Notes under the pieces: model-generated
Told to the model about the DNA's origin: nothing
The model's input: the letters and a program-made list of their open reading frames with translations, nothing else
Databases searched by the model: none
Assembly (NCBI RefSeq): GCF_028368935.1
Contig: NZ_JAQNDK010000005.1
Location: forward strand, 124,001 to 188,000
Direction: 5' to 3'
DNA length: 64,000 bases
Source of the DNA: Sorangium aterium
GTDB lineage: Bacteria; Myxococcota_A; Polyangia; Polyangiales; Polyangiaceae
Translations under genes and position numbers: made by a program
Shown here: positions 1-64,000 of the stretch, in pieces
Layout of the letters: the number at the start of each line of letters is the position of its first letter
Numbering within the stretch: the stretch's first letter is position 1

Positions 1-482
1 GCCACGACGACCACTCCGACGGCGAGATCTACCGCTATGCCGCCGGCGAGGTGCTCGGGGTCGACGCCACGTCGAGCCATATCTTCTACAGCGCCAAGGA
101 AGAGCGCCTCTACGTCGCCGACACCGGCCACAAGCGGCTGCTCAAGCTGGATCCGACGAGCGGCGTGCCCGGCGCGAGCTTCGATGGGCAAGAGCCGGTC
201 AAGGTGCGCAGGCACATGGACGGCGCCACGCTCATCGAGTTCGTCCCCCCGGGGACGCTCGAGGCCCCGAGCGGCCTCGAGGTCCACGAGGGCCTCGTCT
301 ACGTCACGGATCACGCAACCAGCCGGATCTACGCCTTCGACACGGCGGGGCAGGTGGTCCGCACCCTGGACACGGGTCTTCCCGCGGGCTCGCTCGCGGG
401 GATCACCTTCGGGCCGGACGGCAAGCTCTACCTCGTCGACACGCTGACGAGCCGCGTCTACCGCATCGATCCCATCCTCTGA
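1..482 (+). CDS. C-terminal part of an NHL/beta-propeller repeat protein (5' partial)
   Basis: The reading frame is open from the left edge and stops with TGA at 480-482, so the start lies outside the window. The visible 159 or so residues contain repeated blades of the type 'LYVADTGHKRLLKLD', 'VYVTDHATSRIYAFD' and 'LYLVDTLTSRVYRID', the usual NHL/SMP-30-like six-bladed propeller pattern with a D-T/H-x-x-R-x-Y core. Proteins of this kind are usually extracytoplasmic binding or lactonase-like scaffolds. Neither a signal peptide nor catalytic residues can be judged from the fragment. It converges on the RND pump genes. Function beyond 'propeller' is not assigned. Confidence 0.75.
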   Translation, partial: HDDHSDGEIYRYAAGEVLGVDATSSHIFYSAKEERLYVADTGHKRLLKLDPTSGVPGASFDGQEPVKVRRHMDGATLIEFVPPGTLEAPSGLEVHEGLVYVTDHATSRIYAFDTAGQVVRTLDTGLPAGSLAGITFGPDGKLYLVDTLTSRVYRIDPIL

Positions 483-489
483 GGCGGCC

Positions 490-540
490 CATCGCGCGCC
501 GCGCGCCGGCCCTGAGGGCCTCGGCCGCGCGGCGCCCCTA
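490..540. terminator. GC-rich hairpin between convergent genes
   Basis: A strong inverted repeat lies between two convergent genes. Positions 496-505 pair with 526-535, and an inner GGCCC/GGGCC stem (508-512 with 516-520) has a three-base loop. No T-tract follows, so intrinsic termination is inferred from location only. Confidence 0.4.
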
Positions 541-553
541 CTCCCCTACTCCA

Positions 554-3739
<3,186 letters not shown>

Positions 3740-3746
3740 GACGACC

Positions 3747-4835
3747 TCACTCCACGGCTTGGCCGTTCTGGAGCGCCTCGGACGGGTTGATGACGATCGC
3801 TTCCCCTGCGCGGACGCCGCGGAGGACGGCCACGGCGTCGCCCTTCTCCACGCCGGTCTGCACGACGCGCTCCTCGATCCGATGGTCGACGACGGCGAAC
3901 AGGTGCGCGCGCCCGTCCCGCGGGACGATGGCGGGCCTCGGCACCACCGGGGTGGGCGCCTCGGCCGTGGCGAGCGCGACGGACGCGAACATGCCCGCCC
4001 GCAGCGCGCCGTCGGGGTCCTGCACCTCGGCCTCGGCGACGAGATCGCGCGTGGCCTCGCGGACCGCGGCGCCGATCCAGCGCACCGTGCCCGCGAACGA
4101 GCGCCCCGGGTACGCCGGCACGGTGAAGGTCAGCGCGCCGCCGGTCTTGACGGCTGCGAGGCTCGCCTCGGGCACGGTGAACCGGAGGCGCGGCGCGCCC
4201 TTCGAGACGAGCGCGACGACCCGGGAGTCCTGGCGGACGTACTCGCCGACGTCGACGAAGCGCTCGGCGACCACCCCGTCGAACGGCGCGCGGATCTGCC
4301 CGTCGCCGACGCTCTGCGCGGCGGCGCGGGCGCGGGCGGAGGCGGCCGCGACCGAGAGCGGGGCGCTCCGGCACTGGTCGGCGATCCGGTCGTGCTCGAC
4401 CCGCGAGATCGCGCCGCTCTCGAGCAGCGCCCCGTAGCGCTCGCACTCGCGCTTCGCCGTCTCTTCCTGGGCGCGGGTCAGCGCGGCGTTCGCCTGCGCC
4501 TCCGCGGCGGAGAGCGCGGCGGCGCGGACGTCGAGGCGCGCGAGCAGGTCGCCCTTCTTCACCTCGGCGCCGCGCTCGACGAACGTCTCCACCACGCGGC
4601 CGACCGCGTTGGCGGCGAGATCGGTCTCCCGATCCCCGCGCAGCGTGCCGGTGAGCGCGATGCTGCGCGGCATGGGCTGCTCGCGCACCTCCGCGGTCTC
4701 GACGCGGGCCTTCGGCCCGTTCGTCTCGGCGGCGGTGGAGGCGCTGGCCCTGGTCTCGCAGCCCGCCGCTGCGGCGGCGAGCGCGAGGAGAAGGAGGAGG
4801 CTCTGGGCGCGGCCTGTCGTCGTGGTGTGGTTCAA
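3747..4835 (-). CDS. RND efflux periplasmic adaptor (membrane fusion) lipoprotein
   Basis: Periplasmic adaptor that would bridge the downstream RND permease to an outer-membrane channel. I choose the TTG at 4835 because GAGGGA stands 6-8 bases upstream and translation then begins directly before a hydrophobic signal ending in the lipobox AAGC (Cys26). The 362-residue product has the HlyD/MFP order: lipoyl half-motif ('AVGRVVETFVERGAEVKKGDLLARLD'-like, quoted in part), an alpha-hairpin rich in Ala/Arg/Glu, the second lipoyl half ('IRAPFDGVVAERFVDVGEYV' region) and a beta-barrel/membrane-proximal domain. It is the first gene of the pump operon and is divergent from the TetR gene, which points to control by that repressor. 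A longer upstream open frame is non-coding in character. Confidence 0.92.
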   Translation of the reverse strand: MNHTTTTGRAQSLLLLLALAAAAAGCETRASASTAAETNGPKARVETAEVREQPMPRSIALTGTLRGDRETDLAANAVGRVVETFVERGAEVKKGDLLARLDVRAAALSAAEAQANAALTRAQEETAKRECERYGALLESGAISRVEHDRIADQCRSAPLSVAAASARARAAAQSVGDGQIRAPFDGVVAERFVDVGEYVRQDSRVVALVSKGAPRLRFTVPEASLAAVKTGGALTFTVPAYPGRSFAGTVRWIGAAVREATRDLVAEAEVQDPDGALRAGMFASVALATAEAPTPVVPRPAIVPRDGRAHLFAVVDHRIEERVVQTGVEKGDAVAVLRGVRAGEAIVINPSEALQNGQAVE

Positions 4836-5150
4836 GGGTCCCTCGGGGCAGCGTCGGTCGCGGAGCGGCCTGATCCGGGCGGAGCACGGCGCCGCGCGTG
4901 TCGGCGCACGCGCCGGTGCGCTGCGCCGTACGCTCGTTCCCCCGTGGCTCAGCGTCCGGCCCCACCGCGAGGACGCGCCGGCGCCCAGGCGATCGCAACC
5001 GACAGTTGCGATGGGTATAACACGGCCGAAGCCGACCGCAACCACTGGTTGCGATGATCGCAACGAAAGGGTGCGATAGCCGGCCACGCCGTGAACACGC
5101 CGTAAAATTGGGCTGGCGTGTGCCGCGCGACGGAACTTCAATGGCGGCCG
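4836..5150. promoter_or_regulatory. Divergent promoter region with repeated GTTGCGAT palindromes
   Basis: This 315-bp gap separates the pump operon from the TetR gene. It holds a cluster of ATCGCAAC/GTTGCGAT half-sites. Arms 4992-4999 and 5005-5012 are separated by 5 bases; CGCAACC (5037-5043) and GGTTGCG (5047-5053) by 3; and GTTGCGATGATCGCAAC (5048-5064) is a perfect 17-bp palindrome. A TATAAC at 5016-5021 and the opposing TTATAC (5020-5015) could be -10 elements. Operator arrays of this kind between a TetR gene and a divergent efflux operon are typical. Binding by the adjacent regulator is inferred. Confidence 0.7.
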
Positions 5151-5783
5151 ATGCAGGCGACGACGGCGAAGCGCACGGCGAAGCGAGGCTCCGCGAAGAC
5201 GCGCGCGCTCGTGCGCGGCGAGCCTGTCGTGCGGGGCATCCTCGCCGCCACGCTGGAGGAGCTCGCCAGCGCGGGGTATCGCGCGCTCCGGATCGAGGAC
5301 GTGGCGACGCGCGCGGGGGTCAACAAGACCACCGTCTACCGGCGCTGGCCGACGAAGGAGGATCTCGTGCGGGCCGCGCTCCTGTCGGTCACGGACGAGA
5401 AGATCATCCCGCCGAACACGGGCTCGCTCCGCGGGGACCTCGTCGCGCTCGGGCGCGCGATCATCGAGATCCAGACGTCGCCGGTGGGGCAGAGCCTCTT
5501 TCACGTGTTCCTGTCGGAGGGGCCCGACTCGGAGCTCATGACCATCGCCCGCTCGCTGCGCGCGGTCCAGGAGGCAGGGATCCGGGCCATCATCGAGGCC
5601 GCGGTCGCGCGCGGCGAGCTCGCGCCGAGCGCGGATCCGCTGCTGCCGTGCGAGCTGCTCGCGGCCTATCTCAGGCACCGGATGCTCGCGGACCGCACGA
5701 TCGTGAACGAGGCCCAGCTCGCTCACGTCGTCGACGTGATCCTCCAGGGCGTGCTGCGCCCCGACAGGCGGAAGCAGATCTGA
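5151..5783 (+). CDS. TetR-family transcriptional repressor
   Basis: A 210-residue TetR/AcrR-type regulator. The N-terminal helix-turn-helix covers about residues 30-70, with the hallmark 'IEDVATRAGVNKTTVYRRWP' segment followed by 'TKEDLVRAAL'. The C-terminal ligand-binding half is all-helical and resembles the TetR_C_11 type seen in many actinobacterial and myxobacterial efflux regulators. The ATG at 5151 is preferred over the in-frame GTG at 5118 because it starts just before the basic Lys/Arg-rich leader. It is divergent from the RND pump across the palindromic region, so it most likely represses the pump and probably itself. The inducer is unknown. Confidence 0.88.
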   Translation: MQATTAKRTAKRGSAKTRALVRGEPVVRGILAATLEELASAGYRALRIEDVATRAGVNKTTVYRRWPTKEDLVRAALLSVTDEKIIPPNTGSLRGDLVALGRAIIEIQTSPVGQSLFHVFLSEGPDSELMTIARSLRAVQEAGIRAIIEAAVARGELAPSADPLLPCELLAAYLRHRMLADRTIVNEAQLAHVVDVILQGVLRPDRRKQI

Positions 5784-5922
5784 GCCGCAGGGGCGCGGGG
5801 CGGCGCGGGGACCTGCGCTCGGCGCGGCGATCGGGTCGGCCTCGGCGCACGGGTCCGCGGCGCGCCGGCCCGTGCGCGAGGTGTCCGGCGTACGTCTCGG
5901 CAACAAAAGCTATTTTATTGCA

Positions 5923-5941
5923 AATGCAATTTTGATGCATT
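5923..5941. promoter_or_regulatory. AT-rich palindrome upstream of the COG0523 gene, possible Zur box
   Basis: In an otherwise GC-rich region there is an AT-rich patch at about 5901-5944. It contains AATGCA (5923-5928) and TGCATT (5936-5941) separated by 7 bases, and an overlapping TTGCA-AA-TGCAA. Fur-family regulators bind AT-rich palindromes of about this size. COG0523 genes beside ribosomal-protein paralogues are classic Zur targets. Assignment to Zur is inference. Confidence 0.35.
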
Positions 5942-6080
5942 AATTCGAGCCCACGCCAGAGTCGGGCCCGGCCGATCGCGCCGCGGCCGCGGATGCGCCT
6001 CGTTCACCCCACGCCGCAGGCGCGGCGGGCGTACCCGCACGCGCTGGAGCGCGCCGGCGCTGGCGAGAGAGGACCTCGAC

Positions 6081-7319
6081 GTGACGCAAAAGCTCCCTGT
6101 GACCGTGCTGTCCGGCTTCCTGGGCGCCGGCAAGACCACGCTGCTCAACCACGTCCTGGCGAACCGCGATTCGCTGCGCGTCGCCGTGATCGTCAACGAC
6201 ATGAGCGAGGTCAACGTCGACGCCGCGCTTGTGCGGGGCGGGGGCGCGGCGCTGCGCCGCGTGGAGGAGCGGCTCGTCGAGATGTCGAACGGCTGCATCT
6301 GCTGCACGCTCCGGGAGGATCTCCTTGTCGAGGTGGCTCGCCTGGCGGCCGAGGGGCGCTTCGACTACCTGCTGATCGAGTCGACGGGCATCTCGGAGCC
6401 GCTCCCGGTCGCCGAGACGTTCACCTTCGACGACCCGGCGACGGGCAAGCGCCTCTCGGAGGTCGCACGGCTCGACACGCTGGTCACCGTCGTCGATTCG
6501 CAGCGGTTCCTCGCCGACTGGACGAGCGCCGACGACCTGCGCGCGCGCGAGGCCGCGCTGGACGGCGACGACGAGCGCACGGTCGCGGATCTGCTCGTCG
6601 AGCAGATCGAGTTCGCGAACGTGCTCGTGCTCAACAAGGCGGATCTCGTGAGCGATGACGAGGTCGAGCGGCTCACGGCGATGCTTCTGCACCTGAACCC
6701 GGGCGCCAGGATCATCAGCGCTTGCCGCGGCCGGGTCGATCCTCGCGAGATCCTCGGCACCGGGCGCTTCGATTTCGAGGAAGCGGCGCGCTCGCCCGGC
6801 TGGATGCGGGAGCTGCGCGGGGAGCACGTCCCCGAGACCGAGGAGTACGGGATCGAGAGCTTCGTCTACCGCGCGGAGCGCCCGATGCACCCGGAGCGGC
6901 TCTGGGCCTTCCTCCACGGGGCGGCCGCCTGGGATGGAGTGCTCCGCTCCAAGGGGTTCTTCTGGCTGGCGACGCGCATGGACGTCACAGGCGCCTGGTC
7001 GCAGGCGGGCGGCGCCGCCTCGTTCGAGGCGGCGGGGCTCTGGTACGCGGCCTTGCCGGAGGAGGAGCGGCCGGAGGACGACGGGCCGGCCGCCGCGTGG
7101 CATCCAATCTGGGGCGACCGTCGGCAGGAGATCGTCTTCATCGGCGTCGACATGGCCCGAGAGGAGCTCACGCGCGGGCTCGACGCCTGCTTGCTCACGC
7201 CGGACGAGATGGCCGCGGGGCCCTCGGCGTGGAGCCGGTTCGAGGATCCCTTCCCGGCGTGGGAGGACGCGGGAGAACAGGAGAGCGAGGCTGGGCCGGA
7301 GCAGCTCCTCGGGTCGTGA
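6081..7319 (+). CDS. COG0523 (CobW/G3E) GTPase, probable zinc metallochaperone
   Basis: A 412-residue P-loop GTPase of the G3E family. It shows Walker [10 protein letters not shown] (residues 12-20), the diagnostic metal-binding GCICC (C72, C74, C75), the 'NKADLV' guanine-specificity motif and a C-terminal CobW_C domain with '[15 protein letters not shown]'. Family members deliver or insert metals; the ZinG/YciC subgroup works under zinc starvation, while CobW and HypB-like groups handle Co or Ni. Here an AT-rich palindrome upstream and a fragment of rpmG (L33) downstream favour the zinc subgroup, since COG0523 genes often sit with zinc-free ribosomal-protein paralogues under Zur. No cobalamin or nitrile-hydratase genes are nearby. 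Confidence 0.88.
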
Positions 7320-7357
7320 AGCGCTCCACGCAGGCTGGCTGACTCGGCCTCGTGGGC

Positions 7358-7400
7358 GCGGTCATGCAGCGCAGTGCGCACACGCTGGCTGCATGACCGC
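7358..7400. terminator. 13-bp-arm hairpin between convergent genes
   Basis: GCGGTCATGCAGC (7358-7370) is perfectly repeated in inverted form at 7388-7400 with a 17-base loop. It sits between the 3' ends of the COG0523 gene and the rpmG fragment, so it can act as a bidirectional terminator or mRNA-protecting stem-loop. There is no clear U-tract. Confidence 0.5.
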
Positions 7401-7416
7401 GACGCTGGAGTTGCGA

Positions 7417-7560
7417 TTACTTGCCAGCTCCCTTCGAGATCTTCCCTTCCGTGAAGACCACGTGTTTGCGGACGATCGGATCGAACTTATTCACCTGCAT
7501 CTTCTCCGTCATCGTCCGTCTGTTCTTCGTCGTGTAGTAGCAGTGACCCGTCCCAGCAGG
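7417..7560 (-). pseudogene. rpmG: Ribosomal protein L33, 5'-truncated
   Basis: Read on the minus strand, this frame gives '[15 protein letters not shown]', then '[17 protein letters not shown]', which is clearly the proteobacterial L33 sequence from about residue 15 to the end, plus a short 'SKGAGK' tail. The family's first 14 or so residues (the 'MAKGxREKIxLxSS' part) are absent. Upstream in frame the sequence is unrelated, and no start codon with a ribosome site is visible. It is therefore a truncated copy, probably a spare paralogue. The type is the Cys-free L33, as in zinc-sparing sets. The broken end coincides with the start of homology loss in the overlapping membrane-protein frame, which suggests a deletion joined two genes. 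A sequencing error is possible but would not restore the missing N-terminus. Confidence 0.75.
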
Positions 7561-7703
7561 GCGGGCTGGCGCGCGAGGTAGGCAGCGCCGACGAGGGCGA
7601 AGCTCAGCGCCGGCCAGAGGAGGGCGAGCCCGGCGCCGCCGACCACGACCGCAAGCCACACGAACGACGCGCTCAGCGCGATGAACAAGGAGCCGTAGCG
7701 CAT
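7509..7703 (-). pseudogene. Small membrane-protein fragment (5' part only) fused out of frame to rpmG
   Basis: From the ATG at 7703 the frame encodes 64 residues: two hydrophobic segments ('[19 protein letters not shown]' and '[17 protein letters not shown]'), then an Arg/Thr-rich tail that is simply rpmG read in the wrong frame. This two-helix start resembles the N-terminus of membrane-anchored phosphatase-type proteins that I recall, but the identification is weak. Because the frame runs into rpmG and ends, it looks like the 5' stump of a longer gene. It may still be expressed as a 64-residue membrane peptide. Confidence 0.4.
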
Positions 7704-7845
7704 CGAGCGGTCCGATCGTAGAGCCCGGGACGAGAGAAGTGTTGACGCGATTCCAGGATTGCATCGAGAGTGCGTGGGTGGACGCGCAGGGTGGCGCGCT
7801 CCTGGCATCGCGATCGACAGGGCGACTCTGTAGGGAGGTGCGGAC

Positions 7846-8712
7846 ATGAAGCTGTTTCGGTTTGCGGGCGGTGGCGGTGCTCGGCTCGGGATCGAGGACG
7901 AGCGGGGAGCGCGCCACGACCTCACGGCGGCATCCCCGGAGGCGTTCGCGTCCGTCGCCTCGTGGCTCGCCTTGCCGGATCCCCTCGGCGCGGTGCGCGA
8001 CGCGCGCGCGCGCGCCGCGGCCCACCCCCTCCCGCCCGACGTCCAGCTGCTCGCCCCGATCGACGGGCAGGAAGTCTGGGCGGCGGGCGTCACCTACGAG
8101 CGCTCGCGCGCCGCGCGCAAAGAGGAGAGCGCCGGCGGCGGCGACTTCTACGACCGCGTGTACGAGGCCGAGCGCCCCGAGCTGTTCTTCAAGGCGACGC
8201 CCCGCCTGGTCGCCGGCCCGGGCGCGCCGGTGCGCATCCGGCGCGACTCGAGCTGGAACGTGCCCGAGCCGGAGCTCTCGCTCGTCGTGTCCACAGCGGG
8301 CCGCATCGTCGGCTACACGGCCGGCAACGACGTCTCGTCGCGGTCCATCGAGGGCGACAACCCCCTCTACCTGCCGCAGGCGAAGGTCTACGACGGCTGC
8401 TGCGCGCTCGGCCCCGCCATCGTGCTCGCGGACGAGCCCGGGCTCGACCTGCGCGCGCTCTCCATCGAGCTCGCGATCCGGCGCCGTGGCGAGGCGGTGT
8501 TCGCGGGGAAGACCTCGACCGCGAGCATGCGTCGCTCGCCAGAGGAGCTCGTCGCCTACCTCACGCGCGAGCTGAGCTTCCCGGCGGGCGTCGTCCTCAT
8601 GACCGGGACCGGCATCGTCCCGCCGGACTCGTTCACCCTGGAGCCCGACGATCTCGTGGAGATCACGATCCAGGGCGTCGGCACGCTGGCGAACCCGGTA
8701 TCTCGAGGTTGA
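7846..8712 (+). CDS. 2-keto-3-deoxy-pentonate dehydratase (FAH family)
   Basis: A 288-residue protein of the fumarylacetoacetate-hydrolase fold. It matches the 2-dehydro-3-deoxy-D-arabinonate/xylonate dehydratase subgroup (XylX/KdaD-like): '[15 protein letters not shown]', '[17 protein letters not shown]', '[13 protein letters not shown]' with the metal-binding E-x-E, '[20 protein letters not shown]' and a terminal '[17 protein letters not shown]'. It would convert 2-keto-3-deoxypentonate to alpha-ketoglutarate semialdehyde in the cytoplasm. GGGAGG lies about 7 bases before the ATG. It is the first gene of an operon with the semialdehyde dehydrogenase (11-bp gap) and pentonate dehydratase, which fixes the pathway assignment. 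The natural pentose (D-xylose or D-arabinose) is inferred from the transporter and lactonase nearby. Confidence 0.88.
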
Positions 8713-8723
8713 CGAGGCACCCC

Positions 8724-10229
8724 ATGGAATTCCTTGCCCACGACGCCGCCACCGGGGAAGCGCTCGGCGCCTACCGTGACGCCACCGCCGCCGAGATCGA
8801 CGCCGCCGCCCGCGCCGCCGCCGCCGCGGCGCCCGCCTTCGCCGGCCTCGCGCCGGAGATGCGCGCCCGGTTCCTGGAGACGGCCGCCGACGAGATCATG
8901 GCGCTCGGCGACCCCCTGATCCAGACAGCGCACCGGGAAACCGGGCTGCCCGTCGCCCGCCTCGAAGGCGAACGCGCCCGCACCACCGGCCAGCTGCGCC
9001 TCTTCGCCGCCGTCGTGCGCGAGGGCTCCTGGGTCGATGCCCGGATCGATCCCGCGCTGCCCGACCGCAAGCCGCTCCCGCGCCCCGACGTGCGGCGCGT
9101 GCTGCGGCCGATCGGTCCGGTCGCCGTCTTCGGCGCGAGCAATTTCCCCCTCGCGTTCTCCGTTGCCGGCGGCGACACCGCCTCTGCCCTCGCCGCGGGC
9201 AACCCGGTCGTGGTCAAGGCCCACCCGGCGCACCCTGGTACCTCCGAGCTCGCGGCCTCGGCCCTGCGCTCCGCCGTGCAGAAGGCGGGCCTGCCCGCGG
9301 GCGTGTTCGGCATGGTGCACGGCGCCTCGCCCGAGGTCTCGCTCGCGCTGGTGCGCCACGAGGCCATCCAGGCGGTGGGCTTCACCGGATCCAGCCGCGC
9401 GGGCCGCGCCCTCTGCGACGCCGCCGCCGCCCGCCCGCGGCCCATCCCCGTCTTCGCCGAGATGAGCAGCATCAACCCGCTGGTCGTGCTGCCCGGCGCG
9501 CTGCGCGAGCGCCGCGACGCGATCGCCGAAGGGCTGATCAACTCGTGCACGCTCGGCGTCGGACAGTTCTGCACCAAGCCCGGCCTCGTCCTGGGGCTGG
9601 CCTCCCCTGAATGGGACGCGTTTGCGCGATCGGTCGCCGACCGAGCCCGCGCCATCACGCCTGGTGTGATGCTGCACGCCGGTATCCAGGAGTCGTTCGA
9701 CCGCTCCGTGCGGGAGCTGAGAGGCGTGGAGTGGCTGACCGACGCCGGCGCGCGCGTCGCTCGCGTCTCCGCCGCCGACTTCGCGCGGGAGCCGCACCTC
9801 GCGCACGAGATCTTCGGACCGTACACGCTGCTCGTCACCGCTTCGGACCGCGGAGAGTTGCTTCGGCTCCTCGGCGCGCTCGACGGCCAGCTCACCGCCA
9901 CGCTGCACGGGACCGCCGACGATCTCGCCGCCGCCCAGGACCTCGTCGATGTCCTCGGCCGCGTCGCGGGCCGCCTCCTCTTCAATGGCTACCCGACGGG
10001 CGTGGAGGTGTCGCCCGCCATGCACCACGGCGGGCCGTATCCAGCGAGCAGCGACGTGCGCTTCACGTCGGTTGGGACCGCGGCCATCCTCCGCTTCGCG
10101 CGCCCCGTTTGCTACCAGTCGTGTCCGCCAGCGCTGCTCCCGCTGGAGCTGCGCGACGAGAATCCGCTCGGCATCTCACGCCTCGTCGACGGCCGCGCCA
10201 CCCGCGACCTCATCGCACCCCGCGCATGA
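8724..10229 (+). CDS. Alpha-ketoglutarate (2,5-dioxovalerate) semialdehyde dehydrogenase
   Basis: A 501-residue aldehyde dehydrogenase of the KGSADH subgroup. The NAD(P)-binding '[15 protein letters not shown]' and '[13 protein letters not shown]', the general base Glu in '[11 protein letters not shown]', and the catalytic Cys in '[11 protein letters not shown]' are all visible. The C-terminal '[24 protein letters not shown]' is characteristic of this subgroup. It oxidises alpha-ketoglutarate semialdehyde to alpha-ketoglutarate, the final step that feeds the TCA cycle. Its stop overlaps the start of the dehydratase gene by 4 bp (ATGA), so translation is coupled. The roughly 30-residue tail after the usual end is slightly longer than in many homologues. 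Confidence 0.93.
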
Positions 10230-12175
10230 GCCACGACCCGGTATTCGAGTCCGGCAGCGAGGCGATCTACACCCTGCGCACCACCGCGCCCGGACCGTCG
10301 GGGCGCCTCCCGCTCGGGGCCGAGCAGCTGCGCGCCATGTCCAGCGGCGAGCTGTTCGGCTGGACTCAGAACGCCGGGATGGGGTGGGATCCTGCGCGCC
10401 TGCGAGGGAAGCAGTTCCTCGTGCTCAGCACGCAGGGGGGGATCCGCGCGCCCGACGGCACGCCGATCGCGCTCGGGTACCACACGGGGCACTGGGAGGT
10501 CGGGCTGCTCATGGAGGAGGCAGCCCGCACGTTCACGGCCGGCGGGGCCATCCCGTTCGCCGGCTATGTCAGCGATCCGTGCGACGGGCGGACCAATGGC
10601 ACCGTCGGCATGCTCGACAGCCTCGCTTACCGCAACGACGCCGCCATCGTCTTTCGACGGCTGATACGCTCGCTGCCCACCCGCCGCGGCGTGCTCGGCG
10701 TTGCCACCTGCGACAAGGGCCTGCCGGCCATGTTGATGGCGCTCGCCGGCACCCCCGACCTCCCCACGGTGATCGTGCCGGGAGGCGTCACGCTCCTCGC
10801 GGAGGAGGCCGAGGACACCGCCAAGGTCCAGACCCTCGCGGCGCGTTACGCGCGCGGCGAGGTGAGCCTCGATTACGCCGCCGAGATGGGCTGCCGCGCC
10901 TGCGGTTCCCCCGGCGGCGGCTGCCAGTTCATGGGCACGGCCGCGACGAGCCAGGTCGTGGCGGAGGCGCTCGGCCTCGCCCTCCCGCACGGCGCGCTCA
11001 GCCCGTCGGGCGCCGAGATCTGGCGCGACCTGGCCCGCCGCTCCGCGCACGCGCTTATGGCCCTCGAGCTACGTGGGGTGACCACGCGGGACATCGTCAC
11101 CGACGACTCGGTCCACAACGCCATGGTGCTGCACGCCGCCGTCGGGGGGTCGACCAACCTGGTGCTCCATGTGCCGGCGATCGCCCATGCGGCCGGGCTT
11201 CGGCGCCCCACGGTGGACGACTGGGCGCGCATCAACGCCCTCGTTCCGCGCCTCGTGGACGTGTTGCCCAACGGGCCGAAACACCACGCTACGGTTCAGG
11301 TCTTCCTCGCGGGAGGCGTCCCGGAGGTCATGCTCCACCTGCGCGAGCTCGGCCTGCTGCGGCTCGGCGCGCGCACCGTCAGCGGCCTTCCCCTCGGCGA
11401 GAACCTCGAGTGGTGGGAGCACAGCGAGCGGCGCCGGCGCCTGCGCGACAAGCTGCGGCAGCTGGACGGCATCGATCCGGACGACGTGATCATGTCCGCC
11501 GGGAAGGCACGCGAGCGCGGCCTCACCAGCACGGTGACCTTCTTGCGCGGCAACCTCGCGCCCGAGGGAGCGCTCGTGAAGAGCACCGCGATTGCCCCCC
11601 AGGTGATCGGACCGGACGGCGTTTATCTGCACGAAGGGCCTGCGCGCGTGTTCGGCAGCGAGGACGCGGCGATCGAGGCGATCAAGACGGGCGCCGTGCA
11701 ACCGGGTGACGTCATGGTGCTGATCGGCATCGGCCCCGGTATCGGGATGCCGGAGACGTACCAGATCACCTCTGCCCTCAAGCACGTGAAGGATGGGCAC
11801 CGTATCGCCCTGGTCACGGACGGTCGTTTCTCCGGCGTCTCCACCGGGGCGTGCATCGGCCACGTCAGCCCGGAGGCGTGGGCGGGTGGACCCATCGGCC
11901 GCGTGCGCGACGGCGAGCGCATCCGGCTGCGGATCGACACGCGCACGCTGGAGGGGACGGTGGACGTCGTGGGCGTGGATGCAGGCAGCCTTGCCGCCCG
12001 TGCGCCCAATCCAGCCCTTCAACCGGACGGCCGAGTGAACCCGGATACGCGGTTGTGGGCTGCGCTTCAGGATGCCAGCGGCGGCAGCTGGGGTGGTTGC
12101 GTCTATGACGCGGAGCGCATCATCGGGCTCCTCGGTCGCGCCATCGCCGCTGAGCGCAGCTCCTCTGGCACATAA
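10226..12175 (+). CDS. yjhG: Pentonate (D-xylonate-type) dehydratase, IlvD/Edd superfamily, YjhG/YagF type
   Basis: A 649-residue [Fe-S] sugar-acid dehydratase, nearly the length of E. coli YjhG. It carries '[14 protein letters not shown]' (C119), 'TCDKGLPA' (C162-D-K) and '[18 protein letters not shown]' (C223, C226, C233), the cluster and Mg-binding set of the IlvD/Edd family. Long stretches ('[18 protein letters not shown]', '[16 protein letters not shown]', '[14 protein letters not shown]') match the YjhG/YagF branch specifically. It removes water from a C5 sugar acid to give 2-keto-3-deoxypentonate, the substrate of the first gene in this operon. The start overlaps the preceding stop (ATGA). 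Substrate preference (xylonate versus arabinonate or galactonate) is inferred. Confidence 0.9.
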
Positions 12176-12600
12176 GCTTTTGATCTAGCGCCATTTTTCC
12201 AGGAGAAAGGCGGATCGCGTGAGTTTCATCATTCAGCCAGCGCGTGCAGCGTGGCTGTACGATGTGAACGATCACAACGAGAAGCTTGACTTCCGAATCG
12301 CGTTTGGATTTCCTAAGCCCCGAAACCAGAAGATCTCTCGTGGTAGGCCCCACGAGCGTCGCCGATCGCGTCATTGAATTGTGGGGGCGCTCGCGAAATC
12401 CGCGTGGTGCCCCGGGAATGACGCGCGACACCGTCGCTCGCCAAACGCGGATCGTTTGTACCCCAGTGCTTTTGCCGTGAGCATGCGGCGGCACACAGAC
12501 ATTGCCCTCGTGGTTCGTGAGGGCGAGAACGTGACGACGTGTGATGGGCCGTAGAGATCTCCATCCGACCACGTCTCTTTGCTCGAAAGGTAGCGGCACG
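12176..12600. promoter_or_regulatory. Leader region of the sugar ABC importer with a TGTGA-N4-TCACA palindrome
   Basis: A 425-bp gap with no convincing gene. Several short open frames exist but lack ribosome sites. It is less GC-rich than the flanking genes. TGTGAACGATCACA (12263-12276) is a symmetric TGTGA/TCACA pair with a 4-base spacer, reminiscent of CRP/FNR-family sites but with a shorter spacer than E. coli CRP. It sits about 330 bp before the importer start and may be an operator. GAAAGGTAG before 12601 is a usable ribosome site. Confidence 0.3.
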
Positions 12601-13863
12601 ATGTCGATTGGCCAGTTGAAGTCACGTGGATCGGCGCGGCGCGCAATGGCGGTGTTGAGCTGTGCGCTCGGGCTCTGGGGTCTCTCTGCCTGCAAGGACA
12701 AGCCCGACAGCGCACCGGCCGCAGGAGGCTCCGCCAGCGCCGCGGCCGCAGCAGGCTCCGCCGGCGCCGCGGCCGAGCAGGCGCAGGCGCAGGCGCCGAG
12801 CGGGCACGGGCCCAAGATCGTTCCAGGGCCCGGCTATAACCCCGAGTGCTTCGCGCCGTGGAAGCAGGACACCAAGTATCTGCAGTGGACGGCGCGAAAG
12901 CCGCCGTTCCGCCTCGCGCTCGTCAACGGCTACGTCGGTAACGCCTGGCGCATCCAGATGGTCAAGACGGCCAAGGCCTTCGCCAAGGACCCGGCCATCG
13001 CGCCGCTGATCAAGGAGTTCAAGGTGGTGTCGACCGGCACCGACGTCGCGGCCCAGCTCGGCGCGATCGAGGACTTCATCAACCAGGGCTTCGACGGTAT
13101 CGTCACGCTCGCCGTCAGCCCCGACGGCTTCGATCGCGTGATCCGGCTCGCCGACAAGAAGGACGTCATCCTGGTTCCGTTCGACAACGTGCTCGACACG
13201 GACAAGGTGATGCAGGTCAACGAGGACCAGCTGGCGATGGGGCGCCAGTGGGGCGAGTTCCTCGACAAGCAGCTCGGCGGCAAGGGCAAGGTGCTCGAGG
13301 TCCGCGGCCTGCAGGGCAACTCCGTCGATCGCGACCGCCACGTCGGCTTCCGCCAGGTCATGGAAGCGCCGGGGAAGAGCTACACCATCGTGGAGGTGGT
13401 GGGCAGCTGGGACGACGGCAAGGCGCAGAAGGCGGTGGCCGACGCGCTGGCCGTGCACCGCCAGTTCGACGCGCTCTTCGCGCAGGGCGGCTCGACGGGC
13501 GCCGTCCGCGCCCTGCTCGACGCGGGACACAAGCCGATCCCGGTCGCCACGGAGGCCGAGAACGGCGTGCGCAAGCTGATCGCGAAGCACCACGAACAGG
13601 GCATGAAGGGCCTGTCGCTCGGCCAGTCGCCGGGGCTCGCGGCCATCGCGATGAAGGCGGCGCTCGAGGGCCTGCAGGGCAAGGTGATGCCGCAGATGAT
13701 CTCCGTGCCGATCCCCGCCGCCGATCACACCACGCTGAAGGACGGCGAGAGCTTCTTCTCGCAGCTCTCCGACAACTTCTTCACGCCCAACGAGTTCCCG
13801 CCCTGCGGGGTCAACATCTCGGGCGTGAAGATCATGAACGAGTCGGAATCCGACGTGAAGTAG
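12601..13863 (+). CDS. Sugar ABC transporter substrate-binding lipoprotein
   Basis: A 420-residue periplasmic-binding-protein-type lipoprotein. The N-terminus has a hydrophobic signal and lipobox LSAC with Cys31, then a low-complexity Ala/Gly/Ser linker (about residues 38-65), then a two-lobed RbsB/XylF-type domain: 'FRLALVNGYVGNAWRIQMVK', 'DGIVTLAVSPDGFDRVI', 'GGSTGAVRALLDAG'. It would capture a monosaccharide for the ATPase and two permeases encoded downstream. The ATG at 12601 is chosen for its AAAGG ribosome site and correct signal peptide; an ATG at 12541 would add a hydrophilic leader. Its stop lies in an 11-bp tandem repeat. Context with the pentonate genes suggests a pentose ligand. 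Confidence 0.9.
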   Translation: MSIGQLKSRGSARRAMAVLSCALGLWGLSACKDKPDSAPAAGGSASAAAAAGSAGAAAEQAQAQAPSGHGPKIVPGPGYNPECFAPWKQDTKYLQWTARKPPFRLALVNGYVGNAWRIQMVKTAKAFAKDPAIAPLIKEFKVVSTGTDVAAQLGAIEDFINQGFDGIVTLAVSPDGFDRVIRLADKKDVILVPFDNVLDTDKVMQVNEDQLAMGRQWGEFLDKQLGGKGKVLEVRGLQGNSVDRDRHVGFRQVMEAPGKSYTIVEVVGSWDDGKAQKAVADALAVHRQFDALFAQGGSTGAVRALLDAGHKPIPVATEAENGVRKLIAKHHEQGMKGLSLGQSPGLAAIAMKAALEGLQGKVMPQMISVPIPAADHTTLKDGESFFSQLSDNFFTPNEFPPCGVNISGVKIMNESESDVK

Positions 13864-13906
13864 ACGTGAAGTAGACGTCGAGTAAACGTCAAGTAGACAT
13901 GAAGTA
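13852..13906. repeat. Five tandem 11-bp repeats across the stop codon
   Basis: Five copies of an 11-mer close to GACGTGAAGTA begin at 13852, 13863, 13874, 13885 and 13896. Copies 1 and 2 are identical; copies 3-5 carry one or two changes. The array starts inside the last codons of the binding-protein gene, supplies its TAG stop, and ends 24 bp before the ATPase gene. The unit equals about one helical turn. Slippage duplication is the simplest origin. Confidence 0.85.
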
Positions 13907-13930
13907 GCGCCCCGCGGGCCCCCCAGCATC

Positions 13931-15499
13931 ATGACCGAACCGGTGAGCCCTCCGCTTCTCGAGCTCCGGGCCGTCTCCAAGCACTACGGCGGAGTCACCG
14001 CCCTGAGCGGCGTCGACTTCGCCTGCGACGCGGGGAAGGTGCACGCGATCCTCGGCGAGAACGGCGCGGGCAAGAGCACCCTCATCAAGATCATCGGCGG
14101 CGTGGTCAAGCCGAGCGCCGGGGAGCTCTTGCTCCACGGCAAGCCGGTCCGGTTCGACCACCCGATCGAGGCGAACGCCGCCGGCATCGTCTGCGTCTTT
14201 CAGGAGCTGTCCCTGATGCCGACGCTGACGGTGGCCGAGAACATCGGCATCTCCATGCCGACGAACCGCCTGGGGCTCTTCGATCGCAAGGCGCAGGTCC
14301 GCAGGGCCGAGGAGCTCCTGGCGCGCGTCGGCTGCGAGGGCGTGAACCCGAACGCCTGGGTGAGCGACCTGCCGCTGTCGCGCCGCCAGATGGTCGAGAT
14401 CGCGAAGGCGCTCGGCAAGGACCCGCGGCTGCTGATCCTGGACGAGGCCACCTCCGCCCTGACCAACAGCGACGTCAAGAAGGTCTACGACCTCCTGGCC
14501 GAGCTCAAGGCTCAGGGCGTCGGCATGCTCTACATCTCGCACCGCATGCACGAGATCAAGGAGCTCGCGGACGTGATGTCGGTCTTCCGCAACGGCCGAC
14601 ACATCGAGACCTTCGCCAAGGGCCAGCGCAGCGACGACCAGATCGTGGAGCTCATGATCGGCCGTGACATGGGCCACGTCTTCCCGCCGAAGCCGGCGGC
14701 CCGCAGCTTCCCGGCGACGCTGCTCGAGGTGAGCGGCCTGAGCTGGGAGCGGCAGCTCGAGGACGTGTCGTTCAAGCTCGGCAAGGGCGAGATCCTCGGC
14801 ATCGGCGGGCTCGACGGCCAGGGCCAGCGCGAGCTGTTGCTCAGCTTGTTCGGTGTGCTCAAGGATGTTCGCGGCGAGATCAAGATCGACGGCAAGCCGG
14901 TCAAGCTGACGAGCCCGCGCCAGGCCAAGGACCGCGCGCACGGCATCGCCCTCGTGCCCGAAGACAGGAAGACCGAAGGCCTGATGCTGCCGATGGCCAT
15001 CGCCGCGAACCTGTCGCTGGCGTCGCTCGACAAGCTCACGAGCGGCCTGGTGATCGACCGCCGGCGCGAGGCCGCGCGCGTCGACGAGATGGTGCGCCGC
15101 ATCCAGATCAAGATCGGCTCGCTCGACCACCCTGTGTCGTCGCTGTCCGGGGGCAACCAGCAGAAGGTCGTGCTGGCCAAGTGGCTGATGACGGAGCCGC
15201 GGCTGCTGATGCTCAACGATCCCACCCGCGGCATCGACGTCGGCACGAAGCAGGAGATCTACCAGCTGCTCCGGGAGCTGGCGGACGCCGGCACGTCCAT
15301 CCTCTTCTACACAACGGACTACGACGAGCTGATCGGCTGCTGTGACCGCGTGCTGGTCCTCTACCGGAACCGCGTGCAGGGCGAGCTCGTGGGGCCCGAC
15401 ATCACCGAAAAGAACATCCTGGACCTGGCCCTCGGTCTGCGCGGCGGGCCTGAGCGCGCGAGGCGCGACGACGAACGCGCACCATCGGAGGCACGATGA
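13931..15499 (+). CDS. Sugar ABC transporter ATP-binding protein, double-domain (RbsA/XylG/MglA type)
   Basis: A 522-residue fused double ATPase. The first domain has Walker A GENGAGKST (residues 42-50), 'LSRRQMVEIAKAL' as a degenerate signature and 'LLILDEATSAL'. The second has the usual degenerate P-loop 'GLDGQGQREL', a perfect 'LSGGNQQKVVLAKWL' signature and 'LLMLNDPTRGIDVGTK'. This asymmetry is normal for the carbohydrate-uptake CUT2 class. It powers import by the two permeases that follow. Its stop overlaps the next start by 4 bp (ATGA). It belongs to the pentose gene set by position. Confidence 0.93.
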   Translation: MTEPVSPPLLELRAVSKHYGGVTALSGVDFACDAGKVHAILGENGAGKSTLIKIIGGVVKPSAGELLLHGKPVRFDHPIEANAAGIVCVFQELSLMPTLTVAENIGISMPTNRLGLFDRKAQVRRAEELLARVGCEGVNPNAWVSDLPLSRRQMVEIAKALGKDPRLLILDEATSALTNSDVKKVYDLLAELKAQGVGMLYISHRMHEIKELADVMSVFRNGRHIETFAKGQRSDDQIVELMIGRDMGHVFPPKPAARSFPATLLEVSGLSWERQLEDVSFKLGKGEILGIGGLDGQGQRELLLSLFGVLKDVRGEIKIDGKPVKLTSPRQAKDRAHGIALVPEDRKTEGLMLPMAIAANLSLASLDKLTSGLVIDRRREAARVDEMVRRIQIKIGSLDHPVSSLSGGNQQKVVLAKWLMTEPRLLMLNDPTRGIDVGTKQEIYQLLRELADAGTSILFYTTDYDELIGCCDRVLVLYRNRVQGELVGPDITEKNILDLALGLRGGPERARRDDERAPSEAR

Positions 15500-16551
15500 A
15501 GGACTGGAAGCTCCGCCTGCGCCAGAACCAGGGCCTCCTCGTGGCCGTCGGTCTGTGCATCTTGTTCTACGGACTCTACTCGCTGTCGCATCCCAAGGGC
15601 TTCAGCGCGTCGCTGGTGGGGCAGAACGCCAACGAATCGTTCGTTCTGGTCGCGGCGGCCATGGCCCAGACGATCCCCGTGCTGACCGGCGGCCTGGATC
15701 TGTCCGTGGGCGCGGTGATCACCCTCGTCAACTGCGTGGCCTCACACGTCCTTGCCGGCAGCGCGCTCACGATGGTCCTGGGCATCCTGCTGTGTCTGGC
15801 CGTGGGCATGGCGGCGGGCCTTCTCAACGGCTGCCTGGTCGTCTATGGCCGCCTGCAACCGATCATCGCCACGCTGGCCTCGGGCACGATCTTCCTCGGC
15901 GTCGCGCTGTTCCTGAGGCCGACGCCCGGCGGCCAGGTCGACGGCGATCTGGCGTTCGCGGCCACCTTCGATCTCAACGAGCTGCTGCAGGCCGCGGGCG
16001 CCGCCCCCCTCGACGGTGCGCTGGGCTTCGTCGGCACGATCCCGTCGCCCGCGATCTGGATGGCGCTGCTCGCGCTGCTCTGGACCTATTACCGCCGCAC
16101 CCGCTACGGCCTCGGCGCTTACGCCGTCGGCGCGTCGCAGGAGGCGGCGTACATGTCGGGCGTCCGCATCAAGCGCGTCAAGCTGGCCGCGTACACGCTG
16201 TCTGGGTTCTTCGCCAGCGTCGGCGGCCTCTACCTCGCGCTGCAGACGACGTCGGGCAACGCCGACATCCCACAGGCCGGCTCCTACACGCTGAACTCCA
16301 TCGCCAGCGTCGTGATCGGGGGCACCTCGCTGTACGGGGGGATCGGCGGCGCCATCGGCTCGCTCTTCGGCGCGCTGGTGCTCCGCTCCGTCGCCTTCAA
16401 CTTCCGCGTCTTCGACGAGGGCTCGGCGCTCGGCCTCCTCGCCAACCCGCTCTACCAGCCGCTGTTCGAGGGCCTCATCCTGCTCGCGGCCGTGTGCCTC
16501 GGCGCGCTCTGGGTCATCCGCGTGAAGAACCGGCTGCAGGTCTTCAGGTGA
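15496..16551 (+). CDS. Sugar ABC transporter permease 1 (RbsC/XylH family)
   Basis: A 351-residue polytopic permease of the BPD_transp_2 family. It has the typical 'AAAMAQTIPVLTGGLDLSVGAVITLVN' segment, 'GLGAYAVGASQEAAYMSGVRIKRVKLAAYTLSGFFA' (the cytoplasmic EAA-like loop that contacts the ATPase) and 'SIASVVIGGTSLYGGIGGAIGSLFGALV'. About 8-10 membrane segments are visible. Translation is coupled to the ATPase gene by overlap. A second, different permease follows, so the importer is probably a heterodimer rather than the usual RbsC homodimer. Confidence 0.92.
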   Translation: MKDWKLRLRQNQGLLVAVGLCILFYGLYSLSHPKGFSASLVGQNANESFVLVAAAMAQTIPVLTGGLDLSVGAVITLVNCVASHVLAGSALTMVLGILLCLAVGMAAGLLNGCLVVYGRLQPIIATLASGTIFLGVALFLRPTPGGQVDGDLAFAATFDLNELLQAAGAAPLDGALGFVGTIPSPAIWMALLALLWTYYRRTRYGLGAYAVGASQEAAYMSGVRIKRVKLAAYTLSGFFASVGGLYLALQTTSGNADIPQAGSYTLNSIASVVIGGTSLYGGIGGAIGSLFGALVLRSVAFNFRVFDEGSALGLLANPLYQPLFEGLILLAAVCLGALWVIRVKNRLQVFR

Positions 16552-16556
16552 GCTCG

Positions 16557-17525
16557 ATGCAACAGCCCCTCTCCCTCAAGAGCCGACTCGGCGAGATCGA
16601 CAAGCCGACCTGGTACACGCTGCTGTCGATCGGCGTCGTCCTCGTGGGCGGCTCGATCGGCACGCTGATCACCCAGGGCACGCTGAGCTTCCTGAGCCCG
16701 TACTACATCCTGCAACAGCTGCAGATCGCGGCATTCCTGGGCGTGGCCGCCACGGGCATGATGATCGTGATCCTGCTCGGTCACATCGATCTCTCGCTGC
16801 CGTGGGTGCTCACCTCGAGCGCCATGCTGGCCGCGGGGCTCGGCGGCTGGGCCGCGTTGCCCTGCGGCCTGGCCGTCGGCGCCGCCGCGGGTCTGGTGAA
16901 CGGGCTCGGCGTCGCCTACCTGCGCGTGCCCTCGATGATCTTCACTCTGGGCACGAACACCGTGCTTCAGGGGCTGATGGTGCTCTACACCGGCGGCTTC
17001 GCTCCGCGCAGCGAGGCGCCGGCGTGGATGGAGGTCCTGGCCGTGGGCAAGACGCTCTCCATCCCGAACTCGCTGTTCGTCTGGATCCTTGTCGGCGGCG
17101 TCGGCACCTTCGTGCTGAAGAAGACCGCGCTCGGTCGCTACATCTATGCCGTGGGCAACCAGGAGCAGGCCGTCTACCTCTCGGGCGTCAGAACGCACTT
17201 CGTGCTGATCGGCGCCTTCGTGATGTGCGGCGTGTGCTCCGCCATGACGGGTATGCTGCTGGCGGGTTTTTCGCACAAGGCCTATCAGGCCATGGGCAAC
17301 GACTACCTCATGCCGGCCATCGCCGCGGTGGTGATCGGCGGAACCAACATCATGGGCGGGCGCGGGACGTACCTCGGTACCGTCCTCGGCACCATCCTGA
17401 TCGTGCTGCTCCAGAGCATGCTCAGCGTGCTGCAGATGCCCGAGGCCGGCCGCCAGATCATCTACGGCGCCGTGATCATCGCCATGCTGCTCGTCTACGG
17501 CCGGCAACATCAAGAGGGACGATGA
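16557..17525 (+). CDS. Sugar ABC transporter permease 2 (RbsC/XylH family)
   Basis: A 322-residue second permease with the same family landmarks: 'GHIDLSLPWVLTSSAMLAAG', 'ALGRYIYAVGNQEQAVYLSGVRTHFVLIGAF' and 'IAAVVIGGTNIMGGRGTYLGTVLGTILI'. I chose the ATG at 16557, which has AGGTGAG about 8 bases upstream; a GTG at 16548 that overlaps the previous stop is an alternative. It completes the binding protein-ATPase-permease-permease importer. It ends one base before the convergent lactonase gene, so the two transcripts must overlap or share a termination region. Confidence 0.9.
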   Translation: MQQPLSLKSRLGEIDKPTWYTLLSIGVVLVGGSIGTLITQGTLSFLSPYYILQQLQIAAFLGVAATGMMIVILLGHIDLSLPWVLTSSAMLAAGLGGWAALPCGLAVGAAAGLVNGLGVAYLRVPSMIFTLGTNTVLQGLMVLYTGGFAPRSEAPAWMEVLAVGKTLSIPNSLFVWILVGGVGTFVLKKTALGRYIYAVGNQEQAVYLSGVRTHFVLIGAFVMCGVCSAMTGMLLAGFSHKAYQAMGNDYLMPAIAAVVIGGTNIMGGRGTYLGTVLGTILIVLLQSMLSVLQMPEAGRQIIYGAVIIAMLLVYGRQHQEGR

Positions 17526-18446
17526 CTAGCGCCCGGCGCCGCGGGTGTTCAGGTAGACCGAATACAGCGAGGTCGTGCCGCAGATGAACAGGCGGTTGCG
17601 CTTGGCGCCGCCGAAGCAGACGTTGGACACCGTCTCGGGGATCAGCACCTTTCCGAGGAGCGCGCCGTCGCTCGCGTGGCAGTGCACGCCGTCGCCGGCC
17701 GACAGCCACAGGTTGCCGTGCACGTCGACGCGGAAGCCGTCGTACAGGCCGACCGGGCAGGTCGCGAACACCTCGCCGCCGGTCAGCGTGCCCTTCGCGT
17801 CGACGCGGAACTTGCGCACGTGGTGCGGGCCGCCCTTCACGTGCGTCGCGCCTGTGTCGGCGATGTACAGCAGCGACTCGTCCGGCGAGAAGGCGAGGCC
17901 GTTGGGCTGCACGAAGTCGTCCGCGACGACCGTGAGCGCGAAGGAGACGGGGTCGAGGCGATAGACGCGCTGCGCGCCCTGCTCGCTCGGCGACGCGTCG
18001 CCTTCGTAGTCGCTGTCGATGCCGTAGCTCGGGTCGCTGAACCAGATGCTGCCGTCGGACTTCACGATCACGTCGTTCGGCGAGTTCAGCCGCTTGCCCT
18101 CGAAGTGCGACGCGAGCACCGTGCGCGAGCCGTCGTGCTCGGTGCGCGAGACGCAGCGGCCGCGGTGCTCGCAGGACACGAGGCGGCCCTGCAGGTCGAC
18201 CGTGTGGCCGTTGGTGTTCATCGCGGGCTGGCGGAACACCGAGACCGAGCCGTCGGTCTCGTCCCAGCGCATCATCCGGTCGTTCGGGATGTCCGACCAG
18301 ACGAGATAGCGCCCCGCTGGGAACCACGCCGGCCCCTCCGCCCAGCGGCAGCCCGTGTACAGCTTCTCGACGTGCACGTGCGGGAGCGCGAGCTTGCGGA
18401 AGCGCGCGTCGATCACTTCGAAGCTCGGGGTCAGCTCGATGACCAT
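17526..18446 (-). CDS. SMP-30/gluconolactonase-family sugar lactonase
   Basis: A 306-residue six-bladed propeller of the SMP-30/LRE family. The divalent-metal ligands are recognisable: Glu in 'RWAEGPAWFPAGRYLVWSDI', Asn in 'RLNSPNDVIVKSDGSIWFSDP', Asn in 'VQPNGLAFSPDES' and Asp in 'YDGFRVDVHGNLW'. The family hydrolyses aldonolactones. Next to pentonate dehydratase genes it most likely acts as a xylono- or arabinonolactonase, equivalent to Caulobacter XylC. It is convergent with the importer and so expressed from its own promoter. GGAGAT precedes the ATG. It has no signal peptide and is probably cytoplasmic. Confidence 0.87.
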   Translation of the reverse strand: MVIELTPSFEVIDARFRKLALPHVHVEKLYTGCRWAEGPAWFPAGRYLVWSDIPNDRMMRWDETDGSVSVFRQPAMNTNGHTVDLQGRLVSCEHRGRCVSRTEHDGSRTVLASHFEGKRLNSPNDVIVKSDGSIWFSDPSYGIDSDYEGDASPSEQGAQRVYRLDPVSFALTVVADDFVQPNGLAFSPDESLLYIADTGATHVKGGPHHVRKFRVDAKGTLTGGEVFATCPVGLYDGFRVDVHGNLWLSAGDGVHCHASDGALLGKVLIPETVSNVCFGGAKRNRLFICGTTSLYSVYLNTRGAGR

Positions 18447-18470
18447 CGGGATCTCCTTTTACAATCCATC

Positions 18471-18520
18471 GGCCGCCGGATGGTACGTCGAAGCGGACGC
18501 GAGGTGTCCGCTCGTCGCTA
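18471..18520. repeat. Copy 1 of a ~50-bp dispersed direct repeat
   Basis: Positions 18471-18520 align with 26792-26841 without gaps at about 41 of 50 bases, in the same orientation. The core GCGAGGTGTC is identical. Each copy lies just upstream of the start of a minus-strand gene (the lactonase here, the helicase fusion there). Outside the 50 bp the flanks differ. Confidence 0.6.
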
Positions 18521-18595
18521 CCCGGCGCAGCCTGGCGCCCGCGCTCGGCGCGTATCTCCTCGCGCCGAGAGCAACATGGTTGCACAGCCGGGGGG

Positions 18596-19495
18596 TCAGC
18601 CGGTACGGACCTGCCGCATCACCGTCGCGAGGACGAGCTGCGTCACGCGGCGCATGAAGCCGTAGTCGAGCGTCTCGGGGGTGTCCGTCGGGCGGTGGTA
18701 GTTCGGGTTGCGGAACTCCGCCGTGTCGGTCCAGAGCATGGCGGGGATCTTCGCCTTCCAGAACGGCGAGTGATCGCTCCGGTGGAGCACGGGGAGCCAT
18801 TCCTCGAGGCCGAGGTAGACCTTGAGGCCCACGACCGGCAGCTCGGGCACCATCGCCTCTGCCTGCTTCACGGCGAGCTCCACGAGGTGGTTCGAGCGCT
18901 GGTTCGTGAGCAGCCCGATGAAGTCGCCGACGTCCGGCGCGCCGGGGACCGGGACCGGCATTCGCTGGGATCCCGGCTCGTGGCTCGCGTAGCCGACCAT
19001 CTCCAGCACGTGCACGGCGGCGATCGGCCCTCCGCCCTGCGATCGATGCCGCGCCACGAACTCGACACTGCCGAGCAGCCCGTCCTCCTCGCCGTTCCAG
19101 GCCACGAAGCCCACCGGCGGGGCCGGATCGAAGCGCGAGAACGCCCTCGCGCAGGCGAGCATCGCTGCGATCCCGCTCGCGTTGTCGTCGGCGCCGGGCG
19201 TGTCGGGCACGCTGTCGTAGTGCGCCCCGACGAGGATCATCGGGCGATCGACCGGGGCCCGAGGCGTCGCGACCACGTTCCCGAGCTCGCCCTCGATCTC
19301 GACGGCGTAGCCCCGCTCCTCCAGCGCCGCCGCGACGTGCTGCGCCGCGCGGCGGTTCTCCGCGCGCTGGCGGAACATGTGCCGCGGCCTCGCGAGCGCG
19401 ACGACCGCGTCGAGCAGCTCCGCCTCGCTGACCGACGCGAGCGCGTCGATCAGGCTGCCGTGACCGCCCATGGCCTTCGTGCGTCTCAGCTCCAT
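18596..19495 (-). CDS. M28-family zinc aminopeptidase/carboxypeptidase-like protein
   Basis: A 299-residue metallopeptidase of clan MH. The metal-binding set is visible: H and D in 'VGAHYDSVPDTPGADDNASG', the catalytic and ligand glutamates in 'WNGEEDGLLGS', and the late His in 'NYHRPTDTPETLDY'. 'HRSDHSPFWKAKIPAMLWTDTAEFRNPNYH' is typical of M28 aminopeptidases. There is no signal peptide, so it is probably cytoplasmic, unlike many secreted relatives. A nearer ATG (M9) is a possible alternative start. It is not in an obvious operon: the lysozyme gene downstream on the chart is 101 bp upstream in transcription. Confidence 0.85.
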   Translation of the reverse strand: MELRRTKAMGGHGSLIDALASVSEAELLDAVVALARPRHMFRQRAENRRAAQHVAAALEERGYAVEIEGELGNVVATPRAPVDRPMILVGAHYDSVPDTPGADDNASGIAAMLACARAFSRFDPAPPVGFVAWNGEEDGLLGSVEFVARHRSQGGGPIAAVHVLEMVGYASHEPGSQRMPVPVPGAPDVGDFIGLLTNQRSNHLVELAVKQAEAMVPELPVVGLKVYLGLEEWLPVLHRSDHSPFWKAKIPAMLWTDTAEFRNPNYHRPTDTPETLDYGFMRRVTQLVLATVMRQVRTG

Positions 19496-19596
19496 CGCGG
19501 GGGTCTCCTCCTGCTACCGGATGAGTGTAGCTGAGTTTCACTTCTCCCCTCGCCCCTCACCCCCCGGGTTCGGCCGCGGCAACACGAGCGCACGGG

Positions 19597-22100
19597 TCAC
19601 CCGAGCGGGTGCACTTCGTACCTGGGAACGCTGATGATCCCCTCGTCGCTCACGAGGCCGCACAGGGCCGGGTCGAGCAGGACGTCGGCCACGCAGCGCT
19701 GCTCCGACCCGAGGGCCATCAAGCCGCCGATCAGCCGCACCCCGTGGCTGTAGTCGACGTAGGTGTCCTCGTGCGGCAGCCGCCGCCGGAGCGACGTGTC
19801 CAGCGGCTGCCACGGCTTGCCGTCCGCCTTGTAGAAGCCGTAGATCGCCAGCCGGCGCGCGTAGTGGTGCAACCGGTTCGTCACCACGATGTCCTTCTTG
19901 TGTCCCGCGAGCAGCTCGCCGAGCTCGCCGACCCGGTGCTGCTCGATGGCCAGCTGGTGGTCACGAAAGCGCTCCACCTGCGTGCCGTCCTGGGGATCGA
20001 ACGGGATGGCCGTCTGCTTCCGCGAGGCGGCATAGATGTCCTTCACGAGCTTCTTCGTCGGCAGCACGCAGCCGCACGCATCCGCGACGCGCTGGGCGGT
20101 GACGCCGGTGAGCGGCATGCGCAGGAAATCGGTGTCCGAGCCGATCGCCAGGTAGTCGGCGCACACGTACGCGACGCCCCGCTTCCCGTCGGGCGCCGCC
20201 ACGGTGACGCGATGGAAGCGGCGCAGGAAGCCGGGCACGTTCCCCCGCAGCACCTCCTGGAGAAAGAGCTCCTCTCGCGCCGCGAGCGACAGGCCCCGGA
20301 CCTGCTCGTAGAACGTCGTGCCGGTCAGCGCGCCCGGATCGCGCGGCGGCAGCCAGTCGAGGCCCGTCCCGTCGAACACGGATGCCAGCTGCGCGGACGC
20401 GGGCTGCGCCTGGCTCGACGCGAAGAACGCCACGGCGCCCCCGGCGTCGTTCGCCCGGGCCGCCGCGACCGGCTCGGGGGTGGCCGTCACCGTGAACCGG
20501 AAGCCGCTCTGCGCGAACGTGTAGCTGCGGGTGCCGGCCGCGTCGTAGCCCGGAGTCGCCATCGCCGTCGACCCGCCCGCCGCTCCCTGGAGCTCTGCCT
20601 GCGGCCCCGCCGCGCGCACCGCGCCTCCCGCGGCCGCCCGCTGGCCGACGACGCCCAGGAGCGCTCGGCCCAGCGCGCGCGGCAGCTCGAGGGCGCAGGG
20701 CGGGCGCGGCAGCGCGCGCTGCATGGCGTCGCGCGTCTCGGGCCCGACCGCGCCAGTCACGGGCAACCCCATCTCCTGCTGGAAGATCCGCGTGGCCGCC
20801 TCGGTCTCCTCGCCGAAGTCGCCGTCCGCGCCGAACCGCGGCAGGATCCCGGCGCGCCACAGCAACAGGTGCTGTTGCCAGGCCTTCACCTCGGGCCCCT
20901 TTGCGCCGCGCGCGAGCCCGCCGCCGGGCGGCGCGGCCCCGTAGTCGAGGCCCGGTATCCGGCCCGCGTGCGTCCAGCCGCGGTCAAGGGCCGGGAACAC
21001 CCCGACGCCATGCGCGGTGTCGCGCGCCTCGATGGTGCGCCCGTCGCCCAGCTCATGGCCACGTGGGCGTGCTCGGGGCGCCCGCCCGTGAACGGGTCCG
21101 TCGAGAAGCGGAACAGCAGGGCGCCGCGGGTCGCGATCGCCGTGTCCACCGGCATGAGCAGCCGCGCCGCCTTCACGTGGCGCGCCTGCATCCAGGAGCC
21201 GTCGGGCATCGTGGGCTCGACGGCGAGCTGGGCGCAGCCCCACTCGATGAGCTCGGAGCAGTCGAATGCGGAGGGATTGGGATCGGTCAGCCGCACCTCG
21301 TGCCCGAAGACGTATCTGTCATCCGCCTGCGAGAGCAGCTTCTGGCAGAGCGCGTCGGCCGTGGGCAGCGGCTCGGACGTCACGGACCCGGCCTCGAGCC
21401 GGGCGAGGCGCCGCAGCTCGCTCACCGTTCCATTGAACAGGTTGGCGTCCACCGTGTTGGTCCGGATGCCCGGCATCACGGCCCTGGCGGTGATCTGCCA
21501 GAACGACCACGCGGACCAGGGGTCCCATGCGCTGAGCGGCTTCTTGTGCGCCCAGTCCGCCCAGTCCTTCGGGTTGGCCGGGGGCCTCGCCCGCAACGAG
21601 TCGAGTCCGTAGGTATAGTTCGCGATCCAGAGGGGGCAGTCGACGAACTCGGAGCTGCCGCCGAGGCAATCGTGCCAGAAGTTGTGGCGGGTATAGAGGA
21701 TGACCAAGCGGCCCGGGTAGCGCGACTTCACCTCCTGGACGAAGCGGCGGGTCCACCCCTGAAGAGCCAGGGTGTCCTGCGACGTCCAGACATGGCCGTT
21801 GTTGCCCGCGTGCTGCGTCTCCTCGAGATCGAGCACGATGTCGAGCTCCCCGGGCTCGAGGTCGCCGACAACGCTGCAGAGCTTCTGCGCCTGTTCGACG
21901 GGGTCGAGGCGCGGCGATGCGTAGTGATAGTACCCCCGGAGGAGCCCGCAGCGCGCGGCCTCGGCCCGGTTGGTTGCGAACCTCCTGTCGACCCCCTCCG
22001 TCCCGTACGTCGCCCGGATGAAGACGAAATCGAGCCGTGAGGCGAACGCGTCCCACTGGATATTCCCCTGGTGGACCGAAACATCAGCACCGCTCAACAT
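19597..22100 (-). pseudogene. Multi-domain cell-wall hydrolase (GH25 + NlpC/P60 + PG-binding + unknown domain), frameshifted
   Basis: From ATG 22100 (ribosome site GGGGAGGTGGGAG) the first frame encodes a GH25 lysozyme domain (residues about 1-220, 'GADVSVHQG', catalytic D-L-E at 91-93) and an NlpC/P60-like domain (Cys281 in 'FDCSELIEW', His344/346 in 'HAHVAMSW'). At 21047-21049, within a CCC/GGG run, the frame breaks: adding one G restores 'SWGDGRTIEARDT', which continues without interruption to 19597. The second part holds a PG_binding_1 domain (about 20907-20710, 'GPEVKAWQQHLL...TGAVGPETRDAM') and about 300 residues of an unrecognised domain with 'DTYVDYSHGVRLIGGL'. No signal peptide is seen. 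Either a genuine frameshift mutation or a one-base sequencing error explains this. The intact protein would be about 833 residues. Confidence 0.8.
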
Positions 22101-22533
22101 AGGCTCCCACCTCCCCCGCACACGCGGAGCGCGGCCCCGTGTCCAAGAGCCGTGCCCTGCGTGCGCGCCCTTACGCTCATGTCGCGCCGCCCGGGTGACG
22201 TGATCCCCCGGGGTAGTTCAATTGCTATCGCGGGGCGGCGCGTCCGTCGAGCAAGGTCGCCTTTGCGGAGCGTACGTCCGTGCGGTCATGGCGGCTGTGC
22301 TGATGGCGGGGGCGGCACGATGGCCGAACCGGCTGGCCGCACGTCGTTATTATGCAGGAGCTACTGGCGCGGCGAAGGCGGGCAACGCGATAGCACGCCT
22401 CAAAGGAAGGAGTCCTGCAATAGCCGCTGCAGAAAGGTCCGGCATTGCGGACCGGGCATGGCGATCGGCACGGGTTGCGACGAGCTGCCAGGGAATGCGA
22501 CGAGCCGCTGCGAGCCCGCCCTCCACGCCGCCA
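22101..22533. other. 433-bp intergenic region, no gene seen
   Basis: Short open frames here lack ribosome sites and resemble nothing I know. GGTCCG (22436-22441) and CGGACC (22448-22453) form a small perfect hairpin that may help end the helicase-fusion transcript arriving from the right. The promoter of the lysozyme gene must lie near 22100-22200. Confidence 0.4.
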
Positions 22534-25500
22534 TCACCCTTCGCCGGCCGTCGCAAGCACAAGCGCCCATCCCGTGTCGATCCACCGCGTCGATGCCCGC
22601 GGCGTCCCCTCGAGATAGCGCAGCCGATTGACCCGCTGTTCGTCCAGCAGTCCGCCGTTTTTCCTGACGTCGTCGCGCGCGACGATCACCCACGCGAGAT
22701 CGGTCAGCGACACCGTCCGCTCCGCGAAGCCGCCCGGGCCACCGTCGATGCGCAGCCCACCTCCGTCGGCCCGGCCGACGATCCTGCACCGCCCGCCGTC
22801 CCGCTCCACGAAGGCGCCCGCGCCGGGCCGCCGGAGCAGCTCCTCCACGAGTGCCCGCGCGCGCTCGCGGGTCCCCGCCGGGAGCGATCGGGACACCGCG
22901 CGGCCTGATCCCAGCGCGCGGTACACGGCATGGTCGATCCCCGGACAGGCCCAGAGCCCCTCCTCATCGAGGTAACGGGCCACGCCAAGGTATCGCCAGC
23001 CGGGCTCGCCGGGCGGCCGCGCGAGCACGAAGGCCGTCTCCCCAGGGCGGCGCTCCTGGGCTGGCACCGGCGATCGAATGCGATCGGGCGTGACCAGCGC
23101 TCCGGGCGTCTCCAGACAGAAGAAGAGGTGACCGCCGACACGGCCGCTCCGCGGCGGCTCCTCCAGCCCGAACGCGCGGGCTGCGGCCTCGTCGTCCTCG
23201 AAGCGCTCGCCGGCGCTCGGGCCGATGTCCTCGGGGCGGACCACCTCGACCAGGAGCGCGATAGGCACTGTCTCGACTGTGGCCTCGTACGATGGCCCAT
23301 CCGGATTGTCCGAGCGGAGCCACCATTGCGACCGATCGCGCACGATCCGCTTGATCTGGTAGGCAAACCCCAGATCGCGATCGGGTACCTGAAGCAGCGC
23401 CACCCTACCGTCCAGCGCACCGTACGAGGCGCCGCGCGCAAACCTCATGATCAGCCAGTCCCCGTCGCGGATCGGACGCTGCCCGCCGTCCATCGAGTCG
23501 CCCGAAGCGCGCACCGCAAAGAGCCCATCGCCACGCGCGGCCACGATCGGGAGCCACACCGTCTCGGCATCGGGAGAGAGCTCCGTCGGCGCGCCCGCGA
23601 CGCCCGCCGCCGCGCGTAGATCGGGGAAAGCGATGAGCGCGCCGCGCGGCGCCGTGGAGATCCCTTCGGGGCTCTCCGGCTCGACCCATAGCCCATCGGG
23701 CGAGCGGACGAAGCGCACGTGGAACGCCGTTCCGGGGCGGCCGGCGGCGAGGCCGAACCAGCGGCGCATCAGATCCGGGAGTTCGTTGCGCTGCGAGCCC
23801 ACGCGGTGCGCGACGTTGCAGAACTCCTTCATGAAGCGGAAGCGCCACACCTCGCCGTCCGGAAGGCGGACGTCGACGTCCCCTGAAGGGCGGTCAGGGC
23901 GGGCTGCGCGCGAGGGCAGCTTGAGGATGGGGTCGCGCTTGTTCCACAGCACCTTGGCCGAGAACGACGCGCCGGAGCCGTCCTCGCGGCGGCGCGCGCG
24001 GTACATGGCGAGCCGGTAGTCGACGAGCTCCCGCGTCATCGCGACAAAGGCCTCCTCGTGGCCTGGAGGACAGGAGAGCTTCGAGACGAAGCGGCCCCCG
24101 TCGAGCGCGAACCAGCGGCGGCCTCGCGCGCCCGTCCACACGGCGATGGGGTTCTCCTTCCAGTAGCTGACGAAGCGCGGCTCATCGAACTTCCGGCCGC
24201 CGCCCAGCTCGGCCACGCCGTCGAGATCCCGGGAGAGCTCCGGAGAGCGGATGAGAATGGATTGGCTCCTGCGCGCGAGCTCGACGATCGAGATCCCGTC
24301 GAAGAGGGCGCCCGTCTCGAGAAGCGCTTCGAGCGTGACCATCTTGTAACACTTGCTCATCGCGGTGATCTCGAGCTCCCGGAGCCACGCGCCGGCGGCG
24401 CGAAGGACCCTGAGCTCAGGCGGGCTCAGATCACCTTCGGAAGCCACGAAATCGAACCAGCCCTGGTGGGCTGGCCGCAGCGTGGCAGGCCGGTAGCCCA
24501 TCCGGAACAGCTCGCCGGCCGTCGGGCGCTCGCCGCGCGCGTCGCGGAGATCGCGGTACGCGCGCTCCACCTCGCTCTTCCCGCGGGCAGGAAGCAGGCT
24601 GAGCAAGAGTTCTTTGGCCTCGAGTTCGAGGTCCACCGTGCAGCCCGACGGCAGGCGCGCGGCGCCGATGCCGCCAAGGAAATCGCGCAGATCGGACGGC
24701 TCGGATCCGAGCGAGAACAGCGTCCGCACTCGGTCGAGGAACACGCGGTGATTGCCCACGAAGTCGAGCACGGTGAGGCGCGCCTTCCCGTCCGCGACGC
24801 GCAGGCCGCGGCCGAGCTGCTGCAAGAAGACGATAGGAGACTCCGTGGGACGGAGCATCACCACGCGATCGACGTTCGGCAGATCGATGCCCTCGTTGAA
24901 GAGATCGACGGCGCAGAGCGCGTCGAGCTTGCCAGTGATGAGATCCGCCAGCGCCTCCTCGCGCGGCGCCGACTCCGGACCGGAATGGACCGCGGCGACG
25001 CGAACACCTCGTGCGGCAAGGAAGTCGCAGGCATGGTGCGCGTGCCGGATCGAGCAGCAGAACACGAGCGTGCGCTCCCCCGGGCGCTCCTGCCACGCGC
25101 GCCACATCTGCTCGAGGCGTCGATCCGTGTCGATGGCCTTCTCCAGCTCTCCTGGATCGAACCTCCGGTTCTGGAAGGTGACAGCGCGGTAATCAGTCTC
25201 GTCCCTCAGGCCGAAATACGCAAAGGGGACGAGCAGCTTCCGCTCGATGCCAGCGCCGATGTCCGCCCGGTAGGCGACGTGATCGTCGAACAGCCCGACG
25301 ACATCCGCGCCGTCGGCGCGCTCGGGCGTGGCGGTCAGGCCGAGCAAGAAGGCCGGCTCGAGCCGGTCCAGGATGGCGCGGTAGCTCGGCGCGGTGCCGT
25401 GATGGACCTCGTCCACGATGGCGTAGTCGAAGCTCCCCGGGACGAGGCGCGCGAGGTGCTCGGGACGGGACAGCTTCTGCACCGAGGCGAAGACCACATC

Positions 25501-26790
25501 GCCGGCCAGCTCACCGGCGCTCCCGGCGAACCAGCCGAAGCGCGCGGTGCAGCCCCGCAGGAGGCGACGGAAGGTCCGGGCGGCCTGGACGAGGAGCTCC
25601 TCGCGGTGGGCGAGCACGAGGACGCGCGGACGGCGGCCGTGGTGCTCGGCCCAGGCGTCGACGTCGAGCGCGGCGAGGTACGTCTTGCCCAGGCCGGTGG
25701 CGAGCACCACGAGCGCGCGGCGCCGCCCCTCCTCGGCGCGGCTCCGGTGCAACGCAGCGAGCGCCTCGCGCTGGACGGCGTGCGGCGGAGGCGCGGGCAC
25801 GATGGGCTCGGCGTCCTCCTCGCCGGGCGGCAGGCCCACAGTGGCCTGCCGCGCGCGTTGGGCGTAGCTCTCGACCCAGTCGGCCGTGAGCGGCCGGGCG
25901 CGGGACCACCAGCGCTCGAAGGCGACGGCGGCGGCCTCGTACGCGTCCGGATCGCGGTGTCGGTCGACACGGAGGTTCCACTCGATGCCGTGACCGAGCG
26001 CGGCGAGGGAGATGTTGCTCGATCCGACGAATACGGCGCCGAAGCCCGGGCCCTCGAAGCGCCACGACTTGGGGTGGAACGAGCGGATCTTGCCGGGGAG
26101 CGCGTCGACCTCGACCACGCGCGCCTCGAAGCTGCCCCGGGTACTTTCGGCGCCCGAAAGGGCGGCGTTGCCGCCGGCCCAGTCGAGCAGCTCGGCGAGC
26201 GCCGTGGCCTGGGTGATGTGGAGGTAATCGCCGGTGACGAGCCGGACGCGAGCGCCGCGCGCGAGGGCCGCGAACACGTGGCTTTCCAGCACATCGAGGC
26301 CGCGCTCCTGGACGAAGGCCGAGACGATGGCGATGTCGGTCGCGCGCGCGAAGACCGGCGCGAGGTGGCGCAAGAACGGGTCCTCGGCGCCGCCTGTCGC
26401 GAGCGGCGGGGCTCGCCCGGCGAGGTAGTTCCCCCGGCCCGGGATGACGTGGCGCACGCCGCCGCGCGGGTCGTCCACGTCGCCGCGGAAGCGCGGGATC
26501 ACGTGGACGTGCAGGTGCATCACGGTCTGCCCTGCGGCCTCGCCGGCGTTGATCCCGACGTTGTAGCCGTCCGGGTGGAGCTCGGCGTCGAGGTCCCGCT
26601 TGACCGTGTCGACCAGCTCGAAGATCGCGGCGCGCTCCTCGGCGGTGGCGTCGAACCAGGTCGGGACGAGGCGGCGCGGGACGACGAGCGTATGGCCGAG
26701 GCTGACCGGGAAGCGGTCGCGCAGCGCGAAGGCGAGCGCGTTGCTCGCCACCCAGGCGGATTCGGGGGCCTCGAGGAACGGGGAAGTCAC
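22534..26790 (-). CDS. Giant fusion: HIT domain + PLD nuclease + SF2 helicase + DUF3427-like + S24/LexA-like peptidase domain
   Basis: A 1418-residue protein. In order: HIT domain (1-125; His triad MHLHVHVIP, H92/H94/H96); phospholipase-D-type nuclease (about 135-300; 'SFHPKSW' H239/K241 and 'FVGSSNIS' 254-261, one HKD-like half-site); SF2 helicase (about 335-690; Walker A TGLGKT 365-370, DEVH 460-463, LTATPE 485-490, motif VI QQLGRGLR 657-664); a DUF3427-like region (about 700-1050); and a peptidase S24-type domain (about 1075-1190) with SGDSM (S1099) and 'YQIKRI' (K1147), matching the LexA/UmuD Ser-Lys dyad. Residues 1200-1418 are unrecognised. PLD-helicase-DUF3427 proteins occur in restriction-like phage-defence loci. 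The HIT domain would handle a nucleotide ligand, and the S24 domain could permit self-cleavage or regulation. It is monocistronic and near a tRNA gene. Defence function is inference. Confidence 0.85.
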   Translation of the reverse strand: MTSPFLEAPESAWVASNALAFALRDRFPVSLGHTLVVPRRLVPTWFDATAEERAAIFELVDTVKRDLDAELHPDGYNVGINAGEAAGQTVMHLHVHVIPRFRGDVDDPRGGVRHVIPGRGNYLAGRAPPLATGGAEDPFLRHLAPVFARATDIAIVSAFVQERGLDVLESHVFAALARGARVRLVTGDYLHITQATALAELLDWAGGNAALSGAESTRGSFEARVVEVDALPGKIRSFHPKSWRFEGPGFGAVFVGSSNISLAALGHGIEWNLRVDRHRDPDAYEAAAVAFERWWSRARPLTADWVESYAQRARQATVGLPPGEEDAEPIVPAPPPHAVQREALAALHRSRAEEGRRRALVVLATGLGKTYLAALDVDAWAEHHGRRPRVLVLAHREELLVQAARTFRRLLRGCTARFGWFAGSAGELAGDVVFASVQKLSRPEHLARLVPGSFDYAIVDEVHHGTAPSYRAILDRLEPAFLLGLTATPERADGADVVGLFDDHVAYRADIGAGIERKLLVPFAYFGLRDETDYRAVTFQNRRFDPGELEKAIDTDRRLEQMWRAWQERPGERTLVFCCSIRHAHHACDFLAARGVRVAAVHSGPESAPREEALADLITGKLDALCAVDLFNEGIDLPNVDRVVMLRPTESPIVFLQQLGRGLRVADGKARLTVLDFVGNHRVFLDRVRTLFSLGSEPSDLRDFLGGIGAARLPSGCTVDLELEAKELLLSLLPARGKSEVERAYRDLRDARGERPTAGELFRMGYRPATLRPAHQGWFDFVASEGDLSPPELRVLRAAGAWLRELEITAMSKCYKMVTLEALLETGALFDGISIVELARRSQSILIRSPELSRDLDGVAELGGGRKFDEPRFVSYWKENPIAVWTGARGRRWFALDGGRFVSKLSCPPGHEEAFVAMTRELVDYRLAMYRARRREDGSGASFSAKVLWNKRDPILKLPSRAARPDRPSGDVDVRLPDGEVWRFRFMKEFCNVAHRVGSQRNELPDLMRRWFGLAAGRPGTAFHVRFVRSPDGLWVEPESPEGISTAPRGALIAFPDLRAAAGVAGAPTELSPDAETVWLPIVAARGDGLFAVRASGDSMDGGQRPIRDGDWLIMRFARGASYGALDGRVALLQVPDRDLGFAYQIKRIVRDRSQWWLRSDNPDGPSYEATVETVPIALLVEVVRPEDIGPSAGERFEDDEAAARAFGLEEPPRSGRVGGHLFFCLETPGALVTPDRIRSPVPAQERRPGETAFVLARPPGEPGWRYLGVARYLDEEGLWACPGIDHAVYRALGSGRAVSRSLPAGTRERARALVEELLRRPGAGAFVERDGGRCRIVGRADGGGLRIDGGPGGFAERTVSLTDLAWVIVARDDVRKNGGLLDEQRVNRLRYLEGTPRASTRWIDTGWALVLATAGEG

Positions 26791-26791
26791 T

Positions 26792-26841
26792 GGCCGGGGG
26801 ATGGTACTTCGGAGCGGGCGCGAGGTGTCTTCTGGTCGCCA
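26792..26841. repeat. Copy 2 of the ~50-bp dispersed direct repeat
   Basis: Partner of 18471-18520 (about 41 of 50 identical, same orientation). It begins two bases upstream of the start codon of the helicase fusion, so it must lie in that gene's leader or promoter. Confidence 0.6.
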
Positions 26842-26925
26842 TCACGTGCAACTTCCCGAGGAGCTCGTTCATGGCTACCCCGGCAGCGGCGTGACTTCGC
26901 GGCGGAAGCACAGCATGAGCAAGAC

Positions 26926-27582
26926 GTGACTTTCCGAAAGGGAGCATGGCTGGGGATCGACGTCGGCTCATCACGGAGCAAGGTCGGGAGCCTGTGCCTC
27001 ATCGCATCCGACGGCGCAGGAACCGTCACGGTAACGTTCGAGCGCGGCCAGGTTCGTGAGGCACCTGGGGATGCAAGATGGCCGGCGAACAACGCGGCTG
27101 GCTTCCTGGATCTCGCTCGCAGCACCTGGCTCACTCCAGTGGTCGAGCTGGGCGTGGGTAACATTCTCGAGCGCTCAGCGCTGGTGCGGCAATGGTCGGC
27201 CCGCCTGTGCGACAAAACTGGTGTGTACGGGGCGGCAGTGGATGCGCCCTGCGGCTTCGCGAGGCCAGGCGAGCAGCAACGAGACACCGAGTCGGCGGCA
27301 GTGAGCTCGTTCAAGACCCCTGCCCGCACGGAGTTCCTGGCCAAGATGCGCCGCTTCGCGACCGCCGAGAGCGAAACGCCACTTCAGCAGCGATATTTCT
27401 GGAAGCTGGTAGGACTCGTCGTACTCCGCGACCTACTTGCGCGGGCAGGCGTATTGCTCTTTGAGGCTGACCGTCGTCGCCTGTGAGGCACATGGCGCGG
27501 CCGTGCTCATCGGCACCGATTCCCTGCGGCTCCGAGCCGAGGGCGCCATCCTCGCCCCCCGTGCCGGCCTCCCCTGCGAGTA
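26926..27582 (+). pseudogene. RNase-H-fold (DUF429-like) protein, internally deleted and frameshifted
   Basis: From GTG 26926 the frame gives about 186 residues with 'LGIDVGSSRSKVG', 'VELGVGNILE' and 'YGAAVDAPCGFARPGEQQRDTESAAV', a pattern like DUF429 predicted nucleases of the RNase-H/actin fold (acidic G-I-D near the start, then A-V-D-x-P). It stops at 27486. In the +1 frame, 27482-27582 continues 'CEAHGAAVLIGTDSLRLRAEGAILAPRAGLPCE', which looks like the family's C-terminus. The usual middle part with the 'E-V-Y/F-P' motif is missing. I therefore read this as a decayed gene with an internal deletion. It is divergent from the helicase fusion. The family assignment is tentative. Confidence 0.45.
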
Positions 27583-27847
27583 GATTTCACATGACCCTGG
27601 CGACTGAAGAGGCGGAGCTCGTGTTGGTCTGGAAGCTCCCCGAGGAGTTCCTTCCCAAGGCATGATCGGCGAACAACAAGGATCCAGCGCGAGCATCTCG
27701 AGCGCTGTAATCGTCCCTGAGCCGGGGTCAGACACGGTGCCGCTGCGCCGAGAGGTTGCCGAATCTCCGGGCCTCTGTGGCCTCAGCCGTCCGCTCCCGA
27801 CGCGCGGGGAAACTTCGCCAAGTGTCAGTGCTACTTCAAGAATTCGG

Positions 27848-27934
27848 CGGAGGAGAAGGGATTCGAACCCCTGGTTGAGTTGCCCCAACGGCGGTTTTCA
27901 AAACCGCTGCCTTCGACCGCTCGGCCACTCCTCC
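27848..27934 (-). tRNA. tRNA-Ser (anticodon UGA)
   Basis: Class II tRNA of 87 nt on the minus strand. The acceptor GGAGGAG (5' end at 27934) pairs with CTCCTCC (27849-27855 on the plus strand), with discriminator G at 27848. The D-arm is GCCGAGCGGTCGAAGGC. The anticodon stem is GCGGT/ACCGC with loop TTTGAAA, giving anticodon UGA. The long variable arm is GTTGGGGCAACTCAAC, as in serine tRNAs, and the T-arm AGGGGTTCGAATCCCT is canonical. CCA is not encoded. Its 3' end faces the accessory segment that contains the broken DUF429-like gene and the helicase fusion. Confidence 0.95.
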
Positions 27935-28094
27935 AAACATCCAGAACGACTCGTTTTTCTGCCTCTTCTACCGCCCCCTGTCAACGCCGCCCTGAGACCC
28001 GCCTCCCCTACCCTGCTCCGGGCAGCGCCTGGGCTCTCCAGCCCCAACCCTGCCGCTTCCGCGCCCACCGGCATGTCCCCATCGCCCTTCGCCC

Positions 28095-29621
28095 CTACTT
28101 CATCCTCCCCGCCACCGTCCCGGCGCCCTGCCCCCCCACCCCGCCCTTCATCACCTCCGCCAGCCACTTCCCCGCGCCCGCGCACGTCCCCGCCGCGCTG
28201 ACCTCCCCTCCCCCGCCTCCCCCGCGCCGCGCGTACGGCCCTGCCACGATCGCCACGTCGCTCCCTCGCGCCGTCCACGCGATCGGCCCGAGCGCCGGCC
28301 GCCGTCTGCACGCCTTCCCGAAGCGCCGCTCGATCACCTTCCCCGCCTCTGCCGCATCGCCCGCGCTGTCGAACCGCAGCCGCCACGCGAGCGCGAACTC
28401 TTTCCGCGACGGGTCCTCCGGATCATCCCGCCGCACCACCGCGAACCGATCCCCTCCCCACCCCGCCGCCGCGCCGATCGCCGCGTCGCGGTGGGCATAC
28501 GCCGCGAACGCGATGCGCAGCGCCTGCTCGCCCATCACATCGTCGAAGACGACGCGGAACCCCGGGCCGAGCGCCGCGGCCGTCGGCACCGCCACCGCGA
28601 CGGCGGGCTCCCGCGCGGCGAGCTTCTCGGGGTGGAGCAGCTGCTCGGTGGTCTCCGGCAGCGCGCGCCAGACCGCATCCACCGAAGCCCAGCCGCCGTC
28701 CCGGCGCAGCGCCTGCACGAACGCGAAGCCGTCCGTGTACGGGGCGCCCAGCGACTCCTGCAGCACGAGCGGCGTGTCGCCCACGGACGACAGCGCCGTC
28801 GACATCGCCACGAGCTTCCGGAGCATCGACTCGTCGACCTGGAACGCCGAGCCGACCAGCACATCGAACATCGCGCTCATCGCCTCGCCCTCGACGAGCG
28901 CGTGTGTGGCCGCCAGACGATCGCTGTCGCCGAGCTTGAAATCGAGGAGCTTCCCCAGCGAGAAGCTCTGGTCCTGGAGCGCGTGGACGAGCTCGTGCGC
29001 CAGCGTCTCCTCGGCCTCGGCCTCGCTGAGATCGTCGACGAGGTACATCGTCGCGTCCTCCGGCTCGTAGAAGCCGGCGATGCGGCCCTCGAGCAGGCGG
29101 TACATCCCGGCGGTGAAGTCGTAATCGGCCGGGATGAGCTCGAGCGCCGCGAGCACCTCGCGCTGGTGATCGAGCACGCCCTCGGGGATCTCTCGCTCCA
29201 CGTGCGCGCGGACCCGCTCCAGGATCTGCCCGCGGGCGAGCACGCGGCTCCGCACATCGCGGCGCACTGGCAGGCCGCGCGCCTTCGCCACGCGCGCGAG
29301 CACGCGCGCGATCTCGCCGTCGCTCAGGCGAGCCGCGTCCTCGTCGAGCTCGCCCTCGTCGACCGGACTTGCTCCCCCAACCGGCCCAGGCGCGGCTGAT
29401 GCCGCAGGAAGCGCCGCAGCCGAGGCCTGCGCTCGCGGCGGCGCCGCAGGCGCGGCGGCCGGCGCGCACCCGCCAAGCACAGCCGCCCCGACCACCCCGA
29501 CCAGCCCACCCCCCCCGACCGGCCCCGCCGCCGCAAGCCCCGCCACCGCCACGAGCGCCGCGCCGCGCCCGCGGCCGCGGCCGCGCTTCGACGTTGCGCA
29601 TGCCGCGCGCGCCGCGCCCAT
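28095..29621 (-). CDS. Lipoprotein or secreted HExxH zinc metallopeptidase
   Basis: A 508-residue protein. ATG 29621 has AAGGAGGG 7 bases upstream and is preferred to the frame start at 29672. An Arg-rich N-terminus, a long hydrophobic Gly/Ala/Val segment ending in 'VLGGC' (possible lipobox) and a Pro/Ala linker precede the conserved part. The zinc site is 'ETLAHELVHALQDQSF' (HELVH), followed by 'DSDRLAATHALVEGEAMSAMFD', the glutamate-bearing helix of this peptidase group. 'YPADYDFTAGMYRLLEGRIAGFYEPED' comes before it. Similar myxobacterial and actinobacterial proteins are annotated as putative metallopeptidases of unknown substrate. It follows rpe closely, and both may be cotranscribed. The C-terminal third is Gly-rich and poorly conserved in character. 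Confidence 0.75.
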   Translation of the reverse strand: MGAARAACATSKRGRGRGRGAALVAVAGLAAAGPVGGGGLVGVVGAAVLGGCAPAAAPAAPPRAQASAAALPAASAAPGPVGGASPVDEGELDEDAARLSDGEIARVLARVAKARGLPVRRDVRSRVLARGQILERVRAHVEREIPEGVLDHQREVLAALELIPADYDFTAGMYRLLEGRIAGFYEPEDATMYLVDDLSEAEAEETLAHELVHALQDQSFSLGKLLDFKLGDSDRLAATHALVEGEAMSAMFDVLVGSAFQVDESMLRKLVAMSTALSSVGDTPLVLQESLGAPYTDGFAFVQALRRDGGWASVDAVWRALPETTEQLLHPEKLAAREPAVAVAVPTAAALGPGFRVVFDDVMGEQALRIAFAAYAHRDAAIGAAAGWGGDRFAVVRRDDPEDPSRKEFALAWRLRFDSAGDAAEAGKVIERRFGKACRRRPALGPIAWTARGSDVAIVAGPYARRGGGGGGEVSAAGTCAGAGKWLAEVMKGGVGGQGAGTVAGRMK

Positions 29622-29668
29622 CTCACAGCCCTCCTTGCCCGCCGCGGCAGTGTCCTCGACGCGCCGGG

Positions 29669-30382
29669 TCACGACGGCTCCCCGCCGGGCGCGCGGAGCG
29701 TGCGGATCGCCTCGGCATAACGCGCCACGCGCGCGTCGAACGGCAGATCCTCGTCCCGCGCCACCGCGCCGAACACCGCCGAGCCCGCGACGAGCGCCCG
29801 TGCCCCGGCGGCGATGACCTGCCCGGCGGTCGACGGGGCGACGCCGCCGTCGACCTCGAGCGCGATGTCCAGGCCTGCCTGGTCGATCGTCCGGCGCAGG
29901 CTCCGCAGCTTCGTGAGCGCCTCCGGGATGAACCGCTGGCCGCCGAACCCGGGGTTGACGCTCATCACCAGCACCAGACCGATATCCGCCATCACGTGCC
30001 GGATCGACTCCTCCGGCGTGTGGGGGTTCAGCACGACGCCCGGGCTCGCGCCTGCGTCCCTGATCTGCTGGAGCGTCCGGTGCAGGTGAGGCGACGCCTC
30101 GACGTGGACCGAGATGCGATTGGCGCCGGCGGCCGCGAATTCCGCGACGTAGCGCTCGGGCTCGACGATCATCAGGTGGACATCGAGGGGAAGACGCGTC
30201 GCGGCGCGGACCGCGCGAACCACGAGCGGCCCGATCGTGATGTTTGGCACAAACCGGCCATCCATCACGTCGACGTGGATCCAGTCGGCGCCGGCGGCCT
30301 CAGCGGCCCGTACTTCCTCGGCGAGACGACCGAAGTCAGCCGACAGGATCGACGGAGCGACGATGATTTTCTCGTGACGCAC
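29669..30382 (-). CDS. rpe: Ribulose-phosphate 3-epimerase
   Basis: A 237-residue TIM-barrel enzyme of the pentose-phosphate pathway that interconverts ribulose-5-phosphate and xylulose-5-phosphate. Family signatures are complete: '[14 protein letters not shown]', '[20 protein letters not shown]', '[12 protein letters not shown]', '[18 protein letters not shown]' and 'LEVDGGV'. The metal-binding His and Asp residues are present. The length is slightly above the usual 220-225 because of a short C-terminal tail. The gene precedes the metallopeptidase gene on the same strand. Confidence 0.97.
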
Positions 30383-30558
30383 AGGGTAGCGCTAGCAGGC
30401 GTGACGCGCGGCGGCTAGCCGAGCATCCCACGAGCGCGCTTACGGGGAGGCCGGCGCGGCTGCTAGGCTGCGCAGGGTCTTCGCGACGCGTTCGTGTCGT
30501 GTGCGCGGACGCGGCAGATCGAGGGCAGGGGATCCGAACCGTTCGAGTGAGGTGATGC

Positions 30559-30993
30559 ATGGAGACACGGCCGCTGACGAAGCCCGACTACGACCGGATC
30601 GTGGGCGAGATCGATCGGTGGTGGGCAGGCCCGACCAGCGCGCTCGCGCACCCGATCTTCTTCTACGAGCTCGGCAGGCTCGCGCGCGTGGTCGAGGATC
30701 GCGGGCTGCTCGTCGGCTTCCTGCTCGGGTTCAGGTGCCCGGACGCGGCGGTCGGGTACGTGCACCTCGTCGGCATTCACCCGGACTATCGCCGCCGCGG
30801 CGTCGGCAGGATGCTCTACGCGGCGTTCGAGGAGGACTGCCGCCGCGAGGGCTGCCGGCAGCTCAAGGCGATCACGACGCTGGGCAACGAGGGCTCCGTG
30901 CGCTTCCACGCCGCGGTCGGCTGGTCGGCGGCCGAGGTCGAGGACTACGCCGGGCCTGGGCGTCCGCGGATCGTGTTCACCAAGGACCTCTAG
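30559..30993 (+). CDS. GNAT-family N-acetyltransferase
   Basis: A 144-residue single GNAT domain. Motif A, 'GYVHLVGIHPDYRRRGVGRMLYAAFEEDCRREGC', contains the acetyl-CoA pyrophosphate-binding R/Q-x-x-G-x-G/A pattern (RRRGVGRM), followed by 'ITTLGNEGSVRFHAAVGW', typical of motif B. The substrate is unknown; relatives acetylate small amines or protein N-termini. It stands alone, divergent from rpe, with GAGGTGATGC just before the ATG. Confidence 0.85.
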   Translation: METRPLTKPDYDRIVGEIDRWWAGPTSALAHPIFFYELGRLARVVEDRGLLVGFLLGFRCPDAAVGYVHLVGIHPDYRRRGVGRMLYAAFEEDCRREGCRQLKAITTLGNEGSVRFHAAVGWSAAEVEDYAGPGRPRIVFTKDL

Positions 30994-31177
30994 TGCGGCC
31001 TCTGGTGCAGATCGCGCGGAGCACGCTCGTGTTGCGGCGTACGCTCTCGACGGGGTACATCTCCTCGGAACCGCGAGGTGGAGCGATGCGAGAAGGCGGG
31101 CATGTTCGCGACGTGGTGGTAGGCGTTGTCGGGTCAGCCGACAGGACGGTCGCCGCGGGCGCCCTCGGTGCATCCAG

Positions 31178-31681
31178 GTGAGCCATCCCCCTGCGCTGAT
31201 CACGCAGCTGCGCGAGATCGGGCTGTTCGGAGGCCTGGGCGACCACGTCCTCCAGGGCCTCGCCGACACGCTGGAGCTGCTCGATCTGGAGCCGGGCGCC
31301 GTCGCCTTTCGCGAGGGCGACAGCGGCCGCGAGATGTTCGTGCTGCTCTCGGGCGAGATGGAAGTGCTCAAGCGGTCGAAGCGCGACGTCGAGGCGCGCG
31401 TCGCGATCCTCGGGCCGAACGACTGGTTCGGCGAGATGTCGATCCTCGACGTGATGCCCCGCTCGGCGACCGTCCGGGCGATCGCACCGTCGCGCTTGCT
31501 GCGTGTCACCGCGCACGATCTCGACACGCTCTACCGGCGCGATCTCAAATCGTACACGCTGCTGGTGCTGAACATCGCGCGCGAGATGTCGCGCCGCCTT
31601 CGCGTGGCGGACAGCCTGCTCGCCGAGCTGGTAGCGAACATGCTCGACGAGTACGCGCGGCCACGGCGACCGGCGATCTGA
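31178..31681 (+). CDS. Cyclic-nucleotide-binding (CRP-type sensory) domain protein
   Basis: A 167-residue stand-alone cNMP-binding beta-roll: 'LEPGAVAFREGDSGREMFVLLSGEMEV', then the phosphate-binding-cassette region 'LGPNDWFGEMSILDVMPRSATVRA', with the R-S-A-T core needed to hold cyclic nucleotide phosphate. A C-terminal helix ('LNIAREMSRRLRVADSLLAEL') follows, but no helix-turn-helix is seen, so it is not a DNA-binding CRP. It may signal by protein-protein contact. The start is GTG 31178. Its partner is unknown. Confidence 0.82.
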   Translation: MSHPPALITQLREIGLFGGLGDHVLQGLADTLELLDLEPGAVAFREGDSGREMFVLLSGEMEVLKRSKRDVEARVAILGPNDWFGEMSILDVMPRSATVRAIAPSRLLRVTAHDLDTLYRRDLKSYTLLVLNIAREMSRRLRVADSLLAELVANMLDEYARPRRPAI

Positions 31682-31746
31682 GCCGGCGCCGCCGCGTCAG
31701 CCGACGTCGAGCGCTCTGCCGGCGGGCGCCGGGCCCATCCGTCGCC

Positions 31747-32214
31747 TCATCCGCCGTCTGGACCGATCGCTCCACCGCCGCCGGCTTCGCCACCCGCGCC
31801 CCCGGCGTCGCCCCCCGCGCCGCCTGCACCACCGCTGCCGGCTTCGCCACCGGCGCCGGCTTCGCCGCCTGCGTCGCCCGCACCACCGTCGTTGGTTTTG
31901 CCACCCGCGCCGCCCGCACCACCGCTGCCGGCTGGGCTGGTCGGTTCGCCCCCTGTGCTGGTTGAGCCGGTGCTAGCACCGGACCCGGTGCTGCTACCGG
32001 CCCCGGTCGGACCGCCCGCGTCTGGCAGCAAGCCACCGCCGCCCGTGCCTTGCTCTTGTCCTGGATCACCGGCGGCGACGCCCCCTCCTGCGCCGGTCGC
32101 GCCGAGGTCGTCGCAATCGCACCCGATGCCCCCCTCGGCGGGAGGCTCAGGTTGTGGATTGAAGACACAGCCCGCGAGGACGACCCCGAACACAAGGACG
32201 ACAAGCTGGCGCAT
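31747..32214 (-). CDS. Gly/Ala-rich lipoprotein with FNPQPEPP motif (paralogue 1)
   Basis: Starting at the ATG encoding 'MRQLVVLVFGVVLAGC' (32214), the product is about 155 residues. It has a lipoprotein signal with lipobox LAGC, then 'VFNPQPEPP', a short acidic/Cys segment (GCDCDD) and an almost pure Gly/Ala/Ser/Thr repeat tail of GGAGG and TGS type. The next gene on this strand encodes a paralogue with the same 'FNPQPEPP' right after the lipid-anchored cysteine. It is probably exposed on the outer membrane. Function is unknown. The low-complexity tail resembles a flexible tether. Confidence 0.75.
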   Translation of the reverse strand: MRQLVVLVFGVVLAGCVFNPQPEPPAEGGIGCDCDDLGATGAGGGVAAGDPGQEQGTGGGGLLPDAGGPTGAGSSTGSGASTGSTSTGGEPTSPAGSGGAGGAGGKTNDGGAGDAGGEAGAGGEAGSGGAGGAGGDAGGAGGEAGGGGAIGPDGG

Positions 32215-32372
32215 AAGCTCCCTCCTCATAGCACCCTGCGCATCTCCCCGCCCGCTTGCGCGGCGCTCTCGTCCGCGGGAACGCTGCTGCGTCGAGCGCG
32301 ATCCGTCGGCTGCTTCTCGCTCGCTTCTACCGCCGGGCCGACGCCGCCGTCACACCCGGGCCGCGTGCTCGT

Positions 32373-32753
32373 TCAGCCGCATTCCACTGCTCCAGCGCCT
32401 CCAGCGCCCCCGACACCGCAGGGCTCGCCGCCCGCGCCACCCTGACCGCCCGCGCCACCCTGACCACCCGCGCCGCCCTGACCGCCCGCGCCGCCCTCGC
32501 CCCCTCCGGCACCGCCCTGAGCGCCCGCGCCGCCCGCTGCGCCCCCATCGCCACCGCCCGCGGCCTCGCCGCTGCCAGTGCTGGTCCCTGCCGCTGCGTT
32601 GCCGGCGCCCGTGCCACCCGAACCCGAGCTGCCGACCGCCGCGCCGGTCGTCGATGACGCCGTGGTGGAGGGATCCTGAAACGGCGGTTCAGGCTGCGGG
32701 TTGAACGAGCATCCAACCGCGAGGAGCAGGGCGAGGAACAGCAGGCTTCGCAT
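32373..32753 (-). CDS. Gly-rich lipoprotein with FNPQPEPP motif (paralogue 2)
   Basis: From ATG 32753 the product has about 126 residues: signal 'MRSLLFLALLLAVGC' with lipobox AVGC, then 'SFNPQPEPP', a Ser/Thr-rich spacer and a Gly-rich tail with exact GGAGGQ hexapeptide repeats. It is a tandem paralogue of the gene at 31747-32214. The shared octapeptide straight after the lipid cysteine, against otherwise divergent tails, suggests the motif is functional. Nothing else is known. Confidence 0.75.
   Translation of the reverse strand: MRSLLFLALLLAVGCSFNPQPEPPFQDPSTTASSTTGAAVGSSGSGGTGAGNAAAGTSTGSGEAAGGGDGGAAGGAGAQGGAGGGEGGAGGQGGAGGQGGAGGQGGAGGEPCGVGGAGGAGAVECG
32431..32502. repeat. Four 18-bp tandem repeats encoding GGAGGQ
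   Basis: Units of 18 bp start at 32431, 32449, 32467 and 32485, differing at one to three positions. On the minus strand they encode the GGQGGA/GGAGGQ repeats in the tail of the second Gly-rich lipoprotein. Copy number is likely to vary by slippage. Confidence 0.8.
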
Positions 32754-32971
32754 GGCGGGTGCACCGAGTATGGCAATCAACATGCCACGTGAAAATAGCC
32801 GAAAAGCGCCTCGATCGCTTCGCTGTCGACGCGGTGCTCAGGCACACTCTGGCACGCCGCTCGGGCGGAGGGATCCGACACTTCCCTCCGCGCCGCGACC
32901 TGCGCGGACCCGTCCGCTGCAGGGCGTCCCCCTGGTGTCCACGGCGGCAGCTCGCGGTATCGTGCGGCGTG

Positions 32972-33667
32972 ATGTCGGAAGACCTGGGGAACGTCGCGTC
33001 GCGGCTCGAAGAGGTGCGGCGCCGGATCGCGAGCGCCGTCGCGCGGGCAGGGCGCGGGCCAGAGGAGGTCCGGCTCATCGCCGTATCCAAGGGGAAGCCC
33101 GCCGAGGCCATCCGCGCCGCCTACGCCGCCGGGCAGCGCGATTTCGGCGAGAACTACGCGCAGGAGCTCGTCGAAAAGGCCGAGGCGCTCGCCGATCTCG
33201 ACGGGCTCGTGTGGCACGCCATCGGCCAGCTCCAGAGGAACAAGGCGAAGCTCGTCGCGCGCGCGGCGCACGTCGTGCAGTCGGTCGACCGGGAGGAGCT
33301 CGCCGTGGAGCTCGATCGGCGCGCAGCCGCGCTCAATCGCACCCTGGACGTCCTGCTCGAGGTGAACGTCGGCGGCGAAGCCTCGAAGGGCGGCTGCGCC
33401 CCCGGCGATTTCGCGCCGCTCCTCGGTGCGATCGCCCGGTGCGCCCACCTCCGGCCGATCGGCCTCATGACCATCGCGCCGTTCCTCGAGGACCCGAACG
33501 ACGTCCGGCCGTTCTTCGCGCAGCTGCGCGCCCTGCGCGACGCGCACGGCGGCCGGGCCGCGCTGCCCGAGCTCTCGATGGGCATGTCTCACGATTTCGA
33601 GGCAGCCATCGCGGAAGGCGCGACGTGGGTCCGCGTCGGCACCGCCATCTTCGGAGCCCGCGGATGA
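32972..33667 (+). CDS. yggS: YggS/PROSC-family PLP homeostasis protein
   Basis: A 231-residue PLP-binding TIM-barrel protein. The PLP-lysine motif 'LIAVSKGKPAEAIRAAYAAGQRDFGENYAQEL', 'HAIGQLQRNKAK' and 'LPELSMGMSHDFEAAIAEGATWVRVGTAIFGAR' are diagnostic. It buffers pyridoxal phosphate and affects amino-acid and B6 balance; no enzymatic activity is known for the family. ATG 32972 is chosen; a GTG directly before it is an alternative. Its stop overlaps the next gene by 4 bp, so it heads an operon with a TlpA-like protein and rarA. Confidence 0.95.
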   Translation: MSEDLGNVASRLEEVRRRIASAVARAGRGPEEVRLIAVSKGKPAEAIRAAYAAGQRDFGENYAQELVEKAEALADLDGLVWHAIGQLQRNKAKLVARAAHVVQSVDREELAVELDRRAAALNRTLDVLLEVNVGGEASKGGCAPGDFAPLLGAIARCAHLRPIGLMTIAPFLEDPNDVRPFFAQLRALRDAHGGRAALPELSMGMSHDFEAAIAEGATWVRVGTAIFGARG

Positions 33668-34248
33668 CGGCGAGGTCCGCCGCGTCGCGCCTCGGCTCGG
33701 CCATCCCTGCCGGCGCCGCCGCGCGCGGCGCCACGTTGGCCACGTGCGCGCTGCTCGCGCTCGGGTGCGGGCCGGGCGCGATGCCCGCGTCGGTGCGCCA
33801 CCCGCTCGTCGGCAGCGCCGCGCCGGAGTTCCACGCAGAGTCCACGGCGGCGGTCACCGTTGGCGTCCCCGGCACGCGGAGGACGCGGGTCACCGTGATC
33901 GACTTCTGGGCGTCCTGGTGCCCGTCGTGCAGCCGGACCATGCCCGCGCTCGACCGGCTCTGGCGCGAGCGCAAGGCGGACGGGGTGGCCGTGATCGGCG
34001 TGAACGTCGACGACTCGGAGGCCGCCGCGGAGGCCGCCGCCTACGAGCTCGGCGCGACGTTTCCCATCGTCGCGGATCTCGATCAGCGGCTCACCGGGAC
34101 CTACGGCGTCGCGCAGGTCCCCCTCACGTTCGTGGTCGACGGCGCGGGCACCGTGCGCTGGGTCGGCCACGATCCGGCGAGCGCGCGCCGCGCCGTCGAG
34201 GTCCTCCTCTCGGAGCGCCCCGCGGGGGCGCGGTCGGTCTTCGAATGA
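33664..34248 (+). CDS. TlpA/ResA-like thioredoxin-fold lipoprotein
   Basis: A 194-residue extracytoplasmic thiol-disulfide protein. A long N-terminal signal ends in 'LLALGCG' (lipobox, about Cys35). The AlkC/TSA-Redoxin domain shows 'VIDFWASWCPSCSRTMPALDRLW' with a redox-active W-C-P-S-C, and 'YGVAQVPLTFVVDGAGTVRWVGHD' with the cis-Pro loop (V-P). TlpA/ResA proteins reduce apocytochrome c or other envelope disulfides. A role in the cytochrome c maturation encoded at 44-47 kb is possible but not shown. Start and stop both overlap neighbours by 4 bp. Confidence 0.88.
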   Translation: MTARSAASRLGSAIPAGAAARGATLATCALLALGCGPGAMPASVRHPLVGSAAPEFHAESTAAVTVGVPGTRRTRVTVIDFWASWCPSCSRTMPALDRLWRERKADGVAVIGVNVDDSEAAAEAAAYELGATFPIVADLDQRLTGTYGVAQVPLTFVVDGAGTVRWVGHDPASARRAVEVLLSERPAGARSVFE

Positions 34249-35636
34249 GCGCGCCCCGGGGCGGCGGCGGCGGCGCGCGACGGCGGCCCGCGGGCGACGA
34301 GCCGACGCTCTTCGACGCCGCCCGGCAGCGGGAGCCCGAGCTCAGGGGCACGGTGCCCCTCGCCGAGCGCATGCGCCCGCGCTCGCTCGAGGACATGATC
34401 GGCCAGGGCCACCTCCTCGGCGAGGGCAAGCTGCTCGCGCGCGCGATCGCGGCCGACCGGATCCCCTCCATGATCCTGTGGGGCCCTCCGGGCGCCGGAA
34501 AGACCACGCTGGCGCGCGTCGTCGCGCACACGACGAACGCCCGCTTCGTCCCCTTCAACGCCGTGCTGGGCGGCGTGCCGGAGCTCCGCGAGATCCTCGC
34601 CCAGGCGCGCACCGCGCGGTCTTACGAGGGCAAGCGGACGATCCTGTTCGTCGACGAGATCCACCGCTTCAACAAGGCCCAGCAGGACGCCTTCCTCCCG
34701 CACGTCGAGGACGGGACGATCACGCTCATCGGGGCGACCACCGAGAACCCCTCGTTCGCGGTCAACGCGCCGCTCCTCTCCCGTTGCAAGGTCTTCCGGC
34801 TCCAGGGCCTCGGCGCTTCGGAGCTCGTCGAGCTCCTGCGCCGCGCCCTCGAGTCGCCCGCCGGGCTCGCCGGCGCGATCGCCGCCGACGACGACGCGCT
34901 CTCGGCGATCGCGGCGCTCGCGCAGGGCGACGCGCGCAGGGCGCTCACCACGCTGGAGATCGCCGCGGACGAGGCGGCGCGCGCGGGCGCCCCCACGATC
35001 ACGCGCGAGCTCATCGCCGGCGCGGGCGAGCACAAGACGCTGCTCTACGACAAGGCCGGCGAGGAGCACTACAACGTCATCAGCGCCTTCATCAAGTCGA
35101 TGCGCGGCTCCGATCCCGACGCCGCCATCTACTGGCTGATGCGCATGATCGAGGCCGGCGACGACCCGCTCTTCCTGCTGCGCCGGATGATGATCTTCGC
35201 CTCCGAGGACATCGGCAACGCCGACCCGCGCGCGCTGGAGATCGCCGTCGCTGCCGACGCCGCGTTCCGGCGCATGGGGATGCCGGAGGGGCTCTACCCG
35301 CTCACGCAGGCGGCGCTCTACCTCGCCACGGCCCCCAAATCGAACGCCTGCAAGACCGCCTGGCAGTCGGCGCAGGCCGCCGTGCGCGAGCACGGCGCGC
35401 TCCCGGTCCCGCTCACGCTGCGCAACGCCGTCACGCGGCTGATGCGCGACGAGGGCTACGGCGAAGGCTACCGCTACGCGCACGACGAGCCGGGCGGCGT
35501 CGCGCAGGGCGAGGCCTACCTCCCCGAGCCGCTCGCGGGCAGCCGGTTCTACGAGCCGACCGACCGCGGCTACGAGCGGACCATCGGCGAGCGCCTCCGC
35601 CGGATCCGCGGCGAGGGGGAGGGCGAGGGCGGCTGA
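34245..35636 (+). CDS. rarA: Replication-associated recombination protein A (MgsA/WRNIP1 AAA+ ATPase)
   Basis: A 463-residue AAA+ ATPase of the RarA family: 'LAERMRPRSLEDMIGQGHLLGEGKLL', Walker A GPPGAGKTT, Walker B 'ILFVDEIHRFNKAQQDAFLPHVEDG', sensor 1 'LIGATTENPSFAVNAPLLSR', and the family-specific C-terminus 'MRGSDPDAAIYWLMRMIEAGDDPLFLLRRMMIFASEDIGNADP'. It acts at stalled replication forks with SSB and RecA. Its start overlaps the preceding gene. An additional Gly/Arg-rich stretch of about 20 residues precedes the usual start. Confidence 0.96.
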   Translation: MSAPRGGGGGARRRPAGDEPTLFDAARQREPELRGTVPLAERMRPRSLEDMIGQGHLLGEGKLLARAIAADRIPSMILWGPPGAGKTTLARVVAHTTNARFVPFNAVLGGVPELREILAQARTARSYEGKRTILFVDEIHRFNKAQQDAFLPHVEDGTITLIGATTENPSFAVNAPLLSRCKVFRLQGLGASELVELLRRALESPAGLAGAIAADDDALSAIAALAQGDARRALTTLEIAADEAARAGAPTITRELIAGAGEHKTLLYDKAGEEHYNVISAFIKSMRGSDPDAAIYWLMRMIEAGDDPLFLLRRMMIFASEDIGNADPRALEIAVAADAAFRRMGMPEGLYPLTQAALYLATAPKSNACKTAWQSAQAAVREHGALPVPLTLRNAVTRLMRDEGYGEGYRYAHDEPGGVAQGEAYLPEPLAGSRFYEPTDRGYERTIGERLRRIRGEGEGEGG

Positions 35637-35665
35637 GGCGCGGCGCCGGCCCAGCCGTCAGGGCG

Positions 35666-35998
35666 TCACGCGTCGTCGTCGTCGCCGCCGCCCGCGCCGG
35701 CGAGCGCCTGCTGGAGCTCGCTCAGCGCGTGCTGATCTCCCTTGCTGCGCGCGACCCCGATGCCGTCGGCCAGCCACGCGCGTCCCTCGTCGAGGCGGCC
35801 CGCCTTCACCAGCGTCGTCCCGCACATGAGGTACATCGGCACGTACGTCGGCTCTATCGCCCGGAGCGCGACGAACGTGGCGAGCGCGTCGTCGTGGCGG
35901 CCTTGCCCCGCGTACTCCAGCGCGAGCGCGTACCAGTGGAATGGATCCTTCGACCCGTCCCGGGTCATCTTCTCGAGCATCAGCAGCCGCTTGCTCAC
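35666..35998 (-). CDS. Small tetratricopeptide-repeat protein
   Basis: A 110-residue protein with two or three TPR-like helical hairpins: '[25 protein letters not shown]' and '[28 protein letters not shown]'. It ends in a Gly/Asp-rich tail. There is no signal peptide. It overlaps the end of hpt by 4 bp and is therefore translationally coupled to it. TPR proteins of this size usually act as interaction adaptors; the partner is unknown. Confidence 0.8.
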
Positions 35999-36516
35999 GT
36001 CGCCTCCACAACGCCGATGAACGGCAGGTTCCGATAGCGCTCGGCCCAGTCGAGCCCGTAGCCGACCACGAATTTGTCCTCGATCGTGAAGCCCAGGTAG
36101 TCGATCGGCACCTCGACCCGCGCGCGCGCCGGCTTGTGCAGGAGCGCGCAGACCTTGACGCTGTTCGGCATCCTCGTGCGGAAGAGCTGGAGCAAGTGCG
36201 AGATCGTGAGGCCCGTATCCACGATGTCCTCGATGAGGAGGATGTCCTCACCCTCGATCGGGCGGGTGAGGTCCTGCGTGATCTGCACGACGCCGGTCGA
36301 GGCCGTGCCCTCGCCGTAGCTGCGCACGCCGAGGAACTCGATGCGCACCGGCAGGTCGATGTGGCGCGCGATGTCGGCGGTGAACACGAAGCTCCCCTTG
36401 AGCACCGAGACGAGCACGAGCCGGCGCTCCGCGTAGTCCCGGGTGATCTGCGCGCCGAGGTCGCGCACGCGAGCGCCGATCTGTTCGGCGGACAGGAGCG
36501 TCCGGACATTCGCCAT
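35995..36516 (-). CDS. hpt: Hypoxanthine(-guanine) phosphoribosyltransferase
   Basis: A 173-residue type I PRTase for purine salvage. The PRPP loop '[21 protein letters not shown]', the '[16 protein letters not shown]' motif, the flexible-loop region '[12 protein letters not shown]' and the base-binding '[22 protein letters not shown]' are all present. The ATG at 36516 gives the standard family length; longer upstream frames are spurious. It is divergent from the thioesterase gene. Confidence 0.96.
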
Positions 36517-36667
36517 GCCGCCCGCTAACATCGCGGCGCCCGCGCCACCAGCGCCGAGGCGGGCCCGCCGTCGCCGCGCGCCGCGATCCCATGCCGTGCA
36601 GAAGATGTCGCGCGGTCGCTCTGCTGCTGCCCGGGTCGAAACTGGGTTAGTCTCTGCGCCTTCCGCG

Positions 36668-37114
36668 ATGCCGCTCCCCTCTCTGCCCGACGCGCCCCCG
36701 CACCTCACCTCGCGCACGCCCCTGGCCGTCCGCTTCTGCGAGACGGATCTCATGGGCATCGTCCACCACGCGAACTACGTCATCTACCTGGAGGCTGGCC
36801 GCATCGACTGGCTGAAGCGCCGCGGCCTCTCCTACGAGGAGATGGTGCGGCGCGACCTTCACCTCGCCGTCGCGGAGCTGCGGATCAAGTACCGCCAGGC
36901 CGCGCGGTTCGGCGACGAGCTCGTGATCGAGACGACCTGCCGCGAGGTCCAGCGGGTCACCGCGCGCTTCAGCTACCGGATCCTCCGGGGCGAGGACGTG
37001 ATCTGCGACGGCGACATCCTCCTCGCGTGCCTGGGCTCGAACCTGACGCTGACGCGGATCCCGGACGACATCGTCCAGCTCCTGGCGAGCCACGAGACGG
37101 CGGCCGATCGCTAG
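36668..37114 (+). CDS. Hotdog-fold acyl-CoA thioesterase (YbgC/4HBT family)
   Basis: A 148-residue thioesterase. The 4HBT/YbgC active-site segment '[29 protein letters not shown]' has the catalytic Asp (in E-T-D) and the H-H-A-N-Y core. '[26 protein letters not shown]' follows as in the family. It hydrolyses short-chain acyl-CoA or 4-hydroxybenzoyl-type thioesters, and YbgC proteins associate with the Tol-Pal envelope system. No tol genes are nearby. It is convergent with the next gene. Confidence 0.9.
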
Positions 37115-37132
37115 GGCAGGGGACGCCGACCT

Positions 37133-37179
37133 CGCTTCAGCCGCCGTCCGCCGCCCCGCTTCAGCCGCCGTCCGCCGCC
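37133..37179. repeat. 24-bp tandem duplication at a gene's 3' end
   Basis: CGCTTCAGCCGCCGTCCGCC plus three more bases occurs at 37133-37155 and again at 37157-37179 (period 24). The right-hand copy contains the stop codon of the minus-strand gene that ends at 37161. The left copy lies just beyond it and carries a duplicate of the last codons and stop. Confidence 0.7.
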
Positions 37180-38459
37180 TCGGCCCCGCTGCGCACGATG
37201 CGCGCCGGCATCTCGACCGTCTGCGGCGGCTCGATGCGCTCACCGAGGAACGTGCGCCACTGGACGACGTAGCGCCCGCGCAGGGGCCCGATCACGTAGC
37301 GCTCGCTCGTCGGAGGAACGGCGACCGCGGGGATGCCGTCGACGAGCAGGTAGAGCAGCGCGTCGGTCTGGTTGACCGCGACGAACCCTTCGCCGGGCGC
37401 GCCCGGGTCGACGCTCGCGGGCAGCTGGAGCGGCTCTTCTCGGATGGCCGCGAGCTCGTCGCGCGTCAGGAAGACGCCGCCCTGCGCCGACGGGAGCCCG
37501 GCGGCGGCGTACGCGGCGCTCGGGGGCGGCATGAGCATGTCGGTCGAGATCAGGTCCGTTCGCCGGGCGATCGACGTGACCTCGAACGCGACGCCGCCGC
37601 CGCCTTGCCAGGCATAACTCGCGTAGAGCGGCACCTCGCCGGCCACGCACTCGGGCGACTTCGGATCCACGCCGAGGATCTCCAGCAGCGCCCGGCAGAG
37701 CAGCGGCCCCCCGTCGCCGGCCTCGGGGACCCTGCCGAGCTCGATGTACAGCGCGCCGAGGCTCCCGTGCACCTCGACCTTGCGGACGTCGAGATCGAGC
37801 CGCTTGCCGTCGCCGACCGGGCGCGCCGAGCCCGTCGACAGCGGCGTCACGTCGACGCGCCGCTCGCCGAGGAGCGTGCGGAGCGCCCCCGGCGGCACGA
37901 CCCGGTACTGGGTCAGGGACGGCCAGAGCAGCACCTCGCCGTACACGTCATGGCGCGCGCGGAGCTCGGAGCCCGCGGGCAGCGGGAGCGCCCGCGACGT
38001 GAACTGGACCCGCATCCGGCCCGTCTCCGCGAGCTCGACCTTCCACGTCAGCTCGGTGAGCTTCTGCGCCGCGTGGATCCCGGAGGACGCCACCTCGGGC
38101 GCCTTGGGAGGCTGCGGCACGTCGCGGAAGCGAAAGGCCGCCTCGAGCGTGACGCCGGGGAGCTCGCGCGGCGAGAGCGCGTCGTCCGGCAGGGGGGTGG
38201 CGGGCGAGAGCGGCAGCGGCGACTGCGGGCTCGCCTCGGACATGATGAGCCGGCCGTAGTCGTCGGCGATGATCTTCGCCGTCGCCTCGGCGACGGAGGC
38301 GTCGAGCAGGTCCGGCGTCTCGTTCGCGAGCGGCGCGGGGAGGATCTTCGCGTTCGGGCTCGCGCCGGCCTCCACGGGATCGACGGGCGCGTGGCGCGAC
38401 GGCTCGCACCCGGCGGCGGCGAGCAGCAGGAAGGCCGCGGCGACGCGCGCGGCGATCAC
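37161..38459 (-). CDS. Hypothetical lipoprotein
   Basis: A 432-residue protein. GTG 38459 overlaps the stop of the HAD gene (GTGA) and starts a lipoprotein signal ('VIAARVAAAFLLLAAAGCEP', lipobox AAGC). The mature part is predicted to be mainly beta-strand and Pro-rich, with 'LTWKVELAETGRMRVQFTSRALPLPAGSEL' and 'YVIGPLRGRYVVQWRTFLGERIEPPQTVEMPARIV'. I recognise no family. Its coupling with the HAD hydrolase is the only context. It is probably anchored in the outer membrane. Confidence 0.7.
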   Translation of the reverse strand: MIAARVAAAFLLLAAAGCEPSRHAPVDPVEAGASPNAKILPAPLANETPDLLDASVAEATAKIIADDYGRLIMSEASPQSPLPLSPATPLPDDALSPRELPGVTLEAAFRFRDVPQPPKAPEVASSGIHAAQKLTELTWKVELAETGRMRVQFTSRALPLPAGSELRARHDVYGEVLLWPSLTQYRVVPPGALRTLLGERRVDVTPLSTGSARPVGDGKRLDLDVRKVEVHGSLGALYIELGRVPEAGDGGPLLCRALLEILGVDPKSPECVAGEVPLYASYAWQGGGGVAFEVTSIARRTDLISTDMLMPPPSAAYAAAGLPSAQGGVFLTRDELAAIREEPLQLPASVDPGAPGEGFVAVNQTDALLYLLVDGIPAVAVPPTSERYVIGPLRGRYVVQWRTFLGERIEPPQTVEMPARIVRSGAEAADGG

Positions 38460-39211
38460 GGCTCCCGCTCGAACGTGTGGATCACCTGCACGCGCGCGTC
38501 GAGCGGCGGCGGGTCGGGCGCGCACTGCGTGTCCAGGAAGACCGCGGTGCAGCGGGGATGGCAGCCCAGGAGCAGGTTGCAGTTGGCCGCCTCGTTGTCG
38601 AACACCGCGATGACCTGCCCGAGCCGCGAGAGCTGCGGCGCGACGCTCCGCTTGAACTCGGTGTCGGGCATCTCGAACCTCGGCTTCACCACGAGCTCCG
38701 TGCCGATGATCCCGATGGGGAAGCCGAGATCGCGCAGGCTCGCGAACGAGCCGAGCGCCATGTTCGGCAGGTCGCGGCCGGTGAGGTACACGAGGGTCGC
38801 CCCCGCCGCGTGGCAGTCGCGCGCGTACTGGCTCGCGCCGGGCACCTCGACGTCGTGCCGGATGTGCGGATCGTTGAAGAAGCGGGCCCGCCAGAAATCG
38901 AACGCGTGCAGGTGGAGCGCCTCGTCGTCGATGCCGAGCCGCCGCAGGTTGTCCTGGAACCCGTACACGATGCCGTCGGGCGACGCGCGCTCGAGCAGGC
39001 CGGCGGCGTGCGGGTGCTTGCGGCGCCACTCCTCCGCCAGCTCGTGGAGGATCGCGACCACCCGCGGCCGGTTGTCCATGAGGGTGCCGTCCAGATCGAA
39101 GACGATCACGGGAGGCCCCTCCGACCGATCGGCCGCGCGCTCGACGATGGATCTCAGGAGCCGCGTCCGCTCGAGAGGGACGAGGCGCTTCTCGTGAAAC
39201 AGCGTGCTCAA
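38456..39211 (-). CDS. HAD-superfamily hydrolase/phosphatase
   Basis: A 251-residue HAD protein. Motif I 'VIVFDLDGTLMDNRP' has the nucleophile and general acid aspartates. Motif II is 'LVYLTGRDLPNM' (T-G-R). The Lys is in 'ELVVKPRFEMPDTEFKRS', and motif IV is 'VIAVFDNEAANCN' (with D-N-E in place of G-D-D). The cap is small. The substrate is unknown. Its stop overlaps the start of the lipoprotein gene, so the two are made together. The unusual 'DNEAANC' motif recurs in myxobacterial HAD proteins that I recall only loosely. Confidence 0.82.
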   Translation of the reverse strand: MSTLFHEKRLVPLERTRLLRSIVERAADRSEGPPVIVFDLDGTLMDNRPRVVAILHELAEEWRRKHPHAAGLLERASPDGIVYGFQDNLRRLGIDDEALHLHAFDFWRARFFNDPHIRHDVEVPGASQYARDCHAAGATLVYLTGRDLPNMALGSFASLRDLGFPIGIIGTELVVKPRFEMPDTEFKRSVAPQLSRLGQVIAVFDNEAANCNLLLGCHPRCTAVFLDTQCAPDPPPLDARVQVIHTFEREP

Positions 39212-39347
39212 GGTCGTCGCGCCGCGGAAACGCGCGTCCTCCGCGCGGATCCTCAGGGCGGAACCCTAGCGCGAACTCGCCCTCCCCAGAAGCGGCGGCG
39301 CCCACCCCCTCGCCAGGCCCTGCGACCCTGCGTAAGTGTGCAGAAAT

Positions 39348-39388
39348 ATCCTACATTGTTGGCCTATTCATTCCGCTCTTCGTAGGAT
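39348..39388. promoter_or_regulatory. Inverted repeat upstream of a small lipoprotein gene
   Basis: ATCCTAC (39348-39354) and GTAGGAT (39382-39388) flank an AT-richer stretch 40-80 bp before the start at 39428. The spacing and position suit a regulator site or promoter region. No match to a known operator is claimed. Confidence 0.3.
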
Positions 39389-39427
39389 TTTCCAAACCGG
39401 GACCCTCGAGGCTCCGAAGGAAGGCCC

Positions 39428-39820
39428 ATGCAGAACCGCATCAAGACCGCTCTGGCCCTGGCGATGGCGACGACCGCCGTGGTGGGCTGCTCGAAGACCC
39501 CTCGCGACCGTCTGCAGGGGCGCTGGTATGGCGATGCCATCGAGAACGCCCCTGCGGATCAGCTCACCAAGGCGACCGGATGGGTGAAGGGAACGGCGCT
39601 CGAGTTCAACGGCAGCAAGGTGACGGTGACCGTGCCCGCGGAGACGCCGCGCAGCGGCACCTTCAAGGTGACGAAGGCGGACGGCGATCAGGTGACCGTC
39701 GCGTTCCTCCGCCCCGAGGGCGGGCTCGACGAGGCGGCGTTCCGCTTCACCGCGGATCAGACGCTGCTCTGGGAGATCGGCGACGGCCGCAGCATCGTGC
39801 TGACGAAGGCGAAGAACTGA
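39428..39820 (+). CDS. Small lipocalin-like lipoprotein of unknown function
   Basis: A 130-residue lipoprotein with signal and lipobox VVGC (Cys21), ribosome site AAGGAAGG. The mature part begins 'SKTPRDRLQGRWYGDAIENAP' and is built of short beta strands ('KGTALEFNGSKVTVTVP', 'GTFKVTKADGDQVTVAFL', 'TLLWEIGDGRSIVL'). This is the W-Y-G and alternating-strand pattern of small lipocalin-like 'G-x-W' proteins that myxobacteria carry in numbers. It is monocistronic. No specific ligand or role can be given. Confidence 0.75.
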   Translation: MQNRIKTALALAMATTAVVGCSKTPRDRLQGRWYGDAIENAPADQLTKATGWVKGTALEFNGSKVTVTVPAETPRSGTFKVTKADGDQVTVAFLRPEGGLDEAAFRFTADQTLLWEIGDGRSIVLTKAKN

Positions 39821-39850
39821 GCGCGGCCGGCGCCGCGGGCGCCCGGCCGG

Positions 39851-42826
39851 CTATCGCCGCACCCGCTCCCTCCGCACCCGCGTGAGCCACCGCGCCTCGC
39901 CGCGAGCGCCGTCCCGCGCGAGCAGCACCACGACATCCTCCGATAGCGGCCCGGTGAGGCGCCGCCGCGCTTCCTCGATGGAGCGCACGTCGACGCCGTT
40001 CACGGACAGGAGCCGATCGCCGGGCTCGATGCCGGCTTCCTCGGCCTCGCTCCCCGGGGGCACCGACACCACGGTCACGGTCCTCCGCTCCTCGCCGAGC
40101 GTCACCGCCAGGCTCCCTGCGCCCTTCGGGTCTTGCCGCGCAGCGTCTCCCGGCAGCGCGATCCTCACGCGCTCGGTCGTCCTGCCGGCCCGGACCTGCA
40201 CCGGCTGCGACTCGGCGCGCCCGAGATCCGCGCTGTACGCCTCGATCACCGCCGTGCCCTCGGGCAGCCCGCCGAGCTGGAACCGCCCGTCGCGGTCGGT
40301 GGTCACGACGCCCGGCGGCAGCGGGCCGAGCGGCAGGTACGTCGGCACGCGGTCGCGCGCCACGCGGGCCCCCGCCACCGCGTCGCCGCGCTGATCGACG
40401 ACCTGCCCGGCGACCTCTCCCGCCTCGGACAGGTCGATGCGCCCGAGGTCCGTCGGGCGATCGGGATCGCCGGCGATCGTGACCCGAAGCGTCGCCGGCG
40501 CGTACCCGTCGCGGCTCACCGTCACGCGGAACTGGCCCGGCGCGAGGTCGGCGAGGGTGAACGCGCCCTCCGCGTCGCTCGTGGCGCGGCGCGGCCCGGT
40601 CGTCGAGAACAGCGTGACCCGCGCGCCCTCGAGCCGCTCCCGCCCGCCGCGCCCGGTCACCGTGCCGGTGGCCTTGAGGGCGGCGCCCATCTCGAGCCGC
40701 AGCTCCTTCGGCGCGGCGTCGACCTGCTCGACGCGCGGGGACTTGCCGGAGCGCACAAGGCTTACCCGGAGCGGCAAGCCGGCGGCGTCGGGCAGCAGCG
40801 CGTCGCCGTCGTCGTCCGTGAACAGCGTCTTGCGGAGCGGAACGGCCACGTCGAGCGAGAGCACGCGCACCTCCACGCGATCGAGCGGGTAGCCGCGATC
40901 GTCGGCGACGTGGATGGCCACCGCCTCGCGCACCTTCGGGAGGACGACCTCGATCTCCTTGCGGTCGCGCTCCGGGACCTCGACGACGAGCCGCGCCACG
41001 ACGTCGCCCGGCGACTCGGCCCGGGAGACGGAGACGAGCACCTCGTCGGGGACCGCGGCGAAGGCGAACGTGCCGTCGTCCGCGGAGTACGTCACCCGCT
41101 CGAGCGAGCCGGCGGTCGCGGCCAGCTCCACGCGCGCGCCGGCGACCGGCTTGCGGTCCTCCTCGAGGACGCGGCCCTCGAGCAGGCCGCCCTGGCGCAT
41201 CACCACGCGCACGTGGGCCTCGCCGCCCGGCTGCAGGGTCACGATCTCGCTGGGCGTCTCGACGTACTCCGGGTGCCGGACGATCGCGTGGACGCGCCCG
41301 GGGGTGACGGGCTCGGCCCGGAACGTGCCGTCGGCGCGCGTGACCCAAGGCTCGCCCGACCGCACCGAGGCGGTCGGCAGGACCGCATCGCCATGCGGCA
41401 GGTCCGGGATGGGGCCCGGCATGACCCCGAGCTCGCCCGCGGGGACCAGCGGCGCCGGGCCGGGCAGGGCGCGCTCGAACTGCTCTTCCCTGAACTCGGA
41501 CATCGCGGTGGTCTCGTCGATGGGCATCCCCTCGGCGTCGGCGCCCACGACCTCGATCGTCGCGCCCGGGACCGGGTAGCCGCGGTCGTCGACGACCTCG
41601 CCCACGAGCGCGCCGCCGCGGAGCAGGGGGATGCGCACCTCGGTGGCGCCTGCGTCGACCTGCACGGCGTTCCTCGGCACGAAGCCGGCCGCCAGGGCCG
41701 AGGCGCTCGCGTATCCCGGCGCGATGGGCCCGAGCGTCACGGACCCGTCGTCGCCCGTGCGGCCGTGCAGCGGGAACGCCGACAGGCCCTGCTCGACGAG
41801 CACGACGTTCGCGCCCTTCACGGCCGGCGCGTCTTCGCCGTCGCCGTCGGTCACGAGGAGCCGCACGTGGCGGCCGGGCCCGAGGACGAGCTTCACCTCC
41901 TTGCCCTCGCCGCGCCTCACGGGCACGGCCAGCGCTGTCGCGCTGACGGCGGCGCCGCGCCGGGCCTTGAGGTCGTACACCCCGTCGCGGAGCCCGGCGA
42001 TCCTCGCGGCGCCCGTCGCGTCGGTCGTCGTGCTGCGCGCTGGCCAGAGGCCGGTGCCGGCGGCGAGCACGGTCGCGCCTTCTGCCGGCTGCCCCTCCGC
42101 GTCCACAACGCGGACCGTGAGGGCGCCGAGCCGCTCCATGCGGAGCCTCAGCGGCGCCGGCCCGGGCACGATGCCCGTCCGCACGGTGTCCTCGAAGCCG
42201 AGCGCCGACGCGCGGACGACGTAGGGCGCCGCCCCGAGCCGATCGAACCGCGCGCGGCCGCCCTCGGCGGTCGTCGCCACGAAGGGGAGGGGATCGGCGG
42301 TCGCCACCGTCACCTCGGCGCCGTCGATCGGGCGCTCGGCCTCGTCGACGACCAGCACGTCCAGCACCTTCGCGGGCCGCAGCACGAGGTCGACGGCACG
42401 GGGGCCTGGCTCGAGCGCGACGCGGGTCGAGGCGCGGGCCCGCTCCGCGCCGTACGCCATGATCCAGGCCTCCCCGGACGGCAGCCCGGCGAAGCGAGCC
42501 TCGCCCGAGGGATCGGTCTTCTGCTCGCCGGCGAAATAGGCGCGGTCCTCGCGCATCGCGAAGACGCGCACGGTGGCGTCCTTCAGCGGGCGCCCCTGCT
42601 CGTCGCGCACGGTGGCGGTGAGCTCTGCCGCGCGCCCTTCCACCCACGCGGGCACCGGCGGCGCCGGGATCGGCGCCCGCGGCAGGAACCGCGGCCCCAG
42701 ATCGCGCAGCGTGGTCGCGGCGAAGAAGCAGACCAGCGCGGCGAGCGCGGCCAGGACGGTATCGAGTCGCGACCGGCGATCGGCCCGGTCGGCTTCCGCT
42801 GCGGGTTGCTTGTCCTGCTCGGCCAC
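39851..42826 (-). CDS. Membrane-anchored protein of ~9 carboxypeptidase-regulatory-like repeats with C-terminal PDZ domain
   Basis: A 991-residue protein. GTG 42826 starts an N-terminal hydrophilic tail and one membrane segment ('VLAALAALVCFFAATTL', about residues 25-41). The rest is a string of beta-sandwich repeats of the CarboxypepD_reg/CNA_B type. Each has a core such as 'VRVVDAEGQPAEGATVLA', 'GEVVDDRGYPVPGATIEVVG', 'GRVLEEDRKPVAGARVELA' or 'GQVVDQRGDAVAGARV'. The C-terminal 90 residues form a PDZ domain: 'SEAEEAGIEPGDRLLSVNGVDVRSIEEARRRL'. The repeats probably project into the periplasm. The PDZ at the tip may dock a peptide C-terminus. No enzymatic motif is visible. Confidence 0.82.
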   Translation of the reverse strand: MAEQDKQPAAEADRADRRSRLDTVLAALAALVCFFAATTLRDLGPRFLPRAPIPAPPVPAWVEGRAAELTATVRDEQGRPLKDATVRVFAMREDRAYFAGEQKTDPSGEARFAGLPSGEAWIMAYGAERARASTRVALEPGPRAVDLVLRPAKVLDVLVVDEAERPIDGAEVTVATADPLPFVATTAEGGRARFDRLGAAPYVVRASALGFEDTVRTGIVPGPAPLRLRMERLGALTVRVVDAEGQPAEGATVLAAGTGLWPARSTTTDATGAARIAGLRDGVYDLKARRGAAVSATALAVPVRRGEGKEVKLVLGPGRHVRLLVTDGDGEDAPAVKGANVVLVEQGLSAFPLHGRTGDDGSVTLGPIAPGYASASALAAGFVPRNAVQVDAGATEVRIPLLRGGALVGEVVDDRGYPVPGATIEVVGADAEGMPIDETTAMSEFREEQFERALPGPAPLVPAGELGVMPGPIPDLPHGDAVLPTASVRSGEPWVTRADGTFRAEPVTPGRVHAIVRHPEYVETPSEIVTLQPGGEAHVRVVMRQGGLLEGRVLEEDRKPVAGARVELAATAGSLERVTYSADDGTFAFAAVPDEVLVSVSRAESPGDVVARLVVEVPERDRKEIEVVLPKVREAVAIHVADDRGYPLDRVEVRVLSLDVAVPLRKTLFTDDDGDALLPDAAGLPLRVSLVRSGKSPRVEQVDAAPKELRLEMGAALKATGTVTGRGGRERLEGARVTLFSTTGPRRATSDAEGAFTLADLAPGQFRVTVSRDGYAPATLRVTIAGDPDRPTDLGRIDLSEAGEVAGQVVDQRGDAVAGARVARDRVPTYLPLGPLPPGVVTTDRDGRFQLGGLPEGTAVIEAYSADLGRAESQPVQVRAGRTTERVRIALPGDAARQDPKGAGSLAVTLGEERRTVTVVSVPPGSEAEEAGIEPGDRLLSVNGVDVRSIEEARRRLTGPLSEDVVVLLARDGARGEARWLTRVRRERVRR

Positions 42827-42926
42827 GGCCTGGATTTCTACTCTGGATCCGTGAAAACGCCGAACGTCCAGGCGCCGTTCCCGCCGCCGTCGCCCGATCG
42901 CGCGGCGCCGCGCAGGCGTCCCGGGA

Positions 42927-44189
42927 TCAGGCCTGGCGGCCGCGGTGCAGCTCGATCGCGGCCTGGATCTCCTCCTCGGACAGGATGTGGTCGGTGGCCT
43001 TGGCCTTCGCCAGGATGGCGTCGACGAGCTCCTTCGAGGGCTCGATCTTCCGCTGCCGGAGCCAGTAGTTCACGTTGGAGGCCCCGGACATGTAGCCCAC
43101 GCAGATCTCCTGCTTTCGCCCGAACATGCCGGCGGGGACGCCGGAGTAGATCCGGTCGGCCATCCAGGCGTCGCCCTTCGACTCGGCCTTGATGATGGCC
43201 GCCGCGTGCACGCCGGTCGCCGTGCGGAAGGCGTCCCGTCCGACCAGGGGATAATTGATGGGCACCTCCCAGCCGACCGCCTGCGCGGCCGTCGTGCAGT
43301 ACTCGAGGAGGTGGGTGAGGTCCTGGTGCTCGAGGAGGCCGAGGAGCTTCATGTTGAGCAGGATGAGCTCCATCGCGGCGTTGCCGACCCGCTCGCCGAT
43401 CCCGAGGGCGGTGCCGTGCACCCGGTCCGCGCCGAACTGGAGCGCCCAGATCGCGTTCTCGAGCGCGAGGCCGCGATCGTTGTGGCCGTGCCAGTCGATG
43501 CCGACCGACGCCCCGGCCCCCGCGACGATGGCCCGCGTGAAGTTGATGAGGTTGCGAACCCCGTCCGGCGTCGCGTGCCCGACGGTATCGCACAGGCATA
43601 GCCGGGACGCGCCGTGATCGATGGCGACCTTGAAGAGCGTCGCCAGCACCTCGGGGCGCGAGCGCGTCGTGTCTTCCGTGACGTAGGCGACGGGGAGCCC
43701 GGCCTTCACGCCCGCGTCGATCGCCGCGGCGCTCCGCTGCGCGATGAGGTCGACGTCCCACGCCTCCGCGAGCTGGCGGATCGGGCTCGATCCGATGAAG
43801 GCGTAGATCTCCACAGGGATCCCTGCGCGCTGGGAGATCTCGATCATGGGCGTGATGTCCGAGACGACCGTGCGGCCTGCGCAGGCGACGCGGAGCGGCA
43901 GGTTGTTATCGGCCACCTCCCTGCACATCCGGAGCACGTCCTCGAACGCCCGTTGCGAGCTGCCGGGCAGGCCGACATCGGCGATCTGGATGCCGATCTT
44001 GGCCATCAGGTGGAGCAGCTTGAGCTTGCGCTCGATGTTCGGGTCGGCGACCGATGGGTTCTGCAGGCCGTCGCGCAGGGTCTCGTCGAAGAAGCCGATG
44101 TTCTCCGGAATGACCCGCCCGACGCGCCCCACCTCGTTCCAGTCGTAGATCAGCTCGGTCGGGCGGGTACCGGAGGCAGCGATCGCCAT
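42927..44189 (-). CDS. LeuA/HMGL-family acyl-transferase or lyase (2-isopropylmalate/homocitrate synthase-like)
   Basis: A 420-residue TIM-barrel enzyme of the DRE-TIM superfamily. It has 'FFDETLRDGLQNPSV' (the D-E-T-L-R-D-G catalytic/metal motif), 'CDTVGHATPDGV' and the metal-binding H-x-H in 'IDWHGHNDRGLALENA', then 'GADRVHGTALGIGERVGNAAMELI'. LeuA-type enzymes condense acetyl-CoA with a 2-oxo acid. The protein lacks the LeuA C-terminal regulatory domain (usual length over 500), so it resembles short homocitrate, citramalate or re-citrate synthases. The substrate is undetermined. It is divergent from ccmF. A symmetric promoter element abuts the start codon. Confidence 0.8.
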   Translation of the reverse strand: MAIAASGTRPTELIYDWNEVGRVGRVIPENIGFFDETLRDGLQNPSVADPNIERKLKLLHLMAKIGIQIADVGLPGSSQRAFEDVLRMCREVADNNLPLRVACAGRTVVSDITPMIEISQRAGIPVEIYAFIGSSPIRQLAEAWDVDLIAQRSAAAIDAGVKAGLPVAYVTEDTTRSRPEVLATLFKVAIDHGASRLCLCDTVGHATPDGVRNLINFTRAIVAGAGASVGIDWHGHNDRGLALENAIWALQFGADRVHGTALGIGERVGNAAMELILLNMKLLGLLEHQDLTHLLEYCTTAAQAVGWEVPINYPLVGRDAFRTATGVHAAAIIKAESKGDAWMADRIYSGVPAGMFGRKQEICVGYMSGASNVNYWLRQRKIEPSKELVDAILAKAKATDHILSEEEIQAAIELHRGRQA

Positions 44190-44204
44190 GCACTATTATA
44201 GTGC
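44190..44204 (-). promoter_or_regulatory. Palindromic -10 element/operator directly before the start codon
   Basis: On the minus strand the 15 bases GCACTATAATAGTGC end immediately before the ATG at 44189. They form a palindrome (GCACTA/TAGTGC arms around three bases) and contain a consensus TATAAT -10. With five bases between TATAAT and ATG, transcription would start at or beside the A of the start codon, giving a leaderless mRNA. A repressor binding the palindrome would block RNA polymerase. No good -35 is seen. Confidence 0.6.
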
Positions 44205-44375
44205 GCCGCGCTCGACGCCGGGCCTGAAACGAAGCTCTTCCGGGGCTCTCGACATGACGCACGGCGCAGGTGAAGACGCAAACGTTTTCGACCACGCACC
44301 ACGCACCACCCACCACGCATCGCTGCGGTGCGCTGGCCCTGCGCGCCTGGCAAGCCTAAGCTTGCGACCACGACG

Positions 44376-46670
44376 ATGTGGCAATCCCTACCTGAGTTCG
44401 GGACCGGCGTCCTTTACGCCATTCTGGTGACCGCGGCGTACACCTTCGCCGTCGGGCTCGCGTCGGCGCGCGGGCGGCCGCGGCTGCTCCAGGCGGCGCG
44501 GCTCGGCGCGTACGGCACGATCGCGCTGGTCGGCCTCGCGGTTCTCGTGCTGGCGTACGCCTTCGTCAGCCACGATTTCCGCATCGCCTACGTCGCGCAG
44601 TACAGCGACAGGTCCATGAGCACGCCGTACCTCATCGCGGCGCTCTGGGGCGGGCAGGACGGCTCGCTGCTCTGGTGGATGTTCCTGACCGCGCTCTTCT
44701 CGGGGACCTGCGTCATCTGGCTGCAGCGCCGGTATCTGGAGCTCCAGCCCTACGTCATCGCGACGCTGATGAGCGTCCTCATCTTCTTCTCCGCGCTGAT
44801 GATCTTCGCGGTGAACCCGTTCCGGACGAGCGTGGCGGGCGCCCCGCTCGACGGCAACGGGCTGAACTACCAGCTGCGCAACTTCTACATGATCATCCAC
44901 CCGCCGAGCCTCTACATCGGCTTCACGAGCGCGGCGGTCCCGTTCGCGTTCGCGATCGCCGCGCTCGCCACCGGCCGGCTCGACAGCGAGTGGATCGTGG
45001 CGACGCGCAAGTGGATGCTCTTCTCCTGGCTGTTCCTCTCCATCGGCAACGTGCTCGGGATGCTGTGGGCCTACGAGGAGCTCGGCTGGGGCGGCCCGTG
45101 GGCCTGGGATCCGGTCGAGAACGCCGCGTTCCTCCCGTGGCTCACCGCGAGCGCTTACGTCCACTCGACGATGATCCAGGAGCGCCGCGGCATGCTGAAG
45201 GTGTGGAACGTCTCGCTCATCTGCGGGACGTTCTTCCTCACCATCTTCGGCACCTGGCTCACGCGGTCCGGCCTCATCGCGAGCGTCCACTCGTTCGCCC
45301 AGTCCGGCATCGGCATCTGGTTCGTCGGCTTCATGGCCGTGATCGTGGCCACGTGCACCGCGCTGATCGTCTACCGCCTGCCGCGGCTGCGCAGCGACGG
45401 GCAGTTCGAGTCGATGCTGTCGCGCGAGGCCGCGTTCCTCTTCAACAACTGGGGCCTCTTCAGCATCATGATCTTCATCGCGGTCGCGACGGTGTGGCCG
45501 CGCATCAGCGAGTGGCTGCTCGACCAGAAGTCGACGCTCGGGCCGACGTTCTACAACATGTGGCTGCCCCCGGTCGCGCTCGTGGTCTTCCTGCTCATGG
45601 GCGTCGCGCCGCTGCTCGGGTGGCGGAAGACGTCGCCGGAGCTCTTCCGGAAGAGCTTCCGCTGGCCGGTGCTGGTCACGGTCGTCACGACGGCGCTCCA
45701 CCTCGTATTCGGGAAGCGGGTGGGCTTCGCCCCGTTCGTCGCCGTGGACCCGATCTACCCCGGCCAGCTCGGCGACGCGCTCGCGAAGCTCGCGTCGACC
45801 TACCCGTTCTTCACGGTGGCCATCGCTGCGTTCAACGTCGCCGTGGTCGTGCAGGAGTTCGCCCGCGGCATCGCGGCGCGGCAGAAGCGCGGGAAAGAAC
45901 CGCTGTTCGCCTCCTTCTACAACCTGATCGCCAGGTCGAGGCGCCGCTACGGCGGCTACATCGTGCACGTCGGCATCGCGGTGATGTTCCTCGGGTTCGC
46001 CGGCCGCGCGTGGGGCGTCGACAAGGAGATCAGCCTCCACCCGGGCGAGTCCGTGCAGCTCGAGGAGTACCGCCTCACCTACGCCGGCCCGCGCATGGAG
46101 GTCGACAGCGAGAAGCGGATGGTCTTCGCCGACCTCGACGTCGAGCGCCACGGCGCGCCGGTCGGCCGGATCAGCCCGGCGAAGTTCATCTACAAGGCGT
46201 CCCCGGAGGCGCCGTCGACCGAGGTCGCGCGGCACATCACCGTCAAGAACGACCTCTACGTGATCATCGGGATGGCGAACCCCCAGACGAAGGTCGCTTC
46301 GTTCCAGATCCACGTGAACAACCTGATCTCGTTCATGTGGTTCGGGGCGGGCATCCTCATCCTGGGGGCGCTCGTCGCGATGTGGCCCGACATCGCGCTC
46401 GAGGAGGCCGGCGCGTTCGGCTATGTGCGGGCGGCGGGCTCCGTCACCGCCTCCGTCGTGTTCGCCTTCCTGCTCGCGGGCGGCCCGTCGCAGGCCTACG
46501 GGCACACCGTCCAGGAGGGGCTCGGGCGGCCGGTCTTGCTCGCGCCGGGCGCGGCGGACGGCGACGTCCGCGCCCCAGGCTCCGACGCGTCGGTCGATCC
46601 CGGGCGGGCGCCCGCGATCGGTGCCATGCTCCCGACCGCTGTCGACTCGAGGCAGCCGGCGTTCGAATGA
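44376..46670 (+). CDS. ccmF: Cytochrome c maturation protein CcmF (heme lyase)
   Basis: A 764-residue polytopic membrane protein that attaches heme to apocytochrome c with CcmH. It has the WWD heme-handling signature 'WGGPWAWDPVENAAFLPWL' (residues 238-256) and the family's 'WGGQDGSLLWWMFL', 'NYQLRNFYMIIHPPSLYIGF' and 'TWLTRSGLIASVHSFAQSGIG' segments with conserved His ligands. A periplasmic domain ('GVDKEISLHPGESVQLEEYRLTY') precedes the last membrane helix. About 60 extra hydrophilic residues follow at the C-terminus, longer than usual. It is the first gene of an operon; the next gene overlaps by 4 bp. Confidence 0.96.
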   Translation: MWQSLPEFGTGVLYAILVTAAYTFAVGLASARGRPRLLQAARLGAYGTIALVGLAVLVLAYAFVSHDFRIAYVAQYSDRSMSTPYLIAALWGGQDGSLLWWMFLTALFSGTCVIWLQRRYLELQPYVIATLMSVLIFFSALMIFAVNPFRTSVAGAPLDGNGLNYQLRNFYMIIHPPSLYIGFTSAAVPFAFAIAALATGRLDSEWIVATRKWMLFSWLFLSIGNVLGMLWAYEELGWGGPWAWDPVENAAFLPWLTASAYVHSTMIQERRGMLKVWNVSLICGTFFLTIFGTWLTRSGLIASVHSFAQSGIGIWFVGFMAVIVATCTALIVYRLPRLRSDGQFESMLSREAAFLFNNWGLFSIMIFIAVATVWPRISEWLLDQKSTLGPTFYNMWLPPVALVVFLLMGVAPLLGWRKTSPELFRKSFRWPVLVTVVTTALHLVFGKRVGFAPFVAVDPIYPGQLGDALAKLASTYPFFTVAIAAFNVAVVVQEFARGIAARQKRGKEPLFASFYNLIARSRRRYGGYIVHVGIAVMFLGFAGRAWGVDKEISLHPGESVQLEEYRLTYAGPRMEVDSEKRMVFADLDVERHGAPVGRISPAKFIYKASPEAPSTEVARHITVKNDLYVIIGMANPQTKVASFQIHVNNLISFMWFGAGILILGALVAMWPDIALEEAGAFGYVRAAGSVTASVVFAFLLAGGPSQAYGHTVQEGLGRPVLLAPGAADGDVRAPGSDASVDPGRAPAIGAMLPTAVDSRQPAFE

Positions 46671-47239
46671 GCCGCACCCGAAGACTCATCCAAGGCATCA
46701 CCCTCCTCGTCGCGGGCGCCCTCGCCCTCGTCGTCCTGCTTCGCTCGCCGGAGTTCGCCCACGGGCAGCAGCTCGGGGAGCGGATGGAGCGCACGGGCGT
46801 CGTCGGCATCGCGAACGACATCGAGCGCAAGCTCTTCTGGAGCCTGATCTGCACGTGCGGCTGCCCGCGCGAGACCCTCGGGACGTGCACGTGCGGCACC
46901 GCGCACGAGCGCCGCGACCAGCTCCGCGCGGCGCTCGCGTCGGGGCTGTCGATCGAGGCCATTCAGACCGCCTACGCCGAGCGCTACGGGGCGGAGGCGC
47001 TGGCCGTGCCGCCCAACAAGGGGAGCCAGCGGCTGCTCTACCTCCTCCCGCTCGGCGCCATCGTGGTCGGCGCGGGCATCGTCATCGCGACGCTGCGCCG
47101 ATGGAAGCGGCGGAGCGACGAGGCGGGCGCCGCTGGCCAGCAGCCACCCGCGAAGGGCGTTGTCCCCGGCGCCCGTGACGATTACGACGACAAGCTCGAC
47201 GAGGAGCTCAAGAGCCTGGACCGCGAAGACCGCGAATGA
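46667..47239 (+). CDS. ccmH: CcmH-like cytochrome c maturation protein
   Basis: A 190-residue membrane protein with an N-terminal signal/anchor (residues 9-25) and a C-terminal membrane helix ('LLYLLPLGAIVVGAGIVIATL') followed by a charged tail. The CcmH redox motif LRCxxC is replaced here by 'LICTCGCPRETLGTCTCG' (cysteines at 62, 64, 66, 74 and 76). The following 'AIQTAYAERYGAEALAVPP' matches the CcmH helix. It would reduce or hold apocytochrome c for CcmF. Overlaps with ccmF and the next gene make it part of one operon. Confidence 0.85.
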   Translation: MSRTRRLIQGITLLVAGALALVVLLRSPEFAHGQQLGERMERTGVVGIANDIERKLFWSLICTCGCPRETLGTCTCGTAHERRDQLRAALASGLSIEAIQTAYAERYGAEALAVPPNKGSQRLLYLLPLGAIVVGAGIVIATLRRWKRRSDEAGAAGQQPPAKGVVPGARDDYDDKLDEELKSLDREDRE

Positions 47240-48108
47240 GCGCCGAACAGCCCGCCAAAAGCGCCGCCCCGGCCACGGCCGACGAGACCGTGACCAGGGG
47301 TACCGACTCGCCGCTGGAGCGGCAGATCATTCACTACGCCCGCTTCGGGGCGCCGCTCGTGGCGCTCGTCGGCGCCGGCGTCGCGGGGCTCGTCGGTGGG
47401 CCGCCCGCGGCGATCCTCGTGCTCGCGGGCGGCGCGCTCGTCGCCGTCATCGCCATCTTCTGGGCGAGCCTCCGCGTGCTGATCGGGGAGACGCCGCTGA
47501 GCGGGGCCGACGCGTACGCGATCGGCGCGCCGCGCGCGGAGGAGGAGCAGAAGCAGGCCGTCCTGCGCGCGCTCAAGGACCTCGAGTTCGAGCGGAGCGT
47601 CGGGAAGATCAGCGATGAGGATTACGCCGAGCTCGTCGCGAAGTACCGCGCCGAGGCGAAGCGGCTCCTCCGCCTGCTGGACGCCGACGCGCAGCCGCGG
47701 CGCGAGCAGGTCGCGGCGCTCGTGGCGAAGCACCTCCGGCGCGCCGGGTTCCAGGACGACGGCGCGCCCAGGGAGCCGGACGAGGACGCCGGCGCGAGCG
47801 ATCCGGAAGGCGCCGCCGCGGAGGCCAGGCCGGCGAAGCGGAGGCGCGCCAAGGCCCGACCGCTGGAGAAGCCGGAGGGCGATCGGGAGCCGGCGGCGGA
47901 CGGCGAGCGTGACAAGGCCGCGGCGACGGTGGAGCGCGCGGCGACGCAGGTGGCGTGCGGGGCGTGCGGCACGCTGAACGACGAAGACGCTGTGTTTTGC
48001 AAGAAGTGCGGGACGAAGCGCGCGGCGGACGCGCCTCAGGACGACCCGGCTGCGACGGACGACGCCGCCGCCAGCGCCGATGAGAACGACCGCAGGAGGG
48101 CTTCGTGA
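47236..48108 (+). CDS. Membrane protein with C-terminal zinc ribbon, cytochrome-maturation-linked
   Basis: A 290-residue protein. Two adjacent hydrophobic helices (about residues 35-80) are followed by a cytoplasmic coiled segment 'AVLRALKDLEFERSVGKISDEDYAELVAKYRAEAKRLLRLLDAD', a motif common in small proteins beside ccm genes, then an Ala/Arg/Glu-rich linker and a zinc ribbon 'VACGACGTLNDEDAVFCKKCGTK' (C-x2-C...C-x2-C). It overlaps neighbours by 4 bp on both sides. A helper role in heme or cytochrome c assembly is inferred from position only. Confidence 0.75.
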   Translation: MSAEQPAKSAAPATADETVTRGTDSPLERQIIHYARFGAPLVALVGAGVAGLVGGPPAAILVLAGGALVAVIAIFWASLRVLIGETPLSGADAYAIGAPRAEEEQKQAVLRALKDLEFERSVGKISDEDYAELVAKYRAEAKRLLRLLDADAQPRREQVAALVAKHLRRAGFQDDGAPREPDEDAGASDPEGAAAEARPAKRRRAKARPLEKPEGDREPAADGERDKAAATVERAATQVACGACGTLNDEDAVFCKKCGTKRAADAPQDDPAATDDAAASADENDRRRAS

Positions 48109-49742
48109 TGCGCTGGACCGGGTGTACGGCGCTGGCCGCGATCGCCTCGCTGAGCCTGACCGCCGCGCAGGCGGTGCAGGCGAAGCCGGCTGCGTCGGCG
48201 CAGCCCGCGGCGGACAAGGCCGCTCCGGCGCAGCCCGCAGCTGGGAAGGCTGCTCCAGGGCAGCCGGCAGCCGGGAAGGCCGCGCCGGCGCAGCCCGCAG
48301 CGGCGAAGCAGGGGGAGAAGCCGGCGGCGCCCTCGGGCGGAGCCGCGCCTGCCGGCAGCGGCGCTCCTGCTGCGACCTCGACGGCCGCGGCGGCGGACGC
48401 GGGCGCGCCCGATGCAGCGGGCGCCCTTCCGCCGGGGCATCCCGAGGTGGGGCAGGGGCTGCCTTCGGGCCATCCGCCGGTGGGGAAGCCTCCCGCGGCA
48501 GACGCGGCCTCCCGGCGCGCCTCGGAGCAGCTGACGGGCCTGTTCGATGCGCCCGACGACACCGTCCAGGAAGACACAGGCCTTCCGCCCGGCGTCCTCG
48601 TGCTCACCGTACAGGACGCGGACGGGAACCCCGTTCCTCGCATCTCCGTCGATATCGACATCCTGCAGAGCTCGGTGTCGAGGGGCGACTCGCGCGAGCG
48701 CATGAGCCGAGAGACGGACGACGCGGGCACCCTCCGGCTCGAGAACCTCGCGATCGCCGGCGGCACGAGCTACGGCATCTCGATCACGCGCGACGGCGCG
48801 ACGTTCTCGATCCCGCATTTCGGCCTCAGCGCCGAGGCCGGAAAGCGGGCCGTGCTCCACATCTACGACGCCACGCCGAACGTGAGCGGCCTGATGGTCG
48901 GGACGCAGGGCATCGTCTACCTCCAGCTCCGGCAAGACTCGATCGCGGTGGAGCAGCTGTTCCAGGTCTACAACCTCGGCCGCGTCGCCTGGCTGCCTGA
49001 CGAGACGTTCGCGCTCCCGCGCGACTACAAGGCCTTCAACAAGAGCGAAGGCATGGGCGAGGAGATGCGCTTCGACGAGGTCAAGGGCACCGGCGTGGCG
49101 CTGCGCGGCACCGTGAGCCCCGGCCGGCATGAAGGGCAGTTCCGCTGGCAGGTCCCGCTCCATGACGAGGAGCGGCAGACGATCCGCATCGAGCTGCCGC
49201 CGCGCATCGCCCAGATGCGGGTGATGGCCGAGGCGTCCAAGTCGATGACGCTGAACGTCGCCGGCTTCCCCGCGGCCCAGCGCACCCAGAACAGGGACGG
49301 GAAGAAGATCCTGATCACCGAGATGCAGGGCACCCGCACGGACGGCGGGATGAAGGTCATCGAGATCACGCTCGGCGGTCTGCCGACGCCGGGGGTGGGC
49401 CGGTGGATCGCGCTGCTGCTGGCCGGCGCGACCGTGATCGGCGGGACCGCGTTCAACCTGGTCCGGCGGCGCGACCAGGACCGCGGGCCCGACGACGAGG
49501 AGCGGCGGGAGCTGCTCGAGGCGCGGAACGCGCTGCTCGACGAGTTCGTCGAGCTCGAGCGCGCGCGGAAGCGGGGCGACGTCGGTCCGAAGACGTACGA
49601 TCGCGTCCGTGCCGCGCTCCTCGACGCGCTCGCGCGCATCGTGGCCATGATCGAGGCCAGGCCGGCGCGCGGGAAGGCCGCTGGCGCGCGCGAGCCGGCC
49701 GGCGCGCTCAAGGCCGACGCCGCCGGATCGCCGCGCTCCTGA
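48105..49742 (+). CDS. Secreted/anchored protein with Ala-Pro repeats, beta-sandwich domain and C-terminal membrane helix
   Basis: A 545-residue protein. GTG 48105 has AGGAGGG 6 bases upstream; the ATG three bases later overlaps the previous stop. A signal peptide (residues 1-26) precedes a low-complexity region with four 10-residue repeats (31-70), then 'PGVLVLTVQDADGNPVPRISVDIDI', a carboxypeptidase-regulatory-like fold. A transmembrane helix ('WIALLLAGATVIGGTAFNLV') is followed by a cytoplasmic coiled tail 'LLEARNALLDEFVELERARKRGDVGPKTYDRVRAALLDAL', which echoes the helical motif of the preceding gene. It is the fourth gene of the ccm operon. Function is unknown. Confidence 0.75.
   Translation: MMRWTGCTALAAIASLSLTAAQAVQAKPAASAQPAADKAAPAQPAAGKAAPGQPAAGKAAPAQPAAAKQGEKPAAPSGGAAPAGSGAPAATSTAAAADAGAPDAAGALPPGHPEVGQGLPSGHPPVGKPPAADAASRRASEQLTGLFDAPDDTVQEDTGLPPGVLVLTVQDADGNPVPRISVDIDILQSSVSRGDSRERMSRETDDAGTLRLENLAIAGGTSYGISITRDGATFSIPHFGLSAEAGKRAVLHIYDATPNVSGLMVGTQGIVYLQLRQDSIAVEQLFQVYNLGRVAWLPDETFALPRDYKAFNKSEGMGEEMRFDEVKGTGVALRGTVSPGRHEGQFRWQVPLHDEERQTIRIELPPRIAQMRVMAEASKSMTLNVAGFPAAQRTQNRDGKKILITEMQGTRTDGGMKVIEITLGGLPTPGVGRWIALLLAGATVIGGTAFNLVRRRDQDRGPDDEERRELLEARNALLDEFVELERARKRGDVGPKTYDRVRAALLDALARIVAMIEARPARGKAAGAREPAGALKADAAGSPRS
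48195..48314. repeat. Four 30-bp repeats encoding PAQPAAGKAA
   Basis: Four in-frame 30-bp units at 48195-48314 encode near-identical decapeptides of the type P-A-Q-P-A-A-G-K-A-A near the N-terminus of the anchored protein. Similarity is high at the DNA level, indicating recent tandem duplication. Confidence 0.75.
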
Positions 49743-49745
49743 GGG

Positions 49746-50645
49746 GTGCGGGCAGCACCGGACGCCGGGCGGATGCCGGGGTGGAAGGCTGGTCTCGCCG
49801 CGGGCGCGGCCCTCCTGATCGGCGCCGTCGTCGCGCTCGCCTTCCGTCGCGCGGAGCCGCCGGCGCGCTGCGCGCCGGGGATGGTCGCGCTCGGCCCGAG
49901 GTGCTGCGGCGAGGGCCAGCGCCTCGATGATGCCGGCCGCTGCGCAGGCGCGCCGAGGCGCTGCAGCGCCGACCTCACGGTGACCGCCGCTGGCTGCGTC
50001 GCGCCGAACGCAACCGTCCGCATCGCCGCGGGGACGCTGCGCCTCGGGCCAAGCGACTGGGAGGCGCAGGGCATCGTCGACCCGCGCGCGGTGTTCGTCC
50101 CGGCGTTCTCGCTCGACGCGTTCGAGATCACCGAGCAGCGCTACGCGGCTTGCGTCGAGGCCGGCGCGTGCGCCCCGCTCCCGCTGCGCGGCGAGCCCGG
50201 GGTCCCCGTCACGGGCGTCACCCTGGCCGAGTCGGCTCGGTACTGCGCGTTCGCGGGCGGGGCGCTCCCTTCGCGTGATCAGCTCGCCTTCGCCGCGGCG
50301 GGCGACTCGGGCCGGCGGTACCCGTGGGGAGACACCGGCGCGGTCTGCCGGCGCGCCGCCTTTGGCCTGCGAGCGGGCCCCTGCGGCTGGGGCGCGACGG
50401 GCCCCGAGCTCGCCGGCTCGCGCCCCGACGGCGCCGCCGTGCATCCGGGGGGGCGGGTGTTCGATCTGGCCGGCAATGTTGCCGAGTGGGCGACCCCCGA
50501 TGCGCTCGAGGGCGAGTTCTCGGAAACTCACGGCGGATCATGGACGGATGGGGCCGCGGCCGCGCTTCGCACCTGGAATCGTCGGCTTGTCCCGGTATCC
50601 ACCCGAGCCCCGGATCTTGGCTTCCGGTGTGTCTATCCACCGTAG
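49746..50645 (+). CDS. Formylglycine-generating-enzyme-like (FGE-sulfatase fold) membrane-anchored protein
   Basis: A 299-residue protein with an N-terminal membrane anchor ('AGLAAGAALLIGAVVALAF') and a Cys-rich stretch ('GPRCCGEGQRL', 'GAPRRCS'). An FGE/SUMF1-type domain follows: 'VPAFSLDAFEITEQRYAACVEAGAC', 'VTGVTLAESARYCAFAGGALPSRDQLAFAAAG', 'YPWGDTGAVCRRAAFG', 'DLAGNVAEWATPD' and 'LGFRCVYP'. The canonical catalytic cysteine pair of FGE is not evident, so it is more likely a structural member like those attached to kinases than an active sulfatase-modifying enzyme. It begins 3 bp after the previous stop. ATG 49773 is an alternative start. Confidence 0.8.
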   Translation: MRAAPDAGRMPGWKAGLAAGAALLIGAVVALAFRRAEPPARCAPGMVALGPRCCGEGQRLDDAGRCAGAPRRCSADLTVTAAGCVAPNATVRIAAGTLRLGPSDWEAQGIVDPRAVFVPAFSLDAFEITEQRYAACVEAGACAPLPLRGEPGVPVTGVTLAESARYCAFAGGALPSRDQLAFAAAGDSGRRYPWGDTGAVCRRAAFGLRAGPCGWGATGPELAGSRPDGAAVHPGGRVFDLAGNVAEWATPDALEGEFSETHGGSWTDGAAAALRTWNRRLVPVSTRAPDLGFRCVYPP

Positions 50646-50688
50646 CGCTCGCAAGCGCGCCCCGCTCGGCGGCGGGCTGGGTGGGGAG

Positions 50689-50721
50689 GGGGGACAAACC
50701 CACGTAGGGGGACAAACCCAC
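50689..50721. repeat. Two direct copies of GGGGGACAAACCCAC
   Basis: The 15-mer occurs at 50689-50703 and 50707-50721, a period of 18, in the 150-bp gap before cinA. It looks like a local duplication in the leader of cinA, or a terminator-proximal repeat of the ccm operon. No function is assigned. Confidence 0.6.
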
Positions 50722-50795
50722 CTCGCTTTCCGACCGCAAAACAATCCGGAAACGCGCTCCGGCGGCGCCGGATGGAGTTAGAGTCCCGAGTCCCA

Positions 50796-52037
50796 ATGGC
50801 TGTCGCGCTTCTCTCGATCGGGACCGAGCTCACCCGGGGCGAGATCATCAACACCAACGAGGCCTGGCTCGCTGCCGAGCTCACCGCAGCGGGCTTCACG
50901 GTCAGCGAGTCCAGCACGGTCGACGATGACGTCGATCGCATCGTCGCCGCGGTCCGCCAGCTCGCGAGCGCGCACCGGCTGGTGATCGCCACCGGCGGCC
51001 TCGGCCCCACGACGGACGACCTCACCGCGCAGGCCGCGGCGCGCGCGACGGGCGCCGACCTCGTGCGCGACGAGAGCACGCTGCTCGCCATCCGCCGCCG
51101 CGTCGAGGCCCGTGGCAAGGTGATGAACGCGGGCCACGAGAAGCAGGCCGAGGTCCCCGCCGGGTCGGAGATCCTTCCGAACTCATCCGGCACCGCGCCC
51201 GGCTTCGGCATCCACCTTGGCGAGTCGACCGTGTTCTTCCTCCCGGGTGTGCCGCGGGAGATGAAGAGCATGTTCACCGAGCAGGTGCTGCCGCGCGTGC
51301 GGCCGGCTGCTCCGAACAACACCTTCCAGGTCCGCCTTCGCACCTACGGTCTGCCCGAGGCGACGCTCGGCGAGCTCCTGAAAGGCGTGGAGGAGGCCCA
51401 CCCCGGCATCACGCTCGGCTACCGCGTGCACTACCCGGAGGTCGACGTGAAGGTCCACGCCCGCGCCGCCACGCAGTCGATGGCGCACGAGCTGGCCTTG
51501 AAGGCGACGGCCGATGTCCGTGAGCGGCTCGGCACCGCCGTGTACGGGGAGGGGGGCGACGCCTTCGCGGAGATGGTCGGGCGCTCCGTGCGCGCCCGTG
51601 GCTGGCGGCTCGCCGTGTCGGAGTCGTGCACGGGCGGCTTGATCTCTCACCTCCTCACCAGTTACCCGGCGAGCGACTACCTGGTTGGCGCCGCGGTCAC
51701 CTACGCGAACAGCGCCAAGACGCGGCTGCTCGGCGTCGCGGAGGACACCCTGCGCGGCCACGGCGCGGTGTCGGCCGAGGTCGCCGCCGAGATGGCGCAG
51801 GGCGTCCGCCGCCTCTGCGAGGTCGACGTCGCCATCTCCGTGACCGGCATCGCCGGCCCGACGGGCGGCACCGCGACCAAGCCGGTTGGCCTCTGCTACT
51901 GGGCTGTATCGCACCCTGGCGGCCTCGTCGTGCGAGACCGCGTGTTCTCGGGGGATCGCGAGGAGGTCCAGCTCGGCGCCGCCTACGCCGTCCTCGACCT
52001 CCTCCGCCGCATCGCCGGCAATCTCCCTGAGCGCTGA
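50796..52037 (+). CDS. cinA: CinA-family protein (nicotinamide-nucleotide amidase)
   Basis: A 413-residue two-domain protein. The N-terminal MoCF-biosynthesis-like/COG1058 domain ('[25 protein letters not shown]', '[14 protein letters not shown]', '[14 protein letters not shown]') corresponds to ADP-ribose pyrophosphatase activity in relatives. The C-terminal PncC domain ('[37 protein letters not shown]', '[25 protein letters not shown]') deamidates NMN in NAD salvage. The ATG at 50796 places the start at the usual distance before the first strand; an ATG at 50772 adds eight residues. It is monocistronic and convergent with clpB. Confidence 0.94.
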
Positions 52038-52076
52038 CGCAGGCCGAGCGCTGACGCAGGCGCGGGCCGGCGAGCG

Positions 52077-54686
52077 TCAGTTCGGCGCTGCGCGCGTGAA
52101 GGTGAGCCCTCCGGCCCCGCGGTCGATCCGCACCGTGTCTCCCTGCTTGAACTCGCCGCCGAGGATCCGCTTCGCGAGCTCGTCCTCGATGCTCCGCTGG
52201 ATGGCGCGCTTCAGCGGCCTCGCGCCGTACTGCGGATCCCACCCCTGCTCGATGAGGTAGCCCTTCGCCTCGGACGAGATGGTGAAAAGCAGCCCGCGTC
52301 GATCCAGGCGCTTTCGCAGCAGGTCGAGCTGGATATCGACGATCTGCTCCATCTGCTCGCGCGCCAGCCGCCGGAACACGATGAGATCGTCGAGGCGATT
52401 CAAGAACTCCGGGCGGAAGTGCTTCCGCACCTCCTCGATGACGGCCCTCCTCACGAGCTCGGCCTTCTCGTCCGCCGGCAGGTTCGCTCGCTCCTCGATC
52501 GCCGCGGCCGCCGGCGTCCCGAGGTTCGATGTCAGGATGATGATCGTGTTCTTGAAATCGACCGTGTGCCCCTGGCCGTCGGTCAGGCGACCGTCGTCGA
52601 GCACCTGGAGGAGCGTGTTCCAGATGTCCGGGTGGGCCTTCTCGATCTCGTCGAACAGCACCACGCTGTACGGCCGTCGGCGCACCGGCTCCGTGAGCTG
52701 GCCGCCCTCCTCGTAGCCGACGTACCCGGGCGGCGCGCCGATCAGGCGGGCCACCGCGTGGCGCTCCCCGTACTCGCTCATATCGAGCCGCACCATGGCC
52801 TTCTCGTCGTCGAAGAGGATCTCGGCGAGCGCGCGCGCGAGCTCGGTCTTGCCGACGCCGGTCGGCCCGAGGAACAGGAACGATCCGATCGGCCGGCGCT
52901 CGTCGCCGAGCCCGGCCCTCGAGCGCCGGATGGCGTTCGACACCGCGCGGAGCGCGTCCTCCTGCCCGACGACCCGCCGGCGCAGCTCCTCCTCGAGGCG
53001 CAGCAGCTTCTGCATCTCGCTCTCGAGCATCTTGGAGACGGGGATCCCGGTCCATTTCGAGACGACCGCGGCGATGTCCTCGTCGGTGACCTCCTCCTTC
53101 AGGTAGCTCTGCTTCGACTGCACCTGGGAGAGGGTGGCGCGGATCGACTCGAGCTGCTTCTCGATCTCCGGGATCTTGCCGTAATGGATCTCCGCGGCGC
53201 GCCCGAGGTCTCCGGCGCGCTTCAGCCGCTCCTCCTCGAGCCGGAGCTCCTCGATCTGCGGCTTGAGCCGGCGCAGCTCGGAGATGAGCTCCTTCTCGCG
53301 CATCCACTGCGCCCGCATCGCGTCGCGCTGCCCCTGGAGCTCGGCGATCTCGCGCCGCACCTCGTCGAGGCGGACCTTGCTCGCCTTGTCGCTCTCGCGC
53401 TTGAGCGCCTGCTCCTCCATCTGCAGCTTGAGCAGATCGCGCTCGACCTGATCGATCGGCGTGGGCAGGCTATCGATCTCCATACGGATCTTCGACGCCG
53501 CCTCGTCGACCAGATCGATCGCCTTGTCGGGCAAAAAGCGCTCGGTGATGTACCGGTTCGACAGGACGGCGGCCCCGACGAGCGCCGCGTCCTGGATGCG
53601 GATCCCGTGGTGGACCTCGTACTTCTCCTTGAGGCCTCGCAGGATAGCGATCGTGTCCTCGACGCTGGGCTGCGTGACGAGCACCTGCTGGAACCGCCGC
53701 TCCAGCGCCGCGTCCTTCTCGATCCGCTTGCGGTACTCGTCGAGGGTGGTCGCGCCGATGCACCGGAGCTCACCGCGCGCGAGCGCCGGCTTCAGCATGT
53801 TGGCCGCGTCCATGGCGCCCTCGGCCGCGCCGGCGCCCACCAGCGTGTGAAGCTCGTCGATGAACAGGATGATGCGGCCGTTCGAGCCCTCGATCTCCTT
53901 GAGCACGGCCTTGAGCCGATCCTCGAACTCCCCGCGGAACTTCGAGCCTGCGACCATGGCGGCGAGATCGAGCGCGGCGATGGTCTTGTCCTTGAGCGAC
54001 TCCGGCACATCGCCCGCGACGATGCGCTGCGCGATGCCCTCGACGATCGCCGTCTTGCCGACGCCGGGCTCGCCGATGAGCACCGGATTGTTCTTGGTGC
54101 GCCGCGAGAGCACCTGGATGACGCGCCGGATCTCCTCGTCTCGCCCGATCACCGGATCGATCTTGCCCTGTCGAGCGAGCTTCGTGAGATCCCGTGTGTA
54201 CTTCTCGAGCGCCTGGAACTTCCCCTCGGGGTCCCGGTCCGTCACGCGCTGATTGCCACGCACGGCCGCGAGCGACGAGAGGAGCTTGTCGTACGAGAGC
54301 CCCGCTCGTTCGAAGATCGATTGGATCTCCTTGTCGGCCTTGATGCCGGCGAGCAGGACGTGCTCTGTCGAGATGTACTCGTCCTTGAGCGCCTTCGCCT
54401 CGTCTTCGGCCTTTTGCAGGACCGTGAGCGCGCGCCTCGACAGGTTCGGCTCGGCGCCGCCGCTGACGCGAGGATAGGTGTCGATCTTCGCGTCGAGGAG
54501 GCGCAGCACGCCCGCCGGATCGGCGCCTGCCTTCTGCACCAGAGGCGCGCCGACGCCGCCGTCCTGGCTGACGATCGCCCGCACAAGGTGCTCGGGATAG
54601 AGCTCGGGGTTTCCCCGACGGCTGCCGAAGTCGACAGCCTCTCGTATGGCCTCTTGGGCCTTCGTCGTCATTCGCTCGATTTTCAT
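52077..54686 (-). CDS. clpB: ATP-dependent protein disaggregase ClpB
   Basis: An 869-residue Hsp100 chaperone with two Clp_N repeats (residues 1-145), AAA-1 (Walker A GEPGVGKT at 205-212, '[28 protein letters not shown]'), the long ClpB-specific middle coiled coil (about 400-520, '[32 protein letters not shown]'), AAA-2 ([11 protein letters not shown], '[29 protein letters not shown]') and the ClpB C-terminal domain. It rescues aggregated proteins with DnaK. It ends with '[13 protein letters not shown]'. No CIRCE or sigma-32-like element was identified upstream. Confidence 0.98.
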
Positions 54687-54972
54687 GGCCCCTCGAAGCT
54701 AAGGCGGGTGCCCCGCCTAGCAAGGGGACGGCCAGGCAAGCGGCTTGCCAAAAACGCTGAAGGGCGCTGATGGGACGCCGAAGAGGCGCTGAAGGGATGA
54801 CGAGCGAACAGGGCAGGTGAGCGATGCAGCAGCAGCGCCGTGTCAACCCCCCGGCCATGCGCATCGAGCGAGGGGCTCGACGCACGCACGCCCGGGCGCG
54901 GGGCCGAGGCGCCGCGCCCGGGCGCAGGAGCCGCGCCGGGCGCGCAGGAGCCGCGCGCCCTGGCCGTGGGGC

Positions 54973-57928
<2,956 letters not shown>

Positions 57929-59080
57929 TCAGCCGACCGCGCCGCCTTCGACGTGAAAATCGCGCCGCTCCGAGGAAGGTACGCCCGGCGTGACGATGAG
58001 ATCGCGCCGCGTGGTCGTCAGGAATACCTGTCCGCGCGCCATTCCGAGGAACATGAACAGCGCCGCGGTCCGGTCGGGATCGAGCTCGCTCGACACGTCG
58101 TCGAGCAGGAGGATCGGTTCTACGCCCCGGACGGAAGCAATCGCAGCGGTCTCGGCTGCTTTGAGCGCGAGCGTGAGGGCCCTGTGCTGGCCCTGCGAGG
58201 CGACAACGCGGGCGGGGTGGCCGTCGAGCTCGAGCACCAGGTCGTCGCGGTGGGGACCGAAGCCCGCGCTCGGCCGGTGCGCGTCGCGGCGGCGCTGCTC
58301 GCGCAGCGCCTCGCGCGCCTGCTCGGCGGCGCCGCTGCCGCCCGGCGCGTACCGCGCGGCCAGCGTCAGGTTGGGCGCGGCGATGCGGGCGAAGGCGTTC
58401 GTGAGCTCCGGCGCCAGCGCCTGGACGGCCGCCTCGCGGGCGCGGGTCAGCGCCGCGCCGTGGAGGGCGCAGAGCGCCTCGAACGCGTCGAGCTCGGGGC
58501 TCGCCTGGGCCTGCGCTCCCCCGCCGCGGTGGAGCAGCTCGTGGCGCGCGCGGAGCGCCTGCGCGTAGCGGGCCCGGTGGTCGGCGCTCTGCGGGTCCAT
58601 GAAGAGCGCCAGGCGATCGAGCAGCGTGCGCCGCGCGCTCGCGGGCCCGGTGGACAGCGCGAGCTCCTCCGCGTGGAAGGCGACGACCGGCGATCGCGTC
58701 GCGAAGCTCGCCAGGCTCGGAGGCCGGTTGCCGTCGATCCGCACGACGCACCGCTTGTGCTCCACGGCGGCGGTCTGCTCGCGCGCGAGCGGCTGCAGCG
58801 CGTCCCGTCGCTCGACGAAGCGCGCGCGCGCGCTTGCGATGGGGGCGCCGTGGCGGACCAGCTCGGCCAGCCGGTGGGTGCGGAAGCTCCTCGAGGTCGC
58901 GGCGAAGTAGATCGCCTCGAGCAGGCTCGTCTTTCCCTGCCCGTTGTTGCCCGCGATCACGTTGATGCGCGGCGCTGGCTCGACATCGACGCGACCGAGG
59001 TTCCGGAACTCGCGGATGTGGAGCCGCTCGAGGAGGAGGCTCGGGGAGCGCCCCTCGGGCTCGTCGGAGGGCGCGCTCAA
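57929..59080 (-). CDS. recF: DNA replication and repair protein RecF
   Basis: A 383-residue ABC-type/SMC-like ATPase of the RecFOR gap-repair pathway. It has Walker A 'VIAGNNGQGKTSLLEAIYFAATSRSFR', the family's 'RTLLDRLALFMDPQSADHRARYAQALRAR', the signature-like 'SQGQHRALTLALKAAE' and Walker B 'EPILLLDDVSSELD'. The start is set at TTG 59080, which overlaps the dnaN stop (TTGA). It gives a natural N-terminus before 'LLLERLHIREFRNLGRVDVEP'. The order dnaN-recF-gyrB is the conserved bacterial origin-proximal arrangement. Confidence 0.95.
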   Translation of the reverse strand: MSAPSDEPEGRSPSLLLERLHIREFRNLGRVDVEPAPRINVIAGNNGQGKTSLLEAIYFAATSRSFRTHRLAELVRHGAPIASARARFVERRDALQPLAREQTAAVEHKRCVVRIDGNRPPSLASFATRSPVVAFHAEELALSTGPASARRTLLDRLALFMDPQSADHRARYAQALRARHELLHRGGGAQAQASPELDAFEALCALHGAALTRAREAAVQALAPELTNAFARIAAPNLTLAARYAPGGSGAAEQAREALREQRRRDAHRPSAGFGPHRDDLVLELDGHPARVVASQGQHRALTLALKAAETAAIASVRGVEPILLLDDVSSELDPDRTAALFMFLGMARGQVFLTTTRRDLIVTPGVPSSERRDFHVEGGAVG

Positions 59081-60207
59081 ATCCGCATCGGCATGATGAC
59101 GGCGACGTAGCTCTGCTGGTTCGACTCGCTGCCGGGCCGGATCACGGCGGGGTCGAGCTCGCCGGAGATGCCGAGGATGACCTCCTCGTCGTCGATCGAG
59201 GCGAGCACGTCGAGGAAGTACTTCGCGTTGAAGCCGATGGTGACCTCGGGTCCGCTGTAGTCGACGGCCACCTCGTCGAAGCCGGCGCCGGTGTCGGGGC
59301 TCTCGCTGGTGATGCGGAGCGTCCCCGGCGCGATCGACAGCTTGACGCCGCCGGTGCGGTCGTTGGCGGCGAGCGCGATGGCGCGGAGGGCCTCGGCGAA
59401 CGCGACGCGGGGGGCGCGGACCGAGCGCTCGGTGACGGACGGGATGACCTGCTGGTAGGGCGGGAACTGCGCGTCGACGAGCTTCACCGAGAACTGCATC
59501 CCGGCGATGTTGAAGAAGGCGTTCGGCCCGCTCTGGGTGATGGCGACCATCGGGGTCTCCTTCTCGGCGCGCGCCTCTTCGGCGAGGCGGCGGAGCTCCG
59601 TGATCGCCTTGAGCGGGATGAGCATGGTGGCCGTCGCGGAGCTGCCCGACACGGTCGCCTCCATCTTGGAGAGCCGATGGCCGTCGGTGGTCACCATCCT
59701 GACGCGATCGCCGGCCCACTCGAACAGGGCGCTGTTCACGTGGGCGCGGGTCTCGTCGGTCGAGATCGAGAAGTGGGTCCGGGTGATCAGGAGCGCGAGC
59801 TGCTCGACGGGGAGCTCCAGCGAGGGCGCGTCCTGCGCCGGGGCAGGCAGCTGCGGGAACTCCGAGCCGGGGAGCCCGGGGAGCGTGTAGCGCCGGGGCG
59901 ATCCCACGGCCTTGAGCGACGTGTGCGCGCCCTCGGTGGTGGTGATCTGGATCGGGCCATCGGGCATGGCCTTCACGCGCTCCAGCAGGTCCCTGGCGGG
60001 GACCGCGACGGTGCCGCCGGTCTTGATGTCCGCGTGGGTCTGGCCGGTGACGCCGAGGTACAGGTCGGTCGCGGCGACGCGGACCGCGTTGCCCTCGGCG
60101 GCCAGCAGGACGTTGGCGAGCGCGGGCATGGCGCTCTTCTTGTCCGCCACGCCTTGGCAGCGCGCGACGAGGCGAAGCAGATCTTTCTTGGGGATCACAA
60201 GGTCCAT
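59077..60207 (-). CDS. dnaN: DNA polymerase III beta subunit (sliding clamp)
   Basis: A 376-residue clamp with three repeated domains: 'MDLVIPKKDLLRLVARCQGVADKKSAMPALANVLL', 'LALLITRTHFSISTDETRAHVNSALFEWAGDRVRMVTTDGHRL' and a C-terminus ending 'VAVIMPMRI', the usual M-P-M-R-x end that closes the peptide-binding pocket. It encircles DNA and tethers polymerase and repair enzymes. It overlaps recF by 4 bp. dnaA, often its neighbour, does not follow on the upstream side within this window. Confidence 0.98.
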   Translation of the reverse strand: MDLVIPKKDLLRLVARCQGVADKKSAMPALANVLLAAEGNAVRVAATDLYLGVTGQTHADIKTGGTVAVPARDLLERVKAMPDGPIQITTTEGAHTSLKAVGSPRRYTLPGLPGSEFPQLPAPAQDAPSLELPVEQLALLITRTHFSISTDETRAHVNSALFEWAGDRVRMVTTDGHRLSKMEATVSGSSATATMLIPLKAITELRRLAEEARAEKETPMVAITQSGPNAFFNIAGMQFSVKLVDAQFPPYQQVIPSVTERSVRAPRVAFAEALRAIALAANDRTGGVKLSIAPGTLRITSESPDTGAGFDEVAVDYSGPEVTIGFNAKYFLDVLASIDDEEVILGISGELDPAVIRPGSESNQQSYVAVIMPMRI

Positions 60208-60634
60208 AGCCGACTCCGGAGCCGCTCCCTTTAGCAGGGTTATCGCCCGGGGGTGCGCCGGAAATGAGCGCTCGCGTGACCTTGCGCAACGCCTCTTTCT
60301 TCCATGAAATAGATAGATAAAGACATCGTCTTCGTCGTAGGCGCTGTGGAGGGCGGGGATAACTCAGAATGCGCAACGAATCCAATGAGTTAGAAGCGGA
60401 CGCCCTGGGGTAAATGGACCGTCCTCAGGGGTAGGTGGACAGGGGAGAGCTGGCGGATGGCCGATCTCCCCCGTTTTGCCCCCAGGGTTGCCGGCGGGGT
60501 TATCCCCAAGGATCCCCCAGGGGGCGTGCGGGGTGATGTGGAACCGAGCGCTGCCCACGTGCTCTGCCCGATGCGCTGTGCAGTTCCGAGCGGCACCTGG
60601 ATGGAGTATTTCAAATTGTACGGACTTGAGTTCG
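60208..60634. other. Long intergenic region upstream of dnaN, possible origin-associated sequence
   Basis: 427 bp between the divergent dnaN and kinase genes, with an unusually AT-rich patch (about 60300-60330). TTATCCCCA near 60500, its near-copy TTATCCCCG on the opposite strand near 60355, and TTATCGCCC near 60240 each differ from the DnaA box TTATCCACA at one or more positions. Short repeats 'GGGGTA-AATGGAC' and 'GGGGTA-GGTGGAC' occur at about 60408-60440. It must carry both divergent promoters. An origin role is only a possibility, since dnaA and clear DnaA-box clusters are absent. Confidence 0.3.
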
Positions 60635-62314
60635 GTGCGGTGTATCCACTGCGGTAGCCACCACGATCTCGCGGTGGTCGTGTGTCCGGCGACCGGGCTG
60701 GTCGTCGCTCCGAGCGATGCGCCGCCCTCGCGCCCGGGCCCTCGCGCTGGCGTGGCTCCGTTGCAGCCGATTCCTCGGCCAGCAGCGCGTCCTCCGTCGA
60801 GGGTGGCGCCGCCGTTGCTGAGGTGGCCGGCGGGCGTGCAACCGAGCTCATCGGTGCGTGGCGCGCTGGCGCCGGGTCCAGAGCAGCGGGCGATCGCGCC
60901 GCGCGCTTCGTCGTCTCCCGCGGCGGGCTCGCGGACGCCGGCGTGGCCGAGGAACCCCGGCGTGAGCCCGACCTCTTCCGGGCGCTCGCTGCTCGGCCAC
61001 GTGATCGGCGACAAGTACGCGGTCACCGCCATCATCGGGGAGGGGGGGATGGGCGCTGTGTACGAGGCGGAGCACCTCCAGATCGGGCGGCTGGTCGCCG
61101 TCAAGGTGATGCATCCGCGGGAGACCCAGAAGCGCGAGGCCATCTCGAGGCTGGAGCACGAGGCTCGTGTCGCCGGACGGATCGGTCATCCCAACATCTG
61201 TGAAGTGTACGACATGGGGTGGCTCCCTGACGGCAGCCCCTACCTCGTGATGGAGCGCCTCCATGGGGAGACGCTGGCGCAGCGGATCGAGCGCTGCGGT
61301 GTCGTTCCGCCGAACGAGCTCGTCGACATCATGCTTCAGGTGCTCTCGGCGCTGGTCACGGCGCATGATCGGGGGGTCGTCCACCGTGATCTGAAGCCAG
61401 AGAACATCTTCCTCTCGGAGCGCGCCGGCATGTTGCCGGTGGCCAAGCTGCTCGATTTCGGCATCTCCCAGGCCCCAGGCGTGGATGGGGTGATGATGGA
61501 TCTGACCCGCACCGGCATGGTGATGGGCACGCCGTATTACATGGCGCCCGAACAGGCACGGGGCGACGCGGAGCTTGACCGCCGGCTCGATCTGTGGGCT
61601 GCGGGCGTGATCCTGTACGAGGCGCTGACAGGCCAGCGCCCGTTCGTGGCCCGCAACTACAACGCATTGCTCGTCCAGATCCTCACGCTGTGGCACCGGC
61701 CGATGACGGAGCTCGATCCGACGATTCCGCCCGGCCTCTCTCGCCTCGTGGATCGCGCCCTGGCGAAGGCGCGGGATGAACGATTCCAGAGCGCGCGGGA
61801 GTTCCTGGAAGCGCTGCGGCGGTTCAAGAACCAGGTGCCGGTGTCACAGAAGCGCCAGGTGGCGGAGCGCGTCGCCGTTCGTGATGTCGTCGGCGAACAG
61901 TCCGACGACGGCACGATGATGTTCGCTCGGCTCGGAGAGGGTGAGCAGGGGAGTGACCCTGGCAGGGTCGTCGTGGCGGGCGATCGCGGCGTGGAGGCAG
62001 CGGCGAGGAAGGAACCGCAGACGGCGGACTGCAGCACAGGGCTGCAGGTCCCTCATGGCGCGCGGTCGCTGCGGTCGTCCGATGGCAGCGCTGTGCGCAG
62101 GCCGAGCGAGCCGGTCGCGGAGACGGGTGACGGGCAGTCTCGGGAAGATGAGTCGGAAGATCGACCGACGATTCCGTCGTTGAGCCCGCTCGAAGCGGAA
62201 GCGGAGCTCTCCGACGATTCCGAGGCGACTGTCGTTGATCCGCCAGCGTTCCCGGAGGACATCACCACGGTCGTTCAGGGCGAAGGTCGCGCTCGAGGCG
62301 GCGACAAGAGCTGA
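60635..62314 (+). CDS. Hanks-type serine/threonine protein kinase with N-terminal Cys motif
   Basis: A 559-residue kinase from GTG 60635. I chose this start because it opens with 'VRCIHCGSHHDL....CPATG' (C3, C6, C17), the half zinc ribbon that many myxobacterial kinases carry at residue 1-20. A Pro/Ser-rich linker follows, then the kinase domain: P-loop GEGGMGAVY (135-143), VAVKVM (Lys157), VHRDLKPENIF (HRD 250-252), LLDFGIS (DFG 274-276) and GTPYYMAPEQA. All catalytic residues are intact. The C-terminal 170 residues are acidic and unstructured, with no PASTA domain or membrane helix, so the enzyme is cytosolic. The ABC ATPase gene follows 24 bp on. The target is unknown. Confidence 0.9.
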   Translation: MRCIHCGSHHDLAVVVCPATGLVVAPSDAPPSRPGPRAGVAPLQPIPRPAARPPSRVAPPLLRWPAGVQPSSSVRGALAPGPEQRAIAPRASSSPAAGSRTPAWPRNPGVSPTSSGRSLLGHVIGDKYAVTAIIGEGGMGAVYEAEHLQIGRLVAVKVMHPRETQKREAISRLEHEARVAGRIGHPNICEVYDMGWLPDGSPYLVMERLHGETLAQRIERCGVVPPNELVDIMLQVLSALVTAHDRGVVHRDLKPENIFLSERAGMLPVAKLLDFGISQAPGVDGVMMDLTRTGMVMGTPYYMAPEQARGDAELDRRLDLWAAGVILYEALTGQRPFVARNYNALLVQILTLWHRPMTELDPTIPPGLSRLVDRALAKARDERFQSAREFLEALRRFKNQVPVSQKRQVAERVAVRDVVGEQSDDGTMMFARLGEGEQGSDPGRVVVAGDRGVEAAARKEPQTADCSTGLQVPHGARSLRSSDGSAVRRPSEPVAETGDGQSREDESEDRPTIPSLSPLEAEAELSDDSEATVVDPPAFPEDITTVVQGEGRARGGDKS

Positions 62315-62338
62315 CGGGAACGCGAGCGCAGGAGCGAG

Positions 62339-62995
62339 GTGAGCGCTGTGAGGACGATCGAGCGCGTGGTGGCCCGTGGCGTCGTGAAGACCTACGGAGC
62401 GACGGCGGCGTTGCGCGGAGTGAACGCGACGATCGAGGCAGGGCGATTGACGCTCATCGAGGGGGCGAACGGGTCCGGCAAATCGACGCTGCTCGGGATC
62501 CTCGGGACCGTGATCCGTCCCACGTCGGGCGCTGTGAGCTACGAGCCGCTCGGCGACGATGCCGGGATGGCTCGCGGCACCATCGGCTGGCTGTCCCACG
62601 AGTCGCTGGCGTACCCGGACCTCTCCGGTCGGCAGAACGTCGAGCTGGCGGCCGGCTTCCACGGGCTCGACGCGCACGAAGCGTGGCGTCATGCCGAGGA
62701 GCGCTTCGAGCTCGGGAGCTTTGCGCTAAGGCCGCTCCGCACGTGTTCGCGCGGCCAGCGGCAACGAATCGCGCTCGCGCGAGCGCTGGTGCACCACCCG
62801 TCGCTGGTGCTGCTGGATGAGCCGACCACGGGTCTTGACCGCGGCGGCGTCGCGCGACTCCTCACGGTCGTGGAGGCGGAGGTCGAGCGAGGGGCCGCGG
62901 TGGTCGTGGTGTCCCACGAGCCGGAGGTCTTCCGAGAGCGGGCGGCTGCCCGTCTGGTGCTGGAGCGGGGTCGCGTCGTCACCGACGCTCCCTGA
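62339..62995 (+). CDS. ABC transporter ATP-binding protein (CcmA/heme-exporter-like), orphan
   Basis: A 218-residue single ATPase domain: Walker A 'EGANGSGKSTLLGIL', Q-loop region 'IGWLSHESLAYPDLSGRQNVELAA', Walker B 'SLVLLDEPTTGLD' and H-loop 'VVVVSHEPE'. The signature is 'CSRGQRQRIALARAL', with S-R-G-Q in place of S-G-G-Q; this variation is common in CcmA-type heme exporters, which have the same length and L-S-x-E/Y-P segment. No permease gene accompanies it, so its membrane partner lies elsewhere. GGAG precedes the GTG start. It is probably cotranscribed with the kinase. Confidence 0.82.
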   Translation: MSAVRTIERVVARGVVKTYGATAALRGVNATIEAGRLTLIEGANGSGKSTLLGILGTVIRPTSGAVSYEPLGDDAGMARGTIGWLSHESLAYPDLSGRQNVELAAGFHGLDAHEAWRHAEERFELGSFALRPLRTCSRGQRQRIALARALVHHPSLVLLDEPTTGLDRGGVARLLTVVEAEVERGAAVVVVSHEPEVFRERAAARLVLERGRVVTDAP

Positions 62996-63142
62996 CGACG
63001 CGCACCGATCTTTCGGAAGTCCCGCGAACCCACCGAGCGTGTTCTCGGACCGGAGCTCAGGACCAGGTACTCGGGTCCGGTAGCCCGGCTTGATTTCTCA
63101 CGACGTCGAGGCTGGCCACCCCTCGAACGTGACGATGTCTCG

Positions 63143-63841
63143 TTAGGACATTGCGAGGCGTGCCAGGGCGACCTGCGCCGCGGCGAGTGAAGCCGGTGCG
63201 GTTGGAGCCGCGCGCGGCATCACCACCGCGCCGGAAGCGATGCCGAGCGCGGCAAGCTCCCCCGCGTTTGTGCCAGTCGATGCGTCGGGCGCTGCCGGCG
63301 GGTTCAGCACGATCACGGCTGGCGGAAGACCAGGAGCGAGCGCACGGAGGGCGAGCGTGCAGCAAGCGACCTCGTGAAGGATGCCTAGCCGGTCGAGGCC
63401 GACCAGCACGACGGCATCGGGGGAGAGTGCGCGCACGAGGTCTGCGTTCGTCAGTCCTGGTCCGAGCGGGGAGAGGAGCGCGCCGGCGCTCTCCACGATG
63501 GCAAGGGGAGCTGGCTGCCTGTCGACCCACGCGCCGGCGACCTCCAGCGAGATGGCGCGTCCGCAACGGCGCGCTGCCAGGTGAGGGGAGAGCGGCTCGG
63601 CGAAGCGGTAGGGTGCTGGCTCGGGTTGGACCGAGCTGACGAGCGCCAGGTGTTCGGCGTCGGTCGTCGAGGTGCCGTCGACGCCCGACTCGATGGGCTT
63701 CAAGCCGCAGACCTTGTTGCCGCGAGCTGCCAGCGCTGCGACCAGCGCGACCGACACGTGTGTCTTGCCCACCCCGGTCCCGGTTCCGACCACCGCGACC
63801 CGGATCCGTCCTGTTTCACGTGAAACAGGATGCCCCCTCAT
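63143..63841 (-). CDS. bioD: Dethiobiotin synthetase (ATP-dependent)
   Basis: A 232-residue P-loop enzyme that closes the ureido ring of dethiobiotin in biotin synthesis. It has Walker A 'VAVVGTGTGVGKTHVSVAL' (19-27), 'GLKPIESGVDG', 'AIVESAGALLSPLGPGLTNADL' (catalytic acidic residue in E-S/G-A-G-G-x) and 'VVLVGLDRLGILHEV'. The ATG at 63841 overlaps the bioF stop. It has a 14-residue N-terminal extension before the first beta strand compared with E. coli BioD, and residues 5-10 of that extension are encoded by a perfect parS site. Confidence 0.93.
   Translation of the reverse strand: MRGHPVSRETGRIRVAVVGTGTGVGKTHVSVALVAALAARGNKVCGLKPIESGVDGTSTTDAEHLALVSSVQPEPAPYRFAEPLSPHLAARRCGRAISLEVAGAWVDRQPAPLAIVESAGALLSPLGPGLTNADLVRALSPDAVVLVGLDRLGILHEVACCTLALRALAPGLPPAVIVLNPPAAPDASTGTNAGELAALGIASGAVVMPRAAPTAPASLAAAQVALARLAMS
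63812..63827. promoter_or_regulatory. parS centromere-like site (ParB-binding)
   Basis: TGTTTCACGTGAAACA, a perfect 16-bp palindrome identical to the bacterial chromosomal parS consensus bound by ParB/Spo0J. It lies inside the start of bioD, encoding the last base of Pro5 through Thr10. ParB loads here, spreads and recruits ParA and SMC for origin segregation. Proximity to dnaN-recF-gyrB agrees with an origin-proximal location. parA and parB are not in the window. Confidence 0.92.
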
Positions 63842-64000
63842 CGTATCGCCTCCCGGAACCCTGCGAGGGCACGCTCGACGTCCGACTCGGAGAGCGACGC
63901 GTTCGCCACGATACGGAGCCGCGACGTGCCCGCCGGCACCGTCGGCGGCCGGATCGCCTGGACGAGGACGCCCTCGCTCGCGAGGCGTCGAGACATCTCC
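63838..64000 (-). CDS. bioF: 8-amino-7-oxononanoate synthase, C-terminal fragment (window edge)
   Basis: The frame is open to the right edge and ends at TGA 63838-63840. The visible 53 residues, 'MSRRLASEGVLVQAIRPPTVPAGTSRLRIV', followed by 'ANASLSESDVERALAGF', match the C-terminus of alpha-oxoamine synthases, where the I-R-P-P-T-V-P segment is conserved in BioF. It condenses pimeloyl-thioester with alanine in biotin synthesis. It overlaps bioD by 4 bp, so bioF-bioD is a coupled operon. Identity as bioF rather than kbl rests on the bioD neighbour. Confidence 0.85.
   Translation of the reverse strand, partial: EMSRRLASEGVLVQAIRPPTVPAGTSRLRIVANASLSESDVERALAGFREAIR

Follow-up and report, generated by a model that had tools for sequence, protein, structure and literature searches.

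Our study examines the sequence in front of a gene for an HMGL-like enzyme in Sorangium aterium, within a window (by which we mean the whole 64,000-nucleotide stretch of DNA analysed) from a genome of 13.47 Mb. Comparison with related sequences makes it likely, in our judgement, that the site is the core promoter of this gene, an ordinary and well-conserved leaderless promoter, and that the palindrome lying over it is accidental rather than an operator. The message probably begins at the start codon itself, in an arrangement that appears to have been kept in many relatives of the species.

Results

Sequence and setting of the site

The enzyme gene lies on the minus strand (42927-44189) and encodes 420 amino acids. 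Its product is of the DRE-TIM, isopropylmalate/homocitrate synthase type, matching PF00682 with 152.6 bits against a cut-off of 29, and its best match in the PDB is the homocitrate synthase 6ktq (E 1.2e-33). No NCBIfam equivalog reached its cut-off for this protein; the best match there, to a subfamily model, scored 183.7 bits against 517.

Directly adjoining the ATG (44189-44187), the minus strand reads GCACTATAATAGTGC at 44190-44204 (plus strand: GCACTATTATAGTGC). This 15-mer is perfectly palindromic, its 7-bp arms flanking a single central base (GCACTAT-A-ATAGTGC), and it holds a TATAAT hexamer at 44195-44200 that is separated from the ATG by a gap of 5 nt (44190-44194). The first-pass annotation had described a symmetric 15-mer with a perfect -10 hexamer abutting the ATG, and had called such a hexamer rare in this DNA; the sequence is as described and the rarity is borne out, with one TATAAT in the window, counting both strands, and seven in a 1.264-Mb sample of the genome that includes the window (71% G+C). 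While TATAAT is rare here, palindromes of this type are common, with 20 perfect 7-1-7 inverted repeats in the window, 19 of them besides this one, and 332 in the 1.264-Mb sample. Because TATAAT is itself nearly self-complementary, a striking palindrome that spans a -10 box may arise by accident.

The -10 box is kept in all six Sorangium sequences that we compared, as TATAAT in ours and TATACT in the other five, where the gap to the ATG is 6 nt. The stretch CGGCGCACTATA (44197-44208, minus strand), comprising the left arm and the first part of the -10 box, is invariant in all six.

Conservation of the -10 box

Homologous loci numbered 112 at collection; two without a match to the anchor motif (L130 and L136) were dropped and the rest were reduced to 85 distinct loci, 79 of which could be scored because an in-frame ATG lay no more than 75 nt away and the upstream sequence was long enough. 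Start codons were assigned by a rule blind to the hexamer: of the in-frame ATGs lying no more than 75 nt from the conserved DWN motif, the one furthest downstream was taken. With starts so assigned, 37 of the 79 loci have a TATANT that ends 5-9 nt short of the ATG, the gaps of 5, 6, 7, 8 and 9 nt being represented by 2, 20, 10, 2 and 3 loci, respectively. Shuffling each 60-nt upstream stretch 500 times, a control that ignores the kinship of the loci, gave a mean of 0.056 and a maximum of 1. Among the 40 gap positions listed there is one further occurrence of TATANT outside gaps 5-9, and the reversed control word TNATAT turns up once across the 40 listed positions.

The broader pattern [TC]ATANT, which admits the CATANT of the Labilithrix group, is present at gaps of 5-9 nt in 50 of the 79 loci, as compared with a shuffle mean of 0.19 and a maximum of 2, kinship again being ignored; all 16 loci with identities under 70% lack it in that position. 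The free fifth base of the hexamer is C in 40 of these 50 loci, the other five positions being fixed by the search and uninformative, and the hexamer persists while the flanks are too diverged for alignment. The gap of 5 nt in our sequence is at the short edge of the distribution, shared only with L079 (2 of the 37 loci).

Two further observations concern individual groups of homologues. Seven loci, several of them titled Labilithrix (L090, L092, L099, L104, L111, L113 and L115), carry GGCATACT where TATACT would stand, with the spacing to the ATG unchanged; this Labilithrix-type group is an entire clade whose -10 box begins with C. So ce26 carries two extra copies of the enzyme gene elsewhere in its genome (L040 and L046, both counted among the 85 distinct loci), which are 83-84% identical to ours and have no -10 box before the ATG.

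A predicted leaderless message

With the -10 box so close to the ATG, the transcript is expected to start at the ATG: a sigma-70-type box ending 5 nt before it (6-7 nt in most relatives) would place the 5' end of the RNA on the first base of the start codon or immediately beside it, and 70S ribosomes would translate the resulting leaderless message without a Shine-Dalgarno sequence. From the spacing of the box and the pattern described by Zheng et al. 2011 (PMC3160421), we predict a start at position 44189 on the minus strand (the first base of the ATG), give or take about 2 nt; because the gap is shorter than the usual 6-7 nt, RNA synthesis could begin 1-2 nt into the ATG. Read in frame, the sequence directly 5' of the ATG is TAA TAG TGC, and the stops TAA TAG (44193-44198, minus strand) mean that translation cannot begin further upstream. 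A single start codon precedes the conserved DWN motif.

What would be looked for in a leaderless gene is thus largely present here: a TANNNT hexamer ending about 5-9 nt before the start codon (TATAAT, gap 5), a start codon that is certain, and no Shine-Dalgarno word at normal spacing in the upstream sequence. Across the 79 loci the words GGAGG, AGGAG and GAGGT at gaps 4-10 account for three hexamer placements in total. In our own genome, Shine-Dalgarno words peak at gaps 4-8 before ATG, where each gap has 31-40 of them; at gaps 16-30 the figure is 6-16. No TTGACA-like -35 box accompanies the hexamer, TTG standing at a spacer of 16-18 in just two of the 50 loci; a sigma-70 scan of 43900-44500 returned no promoter-like site, and no conserved upstream column was found over the 50 loci. 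The proposal of the first-pass annotation that this promoter yields a leaderless mRNA therefore stands as regards the placement of the -10 box, conserved in 37 of 79 loci, and the exclusion of an upstream start codon by the two in-frame stops; the transcript start, like leaderless translation, is something that we infer.

The genome-wide setting was taken from the same 1.264-Mb sample, with 593 gene-like frames in which all in-frame ATGs within the initial 40% of the frame were counted, so that the following are not gene counts. TANNNT occurs before ATG 11, 12, 9 and 14 times at gaps of 6, 7, 8 and 9 nt, against a mean of 2.8 at gaps 14-30, and before GTG 11 and 10 times at gaps of 6 and 7 nt, against a mean of 1.9. 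The reversed control T-N3-AT is raised near the ATG as well, with 31 occurrences summed over gaps 6-9 and 5.4 per gap at greater distances; general A+T richness therefore accounts for some of the TANNNT signal. In the whole genome, TATAMT-N5-7-ATG is found in 15 places, against nine for its control, and six of these sites lead into a clean frame of at least 100 codons, the HMGL-like gene among them.

Leaderless genes form an established class. In bacteria, Zheng et al. 2011 (PMC3160421) describe TANNNT about 12 bp before the start as a mark of such genes, with the signal in 8 of 33 delta-proteobacterial genomes and in a mean of 15.8% of genes. Our site resembles the genes described there in its hexamer, in its distance (the first T is 11 nt before the ATG here and 12 nt in the sister species), in having no Shine-Dalgarno word at normal spacing, and in belonging to a high-G+C host of delta-proteobacterial lineage. 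It differs in that the box is near-consensus, TATAAT or TATACT, where that work reports a degenerate TAnnnT for high-G+C genomes, in being conserved across many Polyangiales homologues, and in that its transcript start is a prediction. A search of the open-access literature returned no myxobacterial transcript-start map and nothing on leaderless mRNA in the group.

Symmetry of the site across genomes

The symmetry behaves differently from the -10 box. The left arm is kept in all five other Sorangium genomes examined and the right arm is missing in all five: after CGGCGCACTATA they read CTCAGAGC (three sequences), CTCGGAGC or CTTGGAGG before the ATG, and ATAGTGC is found only in ours. Among 108 family genomes searched, the palindrome is present in one, our own, where it occurs once. 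The first-pass annotation had seen in it an operator with a dedicated regulator and had suggested searching the genome for GCACTA-N3-TAGTGC upstream of other genes. That pattern occurs at one place in the 13.47 Mb, with no second site and no regulon. Allowing up to three mismatches brings in eight other places, all with three mismatches, and the totals (self included) of four forward and seven reverse matches are below the 18 and 19 of a reversed-pattern control.

The other 36 loci with TATANT match at most five of the seven pairs at the same centre, and dyads across the hexamer (arm 5-7, loop 0-8) are distributed over the 50 loci as they are with shuffled flanks. A dyad score equal to that of our locus arises 0.12 times per shuffled-flank set of 50 loci. 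By these counts, the conjunction of palindrome and -10 box beside the start codon exceeds chance only through the conserved -10 box; the symmetry is not conserved.

No transcription-factor domain was recognised in a Pfam scan of 16 neighbouring frames (17 with the gene itself), which represent part of the window's frames and include two that exclude each other as genes because they overlap on one strand. These neighbours comprise enzymes, CcmF, CcmH, ClpB, GyrB, DnaN and others; ClpB also scores above the cut-off for the Sigma54_activat model, via its AAA domain. An operator might be recognised by conservation of the palindrome in orthologous promoters, seen in none of the five sister species, or by further genomic sites or a nearby regulator gene; the scanned genome and the 16 frames yielded the one site and no such gene. 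A dedicated regulator acting here appears unlikely because the right arm is not in the sisters, the palindrome is in 1 of 108 genomes and the dyads are at shuffle level. As a candidate, an operator or regulon was rejected on the single palindrome in our own genome and on its absence from the 107 others of the family.

Origin of the right arm

The differences between our right arm and the commonest sister form, one deletion plus two substitutions, all bring ours to an exact copy of the left arm; the right flank would thus have changed in this lineage from TATACT-CAGAGC to TATAAT-AGTGC. One deletion and two substitutions placed at random in the 8-nt sister arm, an ancestral state read off the sister species and not reconstructed on a tree, produce an exact arm copy with a probability of 6.5e-4. 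The pairing of the sister arms themselves, 4 of 5 (GCACT/AGAGC, in three of the five species), is at chance level. The simplest route would be a template switch copying the left arm into the right arm. Template switching at imperfect inverted repeats is described as making the repeats more perfect, with the changes arising in one step (PMC7202029), and our case would be similar in that an imperfect inverted repeat may have become perfect and arm copying would explain the clustered substitutions and indel. Unlike the mutations described in that work, ours is known through the comparison of species, its ancestor is assumed from sister sequences and its arms are short. The right arm has the look of a template-switch copy of the left arm, a mutational route that we deduce from the comparison of species, and the palindrome is probably a mutational accident and not a repressor site.

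The divergent ccmF gene

The gene on the other side of the intergenic region is ccmF (44376-46670, plus strand), assigned to the heme lyase CcmF/NrfE family by PF16327 and PF01578, with TIGR00353 below cut-off. Of 80 named loci, 13 share the neighbourhood of HMGL-like gene and ccmF, and these 13 loci with a ccmF match, together with the window, make up the 14 ccmF loci that we compared. The sequence CCTAAGCT (44355-44362 here, plus strand) lies 8-14 nt before the ccmF ATG in all 14; TAAGCT at 44357-44362, 13 nt before the ATG in the window, is a probable separate -10 box of ccmF. By eye, TGGCC stands about 18 nt further upstream of CCTAAGCT in Sorangium and Polyangium sequences, and the region is a candidate for a second conserved short-leader promoter. 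The intergenic region measures 190 bp here (start triplet included), against 366, 401, 427 and 459 bp in four sister Sorangium sequences, and contains repeated ACCACGC-like units within 44205-44375. We considered that the ccmF promoter might have been lost through this shortening, and rejected the idea since the box is intact.

Discussion

The symmetry of the -10 box can be read in other ways, all of which we judge to be improbable. It might make the site a bidirectional promoter that also fires towards ccmF, the plus strand offering TATTAT and TATAGT. Pseudo-symmetric promoters of this kind are described as ubiquitous in prokaryotes (PMC12825309), CACTATA (TATAGTG on the other strand) is invariant in all six Sorangium sequences and ccmF is divergent in every one of them. 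No second promoter is needed for ccmF, however, because its own CCTAAGCT is conserved at 14 of 14 loci, this one included, and over the 50 loci the box does not keep its symmetry. The site shares with the bidirectional promoters of PMC12825309 the -10-like hexamers on both strands at the same place; it differs in that the divergent gene has its own conserved box and in that two-way use here is hypothetical. Weak plus-strand initiation at the symmetric box is possible; regular firing towards ccmF we regard as unlikely. It is quite doubtful, too, that a fresh template switch turned the leaderless promoter into a working symmetric core promoter, bidirectional or serving as the operator of one gene.

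Little credence can be given to a newly evolved operator at which a single-target repressor blocks the promoter. A perfect 7-1-7 repeat over the -10 box is where a bound protein would obstruct RNA polymerase, and a score this high appears just 0.12 times per 50 loci with shuffled flanks; against this stand the single genomic site, the occurrence in 1 of 108 family genomes, the right arm absent from all five sisters, the 16 scanned neighbours devoid of a transcription-factor domain, and the 19 other perfect 7-1-7 palindromes in the window. A one-gene regulator encoded elsewhere in the genome is possible. We find it equally hard to credit that the transcript starts further upstream and carries the palindrome as a hairpin over the ribosome site. 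The minus-strand RNA does fold GCACUAUAAUAGUGC as a hairpin, but the region is no more stable than its shuffles, with a z of -0.59 and 48 shuffles out of 200 that equal or exceed it, the hairpin is absent in the sister species and no Shine-Dalgarno word at normal spacing was found there. For want of excess stability over the shuffles, a leader hairpin was rejected.

Taken as the core promoter of the HMGL-like gene, the site would represent a well-supported leaderless promoter kept over much of a myxobacterial order. Its palindrome suggests that symmetry over a -10 box, however eye-catching, can be an accident of one species. Were the template-switch palindrome in use after all, it would be a regulatory site made in one mutation.
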